This document shows positions 1-64,000 of a stretch of 64,000 nucleotides of DNA, one piece after another. This stretch comes from Candidatus Nitrospira nitrificans (GTDB lineage Bacteria > Nitrospirota > Nitrospiria > Nitrospirales > Nitrospiraceae). The notes under the pieces are model-generated. The model worked only from the letters and a program-made list of their open reading frames with translations. It did no database searches and was not told the DNA's origin. The DNA lies in NCBI RefSeq assembly GCF_001458775.1, contig NZ_CZPZ01000012.1, positions 248,001 through 312,000 on the forward strand. The letters run 5' to 3'. Within the stretch, counting starts at the first letter, position 1. Each line of letters opens with the position of its first letter. The position numbers were made by a program, and so were the translations under genes.

Positions 1-660
1 TTGGTCGCGGCCGATTGAGAGTCGATAGTCGAATTTTTTTCCAATGGTGCCGGCTTGGATGCCAGCGCTTCGCAGGGTCCCGAGTTCACCATACCCGGTT
101 TGGAGGGTGGTTCCGGCCATCTCAGCTCCCGACTTGGTGATGATGTTCACGACTCCATCAAACGCGTTGAATCCGTAGATGGCTGAAGCCGGGCCTTTCA
201 AAACCTCGATGCGTTTAATCTCCGGAAACGTAATAGGCAATTCCGTCCAGGGTGCTAGGCCTTGTCGGTCAATGTAAACCGATCGACCATCCACCAGTAC
301 CAGAAGCTTGTTCGCCCGCTGCTGATTGTCGCCTCGCGCACTCACGTTGAACTCTCCAGCCGTCATCTGCATCACTTCCATCCCCGGCACGCGGCGCAAC
401 AGCGTGGGAATGTCGGTGGCTCCGGAGAGGCGGATATCCTCTTCCGTGATGACATGGAGATTGGACGGTGATTGGGAAATCGGCTGTTCGCGGCGGATGG
501 CGGTTACCACAGTCTCCTCCTGGAGATAGAGCGCTTCCTCTCTCAAGGCGGCTTCCGTCAACGACGAGGTGCGAGGGATAGGGGAAGTATCTGAAGCCAG
601 GCAAGAACCGCTCCAGATGAGCAGAGATATGGTGATCGCAACCAGGGCTGGTGGAAACAT
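1..660 (-). CDS. TonB-dependent outer-membrane receptor, N-terminal part (cut by window edge)
   Basis: This frame stays open to the window edge, so only the first 220 or so residues are visible. It begins with a signal-peptide-like stretch, then a short linker containing EETVVTAIRR, then a typical plug domain. Visible plug signatures are ITEEDIRLSGATDIPTLLRR, NVSARG, KLLVLVDGRSVY, RIEVLKGPASAIYGFNAFDG and VNIITK. Such receptors take up siderophores, cobalamin or other scarce ligands across the outer membrane using TonB energy. The ligand cannot be told from the plug. I chose the ATG at 660 because it gives a compact signal peptide; an in-frame ATG at 678 is the alternative. The gene diverges from the SBBP protein at 1023. 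Confidence 0.88.
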   Translation of the reverse strand, partial: MFPPALVAITISLLIWSGSCLASDTSPIPRTSSLTEAALREEALYLQEETVVTAIRREQPISQSPSNLHVITEEDIRLSGATDIPTLLRRVPGMEVMQMTAGEFNVSARGDNQQRANKLLVLVDGRSVYIDRQGLAPWTELPITFPEIKRIEVLKGPASAIYGFNAFDGVVNIITKSGAEMAGTTLQTGYGELGTLRSAGIQAGTIGKKFDYRLSIGRDQ

Positions 661-1022
661 GGTGCCGCCACCACACATGCGAAGAAAGAGAGAGATTCCG
701 ATGGAGCGCCGGCCATTATACGGATAGGCAAGCAAATACGAAATGGTCCCGAGCTGGATAAATTTTTATTCATAGCTGAATGGATTTTTTTATTCACTGC
801 GGCACCCAGGAATGAAGGCCTCTACTCCTTCCATGTTTACGTGACCTTCCAGAAGCAGCTGAATATGGCCTTGTAGCCCTGTCCACCTGTGATCATGAAC
901 ATTCGTCCCGCGCTGGCACGGGGGTTGCCTAGAGACCTAGTGGTGCAGCTGAAGGAATTTGTTCATAAGTAAATCTGCTCGGGGTTATGGAATTTATTCG
1001 CCGGGAATAACGGGGAGGGGAT
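661..1022. other. Divergent intergenic region
   Basis: This 362-base gap separates the divergent TonB receptor and SBBP genes. It holds an AT-rich stretch near 750-800 that could carry the receptor promoter, and a sigma-54-type promoter at 913-929 reading toward the SBBP gene. I see no convincing coding sequence in it. Confidence 0.5.
913..929 (+). promoter_or_regulatory. Sigma-54 (RpoN) promoter for the SBBP gene
   Basis: The sequence CTGGCACGGGGGTTGCC matches the -24/-12 consensus (YTGGCACG-N4-TTGCW) almost perfectly, with GG at 915-916 and GC at 927-928 separated by exactly 10 bases. Transcription would begin near 940, giving a leader of about 80 bases before the start codon at 1023. A sigma-54 promoter implies that an enhancer-binding activator controls the gene. 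None is encoded in the window. Confidence 0.7.
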
Positions 1023-4000
1023 ATGTCAAACATGAATGGCCGCACGTTCCGTTGGATCACTTGCCTAGGCCTATTTCTTGGTAGTGTGGCAGCCCATAGC
1101 CTAGCCGCTGTTCCAATTAGCCCATCCATGAGTGCGGCGCCAGCTCTCAGTGCGAACCCACGGTTGACCGCGACCGTGCTCAATGCCCCGATACGCTTTG
1201 AAGCGAATCATGGACAAACCGATCCCAGCGTGAATTTCATCGCCCGCGGCGGCGGCTATACGTTGTTTCTCACTCCGAATGAATCGGTCATGGTGCTAAG
1301 CACACGTGAAGCGTCAAGCGTGAAGGGTGAAGCGGAGTCTGACCCGACACATTTCATTGGACAGGAGTCGCAGAAGTATAAGCACAGCGTCGTGCGGATG
1401 AAGTTGGAAGGCGCCAATCCTGAGCCAGTTGTCAACGGCATGGAGCAATTGCCGGGGATCGTGAACTATTTCATCGGCAACGATCCGGTCAAGTGGCGGA
1501 CGAAGATTCCCACCTACGCGAAGGTGAACTATCGAGAGGTCTACCCCGGCATCGATGTGGCCTACTACGGCAACCAAGGCAAGCTGGAATATGATTTCAT
1601 TGTGTCGCCTGGTGCCGATCCGAACCAGATCAAGCTGGCCTTCGAGGGGGTGTCGGAGATCAAAGTCGCCGAGAGCGGCGACATATTGCTAGCAACGGCG
1701 CTCGGAGACGTGCGGGTGCAAAAGCCGATCGTGTATCAGTTTGAAAAAGATGGGCACAAGACTTTGGTGGCGGGGAATTATGTTCTTCAGCCTAGCCTCT
1801 CCACGTCCTCACAGGGTGCGGACACAGGTAAAGGTACGCTTCCCGCTTCACACGAAGTCGGCATTCAACTTGCGGTTTACGATCATGACAAGACGCTCGT
1901 GATAGATCCGGTCCTAACCTATTCCAGCTATCTCGGTGGTGCCTTGGGTGAGGAGAGTAGGAATCGAGCTATTGCAGCTGATCCATCAGGTAATGCCTAT
2001 ATCACAGGAAGCACGGCTTCGACGGATTTTCCAATCGCAGGCACTCCTTTTCAGACGGTATCAGCAGGATTTAACGCTTTCATAACAAAGGTCAACCCGA
2101 CCGGTTCTGCCTTAGTCTATTCGACATATTTAGGTGGACTAGGCAATACCATAGCATTTGATCTTGATGTAGATGCGGCGGGGAATGTGTATCTAGCCGG
2201 ATCGACAGCCTCACCTAATTTTCCCGTGACACCCGGTAGTATGCAAACTGTAAGAGGCAGTACTACAGACGCGTTTGTTACTAAAATCAATTCATCGGGA
2301 TCAGGACTTCTGTATTCGACCTTTCTCGGAGGTAATGGGGATGAGGTCGGTACATCAATAGCGATAGATTCCTCTGGTAAAGCTTTCGTCGGCGGATGGA
2401 CCGTTTCGACGAATTTCCCTAGTGCTGGTGTGAGCCCATTTCAATCAACGCTGGCAGGCGGGCGGGATGCATTCTGGGCCGTGCTCAATCCTGCTGGGAA
2501 TGGCCTTATCCAGTCCACCTATTATGGGGGCATTCTCAATGACGAGGCCAATGGGATCGCGGTCGATTCAGTCGGTAACGTATACATCACCGGGACTACA
2601 TCATCTGCCAACCTCTTTGGTGTAAACGCAGCTTCTCTTCAGCCTTCCATAGGCGGAGGACAGGATGCCTTTGTTGCTAGCTTCAATACCGGTACAAACA
2701 CGTTAGTGTATTCGACATACTTGGGAGGAAGTGGAAACGATGGAGGGACTGATATCGTCGTGAACGGAAGCGGAGACTGTTATGTGACTGGTTCTACAAG
2801 GTCATCGAACTTTCCCATTGCTGGAAGCCCTGCGCAACCCGTCTTGGGCGGGAATGCAGATACCTTTGTATTTAAGCTGAATAGCGCTGGCTCAAGCCTT
2901 GTCTATTCCACATTCCTTGGTGGCGCAGGTGACGACTTTGGCTCAGGCATTGCCGTGGATTCCGCAGGCAATGCCTATGTATCAGGTGGAACTCGATCTT
3001 TGACCTGGCCTGGTACTTCAGGTAGTCCAATTCAACCAAGTAACGCTGGATCTGCAGACGCTTTTGTAACCAAGTTAAGTGCGACCGGAACTGCTGTTAT
3101 TTTTTCCACCTTTCTTGGTGGCAGTCTTGATGACAATGCTCGAGGCATAGCCCTTGACGGGAATGGAAATGTCCTTGTGGCAGGTGACACAAAGTCATCT
3201 AATTTCCACACCCAGTCGCCCTACCAAGCTGCATTTGGCGGAAGTGCTGATGCATGGGTCGCAAAAATATCCGACAAGCCCCTCGCCCACGCTGGGTCGG
3301 ATCAATCCGTACCTGAAAGCACGCTTGTGACATTAGATGGGGCAGGTTCGACAGGCGGGTCCTTGACCTATATTTGGACCCAAGTGGCAGGGCCTTCAGT
3401 GGCGCTTGGCGGCGCGTCCACGGCGCATCCCACTTTTGCAGCACCGAACGTGCCCGCCGCCGGGGGAACCGTCACCTTGGAGTTGGTTGTCTGTGAAGGC
3501 ACCAGCAGCAACTGCAGCGACCCCGATACGGTGAACGTGCATATCACCGATGTGAACCATCCGCCGGTGGCGCAGGCCGGGCCGGATCAGACAGTGCAGG
3601 AAGGTAGTCCGGTGATATTGGATGGGACAGCCAGCTACGATCCGGACATCGAGACGCTGACCTATACCTGGCTCCAGGTGTTCGGCCCGTCAGTGACTCT
3701 GGCCTCTTCCCACACCGCGACGCCCAGCTTTACCGCACCGTCTGTCGGAACCAGTGGGGCACAGGTGGACTTTGAACTCATCGTCACCGATCCCCGTGGG
3801 CTGAATCACTCGGACTTCGACAGTGTCCGCATCAGCAATGTCAATCAGCCTCCGACCGCCAATGCGGGGCCGGATCAAACAAAGAATGAACAGACGCTGG
3901 TGACCTTGGATGGAAGCGGCAGCCTCGATCCCGATCTCGATGGGTTGAGCTACAGTTGGACCCAGACCGGAGGACCATCCGTACTGCTCACCGGCGCGAA

Positions 4001-4517
4001 TACCACGAGTCCGACCTTTACTGCGCCGAACGTGGCCGCCGGCGGCGCCTTCTTGACCTTCCAGCTCACGGTTCACGACGGGCACGTCAGCAGTGCTGTC
4101 GATACGGTGCAGGTGGCGGTGGTGAACGTGAATGATCCACCGGTCTGCACCCTGGCCCAGGCGAGCCCAAATCTTCTGTGGCCGCCGAATCACACCATGA
4201 CCCAGGTCAGCATTGTCGGGCTGACGGACCCGCAAAACCAGACGCTCACGATCACCTATCCGACGGTGAAGCAGGATGAGCCGATCAATGGGCTGGGCGA
4301 CGGCGACACGAGCCCGGACGCCGCCGTCTCGGGAAACGACATCCTGCTACGCGCAGAACGAGCTGGATCCGGGAATGGCCGAGTATACGTCGTGCAGTTC
4401 ACGGCGACAAATGCCGATGGCGCACATTGCAGCGGCACCGTCAAGGTTACCGTGCCCCACAATAAGAAGGACCAGGCGATCCAAGGTCCGCAGCTTCACA
4501 ACTCCTTCGGGCAGTAG
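1023..4517 (+). CDS. Large secreted SBBP beta-propeller / PKD-repeat protein
   Basis: This 1164-residue protein has a signal peptide (about residues 1-29) and an N-terminal beta-rich region of the kind that precedes SBBP repeats (contains RFEANHGQTDPSVNFIARGG). It then has seven SBBP-type repeats marked by variants of YSTYLGGxGxD, roughly residues 300-770. Three PKD-like domains follow, each with a (A)GxDQ...TLDG...W pattern, and then a C-terminal module with LWPPNH and GDGDTSPDA. The architecture suggests an exported or surface-attached structural or adhesive protein; no enzyme motif is seen. It stands alone, preceded by a sigma-54 promoter and followed by a hairpin. The exact role is unknown. 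Confidence 0.85.
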   Translation: MSNMNGRTFRWITCLGLFLGSVAAHSLAAVPISPSMSAAPALSANPRLTATVLNAPIRFEANHGQTDPSVNFIARGGGYTLFLTPNESVMVLSTREASSVKGEAESDPTHFIGQESQKYKHSVVRMKLEGANPEPVVNGMEQLPGIVNYFIGNDPVKWRTKIPTYAKVNYREVYPGIDVAYYGNQGKLEYDFIVSPGADPNQIKLAFEGVSEIKVAESGDILLATALGDVRVQKPIVYQFEKDGHKTLVAGNYVLQPSLSTSSQGADTGKGTLPASHEVGIQLAVYDHDKTLVIDPVLTYSSYLGGALGEESRNRAIAADPSGNAYITGSTASTDFPIAGTPFQTVSAGFNAFITKVNPTGSALVYSTYLGGLGNTIAFDLDVDAAGNVYLAGSTASPNFPVTPGSMQTVRGSTTDAFVTKINSSGSGLLYSTFLGGNGDEVGTSIAIDSSGKAFVGGWTVSTNFPSAGVSPFQSTLAGGRDAFWAVLNPAGNGLIQSTYYGGILNDEANGIAVDSVGNVYITGTTSSANLFGVNAASLQPSIGGGQDAFVASFNTGTNTLVYSTYLGGSGNDGGTDIVVNGSGDCYVTGSTRSSNFPIAGSPAQPVLGGNADTFVFKLNSAGSSLVYSTFLGGAGDDFGSGIAVDSAGNAYVSGGTRSLTWPGTSGSPIQPSNAGSADAFVTKLSATGTAVIFSTFLGGSLDDNARGIALDGNGNVLVAGDTKSSNFHTQSPYQAAFGGSADAWVAKISDKPLAHAGSDQSVPESTLVTLDGAGSTGGSLTYIWTQVAGPSVALGGASTAHPTFAAPNVPAAGGTVTLELVVCEGTSSNCSDPDTVNVHITDVNHPPVAQAGPDQTVQEGSPVILDGTASYDPDIETLTYTWLQVFGPSVTLASSHTATPSFTAPSVGTSGAQVDFELIVTDPRGLNHSDFDSVRISNVNQPPTANAGPDQTKNEQTLVTLDGSGSLDPDLDGLSYSWTQTGGPSVLLTGANTTSPTFTAPNVAAGGAFLTFQLTVHDGHVSSAVDTVQVAVVNVNDPPVCTLAQASPNLLWPPNHTMTQVSIVGLTDPQNQTLTITYPTVKQDEPINGLGDGDTSPDAAVSGNDILLRAERAGSGNGRVYVVQFTATNADGAHCSGTVKVTVPHNKKDQAIQGPQLHNSFGQ

Positions 4518-4525
4518 GGACCATC

Positions 4526-4556
4526 AAGCGGGAGCCATTTCGCATGACTCCCGCTT
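4526..4556 (+). terminator. Hairpin after the SBBP gene
   Basis: A perfect 9-bp stem (AAGCGGGAG at 4526-4534 and CTCCCGCTT at 4548-4556) starts 9 bases after the SBBP stop codon. The T-run is only three bases, so this is a plausible but weak intrinsic terminator. Confidence 0.5.
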
Positions 4557-4662
4557 TAAAATATGAGAGCCGAAGGAAGCCTAAGAGATGGAAACATTAT
4601 TGGACAGAACGGGTTCTCGCGCTATTCGAGCCGTTAGATTAACCCTTAACATGGAGGGCTAT

Positions 4663-5085
4663 ATGATCGGTCAAGGCATATTCAAATTTCTGGTGATAGC
4701 ATTAATAGTGATATTGTCTTCTCTTAGCCAAGATGCCCAAGCTCAAACTATTTATCCCCAGAGCAGCGGAAGGATCCATGACCGAGCAAATCGTGTATGG
4801 GCCCAGGAATTTAGCATAGAAAAGACGACAAAGACTTTGCGCTTTAAGACTGGCGCAGTCTCAAAGAAATGCATACCATCCGGTGACAAAGGCGCCTGGG
4901 TTAGTATTGTCCTTGTTGATAAAAAAGGTAATACGGTCGCTACTTATGACAATGTCGCGATTGCCAATGTGGAAAATGCAGAGAACGTTTTTAGTCGGCA
5001 AGGTGATCTTTCTCAGATTCCTATAGAGATAATGGACGACACAGCTTCATTTATTCCGATCATGAAAGGTCAGGCTGGGTGCTAA
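4663..5085 (+). CDS. Small secreted protein of unknown function
   Basis: The ATG at 4663 follows a GGAGGG ribosome site by five bases and opens a clear signal peptide (IFKFLVIALIVILSSLSQ, cleavage near AQAQT). The mature part of about 112 residues has two cysteines, one in KKCIPSGDK and one as the last residue, which could form a disulfide. I do not recognise the family. The reading frame extends upstream to 4588, but that extension lacks a ribosome site and would bury the signal peptide. It lies 145 bases after the SBBP gene, with a hairpin between, so separate transcription is likely. Confidence 0.6.
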   Translation: MIGQGIFKFLVIALIVILSSLSQDAQAQTIYPQSSGRIHDRANRVWAQEFSIEKTTKTLRFKTGAVSKKCIPSGDKGAWVSIVLVDKKGNTVATYDNVAIANVENAENVFSRQGDLSQIPIEIMDDTASFIPIMKGQAGC

Positions 5086-5268
5086 TCGAGTTGAATGACA
5101 TAATTTGCGCCATTCATCAGCTGGTTTGTGCAGACAGTGCAGACTGGAATAGGTCACTTAGCTTCTAAGTGTTCACGCATAGAGTATCGAAGAGCAGTTG
5201 GTGCATGCAGTCAGTTCTTAGATCGCACGCCTTGATACCTGTCCCTAAGACCGGACTGGTGAATTGGT

Positions 5269-5490
5269 CTATGGCGTAGAGCGACTGACGTATTTATGCA
5301 GGATGCTGGCGATTAGGCTTTGGTAGGGCAGGCCTTCCTCGGCGGCTCGCCGCTTCAGCATTTCAAGGTCGGCGGTCGATAAGCGGATATTGATCCGGAC
5401 GTTCGTACGGGTGTAGCGACGGCTTTCAGCTGTCGGTGCGAAACATTTGTATGTCTGCACGGGCTCACAACAGGATACGTTTCGTTTCAA
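5269..5490 (-). pseudogene. Truncated CopG-type ribbon-helix-helix antitoxin
   Basis: The last 45 residues (RTNVRINIRLSTADLEMLKR, then GLPYQSLIASILHKYV) are a clean ribbon-helix-helix segment of the CopG antitoxin family. Members usually have a longer N-terminal part that leads smoothly into this motif. Here the upstream residues do not resemble that part, and the frame runs into the 3' end of vapC (overlap 5465-5490). No partner toxin of the BrnT or RelE type lies next to it. I read this as a 5'-truncated remnant, though a short expressed RHH protein starting inside the frame is possible. Confidence 0.5.
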
Positions 5491-5896
5491 GACGTTCGGC
5501 CATCGCTGCTCTGAGGAGTTGGGCGTCGGCGGAGATCAGCATCGATGGTTCGTCTAGCTGCTCTTGCAGCTCGATGGCTGACGCGAGATGAATGGCGTCG
5601 AGGGTGCGGAGCGGGTATCGTTCGAGTAGTGTTCTGGATCGTTCAAGGATACGTTCGTCCAAGTTGATCCTGACGTAGGCAGGCCACTCCTGTACGAACC
5701 GGCGAACGACTTCATGGTAGTGAGGTGCTTTCAACGCGGCTTCCCGGACGCGCCTGCGAAACGCCGAAAAAGTTTCGGTGTAGGCGATGGTAGCGGTGGC
5801 ATGAGGCGGCGCGTCAGCTCGCAGGGCGAGCGCGTCGTCTGTTCCAATTTCCCGGATGAATAGTTTCACGAGTGCGCTGGTGTCCCAATAATACAC
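5465..5896 (-). CDS. vapC: PIN-domain ribonuclease toxin, VapC family
   Basis: This 143-residue PIN protein has the expected acidic residues: D5 in YYWDTSALVK, E41 in YTETFSAF, D100 in LRTLDAIHLA and D124 in ISADAQLL. VapC toxins cleave RNA, commonly tRNA, using Mg2+ held by these residues. The length is normal and the gene appears intact. It begins two bases after its antitoxin gene ends (vapB, 5899), the usual antitoxin-first order. A truncated RHH antitoxin follows. Confidence 0.85.
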   Translation of the reverse strand: MYYWDTSALVKLFIREIGTDDALALRADAPPHATATIAYTETFSAFRRRVREAALKAPHYHEVVRRFVQEWPAYVRINLDERILERSRTLLERYPLRTLDAIHLASAIELQEQLDEPSMLISADAQLLRAAMAERLETKRILL

Positions 5897-5898
5897 GG

Positions 5899-6183
5899 TT
5901 ACCGTTCTTCACGGTCGTCGATAACCGCCCGCCCAACCGATGGGCCTTGATAGACGAGTGGTTTCAGTCGCTTGCTTGGCACGTCTGTCGGCGGAATGAT
6001 CTTGCCGAGCGCAGCGAGTTGCGCCAACCGCGCCTCGCGTGTCCCGGGCTTTCCGGCCTCGATCTGTTGGAGTAGCGCGATCGGCCGTCCCCGGTCGGTG
6101 ACGACGATTTCTTCACCCTTCTGCGTTCGGCGAAGATAGTGCGTCAGGCGGTTTTTGAGTTCTTTAACGCCGACCTGGCTCAT
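5899..6183 (-). CDS. vapB: Phd/YefM-type antitoxin, VapB
   Basis: The N-terminal half has the Phd/YefM fold signature (VGVKELKNRLTHYLRRTQKG, then EIVVTDRGRPIALL). The C-terminal half is a charged tail expected to wrap and block the VapC active site. I prefer the second ATG (6183) because a GAGGT ribosome site lies about five bases ahead. The first ATG at 6186 is too close to it. A paired TAGCTA-type palindrome directly upstream is the likely site of autorepression by the VapBC complex. Confidence 0.85.
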   Translation of the reverse strand: MSQVGVKELKNRLTHYLRRTQKGEEIVVTDRGRPIALLQQIEAGKPGTREARLAQLAALGKIIPPTDVPSKRLKPLVYQGPSVGRAVIDDREER

Positions 6184-6194
6184 CATTCACCTCA

Positions 6195-6211
6195 GTAGCT
6201 ATTGTAGCTAC
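6195..6211 (-). promoter_or_regulatory. Probable operator of vapBC
   Basis: Two overlapping palindromic cores (GTAGCTAC and TAGCTA) are spaced two bases apart just upstream of the vapB ribosome site. This is the typical position and form of an antitoxin autoregulatory operator. The assignment is inferred from symmetry and position. Confidence 0.5.
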
Positions 6212-6253
6212 CACTGCTGGAAAAGGCAAACCACTTTCCTTATGTTGCTTTCA

Positions 6254-6313
6254 CGGGAAGCACTGGTGCGAGCCCGCATGCTCGCTCATATGCCGCCTGA
6301 TACCCGACCGTAA
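6254..6313 (+). pseudogene. 3' remnant of a HEPN gene
   Basis: Read rightward this stretch encodes REALVRARMLAHMPPDTRP followed by TAA. It aligns with the C-terminal end of the intact HEPN gene 1.1 kb downstream (EQVRACVFARMPP). The rest of the gene is absent, and vapB lies directly to the left in the opposite orientation. It is the left end of the long duplicated segment and shows that a HEPN gene once ended here. Confidence 0.55.
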
Positions 6314-6600
6314 TGCTCGCAAACCGCATTCGTGGTGGGTTTCCAGTCTGTCGGGATACGGTCATAGATACGGCCAGGGTCCGATGATGAACCGGCTATC
6401 TCCGGCACAACCCAAAAGGTTGTCCTCGTGTACCGATAACCTCACGAGAACAGCTGTAAATTGGCGCTTTGCCCCATCAGCAAGCTGAGGATCACCTGAC
6501 TGAGGCGGTCCTTGTCGTCTCTCACCAGTTCAAGGAACCGGATGCCCATCGATTCCGGTCGCGATGAACAGACCATGGCGGTCCCAATCACTGTGCGACC
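6266..6600. repeat. Long direct repeat, copy A (HEPN end + spacer + pilZ end)
   Basis: This segment of about 335 bp matches 7355-7693 over its whole length, with moderate divergence. It contains the end of a HEPN gene (rightward), a spacer with an inverted repeat around GGTTGTCCTCGTGTACCGA, and the last 130 or so bases of a pilZ-like gene (leftward). The last 135 bp recur a third time inside the intact pilZ gene (8442-8576). All copies have the same orientation and bracket toxin-antitoxin modules. Confidence 0.8.
6442..6600 (-). pseudogene. pilZ 3'-end remnant 1
   Basis: The leftward frame encodes VCSSRPESMGIRFLELVRDD and then LSQVILSLLMGQSANLQLFS before a stop. This is the C-terminal part of the PilZ protein encoded intact at 8418-8930. 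No PilZ N-terminal half is present. The terminal residues ANLQLFS differ from those of the intact gene (LHSNLLS) but agree with remnant 2. Confidence 0.75.
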
Positions 6601-6675
6601 GATCCCTCCATTTGTGGAAATGCTCGGTAGCATTCGCTATCATGACGACGGGCGGCTCTTTGGAGATCTGGGCGG

Positions 6676-7014
6676 ATGGCGGGCATTCTCACATTTCCAC
6701 CGGTGAACGACCAACTCCTCGTCGAAGTGGTCCGCCGCATTCTCACGATTGGTTCTCCCATCAAGATCGTGCTGTTCGGTTCCCACGCCAAGGGTACAGC
6801 CCGCGCAGACAGTGACTTGGATCTGTTGATCATTGAAGAGTCCGATCTACCGCGTTATCGGCGATCGGGACGGTATCGGCGGGTGCTCTGTGGCGTGTTT
6901 CCCTCCAAGGATATTGTGGTTTGGACGCCCCAAGAGGTGGAAGAGTGGAAGGCTGTGCCCAATGCCTTCATCTCTACCGTACTGGCCGAAGGCAGGATGC
7001 TCTATGAAAGATAG
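6676..7014 (+). CDS. Minimal nucleotidyltransferase (MNT), antitoxin of a HEPN-MNT pair
   Basis: This 112-residue protein has the core nucleotidyltransferase motif GSHAKGTARADSDLDLLI, with G35-S36 and the metal-binding pair D47/D49, plus a third acidic candidate in KDIVVW. In characterised type VII toxin-antitoxin pairs the MNT protein adenylylates and silences the HEPN ribonuclease. The HEPN gene begins inside the end of this gene (11-base overlap), so the two are translationally coupled. A GGAG ribosome site lies about 11 bases before the ATG. Confidence 0.8.
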   Translation: MAGILTFPPVNDQLLVEVVRRILTIGSPIKIVLFGSHAKGTARADSDLDLLIIEESDLPRYRRSGRYRRVLCGVFPSKDIVVWTPQEVEEWKAVPNAFISTVLAEGRMLYER

Positions 7015-7447
7015 GGTGGCTCTGGCTCGAGGATGGTTTCGGAAGGCTGACAGTGATCTTGCCGATGCGCGTCGCACCACAGCTAGTGAAGGTCCTTACG
7101 ACACCGCGTGTTTCCATGCTCAGCAAGCTGTCGAGAAGTATTTGAAAGGTGTGCTCGCATGGAGAGATTTGGAGATTCCTCGAACGCACGACTTGGAGGA
7201 ACTTCAGCGTTTCTGCATTCAGCCTGAACCGTGGCCGGAGCTTGAGACCTGTGACCTCACGGACTTGACTGCATATGCGGTTGAACTACGATATGATGCG
7301 GAATTCTGGCCACCGCAACCGACGGCCGCCGAGGCCGTCAAGTTGGCTGAGCAAGTGCGAGCCTGCGTGTTTGCTCGTATGCCGCCGGCATCCGACCGTA
7401 ATCCTCGCAATCCACATTCGTGGTCCGTTTCCAGCCTGTCGGGATAG
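7004..7447 (+). CDS. HEPN-domain protein, toxin partner of the MNT protein
   Basis: The protein has the HEPN signatures ALARGWFRKADSDLADAR, YDTACFHAQQAVEKYLKG and IPRTHDLEEL. I do not see the RX4-6H ribonuclease motif of the best-studied HEPN toxins, so it may belong to the MNT-linked subgroup without it, or be inactive. The last 16 or so residues (after FARMPP) are unlike a HEPN end. Compared with the remnant at 6254-6313, a one-base deletion after CCGCC skips the ancestral TAA and runs the frame on into repeat DNA. The start at 7004 overlaps the MNT stop. Confidence 0.8.
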   Translation: MKDRVALARGWFRKADSDLADARRTTASEGPYDTACFHAQQAVEKYLKGVLAWRDLEIPRTHDLEELQRFCIQPEPWPELETCDLTDLTAYAVELRYDAEFWPPQPTAAEAVKLAEQVRACVFARMPPASDRNPRNPHSWSVSSLSG

Positions 7448-7693
7448 CGATCATACGATACAGGCCAGGGTCCGATGATGAACCGGCAATCTCTGGCCAC
7501 CTCCCCAGAAGGTTGTCCTCGTGTACCGACAACCTTGCGAGAACAGCTGCAGGTTGGCGCTTTGTCCTACCAGTAGACTCAGAATGACTTGACTGAGGCG
7601 ATTCTTATCGTCCGTCATCATTTCTAAGAACCGGATGCCCATCGATTCCGGTCGCGAAGAACACACCACAGCCGTCTCGATCTTAATGGGTTC
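7355..7693. repeat. Long direct repeat, copy B
   Basis: This second copy of the HEPN-end/spacer/pilZ-end segment spans the last 90 or so bases of the intact HEPN gene, a spacer and a pilZ 3' fragment. Its spacer holds a perfect inverted repeat (AAGGTTGTC and GACAACCTT around a 10-base loop) that could act as a two-way terminator between the convergent genes. It abuts the truncated vapC2 at its right end. Confidence 0.8.
7541..7693 (-). pseudogene. pilZ 3'-end remnant 2
   Basis: The leftward frame encodes EPIKIETAVVCSSRPESMG, then IRFLEMMTDDKNRLSQVIL and GQSANLQLFS, matching the C-terminal third of the intact PilZ protein. The frame runs on past the usual end without a stop, and no upstream half exists. 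It is the 135-bp core of direct repeat copy B. Confidence 0.75.
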
Positions 7694-8039
7694 CGGCGGA
7701 TTCAGCCACTGCCAGATGTAGGGCGTCGAGTGTGCGGAGGGTGCCCTGCAATTGGGCCAGCCACGATCTGGCCATCCGGTAGTCGCGTGTTCGTACAGGT
7801 ACCATGCGGTAGTATCCCTCATCCAGGTGGGTCTCGAATAGTGTCAGGATGCGGGCGCCTTCTTCGCGAGAGAAGGTTTTCTCTCTTATCTTTCGTGAAA
7901 CGGCGGAGGTCAGTTCCACCATCGTTAGGTCGCTGATCATCGGCGCGGTCAGGCTTCGCAATGTCCGCTCCGCAAGGGCGCTGATAGATTCGGGGCATTA
8001 ATAGGCCTCGAGCACGCTGGTGTCGACGTAGGTCGTCAC
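7683..8039 (-). pseudogene. Broken PIN-domain toxin, VapC2
   Basis: The gene starts with a GTG overlapping the vapB2 stop and reads VTTYVDTSVLEAY, then a TAA at codon 14 (7998-8000). Beyond the stop the PIN sequence continues (CPESISALAERTLRSL, MISDLTMVELTSAVSRK, RTLDALHLAVAES). It is cut short where the pilZ repeat begins at about 7693, removing the last acidic residue and the C-terminal strand. There are thus two independent lesions. The protein is almost certainly dead, while its antitoxin gene looks whole. Confidence 0.8.
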
Positions 8040-8272
8040 GCGCGTTCTTCAGTCCTGGCCTGCTGGACGGTGCTGCTTAATGAGCGACCTTTCGGTCTGA
8101 TCGTGCGACGGAGGGCCGCCAGTGACGGCAGGCGTTTGGGACGTTTCGCCGGTGGCATCAATTTGGCGACCACGGCTCCATGGTGGGCAATGATGATAGT
8201 CTCGCCCGCCTCGACACGGTCGAGCAATGTCTTGAGCTGGCGCCTGGTTTCTTTCACGTTAACGATTCCCAT
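8036..8272 (-). CDS. Phd/YefM-type antitoxin, VapB2 (orphaned)
   Basis: This 78-residue protein carries the Phd/YefM pattern: VNVKETRRQLKTLLDRVEAG, then TIIIAHHGAVVAKLMPP. It overlaps the start of the broken vapC2 by four bases (GTGA), as in an active operon. A ribosome site (AGAGGA) and a two-part TGTACA operator are preserved. Since its toxin is dead, it could now act only as a DNA-binding protein or as a neutraliser of related toxins. Confidence 0.8.
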   Translation of the reverse strand: MGIVNVKETRRQLKTLLDRVEAGETIIIAHHGAVVAKLMPPAKRPKRLPSLAALRRTIRPKGRSLSSTVQQARTEERA

Positions 8273-8284
8273 GGTGTCCTCTTG

Positions 8285-8303
8285 TGTACACAGGCAATGT
8301 ACA
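8285..8303 (-). promoter_or_regulatory. Probable operator of vapB2
   Basis: Two TGTACA palindromes (8285-8290 and 8298-8303) are spaced seven bases apart, directly ahead of the vapB2 ribosome site. The position and symmetry suggest an autoregulatory site. Confidence 0.45.
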
Positions 8304-8417
8304 TCGTGTGCGGATTGCGGTCAAGACGAGGCGCAGTATGGTTGGGTCCCGTTCGGCTTGTCGACAACCTTCTAGCCTCGCCTTCGCGGCGATCTTCTTA
8401 ATGGGGTAAGGTTACTC

Positions 8418-8930
8418 TCAGGAAAGAAGATTCGAGTGGAGGCTTTGTCCGACCAGTAAGCTGAGGATCACCTGACTGAGGCGGTCCTTGTCATCCCTCA
8501 CCATTTCAAGGAACCTGATGCCCATCGATTCCGGTCGCGAAGAACACACCACAGCCGTCTCGATCTTAATGGGTTCTTCGTCGGAAGCCGGTTTGATGAC
8601 CAGCTCGATAAACGAGCCTTGAGGCAAGGTGGTCGTCGTCTCCAGCGTACAGCCTCCCATGGAGATATCCGTCACGCGATTGTCCATCCTCATGGCGTTC
8701 TCTGCGAGCAGGTTGGCCCGAAACGACACGGGTAAGCGTTTGTATTGTCGGCGATCCGAGGCGGAGGGTCGGCTCGGGGGCGGATTGCGATAGACACGGA
8801 AGCGCGCCGTGCAGAGTTGGCACCGGAATGAGAACATTCTGAGGCGATTGAAGATTCGCTCGACGGTTCCCTCGTCATAGACGACTCGGACGAAGGGAGT
8901 TCCGCAACTTGGGCAGTGTGGATCTCTCAT
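8418..8930 (-). CDS. Zinc-ribbon PilZ-domain protein (c-di-GMP receptor)
   Basis: This 170-residue protein starts with a probable zinc ribbon (C6-x2-C9 and C37-x2-C40). The PilZ domain carries RRQYKRLPV and DISMGGC, which match the RxxxR and (D/N)xSxxG motifs that bind cyclic di-GMP. It probably senses c-di-GMP. The gene overlaps the mazG-like gene by four bases (ATGA) and is the last gene of the rmuC-mazG-pilZ unit. Its 3' end is the source or target of the repeats in the adjacent toxin-antitoxin island. Its last seven residues (LHSNLLS) differ from those in both remnants (ANLQLFS), so the tail may have been replaced. Confidence 0.82.
   Translation of the reverse strand: MRDPHCPSCGTPFVRVVYDEGTVERIFNRLRMFSFRCQLCTARFRVYRNPPPSRPSASDRRQYKRLPVSFRANLLAENAMRMDNRVTDISMGGCTLETTTTLPQGSFIELVIKPASDEEPIKIETAVVCSSRPESMGIRFLEMVRDDKDRLSQVILSLLVGQSLHSNLLS
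8442..8576. repeat. 135-bp direct repeat, copy C (inside pilZ)
   Basis: This is the pilZ-internal copy of the 135-bp core that also occurs at 7559-7693 and, more diverged, at 6466-6600. Copies B and C are the closest pair, sharing a nearly unbroken run over the CCATCGATTCCGGTCGCGAA region. Confidence 0.8.
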
Positions 8931-9358
8931 GAACTCCGGGATACACCGGCGGCATCATGCATCGATAGCCGCTCCGCCTGCGGTTGCTCCCGCTGGACCT
9001 CTACAATCGGTTCGATATCGGCCGGCGAGTAGGTGGGAGGCTTCACCCATTTCCCATCCGCCCGCTTGTAGCCACCGACTTTGCTTAGATTCGACCGGTG
9101 CACTTCCTGAAATACCGGTTCCATGTCGATCCCGTAGGACACGGCGGTTCCATAGGTCACATACAGGAGATCGGCCATTTCTTTGGCGACCGCGGCGAGA
9201 TTTCCGGAGGCCATGGCTTCCTTCAATTCGTCGAACTCTTCCTGAATGAGCCGAATGCGAAGGTGTTTCGTCTCCGCACTCACATCACGCGGGGTGGTCT
9301 GGACGACGATCTCGAACTTGCTATGAAATGCTTCGACCATGGCTTGTTCGTCGGTCAT
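8927..9358 (-). CDS. MazG/PRA-PH-like nucleotide pyrophosphohydrolase
   Basis: The 143-residue product has the all-alpha NTP-pyrophosphatase metal site: EEFDELKEAM and, about 16 residues later, EMADLLYVTYGTAVSYGID. Enzymes of this type hydrolyse (d)NTPs or related nucleotides to monophosphate and diphosphate, often as house-cleaning. The start at 9358 follows GGAGC by a few bases; an upstream extension of the frame lies inside rmuC. It sits 10 bases after rmuC and overlaps pilZ by four. The substrate cannot be deduced. Confidence 0.8.
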   Translation of the reverse strand: MTDEQAMVEAFHSKFEIVVQTTPRDVSAETKHLRIRLIQEEFDELKEAMASGNLAAVAKEMADLLYVTYGTAVSYGIDMEPVFQEVHRSNLSKVGGYKRADGKWVKPPTYSPADIEPIVEVQREQPQAERLSMHDAAGVSRSS

Positions 9359-9368
9359 GCCCGCTCCT

Positions 9369-10739
9369 TCATTCGATATCAAACGGCAGGGTTTTGCGTG
9401 GAACCACTTCCGTCGGCCCCAACACCGGGATGTCGCGATCCGACGAGACCCCCAATTCTTTGAAGCGCCGGGCCGCGGGAAGAATGCGTGTTTCAAGAGA
9501 ACCGACGGCTCGGTTGTACGCCGACACGCTTTTGCCGAGGGCCTGGCCGACATCGTTCATATGTTCCGCCAGCACCGCCATGCGCTCATACAGTTCTTTT
9601 CCCAATCGGCCGGCTTCTTCCGCATGGGCGGTCATGCGTTCTTGACGCCAGCCGTACGAGACGGCACGGAGTAACGCGATGAGCGTCGCCGGAGTTGCCA
9701 ACACGATTCCGTTTGCAAACCCCTCTTCGATAAGACGGGGATTGTGGTCCAGCGCTGCCCCGAGAAATTGCTCACCTGGAAGAAACAGCACGACAAACTC
9801 CGGCGCGCGATCGAACTGAGTCCAGTATGCTTTCAGCGACAACTCGTCCATGCGGCTCTTGACCTGGGCGGAGTGGCGGCGCAAGGCCTCCAGCTGCTGG
9901 GCCTCGTCCTGGGCTTCGTGGGCATCGAGGTAGGCCGACAGCACGGTCTTCGCATCCACGATAATCTGGCGTCCTCCGGGCAATTGCACGACCATATCGG
10001 GCCGGAAACGCCCTTCGTCGCCGGTCACGGAGAGTTGCTCGACGAAATCGCAATGGTCCACCATGCCCGCGAGTTCAGCCACTCGCTTCAATGTCAGCTC
10101 ACCCCATTGACCTCGCACGGTCGGAGCCCGCAAGGCTTTCACCAGATTTCCAGTCTCCTGCTGCAACCGTTGCTGTGATTCCGCTAATAACTTCAAATGT
10201 TGATCCAATCCACCGTAGGCCGACTGCCGAGATTGCTCCAACAAGCGCAACTGTTCATCATAGCGTTGCAGGGATTCTTGAAGGGGGCGGACCAGCGCAT
10301 CGACGGCATGCTGCCGTTGAGCTAAGTCCCCTTCCGCCTTGATCTGAAGCGATTCAAACGAGACGGCGGCGAGCTTCAAGAATGCCTCGTTATTTTGCTT
10401 CAGCGCTTCGCCGGACAGAGCTTGGAACGATCCCACGAGTTCCTGACGCGTGTGATCGATGAGGAGTTTCTGGTCTGCGAGCTGGCGCGAAGCGTCCTCT
10501 ATTCTAGTTTCCGCGGTGACCCGCGCTTGTTGCGCATCGGACAATTCGTGGCGGAGAGAGGCTATCGCGCCTCGTTCTTGCTCCACTTGCCTGCGGAGCT
10601 CGTCCACCATCGCCTCCGCCCGCTGCGCCTGAGGCCGTAGGCGACTCGTGATCCATAGGCCCGCAAACACACCGCCCAGGAGCAGTCCTGCCCCGAAACC
10701 GATGGCCAGGGGAATCATGCCGGCTAGTGATTGATCCAT
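9369..10739 (-). CDS. rmuC: DNA recombination protein RmuC
   Basis: This 456-residue protein has an N-terminal membrane anchor (IPLAIGFGAGLLLGGVFAGL), a long coiled coil (about residues 40-190), and the conserved RmuC nuclease-like domain. That domain contains RGQWGELTLKRVAELAGM, RPDMVVQLPGGRQIIVDAKT and ATPATLIALLRAVSYGW. RmuC is thought to limit inversions between short inverted repeats; its biochemistry is not settled. The ATG at 10739 begins the anchor, and a longer frame to 10802 is possible but lacks support. It is the first gene of the rmuC-mazG-pilZ unit. Confidence 0.9.
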   Translation of the reverse strand: MDQSLAGMIPLAIGFGAGLLLGGVFAGLWITSRLRPQAQRAEAMVDELRRQVEQERGAIASLRHELSDAQQARVTAETRIEDASRQLADQKLLIDHTRQELVGSFQALSGEALKQNNEAFLKLAAVSFESLQIKAEGDLAQRQHAVDALVRPLQESLQRYDEQLRLLEQSRQSAYGGLDQHLKLLAESQQRLQQETGNLVKALRAPTVRGQWGELTLKRVAELAGMVDHCDFVEQLSVTGDEGRFRPDMVVQLPGGRQIIVDAKTVLSAYLDAHEAQDEAQQLEALRRHSAQVKSRMDELSLKAYWTQFDRAPEFVVLFLPGEQFLGAALDHNPRLIEEGFANGIVLATPATLIALLRAVSYGWRQERMTAHAEEAGRLGKELYERMAVLAEHMNDVGQALGKSVSAYNRAVGSLETRILPAARRFKELGVSSDRDIPVLGPTEVVPRKTLPFDIE

Positions 10740-10869
10740 GTCACAAATCCAATTCAATGAACCGCTACATATAGCGTAGAGAATCAAAAATCGATTGAAC
10801 ACTACGCAAGGAATTGAAAAAGGTCAAGGAGCAGAAGGCCTGGATCAATCAGCTCTAGTCAATTGAAAA

Positions 10870-13491
10870 TTATGGAAATGGCTCTATACGAATGGTCCCT
10901 GCTCCTGCGTCAATAGTGACCTGCATCTCATCAGACAGGCGCGCCATGGCGCCTTCGACATTTGCGATGGTCGGCAGGCCGTATTCACGGGCGATGATGG
11001 CTCCGTGCGACAGGGTGCCGCCCATTTCCGCGATCAAGCCTCCAGCAAGGCCGAAAAGAGGAGCCAAGCCGGGATCGATCACTGACACCACTAGAATCTC
11101 CCCCGGCATCACCCTGCTCCAATCGGCTACCGAGCGGATGATCCGAACCGGGCCTGCCACGGTTCCGACGCTGATCGGCGTGCCCGACAAGGTGCCGTTC
11201 TCTTTGGAGGTGTCGGATGTCACGATCTGTTCGCTCGCAGTTTCCCAGTCATGAATCGTGTCGGGCACTTCGATCGCGGCGTTGCATTCTCGCTCGGTTC
11301 TCCGGGCGTTGATCACGGCCTTCCAGTCTCGGGTACTTCCGGCCAGCAGATCGGCTCGGTCGTTGATCGTCAGAAAAAAGATATCGTCGCGTTGGTTGAG
11401 CTGGCCTCGCCCGACCAACAGTTCTCCGAGGCGCAACAAAAGGGTGCGAATCGCGGTTGAGTAATACATCAGGTGGTGCCGATTGGCTTCACGCAGCGCA
11501 AAGAACCGGCACAATCGCCGGTAACACCACAAGAAGATGGCCCATCGGTCCAGACGCCAGCCAATTCGCCGCTTGATCTGATCCAGCGCAGCAGTCTTCG
11601 TCTTGTCTTGGCGCGAGCGAACGGTTTGCTGAGAAGGAGCGGCGGAGATCAGTTGAGCACGCAAGATCGCGAGGATCGATTCCGGGTTATCGGCGAGACG
11701 CGGGGCCATGACGTCCGATTCGCCGACCGCGCGATGGCCATAATCCTCCAGGTATCTGTCGAAGGCATGCAGAAATGCGCTGCCGGCAAGAGTCACTCGA
11801 AACGTGGCTGGGTTCCATGGTTCGGAAGTGAGGAATGCGCGCGCGACTGCTTCATGTCTGGCGATGTCCGTGAGCTCAGCGAGGCGAAGAATCTGCTGTG
11901 CGCTGATGACGGTCCCTTGTCCTTGGAGGGCAGCATTCAGCAGACTCCTCCAGTCCGGACCCAGCCACCGAGGCAGGCATTGACTGAAAATTTGCAGGCA
12001 TTGTCCAACTCCCCCGGCAATGCCAAACGTGACTTCACGGCCCTCCAACCAGGAGCCGAGCTTGTCCAGCTCAGGCACGAGTTCCTCTACTGAGAGGGGC
12101 AGAATGTGATCGCGGCGATACGTTGCCGCCAGCGCTTTCATTTCCTCGAATACTCGAGGGCCCTGTCGTTGCACCCGCCGCATCTCTCCCCACATCATCC
12201 ATCCCGCGCGGACAAAGGCCGGCACATCGAGTGGCTGGACCCGGGGTATGGTCTGCAATGGTTCACCGCCCATTTGCTCGGTGTTCATGGAGGGATCTCC
12301 ACGAAGTTGAGCGATTAAGATATGGAAAAGAGTGACGTTTAGATAAGGGCGTCCTTTCAGCACACGGACTGCCGTGAGCCCGTCGGGAATACGGCATCCG
12401 AGTCTTCGATAATGGGAGAGGATGTAGGCATCCATGAACCGTTCAAGAAATGAGAGGCTCAGCAGGCTCGGCAGTTCGGGCAGCGTTTCCTTGAAGTTCG
12501 TGCGCGACCATTCGCAATCATCATTGGTGAGATCGGAAGAAGGGCGGACGGCGGTAATCGGCCTGGCTTGCACGATCCACAATTGTCGGGTATCAAAAGC
12601 CCATTCGAGATCCATTGGCTGTCCGAAGGCTCGTTCGATGCGTTTGGCCGTCCGCGCAAGAGAAAAGAGCTGAACATCAGTGAGTGACGACCGGAGTGTG
12701 ATCGCTCCGCTGAGCGGATCGGTGCGCAGTCCCTCTTTCCCCACCGTCGGAGGGTCGGACTTATGGGCAAGAACGCGTCGACGAACCCACGTGGGTTGCC
12801 CTTCGTCGGTCACTTCCACAACATACTGGTCCGGCTTGACCGTGCCGTCGACCAGCGGCGCTGCGAGTCCAAGTACGGCGTTGATCGTCACCTGATTCGA
12901 CCGTCCGGTCACGGGATGTATTGAATAGGCGACTCCGGCCGATTGCGCCTCGACCATCGGTTGGATCACCACGGCCATTCTCGGAGCTGTCCGGTGGCTC
13001 AGGCGAGCGACGTAATTCACTACCCGTTCTTCCCAGAGCGAAGCCCAGAGGTCTTTGATCGCAGTGTCGATCTCGAAGAGAGCCACGCCAAGGTGTGTGC
13101 GATAGAGCCCCGCGAAGCTGGCATGAGCCGTATCCTCATTCGTGGCCGATGACCGGACGGCCCAGCGCCCGTTCGGTGGCTGATGAAGAGCTTGGAGCGC
13201 AGTCAGACAGTGAGCGGCAAGGTGAGAAGTCTCTATCCGTCTCATGCGAACCCGGCAGTCGGCCAGCGCCGACGCTCGCTCGTTTTCTGATAATGCGCAG
13301 GCGTTCCGCCACTCCTCATGCTCAATAAACCCCGAGGCATGCAGGCACTGTATATAGCCCGCTGTCGTGATGCACAATCCTTGTGGAACAGAGAAGCCGG
13401 CGGCAATGAGACGAGCGAGCCCAAGGGCCTTGCCTCCCACAAGATCGAGATCGGTGCATTGAGACAAGGGAACGATGAAGGGACGGGTCAT
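10870..13491 (-). CDS. PEP-utilising dikinase (PpsA/rifampicin-phosphotransferase-like)
   Basis: This 873-residue protein begins with a PpsA/PPDK-type ATP-grasp domain (LVGGKALGLARLIAAGF, RWAVRSSATNEDTAHASFAG, DLEWAFD). A large middle region follows. It ends with the mobile phosphohistidine domain (GGTLSHGAIIAREYGLPT, catalytic H829). The C-terminal PEP-binding TIM barrel of real PEP synthases is missing, and the order ATP-grasp/middle/His domain resembles rifampicin phosphotransferases. It may therefore phosphorylate another small molecule with ATP, releasing AMP and phosphate. It is 15 bases behind the glycerate kinase gene, so a link to phosphoglycerate/PEP metabolism is also possible. Confidence 0.75.
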   Translation of the reverse strand: MTRPFIVPLSQCTDLDLVGGKALGLARLIAAGFSVPQGLCITTAGYIQCLHASGFIEHEEWRNACALSENERASALADCRVRMRRIETSHLAAHCLTALQALHQPPNGRWAVRSSATNEDTAHASFAGLYRTHLGVALFEIDTAIKDLWASLWEERVVNYVARLSHRTAPRMAVVIQPMVEAQSAGVAYSIHPVTGRSNQVTINAVLGLAAPLVDGTVKPDQYVVEVTDEGQPTWVRRRVLAHKSDPPTVGKEGLRTDPLSGAITLRSSLTDVQLFSLARTAKRIERAFGQPMDLEWAFDTRQLWIVQARPITAVRPSSDLTNDDCEWSRTNFKETLPELPSLLSLSFLERFMDAYILSHYRRLGCRIPDGLTAVRVLKGRPYLNVTLFHILIAQLRGDPSMNTEQMGGEPLQTIPRVQPLDVPAFVRAGWMMWGEMRRVQRQGPRVFEEMKALAATYRRDHILPLSVEELVPELDKLGSWLEGREVTFGIAGGVGQCLQIFSQCLPRWLGPDWRSLLNAALQGQGTVISAQQILRLAELTDIARHEAVARAFLTSEPWNPATFRVTLAGSAFLHAFDRYLEDYGHRAVGESDVMAPRLADNPESILAILRAQLISAAPSQQTVRSRQDKTKTAALDQIKRRIGWRLDRWAIFLWCYRRLCRFFALREANRHHLMYYSTAIRTLLLRLGELLVGRGQLNQRDDIFFLTINDRADLLAGSTRDWKAVINARRTERECNAAIEVPDTIHDWETASEQIVTSDTSKENGTLSGTPISVGTVAGPVRIIRSVADWSRVMPGEILVVSVIDPGLAPLFGLAGGLIAEMGGTLSHGAIIAREYGLPTIANVEGAMARLSDEMQVTIDAGAGTIRIEPFP

Positions 13492-13506
13492 ACTCCGGCA
13501 TAGTAG

Positions 13507-14850
13507 CTAGAGCAGAAGGAGAAGGTAAAGGTCGTTGACGTTGGTTCCTGTCGGACCGGTGTGGATATGACCTCCGAGAGCTTTCAAGGCAGGATAGGTA
13601 TCGTGCCGATTTAAAGAGGATTGGAGATCAATGCCGAGTTTCTTCGCTCGCGCCACGGTGTCTCCAGTGACAATCGCGCCGGCTGCATCGGTGGGGCCGT
13701 CTGTTCCGTCGGTGCCCAGGGCCACGACCCATGTGTTGGGAAGGCCGGCGATCTCCAATGCCGCAGAAACGGCGAATTCCTGGGCGCGCCCACCCCTTCC
13801 ACGGCCCGTGACCGTCACGGTGGTCTCGCCTCCCGCCACCACGCAACATGGGCGTTTTAAAATGCCATGCCCTTCGGCAATCGCCTTGGCGAGGTCCGTC
13901 AACTGCTGCGCTGCCACGCGCGCTTCTCCCGTGATGGGGTGGGAGACGAATTGGGTGTGGAGGTCAGCCTGTTGGGCGGCGCGCACGACGGCCTCCAGCA
14001 TGATCCGGTTGTTACCGATGATGTGATGCTGCACGCTGCGCAACCGTCGTGAACCAGGCTTCAGAGTCTCTGAGGCCTCTCCTTTTCGGCCTCGGTCTAA
14101 GTAGCGGCGTACGGCCTCGGGCACGGCACGCCAACTTCGATATCGCTGCAACACGTCTACTGCGTCCGCAAATGTCGAAGGGTCGGCCGCGGTCGGCCCC
14201 GAGCCGATGGAACCGAGATCATCGCCGATGACGTCCGAAAGGAGGAGGGTCGCAATCTTCGCCTGGGTGGACGCGGCCAGTCCTCCTCCTTTGATCAAGG
14301 ATAAATGTTTTCTCACGACGTTCATTTCGTTGATCGTGGCACCGCTGCGAAGCAGCAGGCGCGTCGTGCGCTGCTTATCGGCCAGCGTCACCCCGGCGAC
14401 CGGAGCCGGGAGCAGGCTCGAGGCGCCTCCGGACAAGAGCACGATCAGCAGATCTCGTGGCGTCAGGCCTTGTGTTAGGTGCAGAAGTCGTTGGGTCGCG
14501 TGAAGACCAGCGCGATCGGGAATGGGATGGCCGGCTTCCAGCACGGCGATCCGTTTGGTCGTGAGTGTGTGCCCGGTCTTGACGATGACGAGTCCCTCTT
14601 CCAACTGTGTTCCCAGTGCGGTCTCCAATGCCTGTGCCATCCTTGCCGAAGCTTTGCCCGCGCCGACGACGATGATACGGTCGATGTGCGAAAGGTTGTA
14701 GGCGCGACGACCCACGCGCAGGGAACGGCGATCAAGCGCGACGTGTTTGAGCAGAGCGTGGTAGGGGTCGGCCGCATTCAGCCCGGCCGCTATCAGCTTG
14801 TGGAGAAGCGGCCGTGCAGAAGAAGAGGGAAGGCGAAGCCGCATGGCCAT
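13507..14850 (-). CDS. Glycerate 2-kinase (MOFRL family)
   Basis: This 447-residue protein has the DUF4147/MOFRL glycerate kinase pattern: IIVVGAGKASARMAQALE, VKTGHTLTT, VLLSGGASSLLPAP, INEMNVVRKHLSLIKGGGLA, SGPTAADPSTF, VAGGETTVTVTGRGRGGRAQ and ALGTDGTDGPTDAAGAIV. It phosphorylates D-glycerate to 2-phosphoglycerate, returning photorespiratory-type or serine-cycle carbon to glycolysis/gluconeogenesis. It sits between the transglycosylase gene (gap 5) and the dikinase gene (gap 15), so the three are probably one transcript. Confidence 0.9.
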   Translation of the reverse strand: MAMRLRLPSSSARPLLHKLIAAGLNAADPYHALLKHVALDRRSLRVGRRAYNLSHIDRIIVVGAGKASARMAQALETALGTQLEEGLVIVKTGHTLTTKRIAVLEAGHPIPDRAGLHATQRLLHLTQGLTPRDLLIVLLSGGASSLLPAPVAGVTLADKQRTTRLLLRSGATINEMNVVRKHLSLIKGGGLAASTQAKIATLLLSDVIGDDLGSIGSGPTAADPSTFADAVDVLQRYRSWRAVPEAVRRYLDRGRKGEASETLKPGSRRLRSVQHHIIGNNRIMLEAVVRAAQQADLHTQFVSHPITGEARVAAQQLTDLAKAIAEGHGILKRPCCVVAGGETTVTVTGRGRGGRAQEFAVSAALEIAGLPNTWVVALGTDGTDGPTDAAGAIVTGDTVARAKKLGIDLQSSLNRHDTYPALKALGGHIHTGPTGTNVNDLYLLLLL

Positions 14851-14855
14851 GAGCG

Positions 14856-15905
14856 TTACGGAGTCTTTTCTTGTTTGAAGCAGCGGCTAGGACAGGTCTG
14901 CCGGGGCACGCGGATTTGATAGGTGCCATGAGGGAGCAGATCTTTCTTAAACTCGGGATTCAGCATCTTGAGCTCGAGTAGGTAGGTGCCGAATTCTTCC
15001 GCGATCGAGGTCAGCGCGCGCTGGGAATCCTTGACGTTTACCGTGATGGTTTCGGTCTCAAGCGGCATATAGAGGTCTTTCTTGGTCAACCCAAGATACT
15101 TCTCGGGCTGGGAGTAGATTTCCTTCGCGGCGATGATACGAGGGACATATCGCATGGTCTCGCGTGGGCCATGCATCTTCCAATAGTCGGTAATTTTTTG
15201 CTCTTTGAGCAGCTTGCGGACTCGCTCTTCACCGGCATTGTAGGAGGCCATGGCCAAGAACCAATCATTTTCCTGGAAATCCTTGAGGTACTTGAGGTAC
15301 TTCACTGCCGCTTCGGTCGACATTTCAAGATTCCGACGTTCATCTCGAACGGCGTCGCTCTTGAGTCGATACCGGCGCCCCGTGGAGGGGATGAACTGCC
15401 AGGGGCCCGACGCCTTTGCTTTCGAATAGGCGGCGGAAATGCACTTGCTCTCGACCAACAACATGTACTTGAGGTCGTCCGGCAACCCGGTATCGGCCAA
15501 CTGCTTTTCTGCCGGAGGGAAACACCGGCCGGTACGTTTGGCAAGAATGATGCTTTCGCCTTGATCTTCTAGAAATTGATAGAACTCGTACTCGATCCGC
15601 TCTCGCACTTGCCAGTTATCCAGAGGGACCGGCACTCCTGCAAATGTGATCTTGTCGGGTAGCTTGAATGAACTCAGAAAGAACCGTTCTCCCTCGCGTT
15701 TGATTTCCGGCAAAATGACCAGACGGTCTTCCGGCTCAGACTGCGAATCCAGCAGGTCCGGTATGAGGAGATCCTTTTCCGTCTCTGACTTTTGGCTGCC
15801 GTTCTCGGCTGTTTCCGACGCGGCCAGGGCGGAGGGACACACCGACAGGATCAAGAAAGCGATTCCGACCATGGAAAATATGGACTGCGGGCCACGGATC
15901 ATCAT
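14856..15905 (-). CDS. Membrane-bound lytic murein transglycosylase, MltD-like
   Basis: This 349-residue protein has a signal peptide (cleavage near SALAAS) and an SLT domain with the catalytic glutamate in LLVESKC. That is followed by SKAKASGPWQFIPSTGRRY, the AMASYNAGEERVRK motif and MRYVPRIIAAKEIY. The last 60 or so residues resemble a LysM-like module (SIAEEFGTYLLELKMLNPE, GTYQIRVP), though it is weak. It cleaves peptidoglycan glycan strands in the periplasm. It is the first gene of an unusual operon with glycerate kinase and a dikinase. Confidence 0.88.
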   Translation of the reverse strand: MMIRGPQSIFSMVGIAFLILSVCPSALAASETAENGSQKSETEKDLLIPDLLDSQSEPEDRLVILPEIKREGERFFLSSFKLPDKITFAGVPVPLDNWQVRERIEYEFYQFLEDQGESIILAKRTGRCFPPAEKQLADTGLPDDLKYMLLVESKCISAAYSKAKASGPWQFIPSTGRRYRLKSDAVRDERRNLEMSTEAAVKYLKYLKDFQENDWFLAMASYNAGEERVRKLLKEQKITDYWKMHGPRETMRYVPRIIAAKEIYSQPEKYLGLTKKDLYMPLETETITVNVKDSQRALTSIAEEFGTYLLELKMLNPEFKKDLLPHGTYQIRVPRQTCPSRCFKQEKTP

Positions 15906-16024
15906 TCAAGGACTCCTCTATTGCATCCAAATACAATCCATCATAAAACGAAAGTTATGCTAACAGCTCACTCCACCACCAGCAAGCAGAATAGGGTTCC
16001 CGTTCGTGTTACACTGCCGCTCCT

Positions 16025-16756
16025 ATGCGATCCCTGGCGGTTCTGAACAAGACTATCACCGATTGCACGGCCTGTCCGCGGTTGGTCGTCTATCGGCAGG
16101 CGATCGCACGGCAGAAACGGAAGCAGTATCGGGATTGGGTCTACTGGGGGCGGCCGGTTCCCGGTTTTGGCGATCGCCGTGCTCAGCTCTATGTGCTCGG
16201 GCTGGCCCCTGCGGCGCATGGTGGAAATCGAACAGGCCGCGTCTTCACCGGTGATCGGAGTGGAGACTGGCTGTATGACGCTCTGTATGAGTATGGATTC
16301 GCTAACCAGGCTGCCTCTCAACATAAGGAGGACGGCCTATCGCTGACGGATTGCTACATCGGAGCAACGGTACGGTGCGCGCCACCGGAGAACAAGCCCG
16401 AGCCGGATGAGTTTGAACGCTGCGGCAGATTCTTACTGGAGGAGGTTTGCCTGCTGAAGGACCATCGTGTCGTGATCACTCTGGGGAAGATCGCGTTCGA
16501 TCACTACCTTAAGACTTGCCGTACACTGGGGAGGACCATCCCGACACCGGTTCCCAAGTTCGGGCATGGCGTGGTCTATCGACTGCCATGGGGCGTGACA
16601 CTGCTCGGCTCTTACCATCCCAGCCAGCAAAACACGTTTACCGGAAGATTGACTCGCTCGATGTTTCACGCAGTATTTCGGAAGGCGAGAAAAGAAATTG
16701 ATCCTGCGTGGCATGAGAGAACATCAACAGGGACTCACCTTCTGTTTGAACAATGA
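16025..16756 (+). CDS. Family 5 (UDGb) uracil-DNA glycosylase
   Basis: This 243-residue protein has four cysteines placed as for the [4Fe-4S] cluster (DCTACPRL near the N-terminus, RCAP and RCGRFLLEEVC in the middle). It also has the family 5 motifs GLAPAAHGGNRTGRVFTGD and HPSQQNTFTGRLT. The glycine/alanine-rich motif A without a catalytic Asp/Asn is typical of UDGb rather than family 4. It removes uracil and some other deaminated bases from DNA. The gene is alone between a leftward operon and a convergent transaldolase gene. Confidence 0.88.
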   Translation: MRSLAVLNKTITDCTACPRLVVYRQAIARQKRKQYRDWVYWGRPVPGFGDRRAQLYVLGLAPAAHGGNRTGRVFTGDRSGDWLYDALYEYGFANQAASQHKEDGLSLTDCYIGATVRCAPPENKPEPDEFERCGRFLLEEVCLLKDHRVVITLGKIAFDHYLKTCRTLGRTIPTPVPKFGHGVVYRLPWGVTLLGSYHPSQQNTFTGRLTRSMFHAVFRKARKEIDPAWHERTSTGTHLLFEQ

Positions 16757-16818
16757 GCGGCGTGTGGAGTGAGGGCGAACATCCGCCCAATACGGAGCTC
16801 ACCCCCACTCATCAATCG

Positions 16819-17466
16819 CTACTGCTGCCCCTTCGCCTTCCAGTCATCGAGAAATTTTTTCAGCCCGGCATCGGTCAGCGGATGTTTGAAGAGCGCTTGA
16901 AATATGCCGTAGGGCATTGTGCAGATGTGCCCGCCGGCTAACGCCGCCTCGACGACGTGCTGCGGATGACGGACGCTGGCCACCAGCACCAAGGTCTTGT
17001 AGTCATAGTTCTTATAGATGGTTAAGATTTGTCGAATGAGCTCCATGCCGTTTGAACTGATGTCGTCGAGCCGTCCTATAAACGGCGAAACGCACCAGGC
17101 GCCGGCTTTGGCCGCCAATAGCGCCTGTGTCGGTGAAAAACAGAGGGTCACGTTCACTTTAATGCCCTCGGCCGCCAGTCGCTTCGTGGCTTTGAGGCCT
17201 TCCGGAATCAGCGGGCACTTGACCACGATGTTCTTATGGATCTTGGCGAGCTCTTTACCTTCCTTCACCATGGCGTCCGCTTCCACGCTCACAACCTCGG
17301 CGCTGATCGGCCCGTCCACGATCTTGCAGACCTCTTGCAGCATTTCCCTGAAACTTCGGCCTTCCTTGACGACCAGAGAGGGATTCGTGGTCACGCCGTC
17401 GAGCAATCCGAGGCTTGCCGCTTCATGGATTTCCTTGACGTTGGCTGTATCGAGATAGATTTTCAT
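16819..17466 (-). CDS. tal: Transaldolase (short, TalC/FSA type)
   Basis: This 215-residue protein has the compact transaldolase signatures [22 protein letters not shown], the Schiff-base lysine in [11 protein letters not shown], and [18 protein letters not shown]. Enzymes of this short class exchange dihydroxyacetone units between sugar phosphates in the pentose phosphate pathway or act as fructose-6-phosphate aldolase. The closing [19 protein letters not shown] is typical of bacterial transaldolases of this size. It is a monocistronic gene. Confidence 0.92.
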
Positions 17467-17637
17467 AATTGTCCCTTTCCTAGCGAAGAGATCATGAGGC
17501 GATACCGTTACTATCGGTCATTCTATGGAGAACTCAACTTCACTGCAAGAAGTCGATACGAAAGTTTGACAGGGTTTCGGGCGGGGGATAGAATTTCGCC
17601 GTTGACAGTGCCCATTGGCCCTAGAGGAGATATCACG

Positions 17638-17949
17638 ATGCCCCGATTTGTCTGGTTGCTGCTCTTCGCTTTTGTCGTTCCTGCCTGTTCAGGGAACAAC
17701 CCATATCTCGAGGCATCGCTGAAACCGGCCGAGCTTCAGGGAAAAGATAAGGGCTGGTTCGAAAAGAACTGGGGTGCCCCGGACGGCAAGGCCTCCAGAT
17801 TTTTTGGTGGAGAGACTTGGACTTACCATCGTATCGCCGGAGGAAAATCAGGGGCTCCATTCTTCAATTTCTCTCCCAACCAATGTCAGATCACCCTCAA
17901 GTTTGACAAAGACGAGAAACTTTCTGACTCCACCTACTCAGGCTGCTAG
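17638..17949 (+). CDS. Small lipoprotein, BamE/SmpA-like
   Basis: The start at 17638 follows AGGAG by eight bases and opens a lipoprotein signal (LLLFAFVVPAC, lipid-bearing Cys17). The mature part of about 87 residues contains WFEKNWGAPDGKASRFFGGETWTY split by short steps. This resembles the SmpA/BamE pattern in which a substrate-like WG.P..... motif precedes a GG..WxY strand. A role in outer-membrane assembly is a guess from this similarity. Confidence 0.65.
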   Translation: MPRFVWLLLFAFVVPACSGNNPYLEASLKPAELQGKDKGWFEKNWGAPDGKASRFFGGETWTYHRIAGGKSGAPFFNFSPNQCQITLKFDKDEKLSDSTYSGC

Positions 17950-18017
17950 CCGACTTATTGCAGAAATCACCGGCCTATTCCACGATCACGATCTCAGGTA
18001 ATCTTTAAATCCATCTG

Positions 18018-18290
18018 CTAGACGGGGTGCTCACTCCGAAACCTCACCGCACACTCCGGGCTGCAAAAACAGTATTCCCGCGCGCCAATTGTCTCAATCA
18101 CGGCGATTCGCTTCGGGACGAATATGTGACACACTGGATCCTCGACCATCTGATCTTGTTCTTCATCTTGGACTCGTAGGGACGATTTCACCCGACCATC
18201 CTCAATCGGCTTATTGAATCCACGAAACATTTGTCGGAGCAGGAAGTAGAGAGTTGTAAAAAGCAAAATGAGTAGAATTAATCTATACAT
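18018..18290 (-). CDS. Membrane-anchored protein with a YHS/TRASH-like metal motif
   Basis: This 90-residue protein has one N-terminal membrane helix (LILLILLFTTLYFLL) and a C-terminal cysteine motif (VEDPVCHIFVPK ... EYCFCSPECAVRF) of the YHS/TRASH type. Such domains bind metal ions and are common in metal-handling proteins. The partner metal and function are unknown. It converges on the lipoprotein gene at 17638. Confidence 0.65.
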   Translation of the reverse strand: MYRLILLILLFTTLYFLLRQMFRGFNKPIEDGRVKSSLRVQDEEQDQMVEDPVCHIFVPKRIAVIETIGAREYCFCSPECAVRFRSEHPV

Positions 18291-18493
18291 AGTGGGCTAT
18301 CCAATTGGGGACCACAATCCTAGGTGAGTAAGATACGTCTGTCAAGAATGGACTGGGCAGAGATCGTAGATCGGACCTGATAATTGATGCACAAATGGCC
18401 TATGGTGCCTAGGTACTATTAGGACTCTTGTTAGTGCCATCCAGTACTTCAGGAGTATTGGTTTCCCAATTCTATGGTGCTACAGTGCCGACC

Positions 18494-18646
18494 ATGAAGA
18501 CTTGCGATAAATGTCATGGTGCGATGTTGCCGGAACGGGCGGTGGATTTGGACGCCGGGCTTGCGATCACCGTGTTTGCCTGTTTGAATTGTGGTCGTCG
18601 GAAAGCAGCGGATCAAGAACCCCGACCGATTACGGCTCGTCACTAA
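18494..18646 (+). CDS. Short zinc-ribbon protein
   Basis: This 50-residue frame (MKTCDKCHGAMLPERAV ... VFACLNCGRRK) has two CxxC knuckles spaced about 30 residues apart, a plain zinc ribbon. It could be a small regulatory or structural protein. The ribosome site is poor, and a longer frame from 18428 adds 22 residues that do not look coding. Confidence 0.5.
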   Translation: MKTCDKCHGAMLPERAVDLDAGLAITVFACLNCGRRKAADQEPRPITARH

Positions 18647-19017
18647 TCCTTCCTGTCAGCAAATCACTACCTACTGAGGAGTGGGAGGGTTGCGAGGTCA
18701 GGTTTGATCTCAGCGCCTTTCAGCTCAGTGTGGGGTCACGGCTGCTCCGTAGATAACGGGCGGCGGCTAATCTCCACTCGCCGGTGGCAAGACGGAGACT
18801 CATCAGGAATTCTGGCTTCAAAGTCCATTCCTTCTTCCTCCATAATCGGTAATGGATTCAATGTCGTCTGCGAGACGCACTATCTATTCTATTTAGTGGG
18901 CCACGGCCTGTCTGAATTTCCTGTGGGAAGGTATTGCGTAGCCGCATCACACCCGTGCATTCATTGAAGATGTATGCAGTCGAGTCGATCGATACCGAGG
19001 CGGAGTTGGGAAGATAA
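18647..19017. other. Intergenic stretch without visible feature
   Basis: These 371 bases lie between the zinc-ribbon gene and the end of dapB. Short frames exist but have no ribosome sites or recognisable motifs, and I see no strong hairpin. Confidence 0.4.
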
Positions 19018-19821
19018 TCACCGAAGGTTCAAAACATCCATCATGTCGTACAAGCCAGGTGGTTGGCGGACGACCCACCTGGCGGCTCGCAGGGCTCCAA
19101 GGGCGAACGTATCCCGGCTACTGGCTCGATGGGTGACCTCGATTCGCTCTCCCATCCCACCGAATAGAATTGTATGGTCGCCGACGATATCGCCGGCGCG
19201 AATGGTTTGTATCCCGATTTCCCCTTTGGTTCGCTCGCCGATCAGTCCCTTGCGGGCATAGACTCCGACTTGGTCCAAGTCTCGGCTCACGGAACGGGCG
19301 AGGACTTCGGCAATCTTAAGGGCCGTGCCGCTCGGCGCGTCCTTTTTCAGTCGGTGGTGGGCTTCAATGACCTCGATATCGTAGTCGTCCCCCAGTGTTC
19401 TGGCCATTTCGCCGATGACTTTGCAGATCAGGTTGATTCCGACGCTCATGTTCGGAGAAAAGACGCAGGGAACCTGCTGGGCCAGCGACCTCAGCTCGTC
19501 GAGTTGAGGAGCCGAGAATCCGGTGGTCCCGATGACCATGGCTCGTCGATGGCGAGCCACCGTCCGCATATGTTCCAGTGTCGCCGAGGGCGCAGAAAAG
19601 TCGATCACAACCTCTCCTCGCTCCATCAGGAGCGAGAGGTCATCCGTGATGCGAATATCGGCACGACCTGAGGCTGCGGTGTCGCCCGCATCCTCTCCTA
19701 CCGCTGGATGTCCTTTCCCCTCCAAGGCCCCTGCCAATGTCAACGCCGTCGAATCTCGGATCAGTGACACTAGTCGACAACCCATGCGGCCGGCTGCACC
19801 CGCTACAATGATCTTGATCAT
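19018..19821 (-). CDS. dapB: 4-hydroxy-tetrahydrodipicolinate reductase
   Basis: The product of 267 residues has the nucleotide-binding motif IIVAGAAGRMGCRLV, the active-site block EVIEAHHRLKKDAPSGTALK, and GTTGFSAPQLDEL. It reduces the DapA product with NAD(P)H in diaminopimelate/lysine synthesis. The ATG at 19821 is the conserved N-terminus, and the longer frame to 19929 runs into the palindromic repeat and is not used. It is the last gene of the arg-lys-dap block, 196 bases behind dapA with the repeat in the gap. Confidence 0.95.
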   Translation of the reverse strand: MIKIIVAGAAGRMGCRLVSLIRDSTALTLAGALEGKGHPAVGEDAGDTAASGRADIRITDDLSLLMERGEVVIDFSAPSATLEHMRTVARHRRAMVIGTTGFSAPQLDELRSLAQQVPCVFSPNMSVGINLICKVIGEMARTLGDDYDIEVIEAHHRLKKDAPSGTALKIAEVLARSVSRDLDQVGVYARKGLIGERTKGEIGIQTIRAGDIVGDHTILFGGMGERIEVTHRASSRDTFALGALRAARWVVRQPPGLYDMMDVLNLR

Positions 19822-19894
19822 CTTGTCGTGTCCCTTGCAGGATGCCAATAAACTATTTTGACACTCGCGCACAGATCGAACCAGAATTGCCCGG

Positions 19895-20014
19895 AGGATG
19901 TTCAAAAAGGCTGTCCAGCGAGGCCGCAACGAGCCAAAAGGCGAGGCGTACGCTTCGGTACGTTGAGCCTCGGAGCGACGTGAGAACGAAGCTGGAAGAC
20001 TTTTTCAACATCCT
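19895..20014. repeat. 120-bp palindromic intergenic repeat, copy 1
   Basis: The ends are near-perfect inverted repeats (AGGATGTTCAAAAAGGCTGT against the complement of AGACTTTTTCAACATCCT). The interior forms further paired blocks, CGAGGC...GCCTCG and CGTAC-GCTTCG-GTACG. The whole unit could fold into one long imperfect hairpin. It ends four bases from the dapA stop codon. A diverged copy lies at 62423-62549, sharing the outer arms and the CGGCCTCGCTGG and TCGTTCTC blocks. No coding capacity is seen, so it resembles a MITE/REP-like element. Confidence 0.75.
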
Positions 20015-20017
20015 GGG

Positions 20018-20890
20018 TTAGATCAACGCCGCATCCTTGAGGACGCGAATCAATTTCTCTCGTGTGTCTTGTGCCATTGGGCAGAGCGGCAAGCGCAATT
20101 CCGGGTCAATTTTTCTCATGAGTCCTAACGCTTCTTTGACGGGAATGGGATTGGTCTCATAGAACAACGCCGCAAAGAGGGGAGAGAGCTTAAAATGAAT
20201 CCGTCGCGCTTCGTCGATTCTCCCCTCGGCAAAGGCTTTCACGAGGCCGGCCATTTCCATCGGCACGATATTGGCCGTTACGGTAATCACGCCCTTTCCG
20301 CCGACCGCCATCATCGGTAACGTGAGGGAGTCGTCGCCGGCCAGCACGGTCAGGCGGTCACCGCACGTTTGTACGATATCTGAAGCCTGTTGGACGGAGC
20401 CGCTCCCTTCCTTGACCCCGACGATGGTCTTGATGGCTGAGAGTCTAGCGATCGTCGACGGGAGCATGTTGACTCCGGTGCGACCGGGGATGTTGTACAG
20501 GAGTAAGGGCAGATCGACGGCCTCTGCAATCGCCTTGTAGTGTCGGTAGAGTCCTTCCTGGGTCGGTTTGTTGTAGTAGGGGGTAATGAGCAACGCGCCG
20601 TCGGCTCCGGCCTGCTTCGCGTGTTTTGTGAGCGTGATGGCTTCCTCGGTGCTGTTCGAACCGGTTCCGGCAATAACCGGTACTCGCCGACAGACCACCT
20701 CGACCGTCAACTCAATCACCCGATTATGCTCGCCGTGAGAAAGGGTGGCCGATTCACCAGTGGTTCCGCAGGGGACAATGCCGTTGGTGCCATTGGCGAT
20801 CTGCCATTCGATCAGCTCGGCCAACGCGCGCTCGTCGACCGTGCCCTGTCGAAACGGCGTCACAATTGCGACAAGAGATCCGGTAAACAT
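20018..20890 (-). CDS. dapA: 4-hydroxy-tetrahydrodipicolinate synthase
   Basis: The protein has the DapA signatures GTNGIVPCGTTGESATLSH, ITPYYNKPTQEGLYRHY, the tyrosine motif YNIPGRTGVNM and the Schiff-base lysine in IVGVKEGSG. It condenses pyruvate with aspartate semialdehyde. I chose the ATG at 20890, which matches the family start MFTGS and has GGAG about seven bases upstream. A GTG six bases earlier is possible. The start is two bases after the lysA stop, giving coupled translation. Confidence 0.96.
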   Translation of the reverse strand: MFTGSLVAIVTPFRQGTVDERALAELIEWQIANGTNGIVPCGTTGESATLSHGEHNRVIELTVEVVCRRVPVIAGTGSNSTEEAITLTKHAKQAGADGALLITPYYNKPTQEGLYRHYKAIAEAVDLPLLLYNIPGRTGVNMLPSTIARLSAIKTIVGVKEGSGSVQQASDIVQTCGDRLTVLAGDDSLTLPMMAVGGKGVITVTANIVPMEMAGLVKAFAEGRIDEARRIHFKLSPLFAALFYETNPIPVKEALGLMRKIDPELRLPLCPMAQDTREKLIRVLKDAALI

Positions 20891-20892
20891 AT

Positions 20893-22164
20893 TCACTCCG
20901 TTTCGTTGAGGAAGGACGGAATTCTCTCGCCGCGTACGAGGTCGTCGTATGTTTCTCGCTCACGAATCACGTGAAACTCTTCGCCTTTGACGAGCACTTC
21001 CGGTACACGAGGTCGAGAGTTGTAATTCGATGCCATCACAAAGCCATACGCTCCTGCACTCATGACCGCCAACAACTCACCGGGCATGATGCTCGGCAGC
21101 GATCGATCCTTGGCCAGGAAATCGCCTGATTCGCAGACCGGTCCGACGATGTCCACGGTCTGTTTGGCCCGATGCCCGACGGCCTCATTCACTGGACGAA
21201 TTTCGTGGTAGGCGCCGTACAAGCTGGGCCGAATCAAATCGTTCATGGCGGCATCGACGATGACGAAGTGCTTCGTCTCGCCGGCCTTCTCGTACAATGC
21301 CTTGGTCACCAAGATTCCGGCGTTCCCGACGATGACGCGGCCCGGCTCCATCACGAGCGTCAACCCCAAATCTTTGACGAGCGGCGAAATCGCATTCGCT
21401 AGGTCCTGGGGCAACGGTGGTTTCTCCTCGGCATACGTGATCCCGAGTCCGCCGCCGATGTTCAGGTAGCGGATGGCGATGCCCTGGTTTTTCAGCGTAT
21501 CGATGAGCGTCACGACCTTCTTCAGGGAATCGACGAACGGTGTCACGTCCGTCAACTGTGAGCCGATGTGGGCGTGGACACCGACCACGTCGATGTGGCC
21601 CAGCGAGGATGCCATCTTGTATTCGTCCAGCGCGCGATCCGAGGCGATGCCGAACTTGCTCTTCTTCATCCCCGTCGAGATGTACGGATGTGTTTTCGGA
21701 TCCACGTCCGGATTGATCCGCAACGCGATGCGCGCCTTTTTACCGACCGAGGCCGCCACCTCGTTGATTGCATGGATTTCAGCCGACGACTCGACATTGA
21801 ACATGAGGATGTCGGCCTTCAGCGCGTCACGGATCTCATCCGGCGATTTACCGACGCCGGCGAACACGATTTTGGACGCCGGGACCCCGGCTTTGAGGGC
21901 TCGGAACAGCTCGCCGCCCGACACGATGTCCGCGCCGCTGCCTTCCTTGGCCATCAGGCGAAGGACGGCCAAATTGGAATTGGCCTTCATCGCGAAGGCG
22001 ATGACATGCGGGATATTCTTGAAGGCGCTGTCATAGGCGTGGAAATGCCGGACGAGCGTCGCATGGCTATAGATATAGCAGGGAGTGCCGAGTTCCTTTG
22101 CCACGCGGCCGACCGGTACCTGTTCGCAATACAACTCACCGTGGTGGTACTCAAAACTATGCAT
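20893..22164 (-). CDS. lysA: Diaminopimelate decarboxylase
   Basis: This 423-residue alanine-racemase-fold enzyme has the PLP lysine in FAMKANSNLAVL, the phosphate-binding GGGLGI, the MEPGR motif, and CESGDF with the YGFVMASNYNSRPR ending. It decarboxylates meso-diaminopimelate to lysine. It follows a small lipoprotein gene in the arg-lys-dap block. Confidence 0.96.
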   Translation of the reverse strand: MHSFEYHHGELYCEQVPVGRVAKELGTPCYIYSHATLVRHFHAYDSAFKNIPHVIAFAMKANSNLAVLRLMAKEGSGADIVSGGELFRALKAGVPASKIVFAGVGKSPDEIRDALKADILMFNVESSAEIHAINEVAASVGKKARIALRINPDVDPKTHPYISTGMKKSKFGIASDRALDEYKMASSLGHIDVVGVHAHIGSQLTDVTPFVDSLKKVVTLIDTLKNQGIAIRYLNIGGGLGITYAEEKPPLPQDLANAISPLVKDLGLTLVMEPGRVIVGNAGILVTKALYEKAGETKHFVIVDAAMNDLIRPSLYGAYHEIRPVNEAVGHRAKQTVDIVGPVCESGDFLAKDRSLPSIMPGELLAVMSAGAYGFVMASNYNSRPRVPEVLVKGEEFHVIRERETYDDLVRGERIPSFLNETE

Positions 22165-22208
22165 CGTTGATCCTTGAGTTAATCCAATCGTCTCAGGCCC
22201 AAGACCGC

Positions 22209-22436
22209 TTACCGTATTCCGACCGGCTGCGATGGAGGCAGGTCCATCTCATGGCCTCCCAGGGTGGGGTCCGGTTCAACCGACTCCGTTGCCTGCCGCT
22301 CTGCCTCAAGGGCATGTTGTCGTTTCTGTTTGTCGATCGTGGGCGCCACCCCGACGAATTCCGGGGCGACGGGTGTCCCTACCACTCCGCAAGAAATCAG
22401 GAGCCCTGCCGAAGCGATCACGACCAACGCTCTCAC
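22209..22436 (-). CDS. Small lipoprotein, LptM-like
   Basis: This 75-residue protein begins at a GTG that overlaps the argH stop (GTGA). It has a lipobox ending in LLISCGVVGTPVAP, so the lipid-bearing cysteine is at about residue 16. The short Pro-rich mature region and the location directly before lysA match LptM (YifL), a lipoprotein that helps mature the LPS translocon. The residues after the lipobox are not well conserved, so the name rests mainly on context. Confidence 0.6.
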   Translation of the reverse strand: MRALVVIASAGLLISCGVVGTPVAPEFVGVAPTIDKQKRQHALEAERQATESVEPDPTLGGHEMDLPPSQPVGIR

Positions 22437-23845
22437 GACAGCAACCGTTCAAGTTCTTTGATCCGCTGCTCAACTCGCCCTCGGGCGGTCCCGCCGATTT
22501 GTCCCTTATGATCGATTGCCGCGACGATCGTCAGCCGAGAAAATACCGTCTTGTCGATCCGTTCACAAAATGCCTGTAACTCCTTCAGCGAAAAATCCGT
22601 GACGTCACGTCCGCCGTCAAGCGCAGCTCGCACGATTCGTCCGGTGATCCCGTGGGCTTCGCGAAAAGGCACGCCCCTCATGACCAAGTAGTCGGCCAGT
22701 TCCGTAGCGAGCAGTCCGCCTCCTTGCAACGCTCGCGTCAAGGCCTCCCCGTTGACCTTCAGTCGGTGCATCAATTCCGTCATCACTTGGAGCGAAGCCG
22801 CCGTGGTATCAAGCGCGTCAAAGAGCGCCGGTTTGTCTTCCTGCAAGTCCCGATTATAGCTTAACGGCAGAGCCTTGAGCAGGGTCAGTAGATTGACGAG
22901 GTGGCCGTAGACACGCCCGGTTTTTCCTCGAACCAACTCAGGGACGTCGGGGTTTTTCTTCTGCGGCATCATGCTGCTTCCTGTGCAGAAGGCGTCCGGC
23001 AGATCGACGAACTGAAACTCCTGCGAGGCCCACACAATCAACTCCTCGCTCAGCCGAGACAAATGCATCATCACAATCGAGAGGGCTGAGGCCACTTCGA
23101 TCATGAAATCGCGGTCAGAAACCGCGTCCATGCTGTTCTGGGTGACGGCGGGGAAGTCCAGCAGCTCAGCCGTGTATCGCCGGTTTACCGGATAGTTCGT
23201 GCCCGCCAAGGCGCCGGATCCCAGCGGCATGACGTTGAGCCGGCCTCTCGCATCACGGATTCGGCCCTTGTCTCGCTCGAGCATTTCCACGTAGGCCAAC
23301 AGGTGATGCGCGAAGAGAACCGGCTGGGCACGTTGCAAGTGGGTATATCCGGGCATCATGACGGCGCGATTCGCGCCGGCTTGTGCGACCAGCACGCGTT
23401 GAAATCCGGTTAAGCGCTCATGGAGCTGATCAAGCTGAGCGCGCAGGTACAGTCGAACATCCAACGTCACTTGGTCATTCCGGCTGCGCCCAGTGTGAAG
23501 CTTGCCTCCCAATGGGCCGATCACTTCGGTCAACCGTCGCTCGATCGCCATGTGAATATCTTCGTCGTGAGGGGAGAAGGCGAATTGGCCGCGGTCCAGC
23601 TCCCGCTTCACTGATTCCAGCCCTCGCACGATGACGCGCGTTTCCGCCCGCGTGAGGACACGGGCCTTCTCGAGTGTCTTGCAATGGGCGATGCTCCCGG
23701 CGATGTCTTCGCCATAGAGCCGGCTATCGACCGTCACCGACCTGGTAAACGCTTCGACCAATCGATCGGTCTTCTCCCGAAACCGGCCGGCCCAGGCCTT
23801 TCCACCGCCGCCGGCTGACTTCGGATCGTTCCTGCGCTTGGCCAT
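22433..23845 (-). CDS. argH: Argininosuccinate lyase
   Basis: This 470-residue fumarase-superfamily enzyme has EDIHMAIERRL, GKLHTGRSRNDQVTLDVRL, PGYTHLQRAQPVLF and the flexible signature loop GSSMMPQKKNPDVPEL. It splits argininosuccinate into arginine and fumarate. The start overlaps the argG stop by one base (TGATG), and its end overlaps the lipoprotein start. Confidence 0.97.
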   Translation of the reverse strand: MAKRRNDPKSAGGGGKAWAGRFREKTDRLVEAFTRSVTVDSRLYGEDIAGSIAHCKTLEKARVLTRAETRVIVRGLESVKRELDRGQFAFSPHDEDIHMAIERRLTEVIGPLGGKLHTGRSRNDQVTLDVRLYLRAQLDQLHERLTGFQRVLVAQAGANRAVMMPGYTHLQRAQPVLFAHHLLAYVEMLERDKGRIRDARGRLNVMPLGSGALAGTNYPVNRRYTAELLDFPAVTQNSMDAVSDRDFMIEVASALSIVMMHLSRLSEELIVWASQEFQFVDLPDAFCTGSSMMPQKKNPDVPELVRGKTGRVYGHLVNLLTLLKALPLSYNRDLQEDKPALFDALDTTAASLQVMTELMHRLKVNGEALTRALQGGGLLATELADYLVMRGVPFREAHGITGRIVRAALDGGRDVTDFSLKELQAFCERIDKTVFSRLTIVAAIDHKGQIGGTARGRVEQRIKELERLLS

Positions 23846-25059
23846 CAGGACGAGGCCTTCTTTCTCTGCGCGCGAATCTTCAGCCGCAAGGCATTCAGCC
23901 GTATGAAGCCTTCCGCGTCCTTCTGGTCATACACCTCATCTTCCTCGAAGGTGGCGATGTCGAGGCGATAGAGCGACTGTTTCGACTTGCGTCCCGCCAG
24001 GGTGCAACCGCCCTTGTAGAGCTTGACCCGCGCGATGCCGCTGACGTCCTTCTGTGCCTCATCGATAGCGGTCTGTATCATTTCGCGCTCAGGGCTGAAC
24101 CAATATCCGTTGTAGATCAGATCCGCAAATCGCGGGATCAAACTGTCGCGGAAGTGAAGGACTTCGCGGTCCATCGTCAGGGATTCGAGTCCGCGATGCG
24201 CCACGTGCAGAATCGTGCCTCCCGGCGTTTCATACACGCCGCGAGACTTCATCCCGACGTAACGGTTTTCCACCAAATCGACCCGGCCGATCCCGTGTGC
24301 GCCGCCTAGTTTATTGAGATGGGCAAGTAAGGTCGCAGGACTCATTTTCTTGCCGTCGACCGCAACGGGATTGCCGGCTTGATATTCGACCTCCACTTCC
24401 CGCGGCTTGTCGGGGGCCTTTTCCGGAGAGACGGTCATCTGGAATATTTCATCCGGCGGCGATTCCCACGGGTCCTCAAGAATGCCGCCTTCATAACTGA
24501 TATGAAACAGGTTCGGGTCCGTGCTGTACGGTTTGGCTTTGGTCGCGGTCACCGGAATGCCGTGGCGATCGGCATACTCGATCAATTCACGCCGGGATCG
24601 CATGGTCCATTCTCGCCACGGCGCAATAATCTTGAGATTCGGCGCGAGGGCCATGTAGGTCAACTCGAAGCGCACCTGGTCGTTGCCCTTCCCCGTGGCG
24701 CCGTGCGACACCGCTTCGGCGCCCTCTTTGAGCGCGATTTCAGCTTGACGACGAGCGATCAGCGGACGAGCGATCGACGTCCCCAAGAGGTAACAGCCTT
24801 CGTACATCGCATTTCCGCGCAACATCGGGAACACATAGTCCTTGACGAAGATCTCACGGAGATCCTCGACATAGACCTTCTTGACGCCGAGCGCCTGAGC
24901 CTTGACCTTGACGGCCTTGAGATCTTCGCCCTGGCCAAGGTCTGCGCAAAACGCGATGATCTCGGCCTGATAGGTTTCTTGCAACCACTTGAGGATGACG
25001 GATGTATCCAATCCTCCGGAATAGGCCAGGACGATTTTCTTGATCGATGTTGGTTTCAT
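23845..25059 (-). CDS. argG: Argininosuccinate synthase
   Basis: This 404-residue protein has the P-loop [18 protein letters not shown] and the ASS signatures [16 protein letters not shown] and [10 protein letters not shown]. It makes argininosuccinate from citrulline, aspartate and ATP. The ATG at 25059 gives the family N-terminus; the open frame upstream overlaps argF and should be ignored. It begins eight bases after the argF stop. Confidence 0.97.
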
Positions 25060-25067
25060 GGTGGATC

Positions 25068-26045
25068 CTACCCAGTACGTTTCTTCTGGTTGAGTAGTTG
25101 GGTCAAGATTGCCTTCTGCATGTGCAGGCGATTTTCCGCTTGATCGATGACGACGGACTGTGGGCCGTCCAGCACCTCCGCCGTAATCTCTTCTCCGCGA
25201 TGGGCCGGCAAACAATGCATGACGATGGCATCGGGTTTCGCCCGTTGCAGCAACCGCTTGTTCAGCTGGTAGGGGGCGAGCGTCCGTAATCGGCGGGCCT
25301 GCTCCCGCTCGCGGCCCATGCTGATCCACACGTCGGTGTACACCACGTCCGCCTCTTTCACGGCGACGAGGGGATTCTCCAGCACCTCGATGGACGCGCC
25401 GGTGGTGTGTCCGTCCATTCTCGCGCGGTCGATCACCCGCTGATCCGGCTGATAGCCGGACGGGCACCCGATCGCGACGCGCAGGCCCATCTTCGTTCCC
25501 GCTTCGATGAGGGAATTGGCCACGTTGTTTCCATCGCCGATGTAGGCCAAGCTGAGTCCCTTGAGCCGGCCCTTGATCTCCTGAATCGTCATCAAGTCGG
25601 ACAACGCCTGGCAAGGATGGCTATGGTCGGTCAGCCCATTAATCACCGGCATCGTGGCCTCCGCCGCCCATTCTTCGACGATCGCATGGTCATAGGTTCG
25701 GATCACGATTCCGTCCAGGTAACGAGACAAGACGCGTGCCGTATCCGAGACCGTCTCCCCGCGCGAAAGTTGAATGTCGCTCATGGGAAGGACCAGCGTA
25801 TGGCCGCCGAGTTGATTCATCCCTGCCTCGAACGACACGCGGGTCCTTGTCGACGGCTTTTGAAACAGCAATCCCAATGTTTTCCCGGGCAGCAGCCGAT
25901 GCGAAGCGCCCTGACGTTGTTTCTTCTTGAGGGCCGTCGCCAAATGCAACAAGTCGACGATCTGTTGCCGTGGCATCGTCGCGACGTCGAGCAAGTCCTT
26001 GGCGTAGCGATTGCCGCCGATTCTCTGTCGGGTTGATAGGGCCAT
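25068..26045 (-). CDS. argF: Ornithine carbamoyltransferase
   Basis: This 325-residue protein has the carbamoyl-phosphate motif [26 protein letters not shown] and the ornithine-site motif [12 protein letters not shown]. It makes citrulline from ornithine. It overlaps argD by one base (TGATG). The N-terminus has a short extra lead before LLDVATM. Confidence 0.97.
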
Positions 26046-27262
26046 CAGTGGCGTGAATCTTTTCCCGCCGTCTGGCGTTGGGTGAACAGGATGTCGAGGA
26101 GGTCGATGAGCTTGTCCACCTCGAGCTGTGTGATCACCAAGGGCGGCACAAAACGTAGCACCCGCTCGGTTGCGGCATTGATCAGTACGCCGCGGGCCAG
26201 TGCATCGGCCACCACCGTTCGGGCATCGACCTCTAATTCCATGCCTTGCAAGAGACCAAGCCCTCGCACGTCGTTCACGATTCGATGGCGGCCTTTGCAG
26301 TCGGCCAGTCCCTTTGCCAAGTACTCGCCCATGCGCTTGGCTTGATCCAGCACCTTTCCTTCGAGCAGCACCCGGCAGACGGCCAGCGCCGCGGCACAGG
26401 CCAAGGGGTTCCCCCCGAACGTCGAGGCATGAGAGCCGGGCGTGAACGCCGCGGCCACCGACTCTTTCGCCAGACAGGCGCCGATCGGCACTCCTCCGGC
26501 AAGACCTTTGGCAAGGGTCATGATATCGGGTTTCACGCCTAGTTGCTCATGGGCGAAGAAGGTGCCGGTTCGACCCATGCCCGTTTGAATTTCATCGAAA
26601 ATGAGCAAGATGTCTTGTTGTGTGCAGAGTTCACGGAGGCTTCTCAGATAATCCCGGTCGGCCACGTGCACGCCGCCTTCCGCTTGAATCGGTTCCAGCA
26701 TGATCGCCGCGGTCTTTTCATTGACCATGGATTCGATCGTCGCGAAATCATTGAACGGCGCGTAGGCAAAACCCGGCATCAGCGGCTCGAAACCCTTCTG
26801 AACCTTCTCCTGTCCCGTGGCCGTGAGCGTGGCCAGCGTGCGGCCATGGAACGAATTCTTCATCGTGATGACTTCATAGCGATCGGGCCCATGCCGCTCA
26901 TGCCCGTAGCGCCGCGCCAGCTTCATCGCCGCTTCATTGGCCTCGGCCCCGCTGTTGCAGAAAAACACGCGGTCGGCGAACGAATGGTCCACCAGCAGGC
27001 GCGCCAGTTTCACTTGCGGTTCGGTGTAATACAGGTTGGACGTATGGATCAGTTGGGCGGCCTGGCGTTGGATGGCTTGAACCAGGTCGGGATGACCATG
27101 CCCCAACACATTGACGGCGATCCCACCGACAAAATCGAGGTACTCTCGCCCCTCCAGATCGTAGACCTTCGCGCCTCTTCCCCGCACAATCGAAACCGGT
27201 TGGCGCGTGTAGGTCTGCATCAGGTATTTGGCGGCATCATCTTTCAGCTCTTCGGTCGGCAT
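26045..27262 (-). CDS. argD: Acetylornithine aminotransferase
   Basis: This 405-residue class III aminotransferase has YLDFVGGIAVNVLGHGHPDL, FFCNSGAEANEAAMKLAR, LLIFDEIQTGMGRTG and the PLP lysine in TLAKGLAGGVPIGA. It converts N-acetylglutamate semialdehyde to acetylornithine and may also serve as succinyl-DAP aminotransferase. It is the first gene of the arg-lys-dap block, with a GAAGGGGA ribosome site and a 170-base upstream gap that should hold the promoter. Confidence 0.96.
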   Translation of the reverse strand: MPTEELKDDAAKYLMQTYTRQPVSIVRGRGAKVYDLEGREYLDFVGGIAVNVLGHGHPDLVQAIQRQAAQLIHTSNLYYTEPQVKLARLLVDHSFADRVFFCNSGAEANEAAMKLARRYGHERHGPDRYEVITMKNSFHGRTLATLTATGQEKVQKGFEPLMPGFAYAPFNDFATIESMVNEKTAAIMLEPIQAEGGVHVADRDYLRSLRELCTQQDILLIFDEIQTGMGRTGTFFAHEQLGVKPDIMTLAKGLAGGVPIGACLAKESVAAAFTPGSHASTFGGNPLACAAALAVCRVLLEGKVLDQAKRMGEYLAKGLADCKGRHRIVNDVRGLGLLQGMELEVDARTVVADALARGVLINAATERVLRFVPPLVITQLEVDKLIDLLDILFTQRQTAGKDSRH

Positions 27263-27432
27263 GACGACGTATCCCCTTCAGAAAGAAAGGAAAGCTAGCA
27301 CAGGGGCCGTGGGAAGAGCAATAAGCGGAGCAGCGGGGGATTGCCGTCAAGAGTCGCTTGCTCCACACTCCACGATCAGCTACAAACGATAGGTAGTATC
27401 CTCGTCTTCCGAGTGTGGTAAGCTGCGTCGCC

Positions 27433-28086
27433 ATGATGATGTGCGGTCAATGCAGTCAACAGAACTCCGACGAGGCCCGTTTCTGCCATCAGTGTGGAGC
27501 CAAACTAGCTGAAGCGATGACTGCCGCCGAGACCGCCTCTGAGGTGTCCACTGCTCGGCCGGTTGTGGGCGAGGAGACGCTGTGGCGACAATTCATCGGC
27601 CCTAACGCCGACCACTACCTGACCGTGTTCAAGAAATTTTCGTCGAACGGCCAGCCGAAGTTCGCGCTGTCCTGGAACTGGCCGGCCTTTCTCTATATCT
27701 CTTTCCTGTGGTTTTTGTACCGGAAGATGTATCTGCACGCCTTCGTCTATGCGGTCGGCCCGATGGTCTCGACCTATCTCACGGGAGATTTTTCCGCCGG
27801 CATCGTGTGGAGCGTCATGGCGGGAGCGACCGCGAACTATCTGTACTTTTGGCATTGCCGGGAGCACATCGGTGAAATCAAAAAAGCCGGACGAATGGAT
27901 GTTGCCGCGCAAGAAACCGCCTTGAAGGAATCAGGCGGTGTGCAACCCTATGTCATCTGGGTCGGCGTATTTTTCTACATCATCTTCCTGGCGACGTTGA
28001 CAAAAATGGTGCAAGAAGGCCCGCCCGATGTGGAACAATCACCCGGTCGACCGGCCAAGCAAGCGGTCTTGCTGTCACAGGCTTGA
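27433..28086 (+). CDS. Zinc-ribbon membrane protein of unknown function
   Basis: This 217-residue protein has an N-terminal zinc ribbon (CGQCSQQNSDEARFCHQCGA) and a DUF2628-like membrane domain with three or four helices (LSWNWPAFLYISFLWFLYRK, SAGIVWSVMAGATANYLYFW, YVIWVGVFFYIIFLATL). I chose the ATG at 27433 because the GTG at 27415 adds only residues without support. It diverges from argD. Function unknown. Confidence 0.7.
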   Translation: MMMCGQCSQQNSDEARFCHQCGAKLAEAMTAAETASEVSTARPVVGEETLWRQFIGPNADHYLTVFKKFSSNGQPKFALSWNWPAFLYISFLWFLYRKMYLHAFVYAVGPMVSTYLTGDFSAGIVWSVMAGATANYLYFWHCREHIGEIKKAGRMDVAAQETALKESGGVQPYVIWVGVFFYIIFLATLTKMVQEGPPDVEQSPGRPAKQAVLLSQA

Positions 28087-28154
28087 CTTGGCGCGACAAT
28101 TCAGTATGCTTTGGCCCCTGATGAGATGTTCAGGCTGACGGCAAAGGATCTGTG

Positions 28155-28760
28155 ATGGCTCGATTAGTCTTGCTCCGGCATGGGGAATCCCAATGGAACT
28201 TGGAAAACCGCTTCACGGGGTGGGTGGATGTCCCACTTTCCCCCAAAGGGATTGAGGAGGCGAAACAAGCCGGTGAAAAGCTCCGTGGGTTGACCTTTGA
28301 TCGGGCGTTCACATCGGTGCTCACTCGCGCGAATGAGACCTTGAGACTTGTCTTGGAGACCATCGGCCAAACGACCATCCCCATCGAGAAGGATAAAGCA
28401 TTGAACGAGCGGATGTACGGAGACCTTCAAGGGCTGAATAAGGCGGAAACCGCCAAGAAGTACGGTGACGCGCAAGTGAAAATCTGGCGGCGCAGCTATG
28501 ATGTGAAACCGCCCGGCGGAGAAAGCCTCAAGGATACGGCCGAGCGAGCCTTGCCCTATTATGAGAAGATGGTCAAGCCGCATCTGATGAAGGGGGAAAC
28601 CATCATCATTGCGGCGCATGGCAACAGCCTTCGCGCGCTGGTGATGGAGTTGGACCGATTGTCGAAGGAGGAGGTATTGGAGCTCAACATTCCAACCGGT
28701 GTGCCGCTCCTCTACGAATTGGACGACAACGGCAAGGTGTTGTCACACCGCTATCTGTGA
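28155..28760 (+). CDS. gpmA: 2,3-bisphosphoglycerate-dependent phosphoglycerate mutase
   Basis: This 201-residue histidine phosphatase has [20 protein letters not shown], the second catalytic histidine in [13 protein letters not shown], and the dPGM-specific [14 protein letters not shown]. It interconverts 3- and 2-phosphoglycerate in glycolysis/gluconeogenesis. At 201 residues it is shorter than the 230-250 of many GpmA proteins, lacking part of the C-terminal tail. The ATG at 28155 follows AAAGGA; a GTG one codon earlier is possible. The gene converges with the next one. Confidence 0.92.
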
Positions 28761-28769
28761 GCGCGGGAC

Positions 28770-29252
28770 TTATCCCGCCTCTTCAAGCAACCTCCCGTAT
28801 TCCGAAGCCGGCGCATAGTCGATCAACAATACGAGCAGCTTTGCTCGGTCCTCCGGCGAAATGATGCCTTGCTCTTCGATCAGTGACGCCGTCTCCGCGC
28901 AAATACCCAGGGGACTGATCCCTTCCTGATCGACCAGGCGCGCATAGTGAGCGTGTCGTTCACGCAGTTCCGATTGATATTCGTCCCAGGTGCCGACTCC
29001 ACACCGCCCGGATTCCCACCACGCTTTCCGAACAGACTCATACAGGTCCTCTGTAATGGCGGCTCGGTACTTGGTGGGGATATGCGCATCCACCGCGGCC
29101 AGGATCCAATACAGATTCAACGACAAGATTTCACGAGCGATCTGGGCGGAGGTCGATTCCGACGCCTCGACCCCGTATTCCTCGAGCTGGGACACCGTGA
29201 GAGGTGGCGGCATGGCGTTGAACAAGGCAGCTGCGGCTTCGGTAGGCGTCAT
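28770..29252 (-). CDS. Hypothetical helical protein
   Basis: The product is 160 residues, acidic and apparently all-helical, with no signal peptide or membrane segment. It contains AREILSLNLYWILAAVDAHI and DLYESVRKAWWESG. I do not recognise a family. It ends 10 bases from the convergent gpmA stop, with a short GCGGGA/TCCCGC hairpin in the gap. Confidence 0.65.
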   Translation of the reverse strand: MTPTEAAAALFNAMPPPLTVSQLEEYGVEASESTSAQIAREILSLNLYWILAAVDAHIPTKYRAAITEDLYESVRKAWWESGRCGVGTWDEYQSELRERHAHYARLVDQEGISPLGICAETASLIEEQGIISPEDRAKLLVLLIDYAPASEYGRLLEEAG

Positions 29253-29395
29253 AAAGGTTTCCCTATCGACAAACAGGATACGGCAGGGTTCGTCATGCCA
29301 TCACGTGGTGGCTTGAATTGGAAACATTGTGGTGATTCGCATGTCCTTCAGCACAGAAGAGAAGGCGGCATTCCAAACAGGAAGGGGCAGGTTTC

Positions 29396-29442
29396 TCAAA
29401 AACCGACTGACCCCGTCGGCCCATGAGAGGCCGACAGGGTCA
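29396..29442 (-). terminator. Intrinsic terminator of the OmpA-family gene
   Basis: A 14-bp stem (29408-29421 with 29429-29442, one G-U pair) closes a seven-base loop and is followed on the minus strand by a run of five T. It begins 12 bases past the stop codon at 29454. Confidence 0.85.
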
Positions 29443-29453
29443 TCGATTGAGCA

Positions 29454-30866
29454 TCAGCGATTCGAAACTTTTTTGACGATCCCGCCGTATTGGGACGTGC
29501 CTCGGGCATTACGCGCAATCTGTTCGTCCGTTTCGTTTGTGGAGGCGATCGGCTCAGCCGATTGGATCACGACAATCTCGACCCGCCGGTTCTTGCTCCG
29601 ACCTTCTTCCGTATCGTTGGTCGCGATGGGGCGTGCGTCCGCATATCCGACGGCCCTGACGCGGTCGGCGCCTAATCCACCCTTGATCAGGGCCTTGCCG
29701 GCATTTTCGGCGCGCGCCTGAGAAAGCTCACCGTTGTCCTTAAAGGGGCGCCGACTATCGTACTTGACCGGCGTGCTGTCGGTATGTCCAGCGACTTCAA
29801 CGCTCTGGGGACGGAATTTACGCAAGGCGACGCCGATGCGCTTGACCAAGGTGGTCCCTGCCGGTGTCATGGTGACTCGCCCCTTGGCGAACAGCTCACC
29901 CGACGACAATGCGAGCGTGAGTTTGTCGCCCCGTTGCTCCAACACCACGGTGCCTCGTTTGAGTTCGTCCTGGAGGGCGCTCGCCAGCTTCTCGCTGACC
30001 CGAGTGAGGTCGGCGGTGGCGCGCGCCGTTGTGATGGTCGGCTGAGGCAGCCCATTCTTAGCGTAGGAAGGCAGTTTGACCGGCTTCGGAAGGCTCTTGC
30101 CCAGACTCGTGAGCAGGCGTTTCGCCTGCGCGAGCTGCGAGTCGCGGGCGGCGAGTTCCATATCCATGTTGGCCTTGGCCAGCTGGAACTCCTGCTCTTT
30201 CGCCACCAATTGCAGGTCAAGGTCCGCGATCCGTTGCATCGCTGTATCAAGCTGGTCATTGTTGGTGGCAAATTGCCGCTCGATGTCGAAGACTTGTTGC
30301 CTGGCCAGCTCCAGGCTGCTTCTTGTCCGGTTCAGCTCCTGAGACATTTGCTGGTGTGTGTCCCGTTGAGTGCAGAGCCCCGCGAGTTCCTGCTCCTTTT
30401 GGGTCAGCTGCGCTTCCAGGGCTTCGGCGCGCGTTTTTTCGACGTTCACTTGATTGGCCGCCGCCGCCGTTTTCTCTCGCAGGAGAGACAACTCTTTCTC
30501 TTTGGCCGTGAGTTGTTCGAGGAGCTGTTCCAATCGTACTGTTTCTTTCTCTATTTCCGAAGGTTGGCCCTGGGGAGTGTCGATCGTAATAGACGTCATG
30601 GGAGTAATTGATGGAGCCGGAGAGGTCTCGTCGCTGTTCACTTGATGGACATACGAACCCACCTCGCTGTCCTGCCGAGCGTGCCGAACATCGGCCGGTG
30701 TCAAGAGCCCGACGAGCATGGCGAGAAGAGAGCGCTGCCCGCTATCCGATTGCACCGCGGTCGGCTGCTGATCGACCGTGGGCTGAGTGGCGGCAGCCAG
30801 ACTCGATTCCTGGCCGTTGACCGTGAAGGTGAATAGAAACGCAAAGGCGACAAGCTTCATCATCAT
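29454..30866 (-). CDS. OmpA/MotB-type peptidoglycan-binding protein with long coiled coil
   Basis: This 470-residue protein has an N-terminal signal peptide (LVAFAFLFTFTVNG). A coiled coil of about 180 residues, rich in E, Q, K and L, spans residues 110-275. The C-terminal OmpA domain has VEVAGHTDSTPV, LSQARAENAGKALIKGGL, VRAVGYADARPIATN and the RSKNRRVEIVV ending. It probably links the outer membrane or periplasm to peptidoglycan. A GAGGTGAG site precedes three ATG codons; I used the first. A strong terminator follows. Confidence 0.85.
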   Translation of the reverse strand: MMMKLVAFAFLFTFTVNGQESSLAAATQPTVDQQPTAVQSDSGQRSLLAMLVGLLTPADVRHARQDSEVGSYVHQVNSDETSPAPSITPMTSITIDTPQGQPSEIEKETVRLEQLLEQLTAKEKELSLLREKTAAAANQVNVEKTRAEALEAQLTQKEQELAGLCTQRDTHQQMSQELNRTRSSLELARQQVFDIERQFATNNDQLDTAMQRIADLDLQLVAKEQEFQLAKANMDMELAARDSQLAQAKRLLTSLGKSLPKPVKLPSYAKNGLPQPTITTARATADLTRVSEKLASALQDELKRGTVVLEQRGDKLTLALSSGELFAKGRVTMTPAGTTLVKRIGVALRKFRPQSVEVAGHTDSTPVKYDSRRPFKDNGELSQARAENAGKALIKGGLGADRVRAVGYADARPIATNDTEEGRSKNRRVEIVVIQSAEPIASTNETDEQIARNARGTSQYGGIVKKVSNR

Positions 30867-31326
30867 GTCTCACCTCACTCCGAATGAGAAATTACAGCGA
30901 CTCCACCGTATGGAGTCAAGATTTGGAAGTCGAATGTTGGGGCAACAGCTCTTCTCGTTCATACCGCAAACAATCAGTCACGAAACGGTCGAACGACACC
31001 CGCCCACATATACGAAACCGACACAGCCGTGCTGCATCGAGCGATACGTAAAATCAACAAAGCGTAATCTACCCTATACGCCGTCTGGCTGCGCTTTGCA
31101 ACCGAGGATTTGGTTGTGCCGCGTGTCCAAGAAGCCAGCAGAGTATCTCATTGGAAGACGTGATTAAGGGTCAAAAAGTAATAGATGTTTCAGGCTGTCC
31201 TCATACCACATCTAGTGGCTACCCGACAGAACCGTGCGAGTGCTCCCTATGAAAGATCGACTGACTTGAAGATAGGAGATTAATTAGACAGTCCACGGCG
31301 TTTGGTCCATGGCGAGCGGATAATCG
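30867..31326. other. Intergenic stretch upstream of the insertion sequence
   Basis: About 460 bases lie between the OmpA-family gene and the IS target site. No coding sequence is convincing. The promoter of the OmpA-family gene should lie at its left end. Confidence 0.4.
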
Positions 31327-31333
31327 CATGCCT

Positions 31334-32481
31334 TGTAAGTGCTAGAACTTAATCTGACAGTCCGGTAGAGTCCTCGCCTTCACGAAAGGAGTGCGGACGA
31401 TGACCACCGAACAGAAAATTATCCGGGCGAAGGTTGGCGTGTTGGAATTGGCGAAACAATTGGGCAATGTGTCGAAGGCCTGTCAACTGATGGGGTATAG
31501 CCGCGACAGCTTCTATCGGTTCAAGGAGCTCTATGAGACCGGCGGTGAGGCGGCGCTGCAGGAGATCTCCCGCCAGAAGCCCCTCCTGAAGAATCGCGTG
31601 TCGGCGGAGGTGGAGCAGGCGGTTGTGCAGAGGGCGATCGAGCAACCCGCCTGGGGGCAACTACGCGTCGCCAATGAACTCCGCAAACAGGCACTCACGA
31701 TCTCCCCTGCGGGCGTCCGGTGTATCTGGCTCCGGCATGACCTGGAGACGATGCGGAAACGGTTGAAGGCGCTGGAGGCGAAGGTGGCCCAAGAGGGGCT
31801 GGTGCTCACAGAGGCTCAGGTCGTGGCGCTGGAGAAGGCGAAGGCGGACAAAGAAGCGCATGGCGAATTCGAGAGCGAGTGTCCGGGCTACTGCGGCGCC
31901 CAAGACACCTTCTACGTAGGGACGCTCAAGGGCGTCGGGCGCATCTATCAGCAGACGTTCATTGACACCTACAGCAAGATGGGGTTCGCGAAGCTGTATG
32001 ACCGGAAAATGCCGGTCACGGCTGCCGATCTCCTGAATGATCGGGTGCTGCCGTTCTTCGAAGCGCACGAAATCCCGCTGAACCGCGTCCTGACCGACCG
32101 CGGGACCGAGTACTGTGGGGCACCTGAGCGCCATGAGTATGAACTGTACCTGGCCGTGGAGAACATTGATCACACCCGGACCAAGACACGGCATCCCCAA
32201 ACGAATGGGATCTGCGAGCGCTTCCACAAGACGATGTTGAACGAGTTCTATCGCGTCGCGTTCCGGAAGAAGATCTATCGGACGCTGGAGGAGTTGCAGG
32301 CCGATCTCGATGTCTGGATGGACGAATACAACCAGCAGCGACCACATCAAGGCCGTTGGTGTTATGGCAAGACCCCGATGCACACGTTCCTGGACAGTGT
32401 GCCCTTGGCGAAGGAAAAAATCCTAGCGGCGTAAACCCGGTGAGGACTCGCTGTCTGTCCGATGAAGTCTTGACTTATACA
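31334..32481 (+). mobile_element. Complete IS481-type insertion sequence
   Basis: The 1148-bp element begins with TGTAAGTGCTAGAACTTAAT and ends with the matching inverted sequence closing in ACA. The two ends share ACTT-ATC-GACAG and AGTCCTC-CC blocks. The 7-bp sequence CATGCCT is directly repeated at both edges (31327-31333 and 32482-32488), a target-site duplication that places both ends. One transposase gene fills the element and is intact, so the copy may still be active. Confidence 0.85.
31400..32434 (+). CDS. IS481-family transposase
   Basis: This 344-residue transposase has an N-terminal helix-turn-helix ([33 protein letters not shown]), a middle segment with a basic helix, and an rve integrase core. 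The core has the DDE pattern: an Asp in [12 protein letters not shown], an Asp in [10 protein letters not shown] and a Glu in [15 protein letters not shown]. It ends with [12 protein letters not shown]. The start ATG at 31400 follows AAAGGAG; an upstream GTG-type extension of three codons is possible. No frameshift or truncation is seen. Confidence 0.92.
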
Positions 32482-32488
32482 CATGCCT

Positions 32489-32993
32489 ACTCGAGTGTCC
32501 CTCTGCATTTTCGGTCTCGTGATAGTGTTGCCCCACGCACCTCATTGAATCCATTCGGATACCCTGAATCGAAAGCGATACGACTCCTGAGGCCCCTACG
32601 TAGATAAACAGTAGCGAAACCCTTGAAACTTACACATCTCTCGCGGATCCTTAGCGGCATGGTCGTTGCTTTGTGAATGCGCAAGGGGAAAGTCGCTTCT
32701 CTCGCTTTCTATAGAGACCATGGTGCGATCGAATGGGGTTCGTTTCAGTCAGCGGGGATGGTGATACAGCCAACCAGCTGTTGCTCTGCGTCGCTCGGAG
32801 CCGCAATTACGGATGAGAAAGGGCTTCTTCTGAGTAAGCGAGGGGTGGGCAGAGTGGCTGAGACATCCGGCATGTTAAGTACATTTCCAGTAGCATTCCT
32901 AGTTGTTTGTAATTCCGTACTTGTGGGATATGTGGAAGCTATTCACATACACAGAATTCCGCGCTCCGGTCGGGAGCAAACAGGGAGGACCTT
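32489..32993. other. Intergenic stretch after the IS, with a possible sigma-54 site
   Basis: These 505 bases have no convincing gene. At 32655-32670 the sequence GCGGCATGGTCGTTGCT fits the sigma-54 -24/-12 spacing (GG-N10-GC) with a good TTGCT. The next start codon is more than 300 bases away. Confidence 0.35.
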
Positions 32994-33236
32994 ATGATAA
33001 CCGTCAAGAACCAATTCCTCCAGTTGACGCTGTCGGCGATCACGTTCGTCTTAGTTGTCGGTGCGCTCTCGATGATCTGGCCCGGCATCATTGCCATTTT
33101 TCTTGGTGTCCTCTGGCTGCTCCAGTCTTTCAACGCCGAACAGGAGATGGTGGTGCTGTCGTGGGCTGAGGTCGAGAACGCGTCGATCGTCTTCACTTCT
33201 CTTCGGCGACCTGGCCTTCCGGCGATGCTCTCCTGA
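32994..33236 (+). CDS. Small membrane protein, hypothetical
   Basis: The 80-residue frame has a strong ribosome site (GGGAGG, six bases before ATG) and one long hydrophobic region, probably two helices (LTLSAITFVLVVGALSMIW, IIAIFLGVLWLLQSF). The tail after residue 50 is unremarkable. No family is recognised. The good start signal is the main support. Confidence 0.5.
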   Translation: MITVKNQFLQLTLSAITFVLVVGALSMIWPGIIAIFLGVLWLLQSFNAEQEMVVLSWAEVENASIVFTSLRRPGLPAMLS

Positions 33237-33460
33237 TGGGTTCGAGCGGCGGTTTCGTCTGTCGAGAACATTCGGTTCGGAGAGGATAGGCTCCGGGGTG
33301 CTCATGAGCGCCGACGCGGAAGCTCGACTCGTACGATTGAGATGGGCGAGACAGTGCCTGTCAGCCGCCCGATGTGCTCGTCACATGAGCCTCGCTATTT
33401 GCGGTTGTTGCGCGACATGAGCCGATTCGCCACGAACCGTGAGGAATGATGCGGGTTAAG

Positions 33461-33640
33461 TCAATAGTCATGCTTGACACAAGATTCATGCATGCGCCTT
33501 CGATAACCCTCGCATGATCGGCATGGGTGCGCGATCGTTCCTCTCGTCTCGTCAATGAGGTAGGTGGCCTCCGCAGACCGACCATGCCGGTCCAGTCTCA
33601 CCTTCACCCTGAACCACATTTGCCCGGGCAGGTCCGACCA
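33461..33640 (-). CDS. Possible short cysteine-containing protein
   Basis: A leftward frame of 59 residues starts at a TTG five bases after AGGAGAG (an internal ATG at 33616 is the alternative). It encodes MWFRVKVRLDRHGRSAEATY, then HPCRSCEGYRRRMHESC. The CxxC and later Cys could bind a metal. Codon flow looks coding, but I have no family match and the gene may be false. Confidence 0.35.
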   Translation of the reverse strand, partial: WSDLPGQMWFRVKVRLDRHGRSAEATYLIDETRGTIAHPCRSCEGYRRRMHESCVKHDY

Positions 33641-33775
33641 CAACTCTCTCCTGGTATGTCTGCATCGCTCTATGCTAATTGAAGCCCACATAGAATTTTC
33701 GAAACTCACCCCATAGATAGACGAGCAATCTTTGGGAGCAGCGACTTGGCACAACCTGAAAGGTGATACCACATT

Positions 33776-35533
33776 ATGCGCGGACTCATTCTCATACTCA
33801 TAACAGTCTGGTGTACGGTGGGATTGCATGGTTGCCAATCGTGGCATAGGGCCACTCCTTCTTCTCCAGCTCCACGGCACATAGAACCAACGCCGCAAGT
33901 CCAAGCAGCGAAGCCTCAGCGACAGACCCGAGAACCGGTCAAACAGGCTCCAACAGCTGATCCTCAGACTCAGGGGGACGGAAAGCTCCTCGAGACAGAG
34001 CTGTATGTGCTGTACGGGAAGCCTGGCTATAGAGGGAGTTGGTGTTTCGAAAACTATGAGGCCAGCGTACGACAGGTTTTTAAAGTTGACGCTGACTTTG
34101 TCATTACGAATGACCCTACCTATACGGAACGATTCGAACGAGAAATACTCCCGATTTTGAAGGCTCGCTGTACATCCCTCAGCAGAGTTGATGTTCACCA
34201 CTACATTAAAGGCGTGCGTATTGATCAGTCGATGAAGGAGGACACAGTGAGCGAATCGGTTCTCTGGGCTGGAGAACCATTAAGCATGATGACGATTATG
34301 ATCACTTCTCAAGGGACGCTTACCTACACGATGTTCAGGGAGGAAAGCCTCGCGGCGCTCAGGGCGAAGCGTGAGCCACCGCCTCAAGAGCTGGCAAAGC
34401 GGAATAGATGGAAAAAGCGTGTAGAAGAGTTCGCAGCACAACAGCGTGCTGCAGAGGAGGCAGCCGAGCAAAAGCTTGCCGCCGCGAGCACGACTGCCGA
34501 CGGCCAATTATCAGTCTCGGGAATCGACAATGAACACAAGAAACTCTTTCTCATGATCTATGACGGTGAGTATGTGGCACTTTCTAAGAGAACAGACTTT
34601 CAGGATCTTCCGATCATTCTGTACCGGAGTGCCATGGCTATCTATGACAAAGGATGTCACGCCTTTTTCAAGGATCGCATCAAAGTGGTTGAGAGCGTCG
34701 AGGTGTTCCATCACCGGGAAGGGAATCCCTTCGGTGGTCCTATGACGAACGTTTATAAAGATTATGTATCCACGAGCTATATGGAACGTCGCTACGAGCA
34801 AGTGTTCCGATCAACGTACGCCAAAGACATGGCGACCGTGCTGAAGAATTCTCGGAAGAATCTTGCCGAGAGAACGACTCCTGCTGGGTTGTGGGACAAT
34901 GTCCTGGATCAGGGAAAGATCATCATGGAAGGCGCGTTCAAAGAGAAAGAAAGACTTGAGAAGGCCATGGGTTCTCTTAAGGTATTGCTTTCTCCCAATG
35001 CTTGTGGGAAGCCAGGCATAGTCCGTTTCATGGATAATTACAATCGATATATAGGGCACGACTACCCATCTGAGGTATCTAAGGTAGAGGTGTACGCTCA
35101 ACCAATTAATGGGACCTACCCCTATACGGAGAAAATACAAACAGCCTATATTGAACGGTATTATGTAAATGTCCCACCAACATTCTCTCCTGATTTCCCA
35201 GTGCCAACGGATGGTGAAGAAATTGCTGTTTATCTGAACAAGGGTAGTGAGCGTCCGGGGTTGAAGTGGGTTAGGGTGTCCTCCCTCGCTCTCAGGGAGC
35301 TCACTCCAGACCACACGTATACACAAATCCAATTGCCTCCTGATGTGAAGCAGGCCATGAAAGAGGATAAGTATTTTGTAGTCCAGTGTACCTATGTCGA
35401 CGGTAAGGGGGGAGGCCCCGTGAGGTATTATTGGAACGCCAATGGCCCACTGCCGTCTGATGCTGTTCAGGCCTTTGCAAAAACAAATAATATCCTCGAG
35501 CCTCGACGCTCGTGTCCAACCAGCCCACAGTAA
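33776..35533 (+). CDS. Large lipoprotein with internally repeated domain, function unknown
   Basis: This 585-residue protein has a lipoprotein signal (GLHGCQSW, lipid-bearing Cys20), a Pro-rich linker (residues 25-65), and then three related segments of about 100 residues. Each has a central cysteine (ILKARCTSL, YDKGCHAFF, SPNACGKPG) followed by a V.SVEVFHH-like strand. Segments two and three share a TSYMERRYE/TAYIERYYV end. A charged coiled coil (REPPPQELAKRNRWKKRVEE and on) separates segments one and two. The C-terminal 100 residues form a further unit ending CTYVDGKGGGPVRYYW. I recognise no family. It is likely periplasmic. Confidence 0.7.
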   Translation: MRGLILILITVWCTVGLHGCQSWHRATPSSPAPRHIEPTPQVQAAKPQRQTREPVKQAPTADPQTQGDGKLLETELYVLYGKPGYRGSWCFENYEASVRQVFKVDADFVITNDPTYTERFEREILPILKARCTSLSRVDVHHYIKGVRIDQSMKEDTVSESVLWAGEPLSMMTIMITSQGTLTYTMFREESLAALRAKREPPPQELAKRNRWKKRVEEFAAQQRAAEEAAEQKLAAASTTADGQLSVSGIDNEHKKLFLMIYDGEYVALSKRTDFQDLPIILYRSAMAIYDKGCHAFFKDRIKVVESVEVFHHREGNPFGGPMTNVYKDYVSTSYMERRYEQVFRSTYAKDMATVLKNSRKNLAERTTPAGLWDNVLDQGKIIMEGAFKEKERLEKAMGSLKVLLSPNACGKPGIVRFMDNYNRYIGHDYPSEVSKVEVYAQPINGTYPYTEKIQTAYIERYYVNVPPTFSPDFPVPTDGEEIAVYLNKGSERPGLKWVRVSSLALRELTPDHTYTQIQLPPDVKQAMKEDKYFVVQCTYVDGKGGGPVRYYWNANGPLPSDAVQAFAKTNNILEPRRSCPTSPQ

Positions 35534-35754
35534 CAACACACGTGCGTGTGGGCATCCACACGCTCACGATCATGAGCGATGACCAGCCTAGGGCTACTCA
35601 TGCAGAGAAGATCGGTTCAACTGTTAGATGACAGCACGCTACATTGTGGCAGTTTCAATGTGATGATTGGCCTGAACTCTACGGGCATATCTTGCTCCCC
35701 TTGTCATTGAGACGACCTTCACGACCTGGTCCTGAGCGGACCGAGGAGGTGGCC

Positions 35755-35990
35755 ATGGCATCCGAATCAGCAGATCCCATTGAACGATGGACGGTCAAGC
35801 GCCGCCTGGCGCTCGTGGTCAGTATGCTGAAAGGCGAGACATCTAGGTCCAAGCAGGCCCCCAGCATGGGCTGCGGGCGGCTGAGGTGGAGGACTGACGA
35901 GAGAACTGCTAGGAGCCGCGCATGCGCTCCGCACTCGCCTAGGGAGGCGCACCCGAGACCTACTCTTCAGAACCTGTCATATTCGCGCTT
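35755..35990 (+). pseudogene. Decayed transposase OrfA-like remnant
   Basis: An ATG with a GAGGAGG ribosome site opens SADPIERWTVKRRLALVVSM-LKGETS, the N-terminus of a helix-turn-helix protein found as OrfA of IS3-type elements. The match continues in a second frame (QHGLRAAEVED) and a third (RELLGAAHALRTR), so at least two frameshifts have occurred. The remaining part of an IS is missing. The rest of the 505-base gap (35534-36038) has nothing recognisable. Confidence 0.6.
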
Positions 35991-36038
35991 CACACAAAAG
36001 GATTAGGGTCAGGCAGGACTTTTGACTTAGTGAGGGTG

Positions 36039-36425
36039 CTATCGACCATTTCTATCGAGGCTGCGGATCAGCACGGCACGGCCCTGGCGATCGAGCCAGG
36101 ATTGAATGTGATCGCCCACATGGGCCGGGCGGTCGATCCTCGTATTCTCATCATGCGGAATACGGATGTCCTGTCCCCGGGCGTCTCGGATCAGATACGC
36201 GCCACCTTCCAGTGCCTGCACCTGACCGACGACCGACGTGGAGGACGGGTCCCCAACGCACAGCGCCACACGTTGCTGTTCGCCCAACGTTCCCGACACA
36301 ATCCCCATTCCAAGATCTTCCTGTGACGAACGTACTTGCACGATAGAGTGGGCGCAGCCCGTCATCAAGACCAGCAGGGCAGATAACAACACTGCCTGTC
36401 GGCGAACCCTGAATAGACAACTCAT
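36039..36425 (-). CDS. Small lipoprotein of unknown function
   Basis: This 128-residue protein has a lipoprotein signal (LLSALLVLMTGCAHS, lipid-bearing Cys24). The beta-rich mature domain contains VVGQVQALEGGAYLIRDARG and HVGDHIQSWLDRQGRAVLIR, which suggests a small OB-like or SH3-like barrel. No family is assigned. It is monocistronic. Confidence 0.6.
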   Translation of the reverse strand: MSCLFRVRRQAVLLSALLVLMTGCAHSIVQVRSSQEDLGMGIVSGTLGEQQRVALCVGDPSSTSVVGQVQALEGGAYLIRDARGQDIRIPHDENTRIDRPAHVGDHIQSWLDRQGRAVLIRSLDRNGR

Positions 36426-36591
36426 AGGTGAACCTCCGCATAGGAAAAGAATAGGAACCGGCGTCAGACCGGCATAACGCGCGCTGTTCCCTCACTATTT
36501 CATAGGGAGGCGGGAGGCTCAAGAAAGCGCGGAAAACTCAACTAAGGGGGAGATATCTCATCCGGCACTCGCTGTCCATGTTGCAGCGAAT

Positions 36592-37614
36592 TTAGGCCGC
36601 TTTCGCCGGACGCCAGCGGAGGCCGACGTTCAGGAGTTCTTGCAGCAAATCCTTGTAGTGGTAGTCGGCTTTCTTCGCCGAATCGGCAAAATCTTCATCC
36701 TCCGCAATCTGGGGGTTGGGATTGGCCTCCAAGACATAGAGCTGCCCATCAACCGCCATTCGCATGTCAATGCGCGCATAGCCGCTGAGCCCGAGTGCTC
36801 GATAGACGCGTTTCGCTAAATCCTGAATTTCTCCGGCCTTCCCATCCGGCAGGTTGTCAGCTTCTCGTGACGTGATGCCATACTTCTGCTGATACTTGCG
36901 GCTCCATTTTACCCGCTCGGTCGCGATGCGCTTGGCGTCCTCCGGCAACCTGTCCATGATGAGTTCCCACACCGGCAATACTTGCAATTGGCCGTTGCCG
37001 ATAATCCCCACATAGAACTCACGCCCCTCGATATACCGTTCGATCAGGGCGCCGCTTCCCACGCTGTTATGGATGAAGGCCGCTCGCTCGCTCAGTTTGT
37101 CGTCGTCTTCCACGATCGAAGCTTGCGAGATGCCTAATGAGGCTTCTTCGCTGACGGATTTGACGATCAATGGAAAGGAGAGCCATTTGGGTCGTCTGAC
37201 CATGCGCCCCTGGGGGACCTCGATGAATTCCGGATAGGGGATGCGATGAAAGGACAACACTTTCTTGGTCAATGCCTTGTCTCGTGCCAGCATCAGACCG
37301 CGCGGATTACAACCGGTGTAGGGCAGGTGCAAGAGTTCGAGATACGACACCACATGTTGATCGTAGACGGCGACGCCGTCGAATTCTTCCAGTAGGTTGA
37401 AGGCGATGTCCGGCTTCCACTCCTCGATGGCGGAGTGGATCACGGCGAGATCGCTCTTGACCCCAAGCGGGTACACCTCATGACCCAGCTTCTTCACTGT
37501 GGAGACGACATCGTGCTCCGTCCGCCACGCGACGGTTTTCAGATCGTGACCGTTCACCTGTTCCGGCGGGACAAGGTCTTCATGCATGAGGACGAGCACG
37601 CGCAGTCGCTTCAT
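36592..37614 (-). CDS. ATP-grasp ligase, D-alanine-D-alanine ligase-like
   Basis: This 340-residue ATP-grasp protein has the fold signatures YTGCNPRGLMLARDKALTKK, FPLIVKSVSEEASLGIS, ALIERYIEGREFYVGIIGNG and the metal-binding ending LYVLEANPNPQIAEDEDF. The class joins a carboxylate to an amine or thiol via an acyl phosphate. It is not the standard Ddl, since the N-terminal domain differs (MHEDLVPPE). It overlaps the preceding metallopeptidase gene by four bases (ATGA), so the two products probably act on the same substrate, perhaps a peptide. Confidence 0.8.
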   Translation of the reverse strand: MKRLRVLVLMHEDLVPPEQVNGHDLKTVAWRTEHDVVSTVKKLGHEVYPLGVKSDLAVIHSAIEEWKPDIAFNLLEEFDGVAVYDQHVVSYLELLHLPYTGCNPRGLMLARDKALTKKVLSFHRIPYPEFIEVPQGRMVRRPKWLSFPLIVKSVSEEASLGISQASIVEDDDKLSERAAFIHNSVGSGALIERYIEGREFYVGIIGNGQLQVLPVWELIMDRLPEDAKRIATERVKWSRKYQQKYGITSREADNLPDGKAGEIQDLAKRVYRALGLSGYARIDMRMAVDGQLYVLEANPNPQIAEDEDFADSAKKADYHYKDLLQELLNVGLRWRPAKAA

Positions 37615-38672
37615 AAGGCCACCCGATGCCGCCCGCTCCGCAAGAAGTTCATCGTATGGACGGTCAGGAGGATGGTGAAATCGAGTTTGGCCTGCTCTTC
37701 CGCCACGGGGACTCGAAGGTTCAATTCACGGCACCGACGAATCATGTCCTCCAGCACTTGGTCGATCGTGTATTGATACTCGCCGGTCCAACTCGCGACC
37801 TTGCGTCGCACTTCGCGGCGAAACCGATTGAGAAAGGTGGCGGCACTCGGCCTATTGGCATGGTTGGGCAGGTGGGAAAAGAGCCGCTTGAGATCCGGGT
37901 CATACTGCGATCGGTGCTCGATGCCGTAATGCCTGCGCTTTCGCTCATAGTGTTCGCGAAGGGTCTTCTTGAGCGTGACGAGCGGGTCAATTTCTTCATG
38001 TGTGGTGACGGAAGGGGAGATGCCCCGGAGGGTGTTCATGAGGCCATCGACATACCTGAGCTTCTTCAGAACGGGCCAGCCATGGTATCGCTCTTTCCAT
38101 GAAGAGTCCGGAGTCAGCCAGACGGCAAAAGTTTCAGCGAAGTCTTCATCCGGATGACTTTGCGCATACCATAAGTCCAGGTGGCGCACGAAACTCCGGC
38201 TATAGGGGCGGGGCGAGTAATATATTGGATACTGTTGGGATGACTTGCCGAAAATCTGTTGACGGGTTTTGAGGCGACGGATTTTGTACGCGTTCTCGAT
38301 GGCATGGCCGGCCTCGTGGCGGAGAATGCGCAGGCACCATTCCGTTGTTCCTCCTTCGACTTCCAGCATTTGAGCTAGTTCAAGTTTCGCGAGACGAGGA
38401 TGAGCGAGGTAGAACGGAATCGCAATGCCAGGCACTCCATCAGGTGTAAACCATTCGTTGGAAAGCCAGAAATGCGGGCGAAACAGCAAGTGACGCTCTT
38501 CCAATTCATGGGTCAACTCAGCGATCGGCCGTTCGAGAAATCCGCCGTTGAGCCCGATGTGGAGATCGCACATCGGAAGGTCCAATAGCGCCTCGTCCGA
38601 CCAGGAGGCCCACTTCGGCTCGTCTTGACCGACAACCGGCGTCTTGAGCACGTCGGAAACCGTGGAGTCCAT
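37611..38672 (-). CDS. Putative zinc metallopeptidase
   Basis: The protein of about 353 residues has HEAGH (residues 119-123) followed by AIENAY and, some 60 residues later, DEDFAETFAVWL. This is the HExxH...E layout of gluzincin-like peptidases. The segment before it (WFTPDGVPGIAIPFYLAHPR) resembles the fold of putative zinc-binding peptidases. There is no signal peptide, so it should be cytoplasmic. The ATG at 38672 has GGAGG 12 bases upstream; the ATG at 38684 directly abuts the same GGAGG. It is coupled to the ATP-grasp gene. Confidence 0.7.
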   Translation of the reverse strand: MDSTVSDVLKTPVVGQDEPKWASWSDEALLDLPMCDLHIGLNGGFLERPIAELTHELEERHLLFRPHFWLSNEWFTPDGVPGIAIPFYLAHPRLAKLELAQMLEVEGGTTEWCLRILRHEAGHAIENAYKIRRLKTRQQIFGKSSQQYPIYYSPRPYSRSFVRHLDLWYAQSHPDEDFAETFAVWLTPDSSWKERYHGWPVLKKLRYVDGLMNTLRGISPSVTTHEEIDPLVTLKKTLREHYERKRRHYGIEHRSQYDPDLKRLFSHLPNHANRPSAATFLNRFRREVRRKVASWTGEYQYTIDQVLEDMIRRCRELNLRVPVAEEQAKLDFTILLTVHTMNFLRSGRHRVAL

Positions 38673-38823
38673 GAGACACGCCATCCTCCATAGGGCCTGT
38701 CGGTATCGCCCATGAAAAACTATAGCATTCTTTGTTCAAACCGCCGGTGAGGACTGATGGACCTGGTCTAGAAGAGGGAAAAGGAGGAACAAATTGTCCA
38801 TACCCGTTCTAGATTGAACCGGG

Positions 38824-39321
38824 TTACGGTTTTACGGGATCTCGGCGTCCAGGAAACTGGGGAAGTTGTGCCATCAATGCCGGCACGGATTTCCAAATGT
38901 AGTCGATGACCGCCTCCACATAGTCTCGTGCTTGGACGAGATCACGCTCCCAATCGGGCAGCGCTTCATGCAAATCGAGAATCGGGGTTTCTTCGCCGAA
39001 CGACACTTCATTGAAGAGAGGAGCCGTCAGCCCGAATTGCCGCTGAATGAACTCACGATGGTTCAGACTCATGGCAATAATAAGATCAACCCGATCGATC
39101 AGTTCTTTGGTCAGCGCCTGTGGAATGTGCGCAGAGGGGTCGATGCCTTTCTGGATCAGCGGATGACGGACCACCAGGGGAACCGATTGAGGCGAAGCTT
39201 TGATGCCGGCGGATTCGACTCGGTAACAGGATTGTGGACCGCTTTGTGCCCGGACCGCATATTCGGCTGCCACACTGCGGAACACGTTTCCCGTGCAGAC
39301 AAAGAGAATGGATTGCATCAT
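38824..39321 (-). CDS. Low-molecular-weight protein tyrosine phosphatase family protein
   Basis: This 165-residue protein begins [20 protein letters not shown], which holds the catalytic CX5R loop (C-T-G-N-V-F-R-S). The general-acid Asp expected near [13 protein letters not shown] is uncertain because the usual DP motif is changed. Members dephosphorylate tyrosine on proteins or act as arsenate reductases. Its relation to neighbours is unclear; it diverges from ttcA. Confidence 0.8.
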
Positions 39322-39391
39322 AGGCGGTTCATGTGTTTCATGTGTCAGCGGATGGTCGACAGGACAGCTCCAGAGCGGCTACAATCGCGCC

Positions 39392-40306
39392 ATGCCTATC
39401 CCCGCAGCCCCCACGCCACGTCGTAAACTCGACGAAGAAACCGAGAAACTCCAAACACGCCTCTGCCGCCTGGTGGGGCAAGCGATCGCCGATTATCGCC
39501 TCATTGAGGATGGCGACAAGGTCATGGTATGTCTGTCGGGCGGCAAGGACAGTTATGGTTTACTCGATATCCTCCTCGTGCTGCAATCACGCGCGCCGAT
39601 TCATTTTGACCTGATCGCCGTCAACCTCGACCAGAAGCAGCCGGGATTCCCGGCGGACGTCCTGCCTGATTATCTGACCAGTAGAGGAGTCCGCTTTCAC
39701 ATCGAGTCACGCGATACGTATTCGATCGTGAAACGACTGATTCCCGAAGGACAAACGACGTGCTCATTGTGTTCGCGCCTTCGGAGAGGACATCTCTATC
39801 GCATCGCCGGTGAGCTGGGGGCCACGAAAATCGCGCTCGGGCATCACCGGGATGACATTGTCGAAACCCTCTTCCTGAATCTCTTCTATACAGGTAAGTT
39901 GAAAGCGATGCCACCAAAACTGCGTTCAAAGGATGGGCGGCATCTGGTCATCCGTCCGCTGGTGTTGGTGAAAGAGGCTGATCTTGCGCGATATGCCGAA
40001 GCGAGGGGATTCCCGATCATTCCCTGCGACCTCTGCGGCGCTCAAGAGGATTTGAAGCGAAAGAAAGTGAAAGCATTTCTTCAGCAATGGGAACGAGAGT
40101 CGCCCGGCTGTTCCGACAGCATCGCCGCGGCATTGACCAACGTCGCGCCCTCGCTCTTGATGGATCCACGGCTCTTTGACTTTACATCGCTGACGGCAGA
40201 GGCCGGCCATCAGCCGGAAGGCGATGCGTGGTTAGATCAAGAACCGGTTCCTCACCAGAATGAAGCTGTCGAATCTTTGTCGACCACGCTGCTTCATCAC
40301 CCCTGA
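39392..40306 (+). CDS. ttcA: tRNA 2-thiocytidine(32) synthetase TtcA-like
   Basis: This 304-residue PP-loop ATPase has [19 protein letters not shown], the cluster-binding pair [36 protein letters not shown] and IIPCDLCG. TtcA uses a [4Fe-4S] cluster and ATP to put sulfur on C32 of some tRNAs. The ATG at 39392 is preferred; the longer frame to 39293 overlaps the phosphatase gene region. The C-terminal 40 residues are an extra tail beyond the usual family end. Confidence 0.9.
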
Positions 40307-40507
40307 ATAGGTTTCATCACCGGAGCTCCCTGCCGTTTTGGGTGCACCGTCGGTCCACCGACAGCTGCAGTCGAAGGTGGTCGTCGGAATACATCGCCAT
40401 GTGATGCACGCATGTGGCGACGGTCAGATCATGTGAGGAGATTGAGTAGACAGGAGGAAAGGCCTGAAGGGGGTTGGCTCACGCATTCAGCCGGATCATG
40501 AAAAAGT

Positions 40508-40552
40508 CTTCATGAATTCCTCATCAGCTCTTCATAGTTCAAGGAGTATGCT
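40508..40552 (+). promoter_or_regulatory. Triple 11-bp repeat and -10 box, possible PhoB/OmpR-type control site for the amoC unit
   Basis: CTTCAT (40508-40513), CCTCAT (40519-40524) and CTTCAT (40530-40535) are spaced exactly 11 bases apart, the 7+4 arrangement of a Pho box (NNNTCAT-N4). Eleven bases after the third copy comes TATGCT (40547-40552), a fair -10 box. There is no good -35, as expected of an activator-dependent promoter. Transcription would start near 40559, 20 bases before the next gene. This is inferred from pattern and position only. Confidence 0.4.
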
Positions 40553-40579
40553 TATACGGGAAGAAAGGGGGGAACCTCT

Positions 40580-41242
40580 ATGATGACGGGACTTCTGATG
40601 ATGGTCGCGCTGAGCGCCGGCGCAGGCGTGATGTATAGAGTGACCATGAGTTTGAGGACGGTCAGATTCAAACCTGGGGTCTATTTCCATCGTGTAGTCG
40701 GCGCGCTCGCGGTACTGGCGATCCTCTTGCCCTGCCTCGCTAGTGCGCATGGCAATGTGGCGATGGAAGAAGACAGTTGTGTGCAACGGGTGGGAGGAAG
40801 CCTCGTCCATTTCAACGCGTATCAACCCCAACATGAAGCAAACGCCCAGTACTGTACGGAGATTCCCGGTGAAGGGGACACTTTCCTTGTCGTCGATCTG
40901 GTAGATCCCGGCCTGCGCAATCTACCGGTGGGGATACGAGTTGTCAGGGGACTCGGCGAGACCGCCGAAGATCAGACGGTCGCCTACTGGCCCCCGGTGA
41001 CTCACCCAGATGGAGTGGTCAGAGGCGAAGCCACGTTGGCCAAGGGGCTCTATCAGGTCATTATCATTCCGGAAGGATTCAGCCCTTCCTCATATTTGTT
41101 ACGAGTCCAACAAATCGATTACGCGACCATTATGCGAAAGGCCATTGGGCCCATGGCCATGCTGTTGCTTCTCGCCCTGATCGGCTATGAGGTCTCGAAG
41201 TCCACGCGATGGAGGAATTGGCGAGTTTTCGGCTCTTCGTGA
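40580..41242 (+). CDS. Periplasmic membrane-anchored protein upstream of amoC, unknown
   Basis: This 220-residue protein starts after a strong ribosome site (GGGGGG, nine bases ahead). It has an N-terminal helix, a second helix that looks like a signal segment (VVGALAVLAILLPCLASAHG), and a periplasmic domain of about 130 residues (AMEEDSCVQR, QYCTEIPGEGDTFLVVDLVD, LPVGIRVVRG). A final membrane helix follows (AMLLLLALIGYEV). Two cysteines in the domain could form a disulfide. An internal ATG (40646) would begin directly at the second helix. The gene is 44 bases ahead of amoC with no terminator between, so it is probably co-transcribed and may assist ammonia monooxygenase. The function is unknown. 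Confidence 0.7.
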   Translation: MMTGLLMMVALSAGAGVMYRVTMSLRTVRFKPGVYFHRVVGALAVLAILLPCLASAHGNVAMEEDSCVQRVGGSLVHFNAYQPQHEANAQYCTEIPGEGDTFLVVDLVDPGLRNLPVGIRVVRGLGETAEDQTVAYWPPVTHPDGVVRGEATLAKGLYQVIIIPEGFSPSSYLLRVQQIDYATIMRKAIGPMAMLLLLALIGYEVSKSTRWRNWRVFGSS

Positions 41243-41286
41243 AGATTTCATCAAGGTAGAGGTTCGTCTAACAAGGAGGGTTCATT

Positions 41287-42102
41287 ATGGCGACATCAAG
41301 TGACCGCGGGTATGATATTTCGCAGTGGTACGATTCGAAGCCGGTAAAGATCGGCTGGTTGGCGATGCTGGGGATCGGCGTGTTTTGGGTGCTGTACCAG
41401 CGGACGTTTGGGTACTCGCACGGGCTGGACTCCATGACGCCGGAGTTCGACTCGGTGTGGATGGGGCTGTGGCGGTTCAACATCCTGGCGAACGCCGTGT
41501 TCTTTGCCGTGTCGATCGGCTGGATCTGGGTGACGCGGGACCGGAACCTGACGAACCTGGACCCGAAACTGGAGTTGAAGCGGTACTTTTACTGGATGGG
41601 GTGGTTGGTGTGCTACATCTGGGGCGTGTACTACGCGGGCAGCTACACGTTGGAGCAGGATGCGGCGTGGCACCAAGTGATCATCCGGGACACGAGCTTC
41701 ACGGCGAGCCACATTGTGGCGTTCTACGGGACGTTCCCGTTGTACATCACGTGCGGTGTGTCGAGCTATCTGTATGCGCAGACGCGGTTGCCGCTGTACA
41801 GCCAAGCGACGTCGTTCCCGTTGGTGGCGGCGGTGGTGGGGCCGATGTTCATTCTGCCGAACGTGGGGTTGAACGAGTGGGGCCATGCGTTCTGGTTTGT
41901 GGATGAGCTGTTTGCGGCGCCGTTGCACTGGGGCTTCGTGACGTTGGGCTGGTGCGGGTTGTTCGGGGCGGCGGGCGGGGTCGCGGCGCAGATCGTGAGC
42001 CGGATGTCGAATCTGGCGGACGTGATCTGGAACAACGCGCCGAAGACGATTCTGGATCCGTTCCCCAGTCAGTTGAACCCCAACGCCAAGGCCGGATACT
42101 AA
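41287..42102 (+). CDS. amoC: Ammonia monooxygenase subunit C (stand-alone copy)
   Basis: This 271-residue integral membrane protein has about six helices and the AmoC/PmoC family signatures [77 protein letters not shown] and APLHWGF. The copper-site ligands are all present: D125, H129 (QDAAWH) and H142 (ASH). The overall pattern is closer to AmoC than to methanotroph PmoC. Ammonia monooxygenase oxidises ammonia to hydroxylamine in the membrane. No amoA or amoB is nearby, so this is one of the extra amoC copies known from nitrifiers. A GGAGG site precedes the ATG and a strong terminator follows. Codon use is strongly biased to G/C-ending codons, unlike the neighbours. Confidence 0.96.
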
Positions 42103-42142
42103 GACAGACGATTCAACCTGTGATCCTTACAGAGGGTTGACG

Positions 42143-42186
42143 GTCAGAGGGCTGGTTCGAGTATCCGAACCAGCCCTCTGACTTTG
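42143..42186 (+). terminator. Strong terminator after amoC
   Basis: A perfect 17-bp stem (42143-42159 with 42166-42182) with a six-base loop is followed by TTTG, starting 40 bases after the amoC stop. The stem is long enough to stop transcription despite the short T-run, and could also protect the mRNA 3' end. Confidence 0.85.
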
Positions 42187-42346
42187 TATAGGGTCGTTCA
42201 GCACAGATCAATGATCAGCGGCGGATCTGTTTTGTCTGGGCGGCCGACGGACCCCCTGAGGCCGAGATCGCCGAATTATCAGACAGCTTAATCAGCAGGG
42301 CAGCGATCACTGCTCTTTGACTCATGGCCGCTATCAGGTGAGAGAA

Positions 42347-42709
42347 TTAATGCGCCAGTTCATATCGGACGGCGCTCAGCAGCTCCTCAATTCCAAAGGG
42401 CTTGCGTAACGTCCGTCGTGCGCCCAACAGTCTGGCCGTCTTCAGCATGTACTCATCACTGAAGACTCCTGAGATGGCAATGACCTTGATGTTCAAGAAT
42501 TCGCGAGTGAGCTCGATGATCGTATCGGGTCCATTCAATTCAGGCATCAGAATATCCACGATGACCAAATCCGCCGGCCTCTGTCGATACAACCTGAGGC
42601 CATCGCGCCCGTTCGCTGCTTCGACCACAGCATGTCCCGCCGATTGGAGAGCCGTCGACAACAACGTGCGAACGGGGGCTTCATCATCCATCACTAATAT
42701 GCTGGCCAT
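42347..42709 (-). CDS. Single-domain response regulator (CheY-like)
   Basis: This 120-residue protein is one receiver domain with every key residue: D8/D9, phospho-acceptor D52 in VIVDILMPELNG, S80 and K103 in LRKPFG. It has no output domain, so it should act by protein contact after phosphorylation by an unlinked histidine kinase. It converges on amoC, but nothing ties it to that unit. Confidence 0.88.
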   Translation of the reverse strand: MASILVMDDEAPVRTLLSTALQSAGHAVVEAANGRDGLRLYRQRPADLVIVDILMPELNGPDTIIELTREFLNIKVIAISGVFSDEYMLKTARLLGARRTLRKPFGIEELLSAVRYELAH

Positions 42710-42959
42710 ACAACCCCTTCAGTGAACATCTCTCTGAGCAATGAGGCTATCGAAGTCTACGTGAAATGTGGGAAGTTTCAACAAAAACGCAACTTATAAG
42801 AGGGGGGGAAGTCTTCGGAGGGCCGAAGGCTTGCTTGAAGTGCTTCAGCGCTCCATCGTGTGAGCGATCGTCCACCCTTCGCCTCACAGGTGACATTCAG
42901 GAGCGCCTCCAGATCAGTGAGACCGAACGAGGTGCCGTGGCGCCATTCTCCGGCATTCG

Positions 42960-43130
42960 CTATTCCGTCTCTTCGCCGCCTTCCAGACACACTTCACATT
43001 GGTCCAATTCCACGGTGCCGTGCTCACTGCAGAAATACCGGCGGCACCGGCTACAGGTCATGAAGGTCATTCTGACTCGATCTTGGGCTTCGCATCGATC
43101 ACACTGACCGGCGCTGCGGGCTTTGGGCAT
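42960..43130 (-). CDS. Short zinc-finger protein
   Basis: This 56-residue frame has six cysteines and a histidine in zinc-finger spacing (QCDRCEAQDRVRM, MTCSRCRRYFCSEHG, QCEVC). The ATG at 43130 follows GGAGA by eight bases; a longer frame to 43262 lacks a good start. It may bind two zinc ions. Function unknown. Confidence 0.6.
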   Translation of the reverse strand: MPKARSAGQCDRCEAQDRVRMTFMTCSRCRRYFCSEHGTVELDQCEVCLEGGEETE

Positions 43131-43850
43131 GGCTATGTCTCCACGATAGGTCGAGTTCTTGAACGTCATTTCCATGATATGGCGATTACCACAGAAAGTG
43201 GCGCGTCCGCCACACGGTTGGCTCCACACTGATATCACATCGGTGTTCATCGTTCCAATCACACCGACCGGCGTTTATTTTGTGCTCATCATCGTAAGGG
43301 CATCGTTGTGACTGTCACCAATCTTGCCGCAGGCCGATTAAGCGGTCGCTAGAACAAGTGTACGGAGAGGGTTTGAGGTGATTAGCCGAAATCAGTTCAC
43401 CGCCGAAGAACCAGACGCTCGTATCTCGCCCGGGAGCAGCCGGGATGTTTGCAGGGGCATGCATTTATCTCCCAATCCGCGGCGCAGCATTCATTCGAGC
43501 GGAATTCTTTTCCCGCTGAAGCGGAACATTACACCGAGGATGGGCACACTTTTTCTCTGGCATGGGCAGGCATCAGGTAAGACTACTCTATCTATAGAGT
43601 GATCTGGATAGTCGCAAAGGACCTACCGAATCGTGAACTAGGAAACGCCCTGATAGAAAATAGTAGGCGTAGCGCTCTATGCTTTCCCCAGTATGAAAAT
43701 CACCGACGCTTCACTACGCTGGGTCATCATTAAGAGCATTGGTTCCCTCTAAGAAAAAACCGCTCAGTGTTTTGGATGCCAAGCCGTTCGCGAAAACCGG
43801 GCGAGTGGACCCAGCGCCTATCAAGAGTGCTCAACAGGAGTGGTAAAGCC
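43131..43850. other. Intergenic stretch without a clear gene
   Basis: In these 720 bases I find no frame with both a ribosome site and a recognisable protein. A 74-residue frame at 43378-43602 has a GAGG site but no family features. No strong hairpin or repeat is visible. Confidence 0.4.
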
Positions 43851-44135
43851 ATGACCGCAAATAATCAAGTAACGTATAATGAGACCGAAAAACGCTATGA
43901 AATGCCGTTCGGCAACTTGGTGGTTTACGCAAATGTCCGCAAGGATAAGAACATGCTTTATATAGATTATGTTTTCGCGCCACAGGCATTGCGCGGTCAG
44001 GGTGCGGCAAGTGAATTCATGAGTAAATTAATGCATGTTGTGCGCGCGGAAAAACTGAAGGCGGTGCCCGTATGCGGCTATGCCGCCGGTTGGCTTCGGC
44101 GGCATAGCGAGTATCAGGATCTGGTTTCTGATTAG
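43851..44135 (+). CDS. GNAT-type N-acetyltransferase, YjdJ/NATD1-like
   Basis: This 94-residue protein has the compact YjdJ pattern: RYEMPFGNLVVYANVR, IDYVFAPQALRGQGAASEFM and AVPVCGYAAGWLRRHSEYQ. The RGQGAA segment is the acetyl-CoA-binding loop. The substrate is unknown. The start at 43851 follows GGAG. Codon use is AT-richer than the surroundings (AAT, TAT, GAA frequent), which hints at transfer from elsewhere. Confidence 0.8.
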   Translation: MTANNQVTYNETEKRYEMPFGNLVVYANVRKDKNMLYIDYVFAPQALRGQGAASEFMSKLMHVVRAEKLKAVPVCGYAAGWLRRHSEYQDLVSD

Positions 44136-44292
44136 TATCTGTAATCGTCCGTCTTGAACGGACCGGTCGGCGAGAAGCGCGACCATCAGTTGAAGTTTCC
44201 TGGTCTTTGGGAGGGGACCGCTGCGTTCGCGGCAGGTTAGTTTGTCAGGGCGTCTTCGCGCCGAGAGACTCCAGCGTTCCATCACATCCACC

Positions 44293-44480
44293 TCATCCCA
44301 CCGAAACGCCGGGAATCGTGCCATCAATCTGTTGGCCATAGTTCAACAGTGAGCCGCGACTTCTTTCTTCGTGGCGTATTCATCACTGATGAAGAAATTC
44401 CGACTTTCTTCTCCTGTTTCAGTTGACCACACGATGAACAGATTTAATCCCCACTGGCCGGTATTGATGAGCTCTCGTGG
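44293..44480 (-). pseudogene. Possible frameshifted small gene
   Basis: A leftward frame encodes TGQWGLNLFIVWSTETGEES and RNFFISDEYATKKEVAAHC, then stops. The next frame continues LNYGQQIDGTIPGVSVG and then stops. Together they read like one protein of about 60 residues broken by a one-base shift. There is no clear start codon. I do not recognise a family with certainty. Confidence 0.35.
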
Positions 44481-44787
44481 GCGGGTTGAATGGTGTAGCC
44501 CTATACGTCACAGCGTTGCTCCATTCCTACTTGTCCGGGTCGGATTGTTTTCAAGGTCACCACTCGGCGGGCCGATGCGCTACACTGATGAGAATCAAAG
44601 AGAGTGCGAACACGAAAAATGCGTCAGGACTACGACGTTTTTAGCGTCTAGGAAAATGTAACTGCTTAAAAAGGTTGGTCGCGGGGAGGCGATTCGGTCA
44701 GGATTTAACCCATCGGTGACCATTGCCTTGACGGCGTGATTACTCGATAAGCACCGAGCATTTAGCAGTTCTTGGCCGAACTCATGC
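44481..44787. other. Intergenic stretch without visible feature
   Basis: These 307 bases lie between the possible pseudogene and the small hydrophilic gene. I find no supported gene, repeat or hairpin. Confidence 0.35.
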
Positions 44788-44961
44788 TTATGGGACTTCG
44801 TTGGCTTCGCTCGTACCCTTTACATTGTCTTTCGCTCTTTCCGTTTCCGCATTCACCTCATTGCTCTTAACGTCCTCCTTCATTTCTCCTTTGGATTTTT
44901 CCACTGGGCCTTTGGCCCTGCCTGTTATACTTTCGAAAGCTGCAAACAAGAGTCCCAGCAT
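44788..44961 (-). CDS. Short hydrophilic stress-type protein, CsbD-like
   Basis: This 57-residue frame starts five bases after AGGAGG, an ideal ribosome site. It encodes MLGLLFAAFESITGRAKGPV, then KSKGEMKEDVKSNEVNAET and a Lys/Glu/Asn-rich end. The ITGRAKGPVEKSKGEMKED core resembles the repeats of CsbD/YjbJ general stress proteins, which are small, charged and loosely folded. The short hydrophobic N-terminus is unlike those proteins. It faces away from the tRNA-fMet gene. Confidence 0.6.
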   Translation of the reverse strand: MLGLLFAAFESITGRAKGPVEKSKGEMKEDVKSNEVNAETERAKDNVKGTSEANEVP

Positions 44962-45181
44962 CAGGCCCTCCTAGTAATGTAATTTGGATGTGTTTGACGG
45001 AGGCAGCAACTCTGCCCATGCTAGCTGTATTGGCTCGTCCGGAATCCTAGCGGAGTCCCTAGGTTCCGCACGATGATACTGATCGACTGCGTGGCAGTGG
45101 CTCGGGCCAGAAGCGAGACTCGCCCGCTTTGCTTCAGCAGCTGTTGTTGAATCAGGATAAAAGGAAGAGGGGGATAGGATT

Positions 45182-45258
<77 letters not shown>

Positions 45259-45263
45259 CTGGG

Positions 45264-45293
45264 ATGCTAACAAAGGGGTGAACGGCAAGTCAA
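45264..45293 (-). promoter_or_regulatory. Promoter of tRNA-fMet
   Basis: On the minus strand TTGACT, a 17-base spacer and TTAGCAT stand five bases before the mature tRNA 5' end. The tRNA-Val gene has the same boxes at the same spacing (55476-55505). Confidence 0.65.
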
Positions 45294-45345
45294 GTGAAGG
45301 TGTTGCGCGATTGCATTCTTGGGACCACGATGCTAAAGCGATAGC

Positions 45346-46287
45346 ATGCGAATTGTCTTTATGGGCACGCCGGAATTCGCCGTTCCGTCGCTTGACGCGC
45401 TTCTTCGATCCGACGATCAGGTGGTTGGCGTGGTCTCACAACCGGATCGACCAAAGGGCCGAGGGCATCAGCTCGTCGCGCCACCCGTGAAACTGGTCGC
45501 TGAACGAGCCGGGATTCCCATCCTACAGCCACTGAAGATTCGCACGCCAGAATTCTTGCAGGCCCTTGCTGCCTGGCGGCCGGATCTCATCGCCGTGACG
45601 GCCTTCGGACGCATTCTCCATGCGCCGATTCTGAGTCTTCCCCCGATGGGCTGTGTGAACGTGCATGGCTCACTGTTGCCCCAATATCGCGGCGCGGCTC
45701 CGGTGCAATGGGCCATCATCAATGGTGAGACAGAAACGGGTATTACGACGATGTTGATGGATGAGGGGATGGATACAGGGCCAATGTTGCTTCAGGAACG
45801 GCTGGAGATCTTGCCTGACGATACGACCGGGACATTGGCGCCACGACTGGCAGAGTTGGGCGGGAGGTTGCTGGTCAAAACGATCGCTCAACTGAAGGCC
45901 GGGAGCATAACGCCGACGAAGCAAGACGATGCGCGGGCAACCATGGCTCCACTTTTAAAGAAAGAAGATGGTCTGATCGATTGGACCAGGAATGCCAAGT
46001 CGCTGGCTGACCGAATACGAGGACTCTCCCCATGGCCGGGGGCCTATACGTTTTGTGGCCCAGAACGTTGGAACGTATGGAAAGCGGTTCCACGTACAGG
46101 TCCATCCGTCGACAAGCCCGGCACGATCGTGGCGGTGAATAAACAGGCGATCGTGGTGGAGACAGGGGAGGGTGTTCTCGAGATCCATGAAATTCAGACG
46201 GCCAATTCGAAGCGCATGCCGGTCGGCCAATTTCTGGCCGGGCACCGAGTCACGGCCGGTATGCAATTGAGTTCATCGACTGCATAA
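45346..46287 (+). CDS. fmt: Methionyl-tRNA formyltransferase
   Basis: This 313-residue protein begins MRIVFMGTPEFAVPSLDALL and has the catalytic block NVHGSLLPQYRGAAPVQWAI and DEGMDTGPML. The C-terminal tRNA-binding domain includes DRIRGLSPWPGAYTF. It formylates Met on the initiator tRNA using 10-formyl-tetrahydrofolate. It starts the fmt-rsmB-rpe-pheS-pheT run and diverges from tRNA-fMet. Confidence 0.96.
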   Translation: MRIVFMGTPEFAVPSLDALLRSDDQVVGVVSQPDRPKGRGHQLVAPPVKLVAERAGIPILQPLKIRTPEFLQALAAWRPDLIAVTAFGRILHAPILSLPPMGCVNVHGSLLPQYRGAAPVQWAIINGETETGITTMLMDEGMDTGPMLLQERLEILPDDTTGTLAPRLAELGGRLLVKTIAQLKAGSITPTKQDDARATMAPLLKKEDGLIDWTRNAKSLADRIRGLSPWPGAYTFCGPERWNVWKAVPRTGPSVDKPGTIVAVNKQAIVVETGEGVLEIHEIQTANSKRMPVGQFLAGHRVTAGMQLSSSTA

Positions 46288-46327
46288 CGCTTCTCTTCAC
46301 AACAGTCGCCATCTCCTTGCCCCGACT

Positions 46328-47749
46328 ATGACTGACGAAAGACCGGTGCGTATCGATGTGCGGGGGCTCTCTCCACGATCTATCGCGCTCTCGATCCTTC
46401 TGTCCTGTCAACGAACCGATGACGCACTCGATGAACTCCTCGAGCAACAGGCCGCGTCGGTTCAGCAGCCTCGTGATCGTTCGCTGGTGATGGAGCTGGC
46501 GTACGGGACCTTGCGGCGGCAGGAGACGATCGACTGGAGACTGGACGCGGTTCTCTCCAAACCTCTCCATAAATTGCCCATTGTCGTTCAGATGTTACTG
46601 CGGCTTGGCGCCTATCAGCTGCTGTTTCTTGATCGCATCCCGGCTTCTGCGGCGGTGAACGAAGCCGTCCTCTTGACGAAGTCCTACGCCAACAAATTAG
46701 GTCGCGATTGGAGCGGGTTGGTGAACGGAGTCCTGCGTAATCTCATTCGTGTCCCGGCGCCGCCTCTCCCGGACCCGCTGAGTGACCCGGCTCGATCGTT
46801 GTCTATTCGCCATGGAATTCCCGTATGGTTGATCGAGCGGTGGCTCGACCGAATGGGATTTGAGCAAGCAGAATCGGCTTGTCGGGCAAGCAGTACGGCT
46901 CCACATGTGACACTGCGAGTGAACGCGAATCGACTCACCAGGGAAGAGTTGTTGGAGAAGTTGCGGTCGGCCGGTATTGAGGCATCCCCGACGGCTGTCA
47001 GCCCCGTCGGGGTGGTGTTGGGCAAAGGTCAGGAGGTCACGTCGTTGCCGGGGTTTCAGACGGGCGATTTCTATGTCGAGGATGAAGCGGCTCAACTTAT
47101 TCCTCGGATCCTTGATCCGCAACCAGGCGAAACCGTATTGGATGCCTGCGCCGCTCCGGGCGGCAAGGCAACGCATTTGGCCGAACTCATGGGTGATCGC
47201 GGAAGGATCTATGCGGTTGATCGGAAGACTGTCCGCATGGACCTTCTCCGACAAAATTGCGGACGGTTGGGCGCGCAGAGCGTCGTGCCGATCGTCGGCG
47301 ATGTGAGAACACCATCCGAATGGGTCGGGATGATCGCCCGCGGGCCGAACCTCCATGAGGGATCGCCGCCGTTCGATCGGATACTCGTGGATGCCCCGTG
47401 CAGTGGGTTGGGTGTGTTGCGCCGACATCCTGAAGCGAAATGGCGGAAGGACCGTTCGACGTTCGCCAGGCATCAGAAACTTCAAGCCGAAATCCTTGCT
47501 TCGGTGGCTTCCTGCTTGCGACCCGGTGGGGTGCTGGTCTATAGTATCTGCTCGACGGAGACGGAAGAGACGGAAGGGGTCGTCGCCCCTTTTTGCGAAG
47601 CCAATCCTGGATGGATGCGTGAATCTGTGGCGCCGTGGCTTCCCTCCACTGCTCTCCCCTTTGTCACTATCTGCGGCGCGCTCTCCACTATGGGTAACGA
47701 ATGCGGGATGGACGGCTTTTATGCCGCCCGCTTACGGAAGAAGGGGTAA
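46328..47749 (+). CDS. rsmB: 16S rRNA (cytosine-967-C5)-methyltransferase RsmB
   Basis: This 473-residue protein has an N-terminal NusB-like RNA-binding domain (residues 15-150). The SAM-dependent domain contains VLDACAAPGGKATHLAEL, DAPCSGLGVLRRHPEAKW and the catalytic cysteine region YSICSTETEETEG. It methylates C967 of 16S rRNA. The stop overlaps the rpe start by one base (TAATG), and pairing with fmt upstream is common in bacteria. Confidence 0.95.
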   Translation: MTDERPVRIDVRGLSPRSIALSILLSCQRTDDALDELLEQQAASVQQPRDRSLVMELAYGTLRRQETIDWRLDAVLSKPLHKLPIVVQMLLRLGAYQLLFLDRIPASAAVNEAVLLTKSYANKLGRDWSGLVNGVLRNLIRVPAPPLPDPLSDPARSLSIRHGIPVWLIERWLDRMGFEQAESACRASSTAPHVTLRVNANRLTREELLEKLRSAGIEASPTAVSPVGVVLGKGQEVTSLPGFQTGDFYVEDEAAQLIPRILDPQPGETVLDACAAPGGKATHLAELMGDRGRIYAVDRKTVRMDLLRQNCGRLGAQSVVPIVGDVRTPSEWVGMIARGPNLHEGSPPFDRILVDAPCSGLGVLRRHPEAKWRKDRSTFARHQKLQAEILASVASCLRPGGVLVYSICSTETEETEGVVAPFCEANPGWMRESVAPWLPSTALPFVTICGALSTMGNECGMDGFYAARLRKKG

Positions 47750-48450
47750 TGGGTCGTTCAATTCATATTGCGCCCTCGATTCTCTCCGCGGATTTCGCGC
47801 GATTGGCCGACGAAGTTTCCGCGGTGGAGCAAGCCGGCGCCGATCTGCTGCACGTGGATGTCATGGACGGGCATTTCGTGCCGAATCTGACGGTGGGTCC
47901 CCCCATCATTGAAAGCCTCAAGAAGGTCACGAAGTTGCCTCTCGACGTGCATTTGATGATCACCAATGCGGACGCATTTATTCAGGAATTTGTCCATGCC
48001 GGAGCCGACTATTTGACCGTGCATGTCGAAGCCTGTCCACACCTTCACCGGACGATCCAGTCGATCAAGGAGCGGGGAGCGAAGGCCGGCGTGACGTTGA
48101 ATCCGGCCACACCGCTCTCATCGCTTCAGGAGATCTTAAGCGATGTCGACTTGGTGTTGATCATGTCGGTGAATCCAGGATTCGGCGGACAAAAGTTCAT
48201 CCCATCGGTGCTCAGAAAAATCGCCGAGGCGCGGGCACTGTTGGACAAGATCAAAAGCCAAGCGCTGCTGGAAGTCGACGGCGGCGTCAAAGTGGAGAAT
48301 GCTCGAGAGATCGTGGCCGCCGGAGCGACCGTCCTCGTGGCAGGGTCCGCGATTTTTTCCCAACGCGACTATGCAGCCACCATTACGGCCATGCGGGCGG
48401 CCGGAGCAATGGCCGTCTCGCCGGCGTCACGCGCCGCGGTCCATCAATAG
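47749..48450 (+). CDS. rpe: Ribulose-phosphate 3-epimerase
   Basis: This 233-residue TIM-barrel protein has IHIAPSILSADFARLADEV, the metal-binding HVDVMDGHFVPNLTVGP, DVHLMI, MSVNPGFGGQKFIP and LEVDGGVKVENA. It interconverts ribulose-5-P and xylulose-5-P in the pentose phosphate pathway. Its start overlaps the rsmB stop. Confidence 0.96.
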   Translation: MGRSIHIAPSILSADFARLADEVSAVEQAGADLLHVDVMDGHFVPNLTVGPPIIESLKKVTKLPLDVHLMITNADAFIQEFVHAGADYLTVHVEACPHLHRTIQSIKERGAKAGVTLNPATPLSSLQEILSDVDLVLIMSVNPGFGGQKFIPSVLRKIAEARALLDKIKSQALLEVDGGVKVENAREIVAAGATVLVAGSAIFSQRDYAATITAMRAAGAMAVSPASRAAVHQ

Positions 48451-48459
48451 GCGGCTCGG

Positions 48460-50025
48460 GTGGACATCTCCACACTCATCGATAGTCTGCACCCTCTCGA
48501 AATCAAGGTACTCACCGCTTTAGGGCTTCGCCCGTCGGGAACCGCTCTGGACAGCGAACAGTTGGCCGGCGTCGCCGAGCTGGAGGCGTCTCAACTCAGC
48601 ATGGCGGTCGAGTGGTTATTGGCCAAGTCGCTCATCGCGGTCCAGACGGAAACCGTGACGCCCATCGTGTCGTTGACGAAGATCGGGGAAGAGTATCACC
48701 GGACCGCCTCGCCCATCGAGCGAGTCTTGGCGGCTGCGCGGGAAGCCACCGGCAACGGGAAAAGATTGACCATTCCCGATCTTCAATCGCAAGGCGGCCT
48801 GGACCCTTCCGCTGTCAGTAAAGCCGTGGGGCGACTGAAAAAGGAAGGGGTGGTTCTGATCGTCCAGGGCGGGTGCGTCGAAACAACCGGCCGCCCGAGT
48901 CCGACGGCCGAGGCACTCCGCACCCTCCTGGGGGAAATACATGACTCGCCGAAAGAGTTGAAGAGCTTCACGGAAGCCCATCGAGAGGTCATCGAAGATT
49001 TTGCCGTGAAACGCGGCAATGCCAAGGAACCGTTCCGTGTGGACGAGCGGGTGGCTCGCTCATTTGTGTTGTCACCGGACGGAGCCGGCGCGGCGGCGCA
49101 GTTGCTGACGCAGGGGGTTGCCAAAGAAGTCTCGCAGTTGACTCCCGACTTGTTGAAGGACGGAAGTTGGCGTCAGACGCGATTGAGAAAGTACACGATC
49201 AGCCTGCGCCCGCCTCGTATCGGAACGGGAAAGAAACATCCCTATCGCGAATTTCTCGATACGGTCAAAACCAAACTGGTGAGCATGGGGTTTCAGGAGA
49301 TGCGGGGGGCGCTGGTCGAAACGGAGTTCTGGGACATGGATGCCTTGTTCATGCCGCAATTCCATCCGGCCCGGGACATTCATGACGTCTATTTCGTCAA
49401 GGAGCCCAGCCATACCACCGCCGTGGATGAGCCGTTCTTGTCGCGTGTGGCCAAGGTGCATGAGAACGGCGCGGAGACTGGCTCCGCAGGCTGGGGCTAT
49501 TCGTTTGATGCGCACCGGGCCAAACGGTTGGTGTTGCGGAGCCAAGGCACCGCAGTGTCGGCTCGAACGCTGGCCGCCTCGCCGAACATCCCCGGAAAGT
49601 ATTTCTCGATCGCCCGGTGTTTTCGCTACGACCAAGTCGACGCCACCCACGCCACGGATTTCTTCCAGGTGGAGGGGATCGTGCTGGGAGAAGACATCAA
49701 CTTTCGGACGCTATTGGGGCTCTTGAATTTATTCGCCAGGGAAGTGGCGCAGGCGAAGGAAGTGAAGTTCTTACCGGCCTATTTCCCGTTTACCGAACCA
49801 TCGGTCGAGTTGCATGTGCGGCACCCGCGCCTAGGATGGATGGAACTCGGCGGCGCTGGACTCTTTCGCTCCGAAGTGACGTTGCCGCTCGGCGTCACGG
49901 TGCCGGTCATTGCCTGGGGGTTGGGGCTTGATCGCATGGCGATGGTGGCGTTGGGCATCCATGACATACGGGAACTCTTCACCGACAACCTGGAATTGAT
50001 CCGCACGACCCGAGGCCTGTTCTAA
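48460..50025 (+). CDS. pheS: Phenylalanyl-tRNA synthetase alpha subunit, archaeal/eukaryotic type
   Basis: At 521 residues this is much longer than typical bacterial PheS (about 330-350). Its N-terminal 200 residues hold winged-helix modules (LHPLEIKVLTALGL, LTIPDLQSQGGLDPSAVSKA) as in archaeal and cytosolic PheRS. The catalytic part has HPYREFLDTVKTKLVSMGF, ARCFRYDQVDATHATDFFQV, GLGLDRMAMVALGIHDIREL and YFPFTEPS. It starts at a GTG nine bases after rpe. The type implies acquisition from an archaeal-like source. It works with PheT, eight bases downstream. Confidence 0.92.
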   Translation: MDISTLIDSLHPLEIKVLTALGLRPSGTALDSEQLAGVAELEASQLSMAVEWLLAKSLIAVQTETVTPIVSLTKIGEEYHRTASPIERVLAAAREATGNGKRLTIPDLQSQGGLDPSAVSKAVGRLKKEGVVLIVQGGCVETTGRPSPTAEALRTLLGEIHDSPKELKSFTEAHREVIEDFAVKRGNAKEPFRVDERVARSFVLSPDGAGAAAQLLTQGVAKEVSQLTPDLLKDGSWRQTRLRKYTISLRPPRIGTGKKHPYREFLDTVKTKLVSMGFQEMRGALVETEFWDMDALFMPQFHPARDIHDVYFVKEPSHTTAVDEPFLSRVAKVHENGAETGSAGWGYSFDAHRAKRLVLRSQGTAVSARTLAASPNIPGKYFSIARCFRYDQVDATHATDFFQVEGIVLGEDINFRTLLGLLNLFAREVAQAKEVKFLPAYFPFTEPSVELHVRHPRLGWMELGGAGLFRSEVTLPLGVTVPVIAWGLGLDRMAMVALGIHDIRELFTDNLELIRTTRGLF

Positions 50026-50032
50026 TCACGCT

Positions 50033-51748
50033 ATGCCCACGATCACTATATTCAAGGACGATTTAGAATCGCTTCTCACGGGTGAGGACGGCGTCGACCG
50101 TGGCATTCCGATGGCTCAGTTGGAAGAGTGGCTCATGCTCGTGAAAGGCGAGCTGAAGGGGCACAATCAGGAAACCGGAGAGTTGCGGATCGAACTGCAA
50201 GACAGCAATCGGCCGGACCTCTGGTGTTGCGAGGGGATTGCCAGACAAATTCGCATCAAGCAACGAGGCCGGTTGACGCCGTATGCCTTCTTCGCCGAAA
50301 CGCCTAAGCCGCCGCATCATCTGATCGTAAAGCCCGGTATGGAGCAGGTGCGCCCGTATGTGGCAGCCTGTACGGCCAAGGGATATCGGGTGACTCAGAA
50401 GGGGCTGGCTCAGCTCATTCAAACGCAAGAGAAGTTGGCCGACATCTTCGGGCGTAAGCGCAAGACCGTCTCCATCGGAATCTATCAACTGCGGAATATT
50501 GCCTTTCCCGTGACCTATGAACTGGTGAAACCGGATGAAGTGCGGTTTACCCCGCTGGGCATGGAAACGACGATGACCCTATCGGAAATTCTTATGGTTC
50601 ATCCCAAGGGGCTCGAGTATGGGCCTATTCTGGCTGCTCACAGTCGGCTCCCTATCCTCCGAGATGCGAAGGCTCAACCGTTGTCGTTTCCCCCGATCGT
50701 CAATAGCCGGGAAATCGGAGAAGTTCGGGTGGGTGATGATGAACTCTTCGTTGAAGTGACCGGGACGGATCTGCCCATGGTGGTCCTGTCGCTGAACATC
50801 TTCGCGGCGAATTTAGCCGACCGCGGCGCAACCATCGAGCCGGTGGAAGTCCGGTATCCGACGAGCACGAAGTTGGGCACAAGGGTCACAACACCTCAAG
50901 ATTTTGGGAAGCCCACGACCATTCGGATGAAAGCGATTGAACAGGCGTTGGGCCAGGAGCTCGGCGAGGCGCTGGTGACACAAGCCCTTGAGGCCTATGG
51001 GTACGACGTGTCGGCGGAAAATGGATCAGTGCAGGCCAAGCTCCCGCCGTACCGCCATGATCTCATGCATACGATGGACGTGGTTGAAGACGTCGCTATG
51101 AGTCGCGGATATGCCGAGTTTACCCCGGTCATGCCGGCGCAGTTTACGGTGGGAGGATTGTCCGCCATTGAGCAGCTGTCCGATCGATCCCGAGAATTGA
51201 TGGTGGGACTCGGCTTTCAGGAAATCATTTCGAACATTCTCGGCTCGCCGGATCAGTATTGCCGTTCTATGCGTCTGGAAGGAACGGAATGGGGGAAGAC
51301 GGTCGAGGTCGATAACGTCATGTCGCTCAGTTTCTCCTGCCTCCGACAATGGATGCTGCCGTCATTGTTGCGCATCGAAGCCGCCTCGAGCCGAGCGTTC
51401 TACCCCCATCGCCTCTTCGAGGCCGGTGATGTGGCGATTCCCGATGGGACCCACGAGTTGGGGTCTCGAACGGAAACTGTCGTCGGCGCCTTGATCGCTC
51501 ACGCCACCACCCATTTCTCGGAAATCCATTCCTGTCTGGATGTGCTGTGTTACTACCTCGGCAAGGACTATAGCCTTGAGCCACTGCGGCATCCATCGTT
51601 TCTGGAAGGCCGTGCCGGCCGCATTCTCGTTTCGGGCAAGCCGGTCGGCGTCATCGGCGAAGTCCATCCGGAAGTTCTCGAACGTTGGCAGATCTCCATG
51701 CCGGTCGTCGCGTTCGACGTGAACCTGTCGAAGCTGACCGCGGGCTGA
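50033..51748 (+). CDS. pheT: Phenylalanyl-tRNA synthetase beta subunit, archaeal/eukaryotic type
   Basis: At 571 residues this lacks the EMAP-like tRNA-binding domain at the N-terminus and the ferredoxin-fold anticodon-binding domain at the C-terminus of normal bacterial PheT (about 790-800 residues). It has the archaeal layout: B3/B4 editing core (DSNRPDLWCCEGIARQIRI, RKTVSIGIYQLRNIAFPVTY), B5 (LPPYRHDLMHTMDVVEDVAM) and a synthetase-like core (RLFEAGDVAI, LVSGKPVGVIGEVHPEVL). It forms the alpha2-beta2 enzyme with the preceding PheS. Confidence 0.92.
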   Translation: MPTITIFKDDLESLLTGEDGVDRGIPMAQLEEWLMLVKGELKGHNQETGELRIELQDSNRPDLWCCEGIARQIRIKQRGRLTPYAFFAETPKPPHHLIVKPGMEQVRPYVAACTAKGYRVTQKGLAQLIQTQEKLADIFGRKRKTVSIGIYQLRNIAFPVTYELVKPDEVRFTPLGMETTMTLSEILMVHPKGLEYGPILAAHSRLPILRDAKAQPLSFPPIVNSREIGEVRVGDDELFVEVTGTDLPMVVLSLNIFAANLADRGATIEPVEVRYPTSTKLGTRVTTPQDFGKPTTIRMKAIEQALGQELGEALVTQALEAYGYDVSAENGSVQAKLPPYRHDLMHTMDVVEDVAMSRGYAEFTPVMPAQFTVGGLSAIEQLSDRSRELMVGLGFQEIISNILGSPDQYCRSMRLEGTEWGKTVEVDNVMSLSFSCLRQWMLPSLLRIEAASSRAFYPHRLFEAGDVAIPDGTHELGSRTETVVGALIAHATTHFSEIHSCLDVLCYYLGKDYSLEPLRHPSFLEGRAGRILVSGKPVGVIGEVHPEVLERWQISMPVVAFDVNLSKLTAG

Positions 51749-51930
51749 GTACTCACTCGCACTTCCGTCCTGAAATCAACCCGCTCAAACTCCGCCAAAA
51801 CAGCAGCCCTCTTTTTCTCCCCATACTCCCCATACGATTAAACGCTAAAGGCGCCACTCCTCCAGGAAACTGGAATAGCCCTTGCAGGAGAACGTCAGCC
51901 GGTGTGCTGATCTTTAGACTTCAGGCTTAA

Positions 51931-52190
51931 TTCGCCGCGCCGCACGGCAAACCATCAACGCTTCGACAGAGATCAGCCCGGGCGGCACCACGACCAATGT
52001 TGTGTACGATGGGCTCAATCCCGGCCCAAGAAAAGAACGGCACGACGGTCACAGCCAGTCTGCCCACCGGCTTGAATCCCTCGCTCCTGATGAAGCGTGA
52101 AGAGAGGACGCCCACTTCGGTGTCGAACAGAAGGGGAGGCGACAGAGTGCCGCTTCCCCTTGGAACAGGAACATTGTGTCTTAGCTGCTA
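51931..52190 (+). pseudogene. Rhs-repeat fragment
   Basis: In the gap between pheT and rplT a rightward frame encodes SPGGTTTNVVYDGLNP. After a one-base shift it continues AQEKNGTTVTASLPTGLN. This is the conserved Rhs pattern (YDGLN.VQE...T..LL.GL). The match is cut on both sides and frames are broken, so it is dead. The rest of the 445-base gap is unremarkable. Confidence 0.55.
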
Positions 52191-52193
52191 AAA

Positions 52194-52562
52194 TTAAACC
52201 GCGGCAGGCGTGAGGTGTTGCTTGGCGAGACCGCACAACTTTTCAAATCCCGCCGAATCCTTGATCGCCATATCCGACAAGACCTTTCGATCCAGCAACA
52301 CGTTCGCTTTCTTCAACGCGTTGATGAACCGGCCGTAGGTCAGCCCTTGGGCCCGAACGCCGGCGCTGATGCGGGCGATCCACAATTGCCGGAAGTCCCG
52401 CTTCCGATTCTTGCGGCCCGTATAGGCATACGTCAGCCCCTTGTCGACGCTTTCCGTCGCTGAACGGAAGAGACGACTCTTTCCGCCGTACTGGCCTGAT
52501 GCCAGCTTAATCCGCTTCTTCCGTCGGGCTCTTGTTTTTGGTCCACCTTTTGCGCGAGGCAT
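52194..52562 (-). CDS. rplT: Ribosomal protein bL20
   Basis: This 122-residue protein has the bL20 sequence: ARRKKRIKLASGQYGGKSRL, GRKNRKRDFRQLWIARISAG and RKVLSDMAIKD. It binds 23S rRNA early in 50S assembly and in many bacteria represses its own operon. It is the last gene of thrS-infC-rpmI-rplT. Where many bacteria carry pheST next, this strand has none. Confidence 0.97.
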   Translation of the reverse strand: MPRAKGGPKTRARRKKRIKLASGQYGGKSRLFRSATESVDKGLTYAYTGRKNRKRDFRQLWIARISAGVRAQGLTYGRFINALKKANVLLDRKVLSDMAIKDSAGFEKLCGLAKQHLTPAAV

Positions 52563-52614
52563 GATTGATTACTCCTTTTGGGTCCTGAAATTCACAACAC
52601 TACACGATCGTCGT

Positions 52615-52809
52615 CTATGCATACGGCAGGAGACGATTCAATGTAGAAACAACCGTGGAATCCACCACTGCTGTTCCGCTTAGGCGGCGCTTTCGGTCGT
52701 GCCGCTTGCTGGTCAGTATGTGCCGCTTGCCCGCCTTGCGGCGGACAATCTTGCCGCTTCCCGTTTTGGTAAATCGTTTGCTCGTTCCTGAATGCGTCTT
52801 CATTTTCAT
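52615..52809 (-). CDS. rpmI: Ribosomal protein bL35
   Basis: This 64-residue basic protein begins MKMKTHSGTSKRFTKTGSGK and ends with LSGTAVVDSTVVSTLNRLLP, fitting bL35. The start at 52809 matches the family; the upstream extension of 13 residues is not conserved. It lies between infC and rplT. Confidence 0.96.
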   Translation of the reverse strand: MKMKTHSGTSKRFTKTGSGKIVRRKAGKRHILTSKRHDRKRRLSGTAVVDSTVVSTLNRLLPYA

Positions 52810-52853
52810 CAGAAAAATCCCTTTGGTTGATCGATCACCACATCGCACGTCGA

Positions 52854-53360
52854 TTATTTGGGAGCCACAATCATGATCAAACTTCGTCCCTCCATGCGGG
52901 GGGCATACTCGATGGTGCCGGCTTGGGCCAATTGTTCAATGACGGAATTCATCACGGCGCGCCCCATTTCCTGATTGGCCATCTCCCGCCCGCGATACGT
53001 GAGGGTGACTTTGGTTTTATTGCCCTCTTCGAGGAATGTTTTCATCTGCCGAACTTTAATTTCAAGGTCGTGTTTATCGGTCCGTGGCCGCAACTTGATT
53101 TCCTTCACCTGCGTGGACTTTTGATGGCGCCGGCTTTGATGGTCCTTTTTACTCAACTCATACTTGTACTTCCCATAGTCCATGATGCGACACACGGGGG
53201 GAGTGGAGTTGGGAGCGACTTCCACCAAGTCATAGCCGCTTTCTTGAGCCTGACGAAAGGCGTCCGGTGTCGGAAGGATGCCGAGTTGTTCTCCCTCCGG
53301 GCCAATGACACGAATTTCTCGGACTCGGATCTCACGATTCACGCGCAATTTGGGAACGAT
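52854..53360 (-). CDS. infC: Translation initiation factor IF-3 (probable AUC start)
   Basis: The protein has the IF-3 N-domain (LRVNREIRVREIRVIGPEG, PVCRIMDYGKYKYE) and C-domain (TQVKEIKLRPRTDKHDLEIK, KVTLTYRGREM). There is no ATG or GTG at the right place. An ATC at 53360 follows GAGGT by five bases and gives the family start IVPKLRVNREI. A TTG four codons later (53348) has no well-placed ribosome site. IF-3 genes commonly use rare AUU or AUC starts, letting IF-3 limit its own synthesis. It follows thrS by 14 bases. Confidence 0.93.
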   Translation of the reverse strand: MVPKLRVNREIRVREIRVIGPEGEQLGILPTPDAFRQAQESGYDLVEVAPNSTPPVCRIMDYGKYKYELSKKDHQSRRHQKSTQVKEIKLRPRTDKHDLEIKVRQMKTFLEEGNKTKVTLTYRGREMANQEMGRAVMNSVIEQLAQAGTIEYAPRMEGRSLIMIVAPK

Positions 53361-53374
53361 AGGCCACCTCTTTT

Positions 53375-55303
53375 TTAATGTGTGTGTTGAAGTTCTCGCT
53401 GTGTATGCGTGACCTCGGCTTGCAGGAGATCCAGCACTTCAGCCACCGTCTTGCTCCCTAAATTCGACCCGCTTCGGCCTCGCACCGAGAGAGTCCCATC
53501 TTGCATCTCCCGATTCCCGGCGACCAACATGAACGGGACCTTCGCCTTTTCCGCTTCGCGAATCTTGAACCCGATCTTTTCGTTCCGGAGGTCTGCTTCG
53601 GCACGAAAGCCGGCCGCCTTCAATTGCGCCACGACGGCTGCGCTGTAGTCTTGCTGGTGATCGGTGATGTTCATGACGACGGCCTGCACCGGAGCCAGCC
53701 AGGGCGGGAACGCGCCTCCGTAATGTTCAATCAGGATACCGAAAAAGCGCTCGATGGATCCCATTAAAGCGCGATGGATCATGATCGGACGATGGGCTTT
53801 GCCGTCCTCTCCGATGTAACTTAACTCAAACCGCTCGGGATTGTTGAAATCCACCTGGACCGTGGAACATTGCCATGAACGGCCCAACGCGTCTTTAATC
53901 TTAATGTCGATCTTCGGGCCGTAAAAGGCCCCCCCTCCCGGATCAAGGTGAAAGGAGATGTGACGGCTCTTCAAAGCCGCTTCCAATGCGCTGGTGGCCA
54001 AGCTCCAATGTTCATCACCACCCACGGATTCTTTGGGCCTGGTGGACAAAAATACTTCAAATTGATGGAAGCCGAATGTCTGTAACACGAAAAATGTAAA
54101 GTCCAAGACCCGGCTGACTTCGTGTTCCATTTGATCCGGACGGCAGAAGAGATGGGCATCATCCTGCGTGAATCCGCGCACCCGCATGAGCCCGTGTAAA
54201 ACACCGGTCCGTTCATAGCGGTAGACCGTTCCCAGTTCTCCATAGCGGATGGGGAGGTCTCGATAGCTGCGCAGGTGAGATTGATAGATCATGATATGGT
54301 ACGGACAATTCATCGGTTTCAGCTGGTACTCGCTCCCCTCCAGCTTCATCGATGGGAACATGTTTTCGCGGTAGTAATCAAGATGCCCGCTGGTTTTCCA
54401 GAGATCAAGACGCGCGGTATGCGGTGAATAGACCAGCTGATACCCATCCCGAATATGCTGCTCTCGCCAGAAATTCTCAATCAAGAGGCGGACTGTCGCG
54501 CCTTTCGGATGCCATAGTACCAACCCAGGTCCGATCTCATCCTGAATGCTGATCAAATCCAAATCTTTTCCGACTTTTCTGTGGTCGCGTCGCTTAATTT
54601 CTTCCAACTTAGCCAGGTAGGCATCCACTTCCGCTTGTGTCGGAAAGGAGGTCCCGTAGATCCGCTGTAACATCGGATTACGTTCATCGCCACGCCAATA
54701 GGCCCCTCCGGTCGTGAGCAATTTGATGGCCCCGATGACACCGGTGGTAGGAAGATGGGGGCCGCGGCAGAGATCCACGAAGTCGCCCTGTGTGTAGGCG
54801 GTGATCGGCTCTCCATCGGGAAAGCTTTGAATCAGCTCGACCTTATAGTGCTCTCCACGGGAGCTGAAAAAATCAATTGCATCCTGCTTCGAAAACTCCC
54901 GCCTGGTGATAGTGAGGTTACGCTTGATGATTTCAGCAGCCCGTTCTTCGATTCTCTGCAAGTCTTCGGGGGTAAAGGGACGTTCGAAGGCGAAGTCATA
55001 ATAGAAACTATCTTCCAGGGCCGGGCCGATGGTCAGTTGTGCGGACGGGAAGAGTTCCTTGACTGCCTGGGCCATGAGGTGGGTGCTGCTGTGGCGGTAC
55101 ACTTCTCGGCCTTCCGCACTGTCGAACCGCAATGGTTCGATGACTGAATTTCCGGATAGTGCGGACGACAAATCGACAACCGCTCCGCCTACTTTGGCTG
55201 CGAGAATATCCTGCCCGGAGACTCCTAACTCAGACAGAGCGCCACCCACCGTCACCCCGGTCTGAATGTCACCGCTTGGACCGTCTTTGACCGATATCTT
55301 CAT
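53375..55303 (-). CDS. thrS: Threonyl-tRNA synthetase
   Basis: The protein of 642 residues has an N-terminal TGS domain, the editing domain with HSSTHLMAQAVKELFP and CRGPHLPTTG, the catalytic core with the zinc cysteine in LKPMNCPYHIMIY, motif 2 in GTVYRYERTGVLHGLMRVRG and motif 3 in PIMIHRALMGSIERFFGILI. The C-terminal anticodon-binding domain follows. The start at 55303 gives MKISVKDG. A terminator-like hairpin lies only 25 bases upstream, so expression may depend on readthrough. Confidence 0.96.
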   Translation of the reverse strand: MKISVKDGPSGDIQTGVTVGGALSELGVSGQDILAAKVGGAVVDLSSALSGNSVIEPLRFDSAEGREVYRHSSTHLMAQAVKELFPSAQLTIGPALEDSFYYDFAFERPFTPEDLQRIEERAAEIIKRNLTITRREFSKQDAIDFFSSRGEHYKVELIQSFPDGEPITAYTQGDFVDLCRGPHLPTTGVIGAIKLLTTGGAYWRGDERNPMLQRIYGTSFPTQAEVDAYLAKLEEIKRRDHRKVGKDLDLISIQDEIGPGLVLWHPKGATVRLLIENFWREQHIRDGYQLVYSPHTARLDLWKTSGHLDYYRENMFPSMKLEGSEYQLKPMNCPYHIMIYQSHLRSYRDLPIRYGELGTVYRYERTGVLHGLMRVRGFTQDDAHLFCRPDQMEHEVSRVLDFTFFVLQTFGFHQFEVFLSTRPKESVGGDEHWSLATSALEAALKSRHISFHLDPGGGAFYGPKIDIKIKDALGRSWQCSTVQVDFNNPERFELSYIGEDGKAHRPIMIHRALMGSIERFFGILIEHYGGAFPPWLAPVQAVVMNITDHQQDYSAAVVAQLKAAGFRAEADLRNEKIGFKIREAEKAKVPFMLVAGNREMQDGTLSVRGRSGSNLGSKTVAEVLDLLQAEVTHTQRELQHTH

Positions 55304-55327
55304 GACGTACGGACTTGACCCACAGTG

Positions 55328-55375
55328 CAAAAAACAACAAAGGCACTACGCCTCTTAAGAGGCAAAGCAGTGCCT
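55328..55375 (-). terminator. Terminator or attenuator between tRNA-Val and thrS
   Basis: An outer 7-bp stem (AGGCACT/AGTGCCT) encloses a perfect palindrome (GCCTCTTAAGAGGC). On the minus strand it is followed by TTTGTTGTTTTTT. It begins 11 bases after the tRNA-Val 3' end and its T-run finishes 25 bases before thrS. Confidence 0.8.
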
Positions 55376-55385
55376 CGGCCTGAAA

Positions 55386-55460
55386 TGGTAGGCGCGGACG
55401 GTCTTGAACCGTCGACCTCTACCGTGTCAAGGTAGCGCTCTCCCCCTGAGCTACGCGCCT
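55386..55460 (-). tRNA. tRNA-Val (GAC)
   Basis: The 75-base gene reads leftward from AGGCGCGTAGCTCAGGGGGA. The acceptor stem pairs AGGCGCG with CGCGCCT, the anticodon loop is CTTGACACG (anticodon GAC), the T-loop is GGTTCAAGACC and the CCA end is encoded. It lies upstream of thrS on the same strand. Confidence 0.95.
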
Positions 55461-55475
55461 ATCAAGAGAGGGGGC

Positions 55476-55505
55476 ATGCTAATATAGCCTCACTGACACT
55501 GTCAA
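55476..55505 (-). promoter_or_regulatory. Promoter of tRNA-Val
   Basis: On the minus strand TTGACA, a 17-base spacer and TTAGCAT stand 15 bases before the tRNA 5' end. The same -35/-10 pair and spacing occur at tRNA-fMet. Confidence 0.65.
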
Positions 55506-55514
55506 GAAAACGAA

Positions 55515-55563
55515 AGAGAAGGTCGCATTCCCTCAGCGAACTGAAAGAAGTGAGACCTTCTCT
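55515..55563 (-). terminator. Probable terminator of the HU gene
   Basis: A 10-bp stem (AGAGAAGGTC/GACCTTCTCT) with a 29-base loop is followed on the minus strand by TTCGTTTTCTT. It starts 28 bases after the HU stop. The large loop makes it moderate rather than strong. Confidence 0.55.
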
Positions 55564-55591
55564 TTCAGACCCTTCTCTTGGAGCAGACACC

Positions 55592-55864
55592 CTACTTCAC
55601 GGCGGAGCGAAGCTCTTTCCCGGCTGAAAACTTCGGGACCTTCGCCGCCGGGATGCGGAGGGATTCGCCTGTCCGCGGATTTCTTCCCATTCGCGCTTTT
55701 CGTTTTGAAATCGTAAAGGTGCCGAAATTGACGAGAGAGACGCGCTTTCCTTTTTTCAATGAAGAAGTCACCGCCCCGGTGAATGCTTCGAGGGCGGTTC
55801 CGGCCGCGACCTTAGTAATGCCGGCTGAAGCGGCCATCTTTGCGATCAACTCTTCCTTTGTCAT
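55592..55864 (-). CDS. HU-family DNA-binding protein
   Basis: This 90-residue protein has the HU/IHF pattern: MTKEELIAKMAASAGITKVA, SLKKGKRVSLVNFGTFTISK and the arm motif RMGRNPRTGE. It bends and compacts DNA. A GGAGGGAC-type site precedes the ATG. It sits between the Fis-type regulator and tRNA-Val. Confidence 0.95.
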   Translation of the reverse strand: MTKEELIAKMAASAGITKVAAGTALEAFTGAVTSSLKKGKRVSLVNFGTFTISKRKARMGRNPRTGESLRIPAAKVPKFSAGKELRSAVK

Positions 55865-55944
55865 GATGTCCCTCCTTCATGAATAGTGAGAGATGGTATG
55901 GGAAGTGAGTCCCGCAGCACACCTGTGAACGTCGCGTTCAAACG

Positions 55945-56523
55945 CTACGATTTGGCTCTCGCTTTCGTTTGCTTCAAGGGGATATGCAGGTCCACGATTT
56001 TTTTTCGCAAGGTATTGCGGTTGAGACCGAGAAGCGACGCGGCTTGTATTTGATTGCCTCCGGTCTCTCGCAGCGCCGAGGTGATAAGAGGGCGTTCCAC
56101 GGCGGAAATCAGAATCGGATGAAGGTTTTTCGCCGATCCGTTTCGCATCCCCTTTACGAATTCCCCCATTTTCACTTCTAGATAACTCTCCAGAGAGGCG
56201 TCGCATGGCTTCGGCTGGGGGCTGGTTGGCTGATTCATCAGCTGGATCATTTTCAGCGTTTTTTTCAAGACAGCCTTAGACCCGCAGATAGAAAGAGTGT
56301 GAGAGGGGCCGAGGTGCTCAGGAAGCGTACCGTTCTGTTGCTGCTCGACTTGGGATTCCATCACGACGACATCAAACCGATGTCGCGGCAACTCCTTTTG
56401 AAGGGTTGAAACGTCCTGAGCGATCGTCACGGAGGCGTCCTTGAATACCTGTCTCGCCAAAGCTTGTATGGTCGTGTCGTTCGTGAGCACTAGAATAGTA
56501 AATGAAGATAACGGCGCAGACAT
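55945..56523 (-). CDS. Fis-type regulator with a degenerate receiver domain
   Basis: This 192-residue protein has a C-terminal Fis helix-turn-helix (GNQIQAASLLGLNRNTLRKK). Its first 110 or so residues have a receiver-like alternation (FTILVLTNDTTIQALARQVF, FDVVVMESQ) in which the phospho-acceptor Asp and acidic pocket are replaced (MES in place of MDx). It thus looks like a phosphorylation-independent response regulator that kept DNA binding. There is no AAA+ domain. It is monocistronic, 80 bases upstream of HU. Confidence 0.75.
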   Translation of the reverse strand: MSAPLSSFTILVLTNDTTIQALARQVFKDASVTIAQDVSTLQKELPRHRFDVVVMESQVEQQQNGTLPEHLGPSHTLSICGSKAVLKKTLKMIQLMNQPTSPQPKPCDASLESYLEVKMGEFVKGMRNGSAKNLHPILISAVERPLITSALRETGGNQIQAASLLGLNRNTLRKKIVDLHIPLKQTKARAKS

Positions 56524-56724
56524 GAAGGCACCACCCGAAGAAGAGGGCTGGATTATTGCCTAGGGCATACACGATGTCAATCTGATTTTATGGATACGAT
56601 GCCCTTCGTCTCTGCTCCACGCATGGTGTTGCAGGCATGAAATAAATATCAAAAATAATGACTTGTGGTGTTCTCTCGATTCTGGAACGTTCACTGAAAA
56701 TATAGCTTGGCATGCTAAATACCT

Positions 56725-56752
56725 AACTTCGTCGATCTTCATCAACGAAGTT
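56725..56752. repeat. Inverted repeat upstream of the rrf2 promoter
   Basis: AACTTCGT (56725-56732) and ACGAAGTT (56745-56752) form an 8-bp inverted repeat around 12 bases, ending eight bases before the -35 box of the sulfate operon. It could be an operator or a terminator for leftward transcription. It shows no long T-run. Confidence 0.4.
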
Positions 56753-56760
56753 TTGGCGCC

Positions 56761-56811
56761 TTGACAGATCGAAATGGGGGAATGTATATGTAACTCAATT
56801 CCGACAGGAAT
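56761..56811 (+). promoter_or_regulatory. Promoter and probable Rrf2 operator of the sulfate-reduction operon
   Basis: TTGACA (56761-56766), an 18-base spacer and TATATG (56785-56790) form a good housekeeping promoter. Just downstream is a palindrome ATTCC-GACA-GGAAT (56798-56811) that lies over the transcription start region and includes the ribosome site of the Rrf2 gene. The ATTCC/GGAAT core resembles half-sites of CymR-type Rrf2 repressors. Binding there would block the operon and the regulator itself. Confidence 0.55.
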
Positions 56812-56819
56812 AATAAAGA

Positions 56820-57269
56820 ATGAAAGTGTCTATGCGTGCCACATATGGAATTATGGTGGCTGTCGATCTTGCGACATATGCAAGGGAAGCCCCGATTCAA
56901 GCGCGGGCTATCGCGAGGCGTCATGGGATTCCAGCCCGTTTTCTTGAACAGATCCTCCATGCGATGAAGAAAGCGGGTTTAGTGGAAAGCCAACGGGGTG
57001 CCCAAGGCGGCTATCTTCTCACGCATGTACCGGCAGCGATGTCGATCGCCGATATCGTCGAGGCATTGGAAGGGCCGGTCTTTCATCGGTCGTTTGTCGG
57101 TCAGCGGGCGCGCGATCGTCAAGCGACCAAGCCGGAACTGCTGCTCGGTGACGTCTGGGAGCAGGTGCAGCAGGCGGAACGAAAAGTTCTCGAAAACGTT
57201 ACGGTCGAACATTTGGCGATGCGGTTACGAACGATCGATGCCCAGCGCAGTCCGATGTACCACATCTGA
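56820..57269 (+). CDS. Rrf2-family regulator, CymR-like, cysteine-free
   Basis: This 149-residue protein has the Rrf2 fold: MRATYGIMVAVDLATYA, ARRHGIPARFLEQILHAMKK and VESQRGAQGGYLL. It has no cysteine at all, so it cannot hold an Fe-S cluster as IscR or NsrR do. In this it is like CymR, which senses cysteine supply through a partner protein. Being first in the sulfate-reduction operon, it probably represses it when sulfur is plentiful. The next gene follows 43 bases on. Confidence 0.85.
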   Translation: MKVSMRATYGIMVAVDLATYAREAPIQARAIARRHGIPARFLEQILHAMKKAGLVESQRGAQGGYLLTHVPAAMSIADIVEALEGPVFHRSFVGQRARDRQATKPELLLGDVWEQVQQAERKVLENVTVEHLAMRLRTIDAQRSPMYHI

Positions 57270-57312
57270 CTTTTGAGGCTCCTCTCCGGAGGAGATGTAG
57301 GAGAGCGGTATT

Positions 57313-59823
57313 ATGAACCACGTTGAAGCCCCCACGAGCCCTCAAGTTGTCACGAGTCCAATTCCTCCCGCCATCCTGGAGGAAATAGAAACCTTCGAGA
57401 CCGAGGCCCAGCGAACATTGGTCGGAGAGATCTCCACCGATCTCTTCAGACCTTTCCGTCTGCAATACGGTATTTACGGTCAGCGTCAGCCTGGTGTGCA
57501 GATGGTACGGATCAAGATCCCGTTCGGCGGCATCACCGCGAATCAGTTGCGACGTGTCGCGGAGCTCACCGACCGCTATGCGACCGGCGTCGGTCACGTC
57601 ACGACGAGACAAGATATCCAGATGCACTTCGTGGAATTGAAAGATGTCCCGACCATCATGCGCGGGTTGGCCGAAGTTGGCCTGACGACCAGAGAGGCCT
57701 GCGCCAATACCGTGCGGAATGTCACGGCATGCCATCTGGCGGGTGTGTGCCAGGGCGAAGTCTTCGATGTGACGCCCTATGCAAAGACCGTGGCTTACCA
57801 CTTGTTGCGGAACCCTTTGAACCAAAGCTTGCCGCGAAAGTTCAAAATTGCCTTTTCCGGGTGCAAGCATGACTGTGCCTTGACGCCCATTCACGACATC
57901 GGTCTACTCGCCGTCAAGCGAAGCGACGGAGTAATCGGTTTTCGGATGGTCGCGGGTGGCGGGCTCGGTTCAGCTCCACGGGTTGCCCAACTTCTTCGTG
58001 AGTTCACACCGATGGAGGAGCTGATTCCCAGTATCGAAGCCGTTATTAAAGTCTTCGATACACTCGGCAATCGAAAAAATCGAAACAAGGCCCGGATGAA
58101 ATTCGTGATCGACAAGCTGGGCTTTGACGAGTTCAAACGGCGTTGGGAAGCAGCCTATGTCTCGATGGGACACGCCCTTCCCAAGAACGGAACGTTGACC
58201 CTGCTTCAGCATCACGATAACCCGCTCCCGCTCCTTATGCCGACCAGAAACGGCGGGGCAACCGGAAACGGAACTGGGGGTCGCAACGGAGCCCACGCCA
58301 TCGGTCACGAGACGCCGTTTGAGATGTGGAAACGGACCAATGTCGTCACGCAGAAACAGGAGGGCTATGTCACAGCCGCCATCAAGCTGTTCATGGGGGA
58401 TATTACGGCTGAACAAATGCTATTCGTCGCTGACCTGGCCGAGCGCTATTCAAACGGCAATCTTCGCACCACCATCAACCAAAATATGGTCATTCGCTGG
58501 ATTCCTGCCGATAGGATCGCCGAACTATACGAAGATTTGGCGTCCCGTGGGTTAGCCGATCCTGGCGCTGAATTGGTTGAAGACATTATCGCCTGCCCCG
58601 GCACAGATACCTGCGGTCTTGGGATTACATCATCGAAAGGTCTTGCGCGAGCGCTGGCCGAGGTGTTTCCGGCCGGTCGAGTGCCGGAGGATCTGGCAGG
58701 GGTCGATGTCAAAATCAGTGGGTGCCATAACTCCTGCGCGCAACATCACATTTCCACGATCGGGCTGCATGGGGTCGGCAAGCGGCTCGGCGACCATGTC
58801 GCTCCGCACTACGAGCTTCATCTCGGCGGCTCGGTGAACGGCACCGCCAAGGTCGGGAAGATGATCGTGAAATTGCCTGCGCAATCGGTCCCGGCGGCGA
58901 TCTCCCACTTGATCGATGTCTATCGGCGTGATCGCCACGAGAATGAGAATTTGCCCAAATTCATTGAACGCGCCGGGAAGAACAAGTTGAAGGACGAATT
59001 GATCCCGTACACCATCGTGCCCTCCTATGAGGAGGATTCCACGTTCTACTACGATTGGGAAGGGGAAGCAGAGTTTATTCTCGAGGATCTCGGACCAGGC
59101 GAATGTGCCGGCGGCGCGCTGGAAATGATCGAGAACGGCATCCTGGAGGCCGATCAGGAGCTCTATCAAGCGAAACTGCTTGTCGAGAAGCATCAGTATT
59201 CCGTATCGGTGAACAAGTCCTATCGCGCGGTCTTGGCGGCGGCCAAGGCGATGTTGGTGACCGAGGGGCTTGAGCCGTCGACTGACTCAGAAACCTTCAT
59301 TGAATTTGACAGCCGGATCGCGCAGAAAGGGGTCATCCCAGCGCAGTATCGCGAGCTCAATAAGAAGGTGGGCGATCTCGGCCCCAAGGATACGACTGCG
59401 GAGTCGGCGCGTGACAAGATGGTGTTTGCGAAGGGTTTTGTCGATGCGTGCCGTGCCGCAACCGAACAGATGGGGAAAGATTTGAAGCTTGCCCCGGTCC
59501 GAGAGACGACGGCCGCCATGCAGGAAGTTCCAGCGCCGGTGGTTCCGATCGCCGCTGAAGTGAAACCGGCGACTCCGGCTCCGACCGGCGCTCCGGTGTA
59601 CGATCTTCGTGGCGTCGCCTGTCCGATGAACTACGTGAAGACGAAGTTGAAGCTGGAGATGATGGATGCGGGTGAGAAGCTGGAAGTGTGGCTCGACGCC
59701 GGTGAACCGATCAAGAATGTGCCGATGAGCCTCAAGAATGACGGGCACAAGGTGCTCATACAAGAGGCACTGGAACCGGACGCATCCCATTATCGGATTC
59801 TGGTGGAGAAAGTCGAAGAGTAA
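57313..59823 (+). CDS. Siroheme sulfite (nitrite) reductase fused to helical and TusA domains
   Basis: This 836-residue protein has two homologous nitrite/sulfite-reductase halves. Uncommonly, both carry the complete cluster motif: C140-x5-C146 with C184-x3-C188, and C428-x5-C434 with C471-x3-C475. Most relatives keep only the second set. A Gly/Asn-rich linker (about 310-330) separates the halves. A helical domain follows (620-720, GALEMIENGILEADQELYQA), then an Ala/Pro linker and a TusA domain (763-836, DLRGVACPMNYVKTKL, Cys770). With APS reductase next door, sulfite is the likely substrate, giving sulfide. TusA may carry the sulfur onward. Nitrite reduction is also possible. Confidence 0.88.
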   Translation: MNHVEAPTSPQVVTSPIPPAILEEIETFETEAQRTLVGEISTDLFRPFRLQYGIYGQRQPGVQMVRIKIPFGGITANQLRRVAELTDRYATGVGHVTTRQDIQMHFVELKDVPTIMRGLAEVGLTTREACANTVRNVTACHLAGVCQGEVFDVTPYAKTVAYHLLRNPLNQSLPRKFKIAFSGCKHDCALTPIHDIGLLAVKRSDGVIGFRMVAGGGLGSAPRVAQLLREFTPMEELIPSIEAVIKVFDTLGNRKNRNKARMKFVIDKLGFDEFKRRWEAAYVSMGHALPKNGTLTLLQHHDNPLPLLMPTRNGGATGNGTGGRNGAHAIGHETPFEMWKRTNVVTQKQEGYVTAAIKLFMGDITAEQMLFVADLAERYSNGNLRTTINQNMVIRWIPADRIAELYEDLASRGLADPGAELVEDIIACPGTDTCGLGITSSKGLARALAEVFPAGRVPEDLAGVDVKISGCHNSCAQHHISTIGLHGVGKRLGDHVAPHYELHLGGSVNGTAKVGKMIVKLPAQSVPAAISHLIDVYRRDRHENENLPKFIERAGKNKLKDELIPYTIVPSYEEDSTFYYDWEGEAEFILEDLGPGECAGGALEMIENGILEADQELYQAKLLVEKHQYSVSVNKSYRAVLAAAKAMLVTEGLEPSTDSETFIEFDSRIAQKGVIPAQYRELNKKVGDLGPKDTTAESARDKMVFAKGFVDACRAATEQMGKDLKLAPVRETTAAMQEVPAPVVPIAAEVKPATPAPTGAPVYDLRGVACPMNYVKTKLKLEMMDAGEKLEVWLDAGEPIKNVPMSLKNDGHKVLIQEALEPDASHYRILVEKVEE

Positions 59824-59839
59824 AGAGACCTGAGCCGCC

Positions 59840-60556
59840 ATGACAGCAAACGACCAGTCTGAACGCATCGCGGAGCTCAAAGCCTGGAGCGCGTCTTTCG
59901 AGACGAAACAACCCCAAGATGTGTTGGAGGCTGCCCTCGAACGGTACGCACAGAAGATTGTCCTGGCCTGCAGCTTCGGGGCCGAGGATGTCGTGCTTGT
60001 GGACATGGTCCATCGGATCAATCCCTCGGTGCCGTTGTTCTATCTCGATACCGACTTTTTGTTTCCCGAGACCTATGCGACCAGAGACCGAGTGATTGAA
60101 CGATATGGCCTTCAGCCGGCGCAGGTCATTCAGGTGAAGTCATTGCTGACGCCACAGCAACAAGCAGAATCCTATGGCGATGCGCTGTGGGCCGGCAATC
60201 CGGATCAGTGTTGTCGATTACGGAAGGTCGAGCCGTTGACTCGCATTCTCCGAGGCTATGACGCATGGATTACCGGAATCAGGCGGGACCAAGCTCCGTC
60301 CCGCGCGAACGCCGGCTTGATCGAATGGGACCAGACGTTCGGGTTGGTCAAGACCAATCCGCTGGCCCGATGGACATGGCCCGATGTGTGGACCTACATC
60401 AAGGTCTACGAGGTCCCGTACAACCCGCTGCACGATCAGAATTACCCCAGCATCGGCTGCGCCTACTGCACCGCCCCAGTGGCGTCTGGCGATGATCTCC
60501 GAGCCGGGCGCTGGAAGAATTTTTCTAAAACCGAGTGCGGGTTACATAAGGCGTAA
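59840..60556 (+). CDS. cysH: Assimilatory APS reductase (Fe-S type CysH)
   Basis: This 238-residue protein has the PP-loop-like IVLACSFGAEDVVLVDMV, the [4Fe-4S] cysteines C124-C125 (QCCRLRKVEPL) and C207-x2-C210 (GCAYC), and the catalytic C233 in KTECGLH. The CC...CxxC set marks it as an adenylylsulfate reductase rather than a PAPS reductase. It reduces APS to sulfite and AMP with thioredoxin. It starts 16 bases after the sulfite reductase gene. Confidence 0.95.
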   Translation: MTANDQSERIAELKAWSASFETKQPQDVLEAALERYAQKIVLACSFGAEDVVLVDMVHRINPSVPLFYLDTDFLFPETYATRDRVIERYGLQPAQVIQVKSLLTPQQQAESYGDALWAGNPDQCCRLRKVEPLTRILRGYDAWITGIRRDQAPSRANAGLIEWDQTFGLVKTNPLARWTWPDVWTYIKVYEVPYNPLHDQNYPSIGCAYCTAPVASGDDLRAGRWKNFSKTECGLHKA

Positions 60557-60557
60557 C

Positions 60558-61598
60558 ATGCCGATTCAAGAGATCCTTGCCAAGATTGCCAGAGGGCCGA
60601 AGGCTTCCAAAGACCTCACCTGGGATGAGTGCAAGCAGGCGATGAAAGCCTTGATCGAAGGCGAGGCGACACCGGCGCAAGTCGGGGCCTTTCTCATCGC
60701 CATGCGGTTCAAGATGGAATCCGTGACGGAGTTGGCCGCCTTGACAGCCGCGGCGCGACAGTACGTGCACCCGCTCGCGGTCTCCCGAGAGTTGGCCCTC
60801 GTCGATGTGCCGAGCTATGCCGGGAAACAGGATACGTTTCATGCGATCGTTGCCGCATCGATCGTGGCGGCATCAGCCGGAGCCGCGGTCTTGATGCACG
60901 GCTACGACGGCATTCCTGGTCGGCCCGGCAGCGCCGGAATATTGAAGGCGTTGGGCATTCCGGTTGATGCGGAGCCCAAGCGGGTGACTGAACAAGTAAA
61001 CAAGAACGGCTTCGCCTATCTCGATATCGGACTCTATCACCCGCCCCTCTATCGGTTTTTGGAGATGCGCCAAGAGCTGGGGGTCAGGAACGTGTTTCAT
61101 CCGATTGCCAGGCTGCTCAACCCGGCCCGGGCCGCAGTGCAAGTGGTGGGGTTGTCGCACCCGCCGCATTTTGAAAAGACCGCTGAAGCCTTGCGAATGC
61201 TCGGATGTTCGCGGGCGCTGGTGATCCGCGGAGTCGAGGGTGATCCGGAGTTGTCCGCGTCGATGGCGACGAGAGTCTTGGAAGTGCGCGATGAACGCAT
61301 TACCTCGTTGGGAGTGGTGCCGAAAGATTTCGGGCTGGCGCTTGTCCCATCACGTGAGATGGCGGGATTCCCTCCCTCTCAACGCGAGAAAGAGGCGGAT
61401 CTGCTCCGCCGTATTCTTCAGAATCGGGTGCCGAGTGGTCCCACGGATTGGGTACTGATGAATGCCGCGATGTTGCTGTACGCAGCGGGGAAAGGGACGT
61501 CGTTGGCGGCCTGCTTCCCGGTGGCGCGCGCAGCCGTTGAGGGTGGAGCCGCAGCGCGCAAACTCGATGAATTGATGCGACAGCCGGTCGCGGCGTAA
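60558..61598 (+). CDS. TrpD2/YbiB-like protein (anthranilate phosphoribosyltransferase fold)
   Basis: This 346-residue protein has the TrpD-like N-terminal helical domain ([36 protein letters not shown]). The phosphoribosyltransferase-type core has [20 protein letters not shown] in place of the TrpD PRPP loop, and [19 protein letters not shown]. The changed PRPP and anthranilate motifs suggest a YbiB-type relative, some of which bind nucleic acids, rather than a tryptophan enzyme. It lies one base after cysH and before cysD, which suggests a role tied to sulfate assimilation. Confidence 0.75.
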
Positions 61599-61624
61599 GA
61601 CAAGAGGCAGGACGATTTAGAGTT

Positions 61625-62422
61625 ATGAAACACCTTCGGCAACTGGAAGATCAAAGCGTCTATATTCTGCGCGAAGCCTACAAGCATTTCAATAATCTCG
61701 CCATGCTCTGGTCAATGGGGAAGGATTCGACGGTGCTGTTGTGGCTGGCGCGCAAGGCCTTTTTCGGGCATGTCCCGTTCCCACTGCTCCATGTCGATAC
61801 CAGCTACAAAATACCGGCGATGATCGAGTACCGCGACCGTCTTGCGCGAGAATGGCGACTGGATTTGGTCGTCGGTCAGAACAAAGAAGCCCTGGCGGCG
61901 GGTATGAACCACACAATGGGCCGCGTGGTCTGTTGCACCGCCTTGAAAACAAACGGCCTCAAGCAACTCTTGGAGCACAAGGGGTACACCGGCGTCATTC
62001 TCGGTGTTCGCGCGGATGAAGAGGGCACAAGGGCCAAAGAACGATATTTCTCTCCAAGGGATAAACACGGAGACTGGGATTTTCGGGATCAGCCTCCGGA
62101 GCTCTGGGATCAGTACAAGACCACATTCCCGCCTGGCACGCATATCCGCATTCATCCCCTACTGGATTGGACCGAAATCAATATCTGGGAGTACATCAAG
62201 CTCGAGAACATTCCGTTCATCGACTTGTATCTCGACAAGGGGGACGGGACGCGCTATCGCAGCCTCGGCTGTGCGCCGTGCACCACGCCGATCAAATCCA
62301 CCGCCAAGACGGTGGACGACATCATCGATGAGCTTCGCCACACCACTGTGGCCGAGCGATCAGGCCGAGCGCAGGACGAAGGACGGGGCATGGAACTGTT
62401 GCGAAAAGACGGATACATGTAG
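61625..62422 (+). CDS. cysD: Sulfate adenylyltransferase subunit 2
   Basis: This 265-residue PP-loop protein has [59 protein letters not shown] and the Cys motif [14 protein letters not shown]. Together with the CysN GTPase it makes APS from sulfate and ATP. A palindromic repeat separates it from cysN. Confidence 0.95.
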
Positions 62423-62549
62423 GCAGAATGCTGAAACAAGCCTCCAGCGTCGTTCTCGGATCGAAACAATCCTCAGCGTACCCGAGAGGGTACGATTCCG
62501 GTTGTTTCTCACCTGCGGCCTCGCTGGCCTGCCTGTTTGAGCATTCTGC
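62423..62549. repeat. Palindromic intergenic repeat, copy 2
   Basis: This 127-bp unit has inverted ends (GCAGAATGCTGAAACA and the complement in TGTTTGAGCATTCTGC) and a central hairpin CGTACCC-GAGA-GGGTACG. It fills almost the whole gap between the cysD stop and the cysN ribosome site. It shares the TCGTTCTC and CGGCCTCGCTGG blocks and outer arms with the copy at 19895-20014. As it lies inside an operon, its RNA hairpin may affect stability or the cysD:cysN ratio. Confidence 0.75.
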
Positions 62550-62562
62550 AGGATGAATGAAA

Positions 62563-64000
62563 ATGGTAACGACCAATACCAAACCATCTGAGAACCTCAA
62601 TATCGTCATCGTCGGCCATGTGGATCACGGCAAGTCCACCTTGCTGGGCCGGCTCTATGCCGATACCGGCTCGCTGCCGGACGGCAAGTTGGAAAAGGTG
62701 CAGGCGATCTGCAAGCAACAGGGGAAGGAATTCGAATACGCGTTTCTCTTTGATGCGTTTCTAGAAGAGCAGGAACAGGGAATCACGATCGACACAGCGC
62801 GCACGTTTTTCATGTGGAAGGGTCGGCAGTACATCATCATCGATGCGCCGGGACACAAAGAGTTCCTCAAGAACATGATTTCCGGCGCCGCGCGGGCCGA
62901 GGCGGCGCTGCTGCTCATCGATGCGTTGGAAGGCGTGAAGGAGCAGTCCAAGAAGCACGGCTATCTCTTATCGTTGCTGGGCGTCCGGCAGTTTGCCGTG
63001 GTGGTCAACAAGATGGATCTCGTCGGCTACCGGCAGGATGTGTTCGACGGGATTGAGAAAGAGTATCGCGAATTTCTTGGACAGTTCAAAGCCGTGCCGG
63101 CGCAGTTTATTCCGGTGAGCGCCAAGCTCGGCGACAATATCGCCAACCGCAGCGAGCACATGTCGTGGTATAGCGGTCCCACGGCCCTGGAAACGCTCAG
63201 TGCGTTCCAAAAAGAAGCGGCTCGGTCGGAACAACCCCTTCGACTGCCCGTGCAGGATGTCTATAAATTCGATGCGCGCCGGATCATCACCGGCCGTATT
63301 GCAGCCGGGCGGTTAAAAGTCGGCGATCATCTCGTGTTCTCACCCTCCAATAAGAGAGCCAACGTTCGGACTGTGGAAGCTTTCAATATCGAGCCGCAAC
63401 CGACCGAAGGCCAGGCGGGGCAATCGATCGGCGTCACGCTCGATGAACAAATCTTCGTCGAACGCGGTGAAATTGCCTCGCATCAGGATCAGCTTCCCTT
63501 TGTCTCCACCGCCTTCCGGGCGAACCTCTTTTGGTTAGGGAAGCGGCCGCTGGAGAAAGGGCGCAAATATCTCTTGCGTGTGGCGACCAAAGAAGTGGAC
63601 TGTGAAGTCGCTTCGATCCATCGGATTATCGATACGATGGACCTGGCTCACCAGCAAGGCAGCAATGTGGTGAATAAAAATCAGGTCGCTGAATTGACCA
63701 TTCGAACCAAAACGCCGGTGGCGTTCGACCTCTCGGCTTCCTTTGAATCGACCGGCCGGTTCGTTCTCGTGGATGAATATGATATTGCAGGCGGCGGCAT
63801 CGTCACGGAACTGGTCCATGACGACCAAGAATTTCTCCGCGAAGAAGCCAGACGCCGAGACTTTGCATGGGTGAAGGGTGAAGTCACGGTTGAAGACCGC
63901 GCCCAACAGTATGGCCACCGCGCGGCGGTCGTTCTGATTACCGGAGGTCGGCACACCGGTAAATCCTTTCTGGCTAGGAAGCTCGAAGGCCGTCTGGTAG
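62563..64000 (+). CDS. cysN: Sulfate adenylyltransferase subunit 1 / APS kinase (CysNC), cut by window end
   Basis: The visible 479 residues have the translational-GTPase motifs [35 protein letters not shown] and [11 protein letters not shown]. These are followed by the EF-Tu-like barrels. The frame then enters an APS-kinase P-loop ([20 protein letters not shown]) just before the edge, so this is the bifunctional CysNC form. The ATG at 62563 has AGGA nine bases upstream; the ATG at 62557 is also possible. The GTPase drives APS synthesis by CysD, and the kinase makes PAPS. Confidence 0.93.

What the first reader, a model, noticed from the sequence alone, without database searches (positions are those of the whole stretch)
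48460..51748. Archaeal-type PheRS placed where bacterial pheST is often found
Seen: pheS is 521 residues with N-terminal winged helices and pheT is 571 residues without the bacterial tRNA-binding end domains. They lie convergent to, and directly beyond, thrS-infC-rpmI-rplT. Known: in many bacteria pheST follows rplT, and archaeal-type PheRS occurs in a few bacterial groups such as spirochaetes. The arrangement suggests that an archaeal pair replaced the ancestral one near the original position.
Basis: partly seen in the sequence, partly recalled or inferred. Interest (0 to 1): 0.6.

Follow-up and report, generated by a model that had tools for sequence, protein, structure and literature searches.

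The report
Archaeal-type PheRS replaced bacterial pheST in Nitrospira
This Nitrospira charges its phenylalanine tRNA with an archaeal-style enzyme whose genes sit where bacterial relatives keep the ordinary bacterial version, so an essential enzyme was swapped across domains of life while the tRNA it serves stayed bacterial.

Summary
pheS (521 aa) and pheT (571 aa) are archaeal/eukaryotic-type subunits; pheT lacks the bacterial tRNA_bind and FDX-ACB domains. They lie convergent to rplT-rpmI-infC-thrS, 445 bp away, and the genome has no other pheS or pheT.

Of 295 genomes of the phylum, 164 have archaeal-type and 119 bacterial-type pheT over cut-off, none both. Bacterial-type relatives mostly have thrS-infC-rplT-pheS-pheT on one strand. 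In most archaeal-type families the foreign pair lies beyond the same rplT, inverted; in family f37 it sits collinearly in the old slot, and its tRNAPhe differs by one base from those of bacterial-type relatives.

Trees of both subunits put all sampled archaeal-type PheRS of bacteria (Spirochaetota, Nitrospirota, Latescibacterota, others) in one clade apart from the sampled archaea. Species and PheRS trees conflict inside Nitrospirota: one main acquisition plus at least two later transfers (f16, f37) fits best.

The kind is known (spirochaete PheRS, Andam and Gogarten 2011); I found no open-access paper on Nitrospirota. Added here: comparative gene-order evidence for replacement at the original site, the wider bacterial clade, and the unchanged tRNA.

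The parts
48460..50025 (+). pheS, archaeal/eukaryotic-type PheRS alpha subunit, 521 aa: three N-terminal helix-turn-helix modules plus class II catalytic domain
50033..51748 (+). pheT, archaeal-type PheRS beta subunit, 571 aa; no tRNA_bind and no FDX-ACB domain
45346..46287 (+). fmt, methionyl-tRNA formyltransferase; start of the fmt-rsmB-rpe-pheS-pheT run kept in many archaeal-type relatives (name from the protein sequence, not searched)
46328..47749 (+). rsmB-like rRNA methyltransferase gene, same run (name from the protein sequence, not searched)
47701..48450 (+). rpe, ribulose-phosphate 3-epimerase; ends 9 bp before pheS
51749..52193 (.). 445-bp convergent gap between pheT and rplT; no remnant of bacterial pheST detected
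52194..52562 (-). rplT, ribosomal protein L20
52615..52809 (-). rpmI, ribosomal protein L35 (64 aa, read from the sequence)
52854..53348 (-). infC, translation initiation factor IF-3
53375..55330 (-). thrS, threonyl-tRNA synthetase

Best explanation
pheST here encode the cell's only phenylalanyl-tRNA synthetase, of the archaeal/eukaryotic (alpha-beta)2 form. Shown: both subunits are archaeal-type; no other PheRS is in the genome; the pair belongs to one clade of archaeal-type PheRS found in several bacterial phyla; bacterial-type relatives keep bacterial pheST behind rplT, while most archaeal-type relatives keep the foreign pair beyond the same rplT. Inferred: an archaeal-type pair entered an ancestor of Nitrospira's class and neighbouring families, settled beside the thrS-infC-rpmI-rplT cluster, and the resident pheST behind rplT was lost. 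The pair was later passed within the phylum at least twice more (f16, f37), in f37 taking the old collinear place. The enzyme should activate Phe in the alpha class II site, edit Tyr-tRNAPhe in the beta B3/B4 domain, and bind tRNAPhe through the N-terminal alpha modules instead of a beta C-terminal anticodon domain. It does so on a tRNAPhe that stayed bacterial in sequence (C20 or U20, not the archaeal G20).
For: Family profiles and domains; single PheS gene; mutually exclusive distribution in 295 genomes; collinear thrS-infC-rplT-pheST in bacterial-type families, convergent archaeal-type pair at the same rplT in f1-f5, f8, f9, f13, f19 and f20, collinear archaeal-type pair in f37; native left flank in f37; one bacterial clade of archaeal-type PheRS in both subunit trees; species tree rejects one clade of archaeal-type families (AU p 2e-5) while the PheRS tree nests f16 and f37 inside the main group (AU p 0.0014); tRNAPhe of f37 one base from the bacterial-type form; alpha N-terminal fold like human PheRS.
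Against: The pair in this window is convergent to rplT, not collinear, so it is not a simple gene-for-gene exchange and neighbourhood could partly be chance. In f7, f12 and f16 it is not near rplT in the stretch read. No remnant of the old pheST was found. The archaeal donor is unresolved because few archaea could be sampled. Charging and editing are not measured.
Confidence: 0.82

Rival explanations
1. The archaeal-type pair was ancestral in the phylum beside rplT, and bacterial-type pheST was regained later by the bacterial-type families.
For: Archaeal-type families occur on several branches of the species tree, and its deepest forks are poorly resolved.
Against: It needs more changes than loss from a bacterial-type ancestor, and bacterial pheST would have had to re-enter exactly behind rplT, the order usual in bacteria. 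f16 and f37 PheRS are nested inside the main archaeal-type group instead of branching as the species do (AU p 0.0014).
Confidence: 0.1
2. The pair was acquired by transfer, but its place next to rplT is coincidence: it entered with or behind fmt-rsmB-rpe and that block happened to end beside the cluster.
For: Convergent orientation; fmt-rsmB-rpe-pheS-pheT is kept in f12 although rplT is not near; unrelated genes in the gap of some species.
Against: Contact with rplT is kept in ten convergent families and is collinear in f37; no archaeal-type locus of another phylum shows thrS, infC or rplT nearby.
Confidence: 0.25
3. Assembly chimera or contamination with archaeal DNA.
For: None found.
Against: Same arrangement in the complete chromosomes of N. 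moscoviensis (L121), Ca. N. defluvii (L128) and Ca. Manganitrophus (L140); 468-kb contig; base composition like the neighbours.
Confidence: 0.01

Closest known systems
Archaeal-type PheRS of Spirochaeta, Borrelia and Treponema (Andam and Gogarten 2011, PMC3191353)
   Same: Archaeal-form alpha and beta subunits of similar length as the only PheRS of a bacterial lineage, acquired together; one clade with the Nitrospirota genes in both trees.
   Different: Another phylum, a separate branch of the clade; not next to thrS-infC-rplT in the spirochaete loci read. Andam and Gogarten saw affinity to Thermococcales; here the partial P. horikoshii PheT groups with the other archaea.
Archaeal/eukaryotic cytosolic PheRS (human 3l4g, P. 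horikoshii 2cxi)
   Same: Subunit architecture: N-terminal helix-turn-helix modules in alpha, short beta without B2 and B8, editing Asn conserved.
   Different: Works on a bacterial-type tRNAPhe without G20; forms a bacterial clade with its own motif 2 form, mostly DF[FYN]QxEG against EF[HND]Q in the archaea sampled.
Classical bacterial thrS-infC-rpmI-rplT-pheS-pheT cluster
   Same: Same rplT-side neighbourhood; present with bacterial pheST in other families of the phylum.
   Different: Foreign pheST of another type, convergent to rplT in this window.

Membership tests
Archaeal/eukaryotic-type PheRS | alpha subunit fits the archaeal-type full-length profile | tested here: met
   NF003210 562 bits, cut-off 350, residues 9-518
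Archaeal/eukaryotic-type PheRS | N-terminal helix-turn-helix / winged-helix modules in alpha | tested here: met
   predicted residues 1-220, pLDDT about 90; best PDB match 3l4g_C; a prediction, not a solved structure
Archaeal/eukaryotic-type PheRS | beta subunit fits pheT_arch and lacks B2 and B8 | tested here: met
   TIGR00471 455 bits, cut-off 283; no PF01588, no PF03147
Archaeal/eukaryotic-type PheRS | editing-site Asn (Asn217 in P. horikoshii) | tested here: met
   Asn224 of PheT aligns with it; role from PMC3275996
Archaeal/eukaryotic-type PheRS | charges tRNAPhe with G20 identity | tested here: not met
   own tRNAPhe has C20, relatives U20 or C20; this concerns the partner tRNA, not the protein family
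Archaeal/eukaryotic-type PheRS | aminoacylation and Tyr editing activity | not testable with these tools
   no assay
Bacterial-type PheRS | pheT_bact over cut-off, with FDX-ACB | tested here: not met
   110 bits against 403; no FDX-ACB
Horizontally acquired archaeal-type PheRS of bacteria (spirochaete kind) | groups with spirochaete PheRS apart from archaea in both subunit trees | tested here: met
   100* in both; archaeal sampling limited
Horizontally acquired archaeal-type PheRS of bacteria (spirochaete kind) | sole PheRS of the genome | tested here: met

The most novel reading that the evidence does not exclude
All archaeal-type PheRS of bacteria descend from one ancient entry into Bacteria that adapted once to bacterial tRNAPhe. 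It then behaved as a transferable alternative form of an essential enzyme, repeatedly displacing bacterial pheST across phyla, sometimes at the same chromosomal slot and with no change in the host tRNA.
Probability: 0.45. Interest if true: 0.65.

Novelty: new member of a known kind. Interest (0 to 1): 0.5.

Why it matters
PheRS is essential, and archaeal/eukaryotic and bacterial PheRS-tRNAPhe pairs are described as not cross-reacting (PMC3275996). Nitrospirota offers related families with nearly identical tRNAPhe but enzymes of different type, so how a cross-domain synthetase swap is tolerated becomes directly testable. Practical side (own knowledge): pheS and pheT serve as bacterial marker genes, and bacterial pheT profiles miss this lineage; inhibitors aimed at bacterial PheRS may not act on these nitrifiers.

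Tried and rejected
Second or bacterial PheRS in the genome: none. Plasmid-borne archaeal-type pheT: none among 72,556 plasmid records; hits were bacterial-type at about 24% identity. Remnants of bacterial pheST in the pheT-rplT gap of 12 loci: nothing better than chance. Terminator or promoter in the gap: none found by consensus scan. A bacterial-like Phe pocket (YFPF) as a special feature: sampled archaea show the same range, dropped. Recent foreign base composition: pheST resemble their neighbours. First marker tree carried wrong type labels for named loci; corrected. More archaea: locus ids were not accepted as centre, and the relatives searches gave one unnamed archaeal phylum and Aenigmatarchaeota relatives only. 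rpoBC AU test under the mixture model did not finish; done with fewer rows under LG+G4. Three genomes without either pheT (G222, G226, G234) also lack a full pheS, so incomplete assembly is likely.

Full report
Observation. pheS (48460-50025, GTG start) and pheT (50033-51748) are 7 bp apart, and pheS starts 9 bp after rpe. PheS fits the archaeal-type alpha profile NF003210 almost end to end; PheT fits TIGR00471 pheT_arch far over cut-off and TIGR00472 pheT_bact far under it. Pfam sees neither tRNA_bind nor FDX-ACB in PheT. The nearest solved structures by sequence are eukaryotic cytosolic and P. horikoshii PheRS. AlphaFold places three helix-turn-helix modules in residues 1-220 of PheS with pLDDT about 90, although the catalytic part is poorly modelled; the best Foldseek match is the long human alpha chain 3l4g_C. 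thrS-infC-rpmI-rplT run towards pheT from the other side, with a 445-bp gap.

Sole enzyme. The window's genome (4.1 Mb, 99.8% complete) has one PF01409 gene, this one. In 295 genomes of the phylum, archaeal-type pheT is over cut-off in 164 and bacterial-type in 119. The two sets follow families (f1-f13, f16, f19, f20 and f37 against f14, f15, f17, f18 and most of f21-f39), and no genome has both. Eleven further genomes from the named loci, including N. moscoviensis and two archaea, have no bacterial pheT over cut-off either. Family codes are the tool's own; no names are given for them.

Position. In bacterial-type families the order is thrS-infC-rplT-pheS-pheT on one strand (f15, f17, f18, f21, f25, f27, f28, f30-f33, f35, f36, f38; parts of it in f22 and f26; not seen in the stretch read in f14, f23 and f29). 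In archaeal-type families f1-f5, f8, f9, f13, f19 and f20 the foreign pheT and pheS lie convergent beyond the same rplT. In f7, f12 and f16 they are not near it in the stretch read; for f6, f10 and f11 too little flank was available. In both f37 genomes the archaeal-type pair follows rplT on the same strand, the classical slot (L081, L229). There ThrS, IF3 and L20 are like those of the bacterial-type relatives (L20 up to 74% identity), while the genes after pheT are not. fmt-rsmB-rpe precedes pheS in many archaeal-type families. None of the archaeal-type loci of other phyla shows thrS, infC or rplT nearby. No trace of bacterial pheST is left in the gaps.

Trees. In the PheT tree (87 rows) and the PheS tree (73 rows) all archaeal-type PheRS of bacteria form one clade (100*) apart from the archaeal rows (and, in PheT, P. 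horikoshii and human). Spirochaetota are one clade (100*); Latescibacterota/Gemmatimonadota, deltaproteobacterial, Planctomycetes and Armatimonadetes representatives (names as in the records) stand between them and Nitrospirota. Nitrospirota is one clade in PheT (91) and, with one Armatimonadetes row inside, in PheS (90). Archaea were limited to two groups plus a partial P. horikoshii PheT, so the archaeal donor is not identified and the single-clade result is provisional.

History inside the phylum. rpoB+rpoC puts archaeal-type families f1-f13, f19 and f20 (those sampled) together (100*), but f37 as sister to bacterial-type families (99*) and f16 near f14 and f18. The ThrS+IF3+L20 tree agrees for f37. 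The species data reject one clade of all archaeal-type families (AU p = 2e-5, LG+G4). The PheS+PheT tree joins f16 and f37 (100/100) inside the main group, next to f19 (94/95), and rejects holding the main group together without them (AU p = 0.0014). One main acquisition followed by at least two transfers within the phylum is the simplest account; the exact route is inference.

tRNA. The own genome's tRNAPhe (locus L320) has C20, U45, U59 and A73; those of archaeal-type relatives have U20 or C20, never G20. Published identity sets give U20, U45 and U59 for bacteria and G20 for archaea (PMC9976931). Each of the two f37 tRNAPhe genes (L289, L313) differs by one base from the form of the bacterial-type families f15 and f31 (L285, L286). 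So the enzyme type changed while the tRNA did not.

Mechanism. From established PheRS structure (PMC3275996): Phe activation in the alpha catalytic site, Tyr-tRNAPhe editing in the beta B3/B4 domain with Asn in place of the bacterial His, and tRNA binding that cannot use domain B8, which is missing; the alpha N-terminal modules are the likely substitute. The class II motifs and the editing Asn are present. Activity itself is untested.

Known or new. Archaeal-type PheRS in spirochaetes is published (PMC3191353). Searches of the open library found no report for Nitrospirota, but subscription journals are not held. The kind is known; the Nitrospirota case, the replacement-site evidence, the wider bacterial clade and the unchanged tRNA are what this adds.

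Noticed in passing
L086, L099, L101 (bacterial-type families f15, f32, f35); pattern in most of f21-f39 by profile coordinates: Bacterial-type PheT of about 690 aa lacks the B2 tRNA_bind/EMAP domain by a clean internal gap but keeps FDX-ACB, while f14 and f17 PheT have B2.
   Followed up: partly
PheS motif 2, window PheS residues 386-407: Archaeal-type PheRS of bacteria have mostly DF[FYN]QxEG where the sampled archaea have EF[HND]Q: a possible signature of the bacterial clade.
   Followed up: partly
L062 5695-8755 and L111 7720-10576: In some Nitrospira the pheT-rplT gap holds about 3 kb of other genes, different in each case, so this convergent gap takes up insertions.
   Followed up: no
L327 (G108, same genus): A second copy of only the 3' half of tRNAPhe, not called as a tRNA by ARAGORN, as left by an element integrated at a tRNA gene.
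   Followed up: no
window 41287-42102: An amoC gene, with no amoA or amoB noticed in the ORFs listed around it; such separate amoC copies fit comammox Nitrospira.
   Followed up: no
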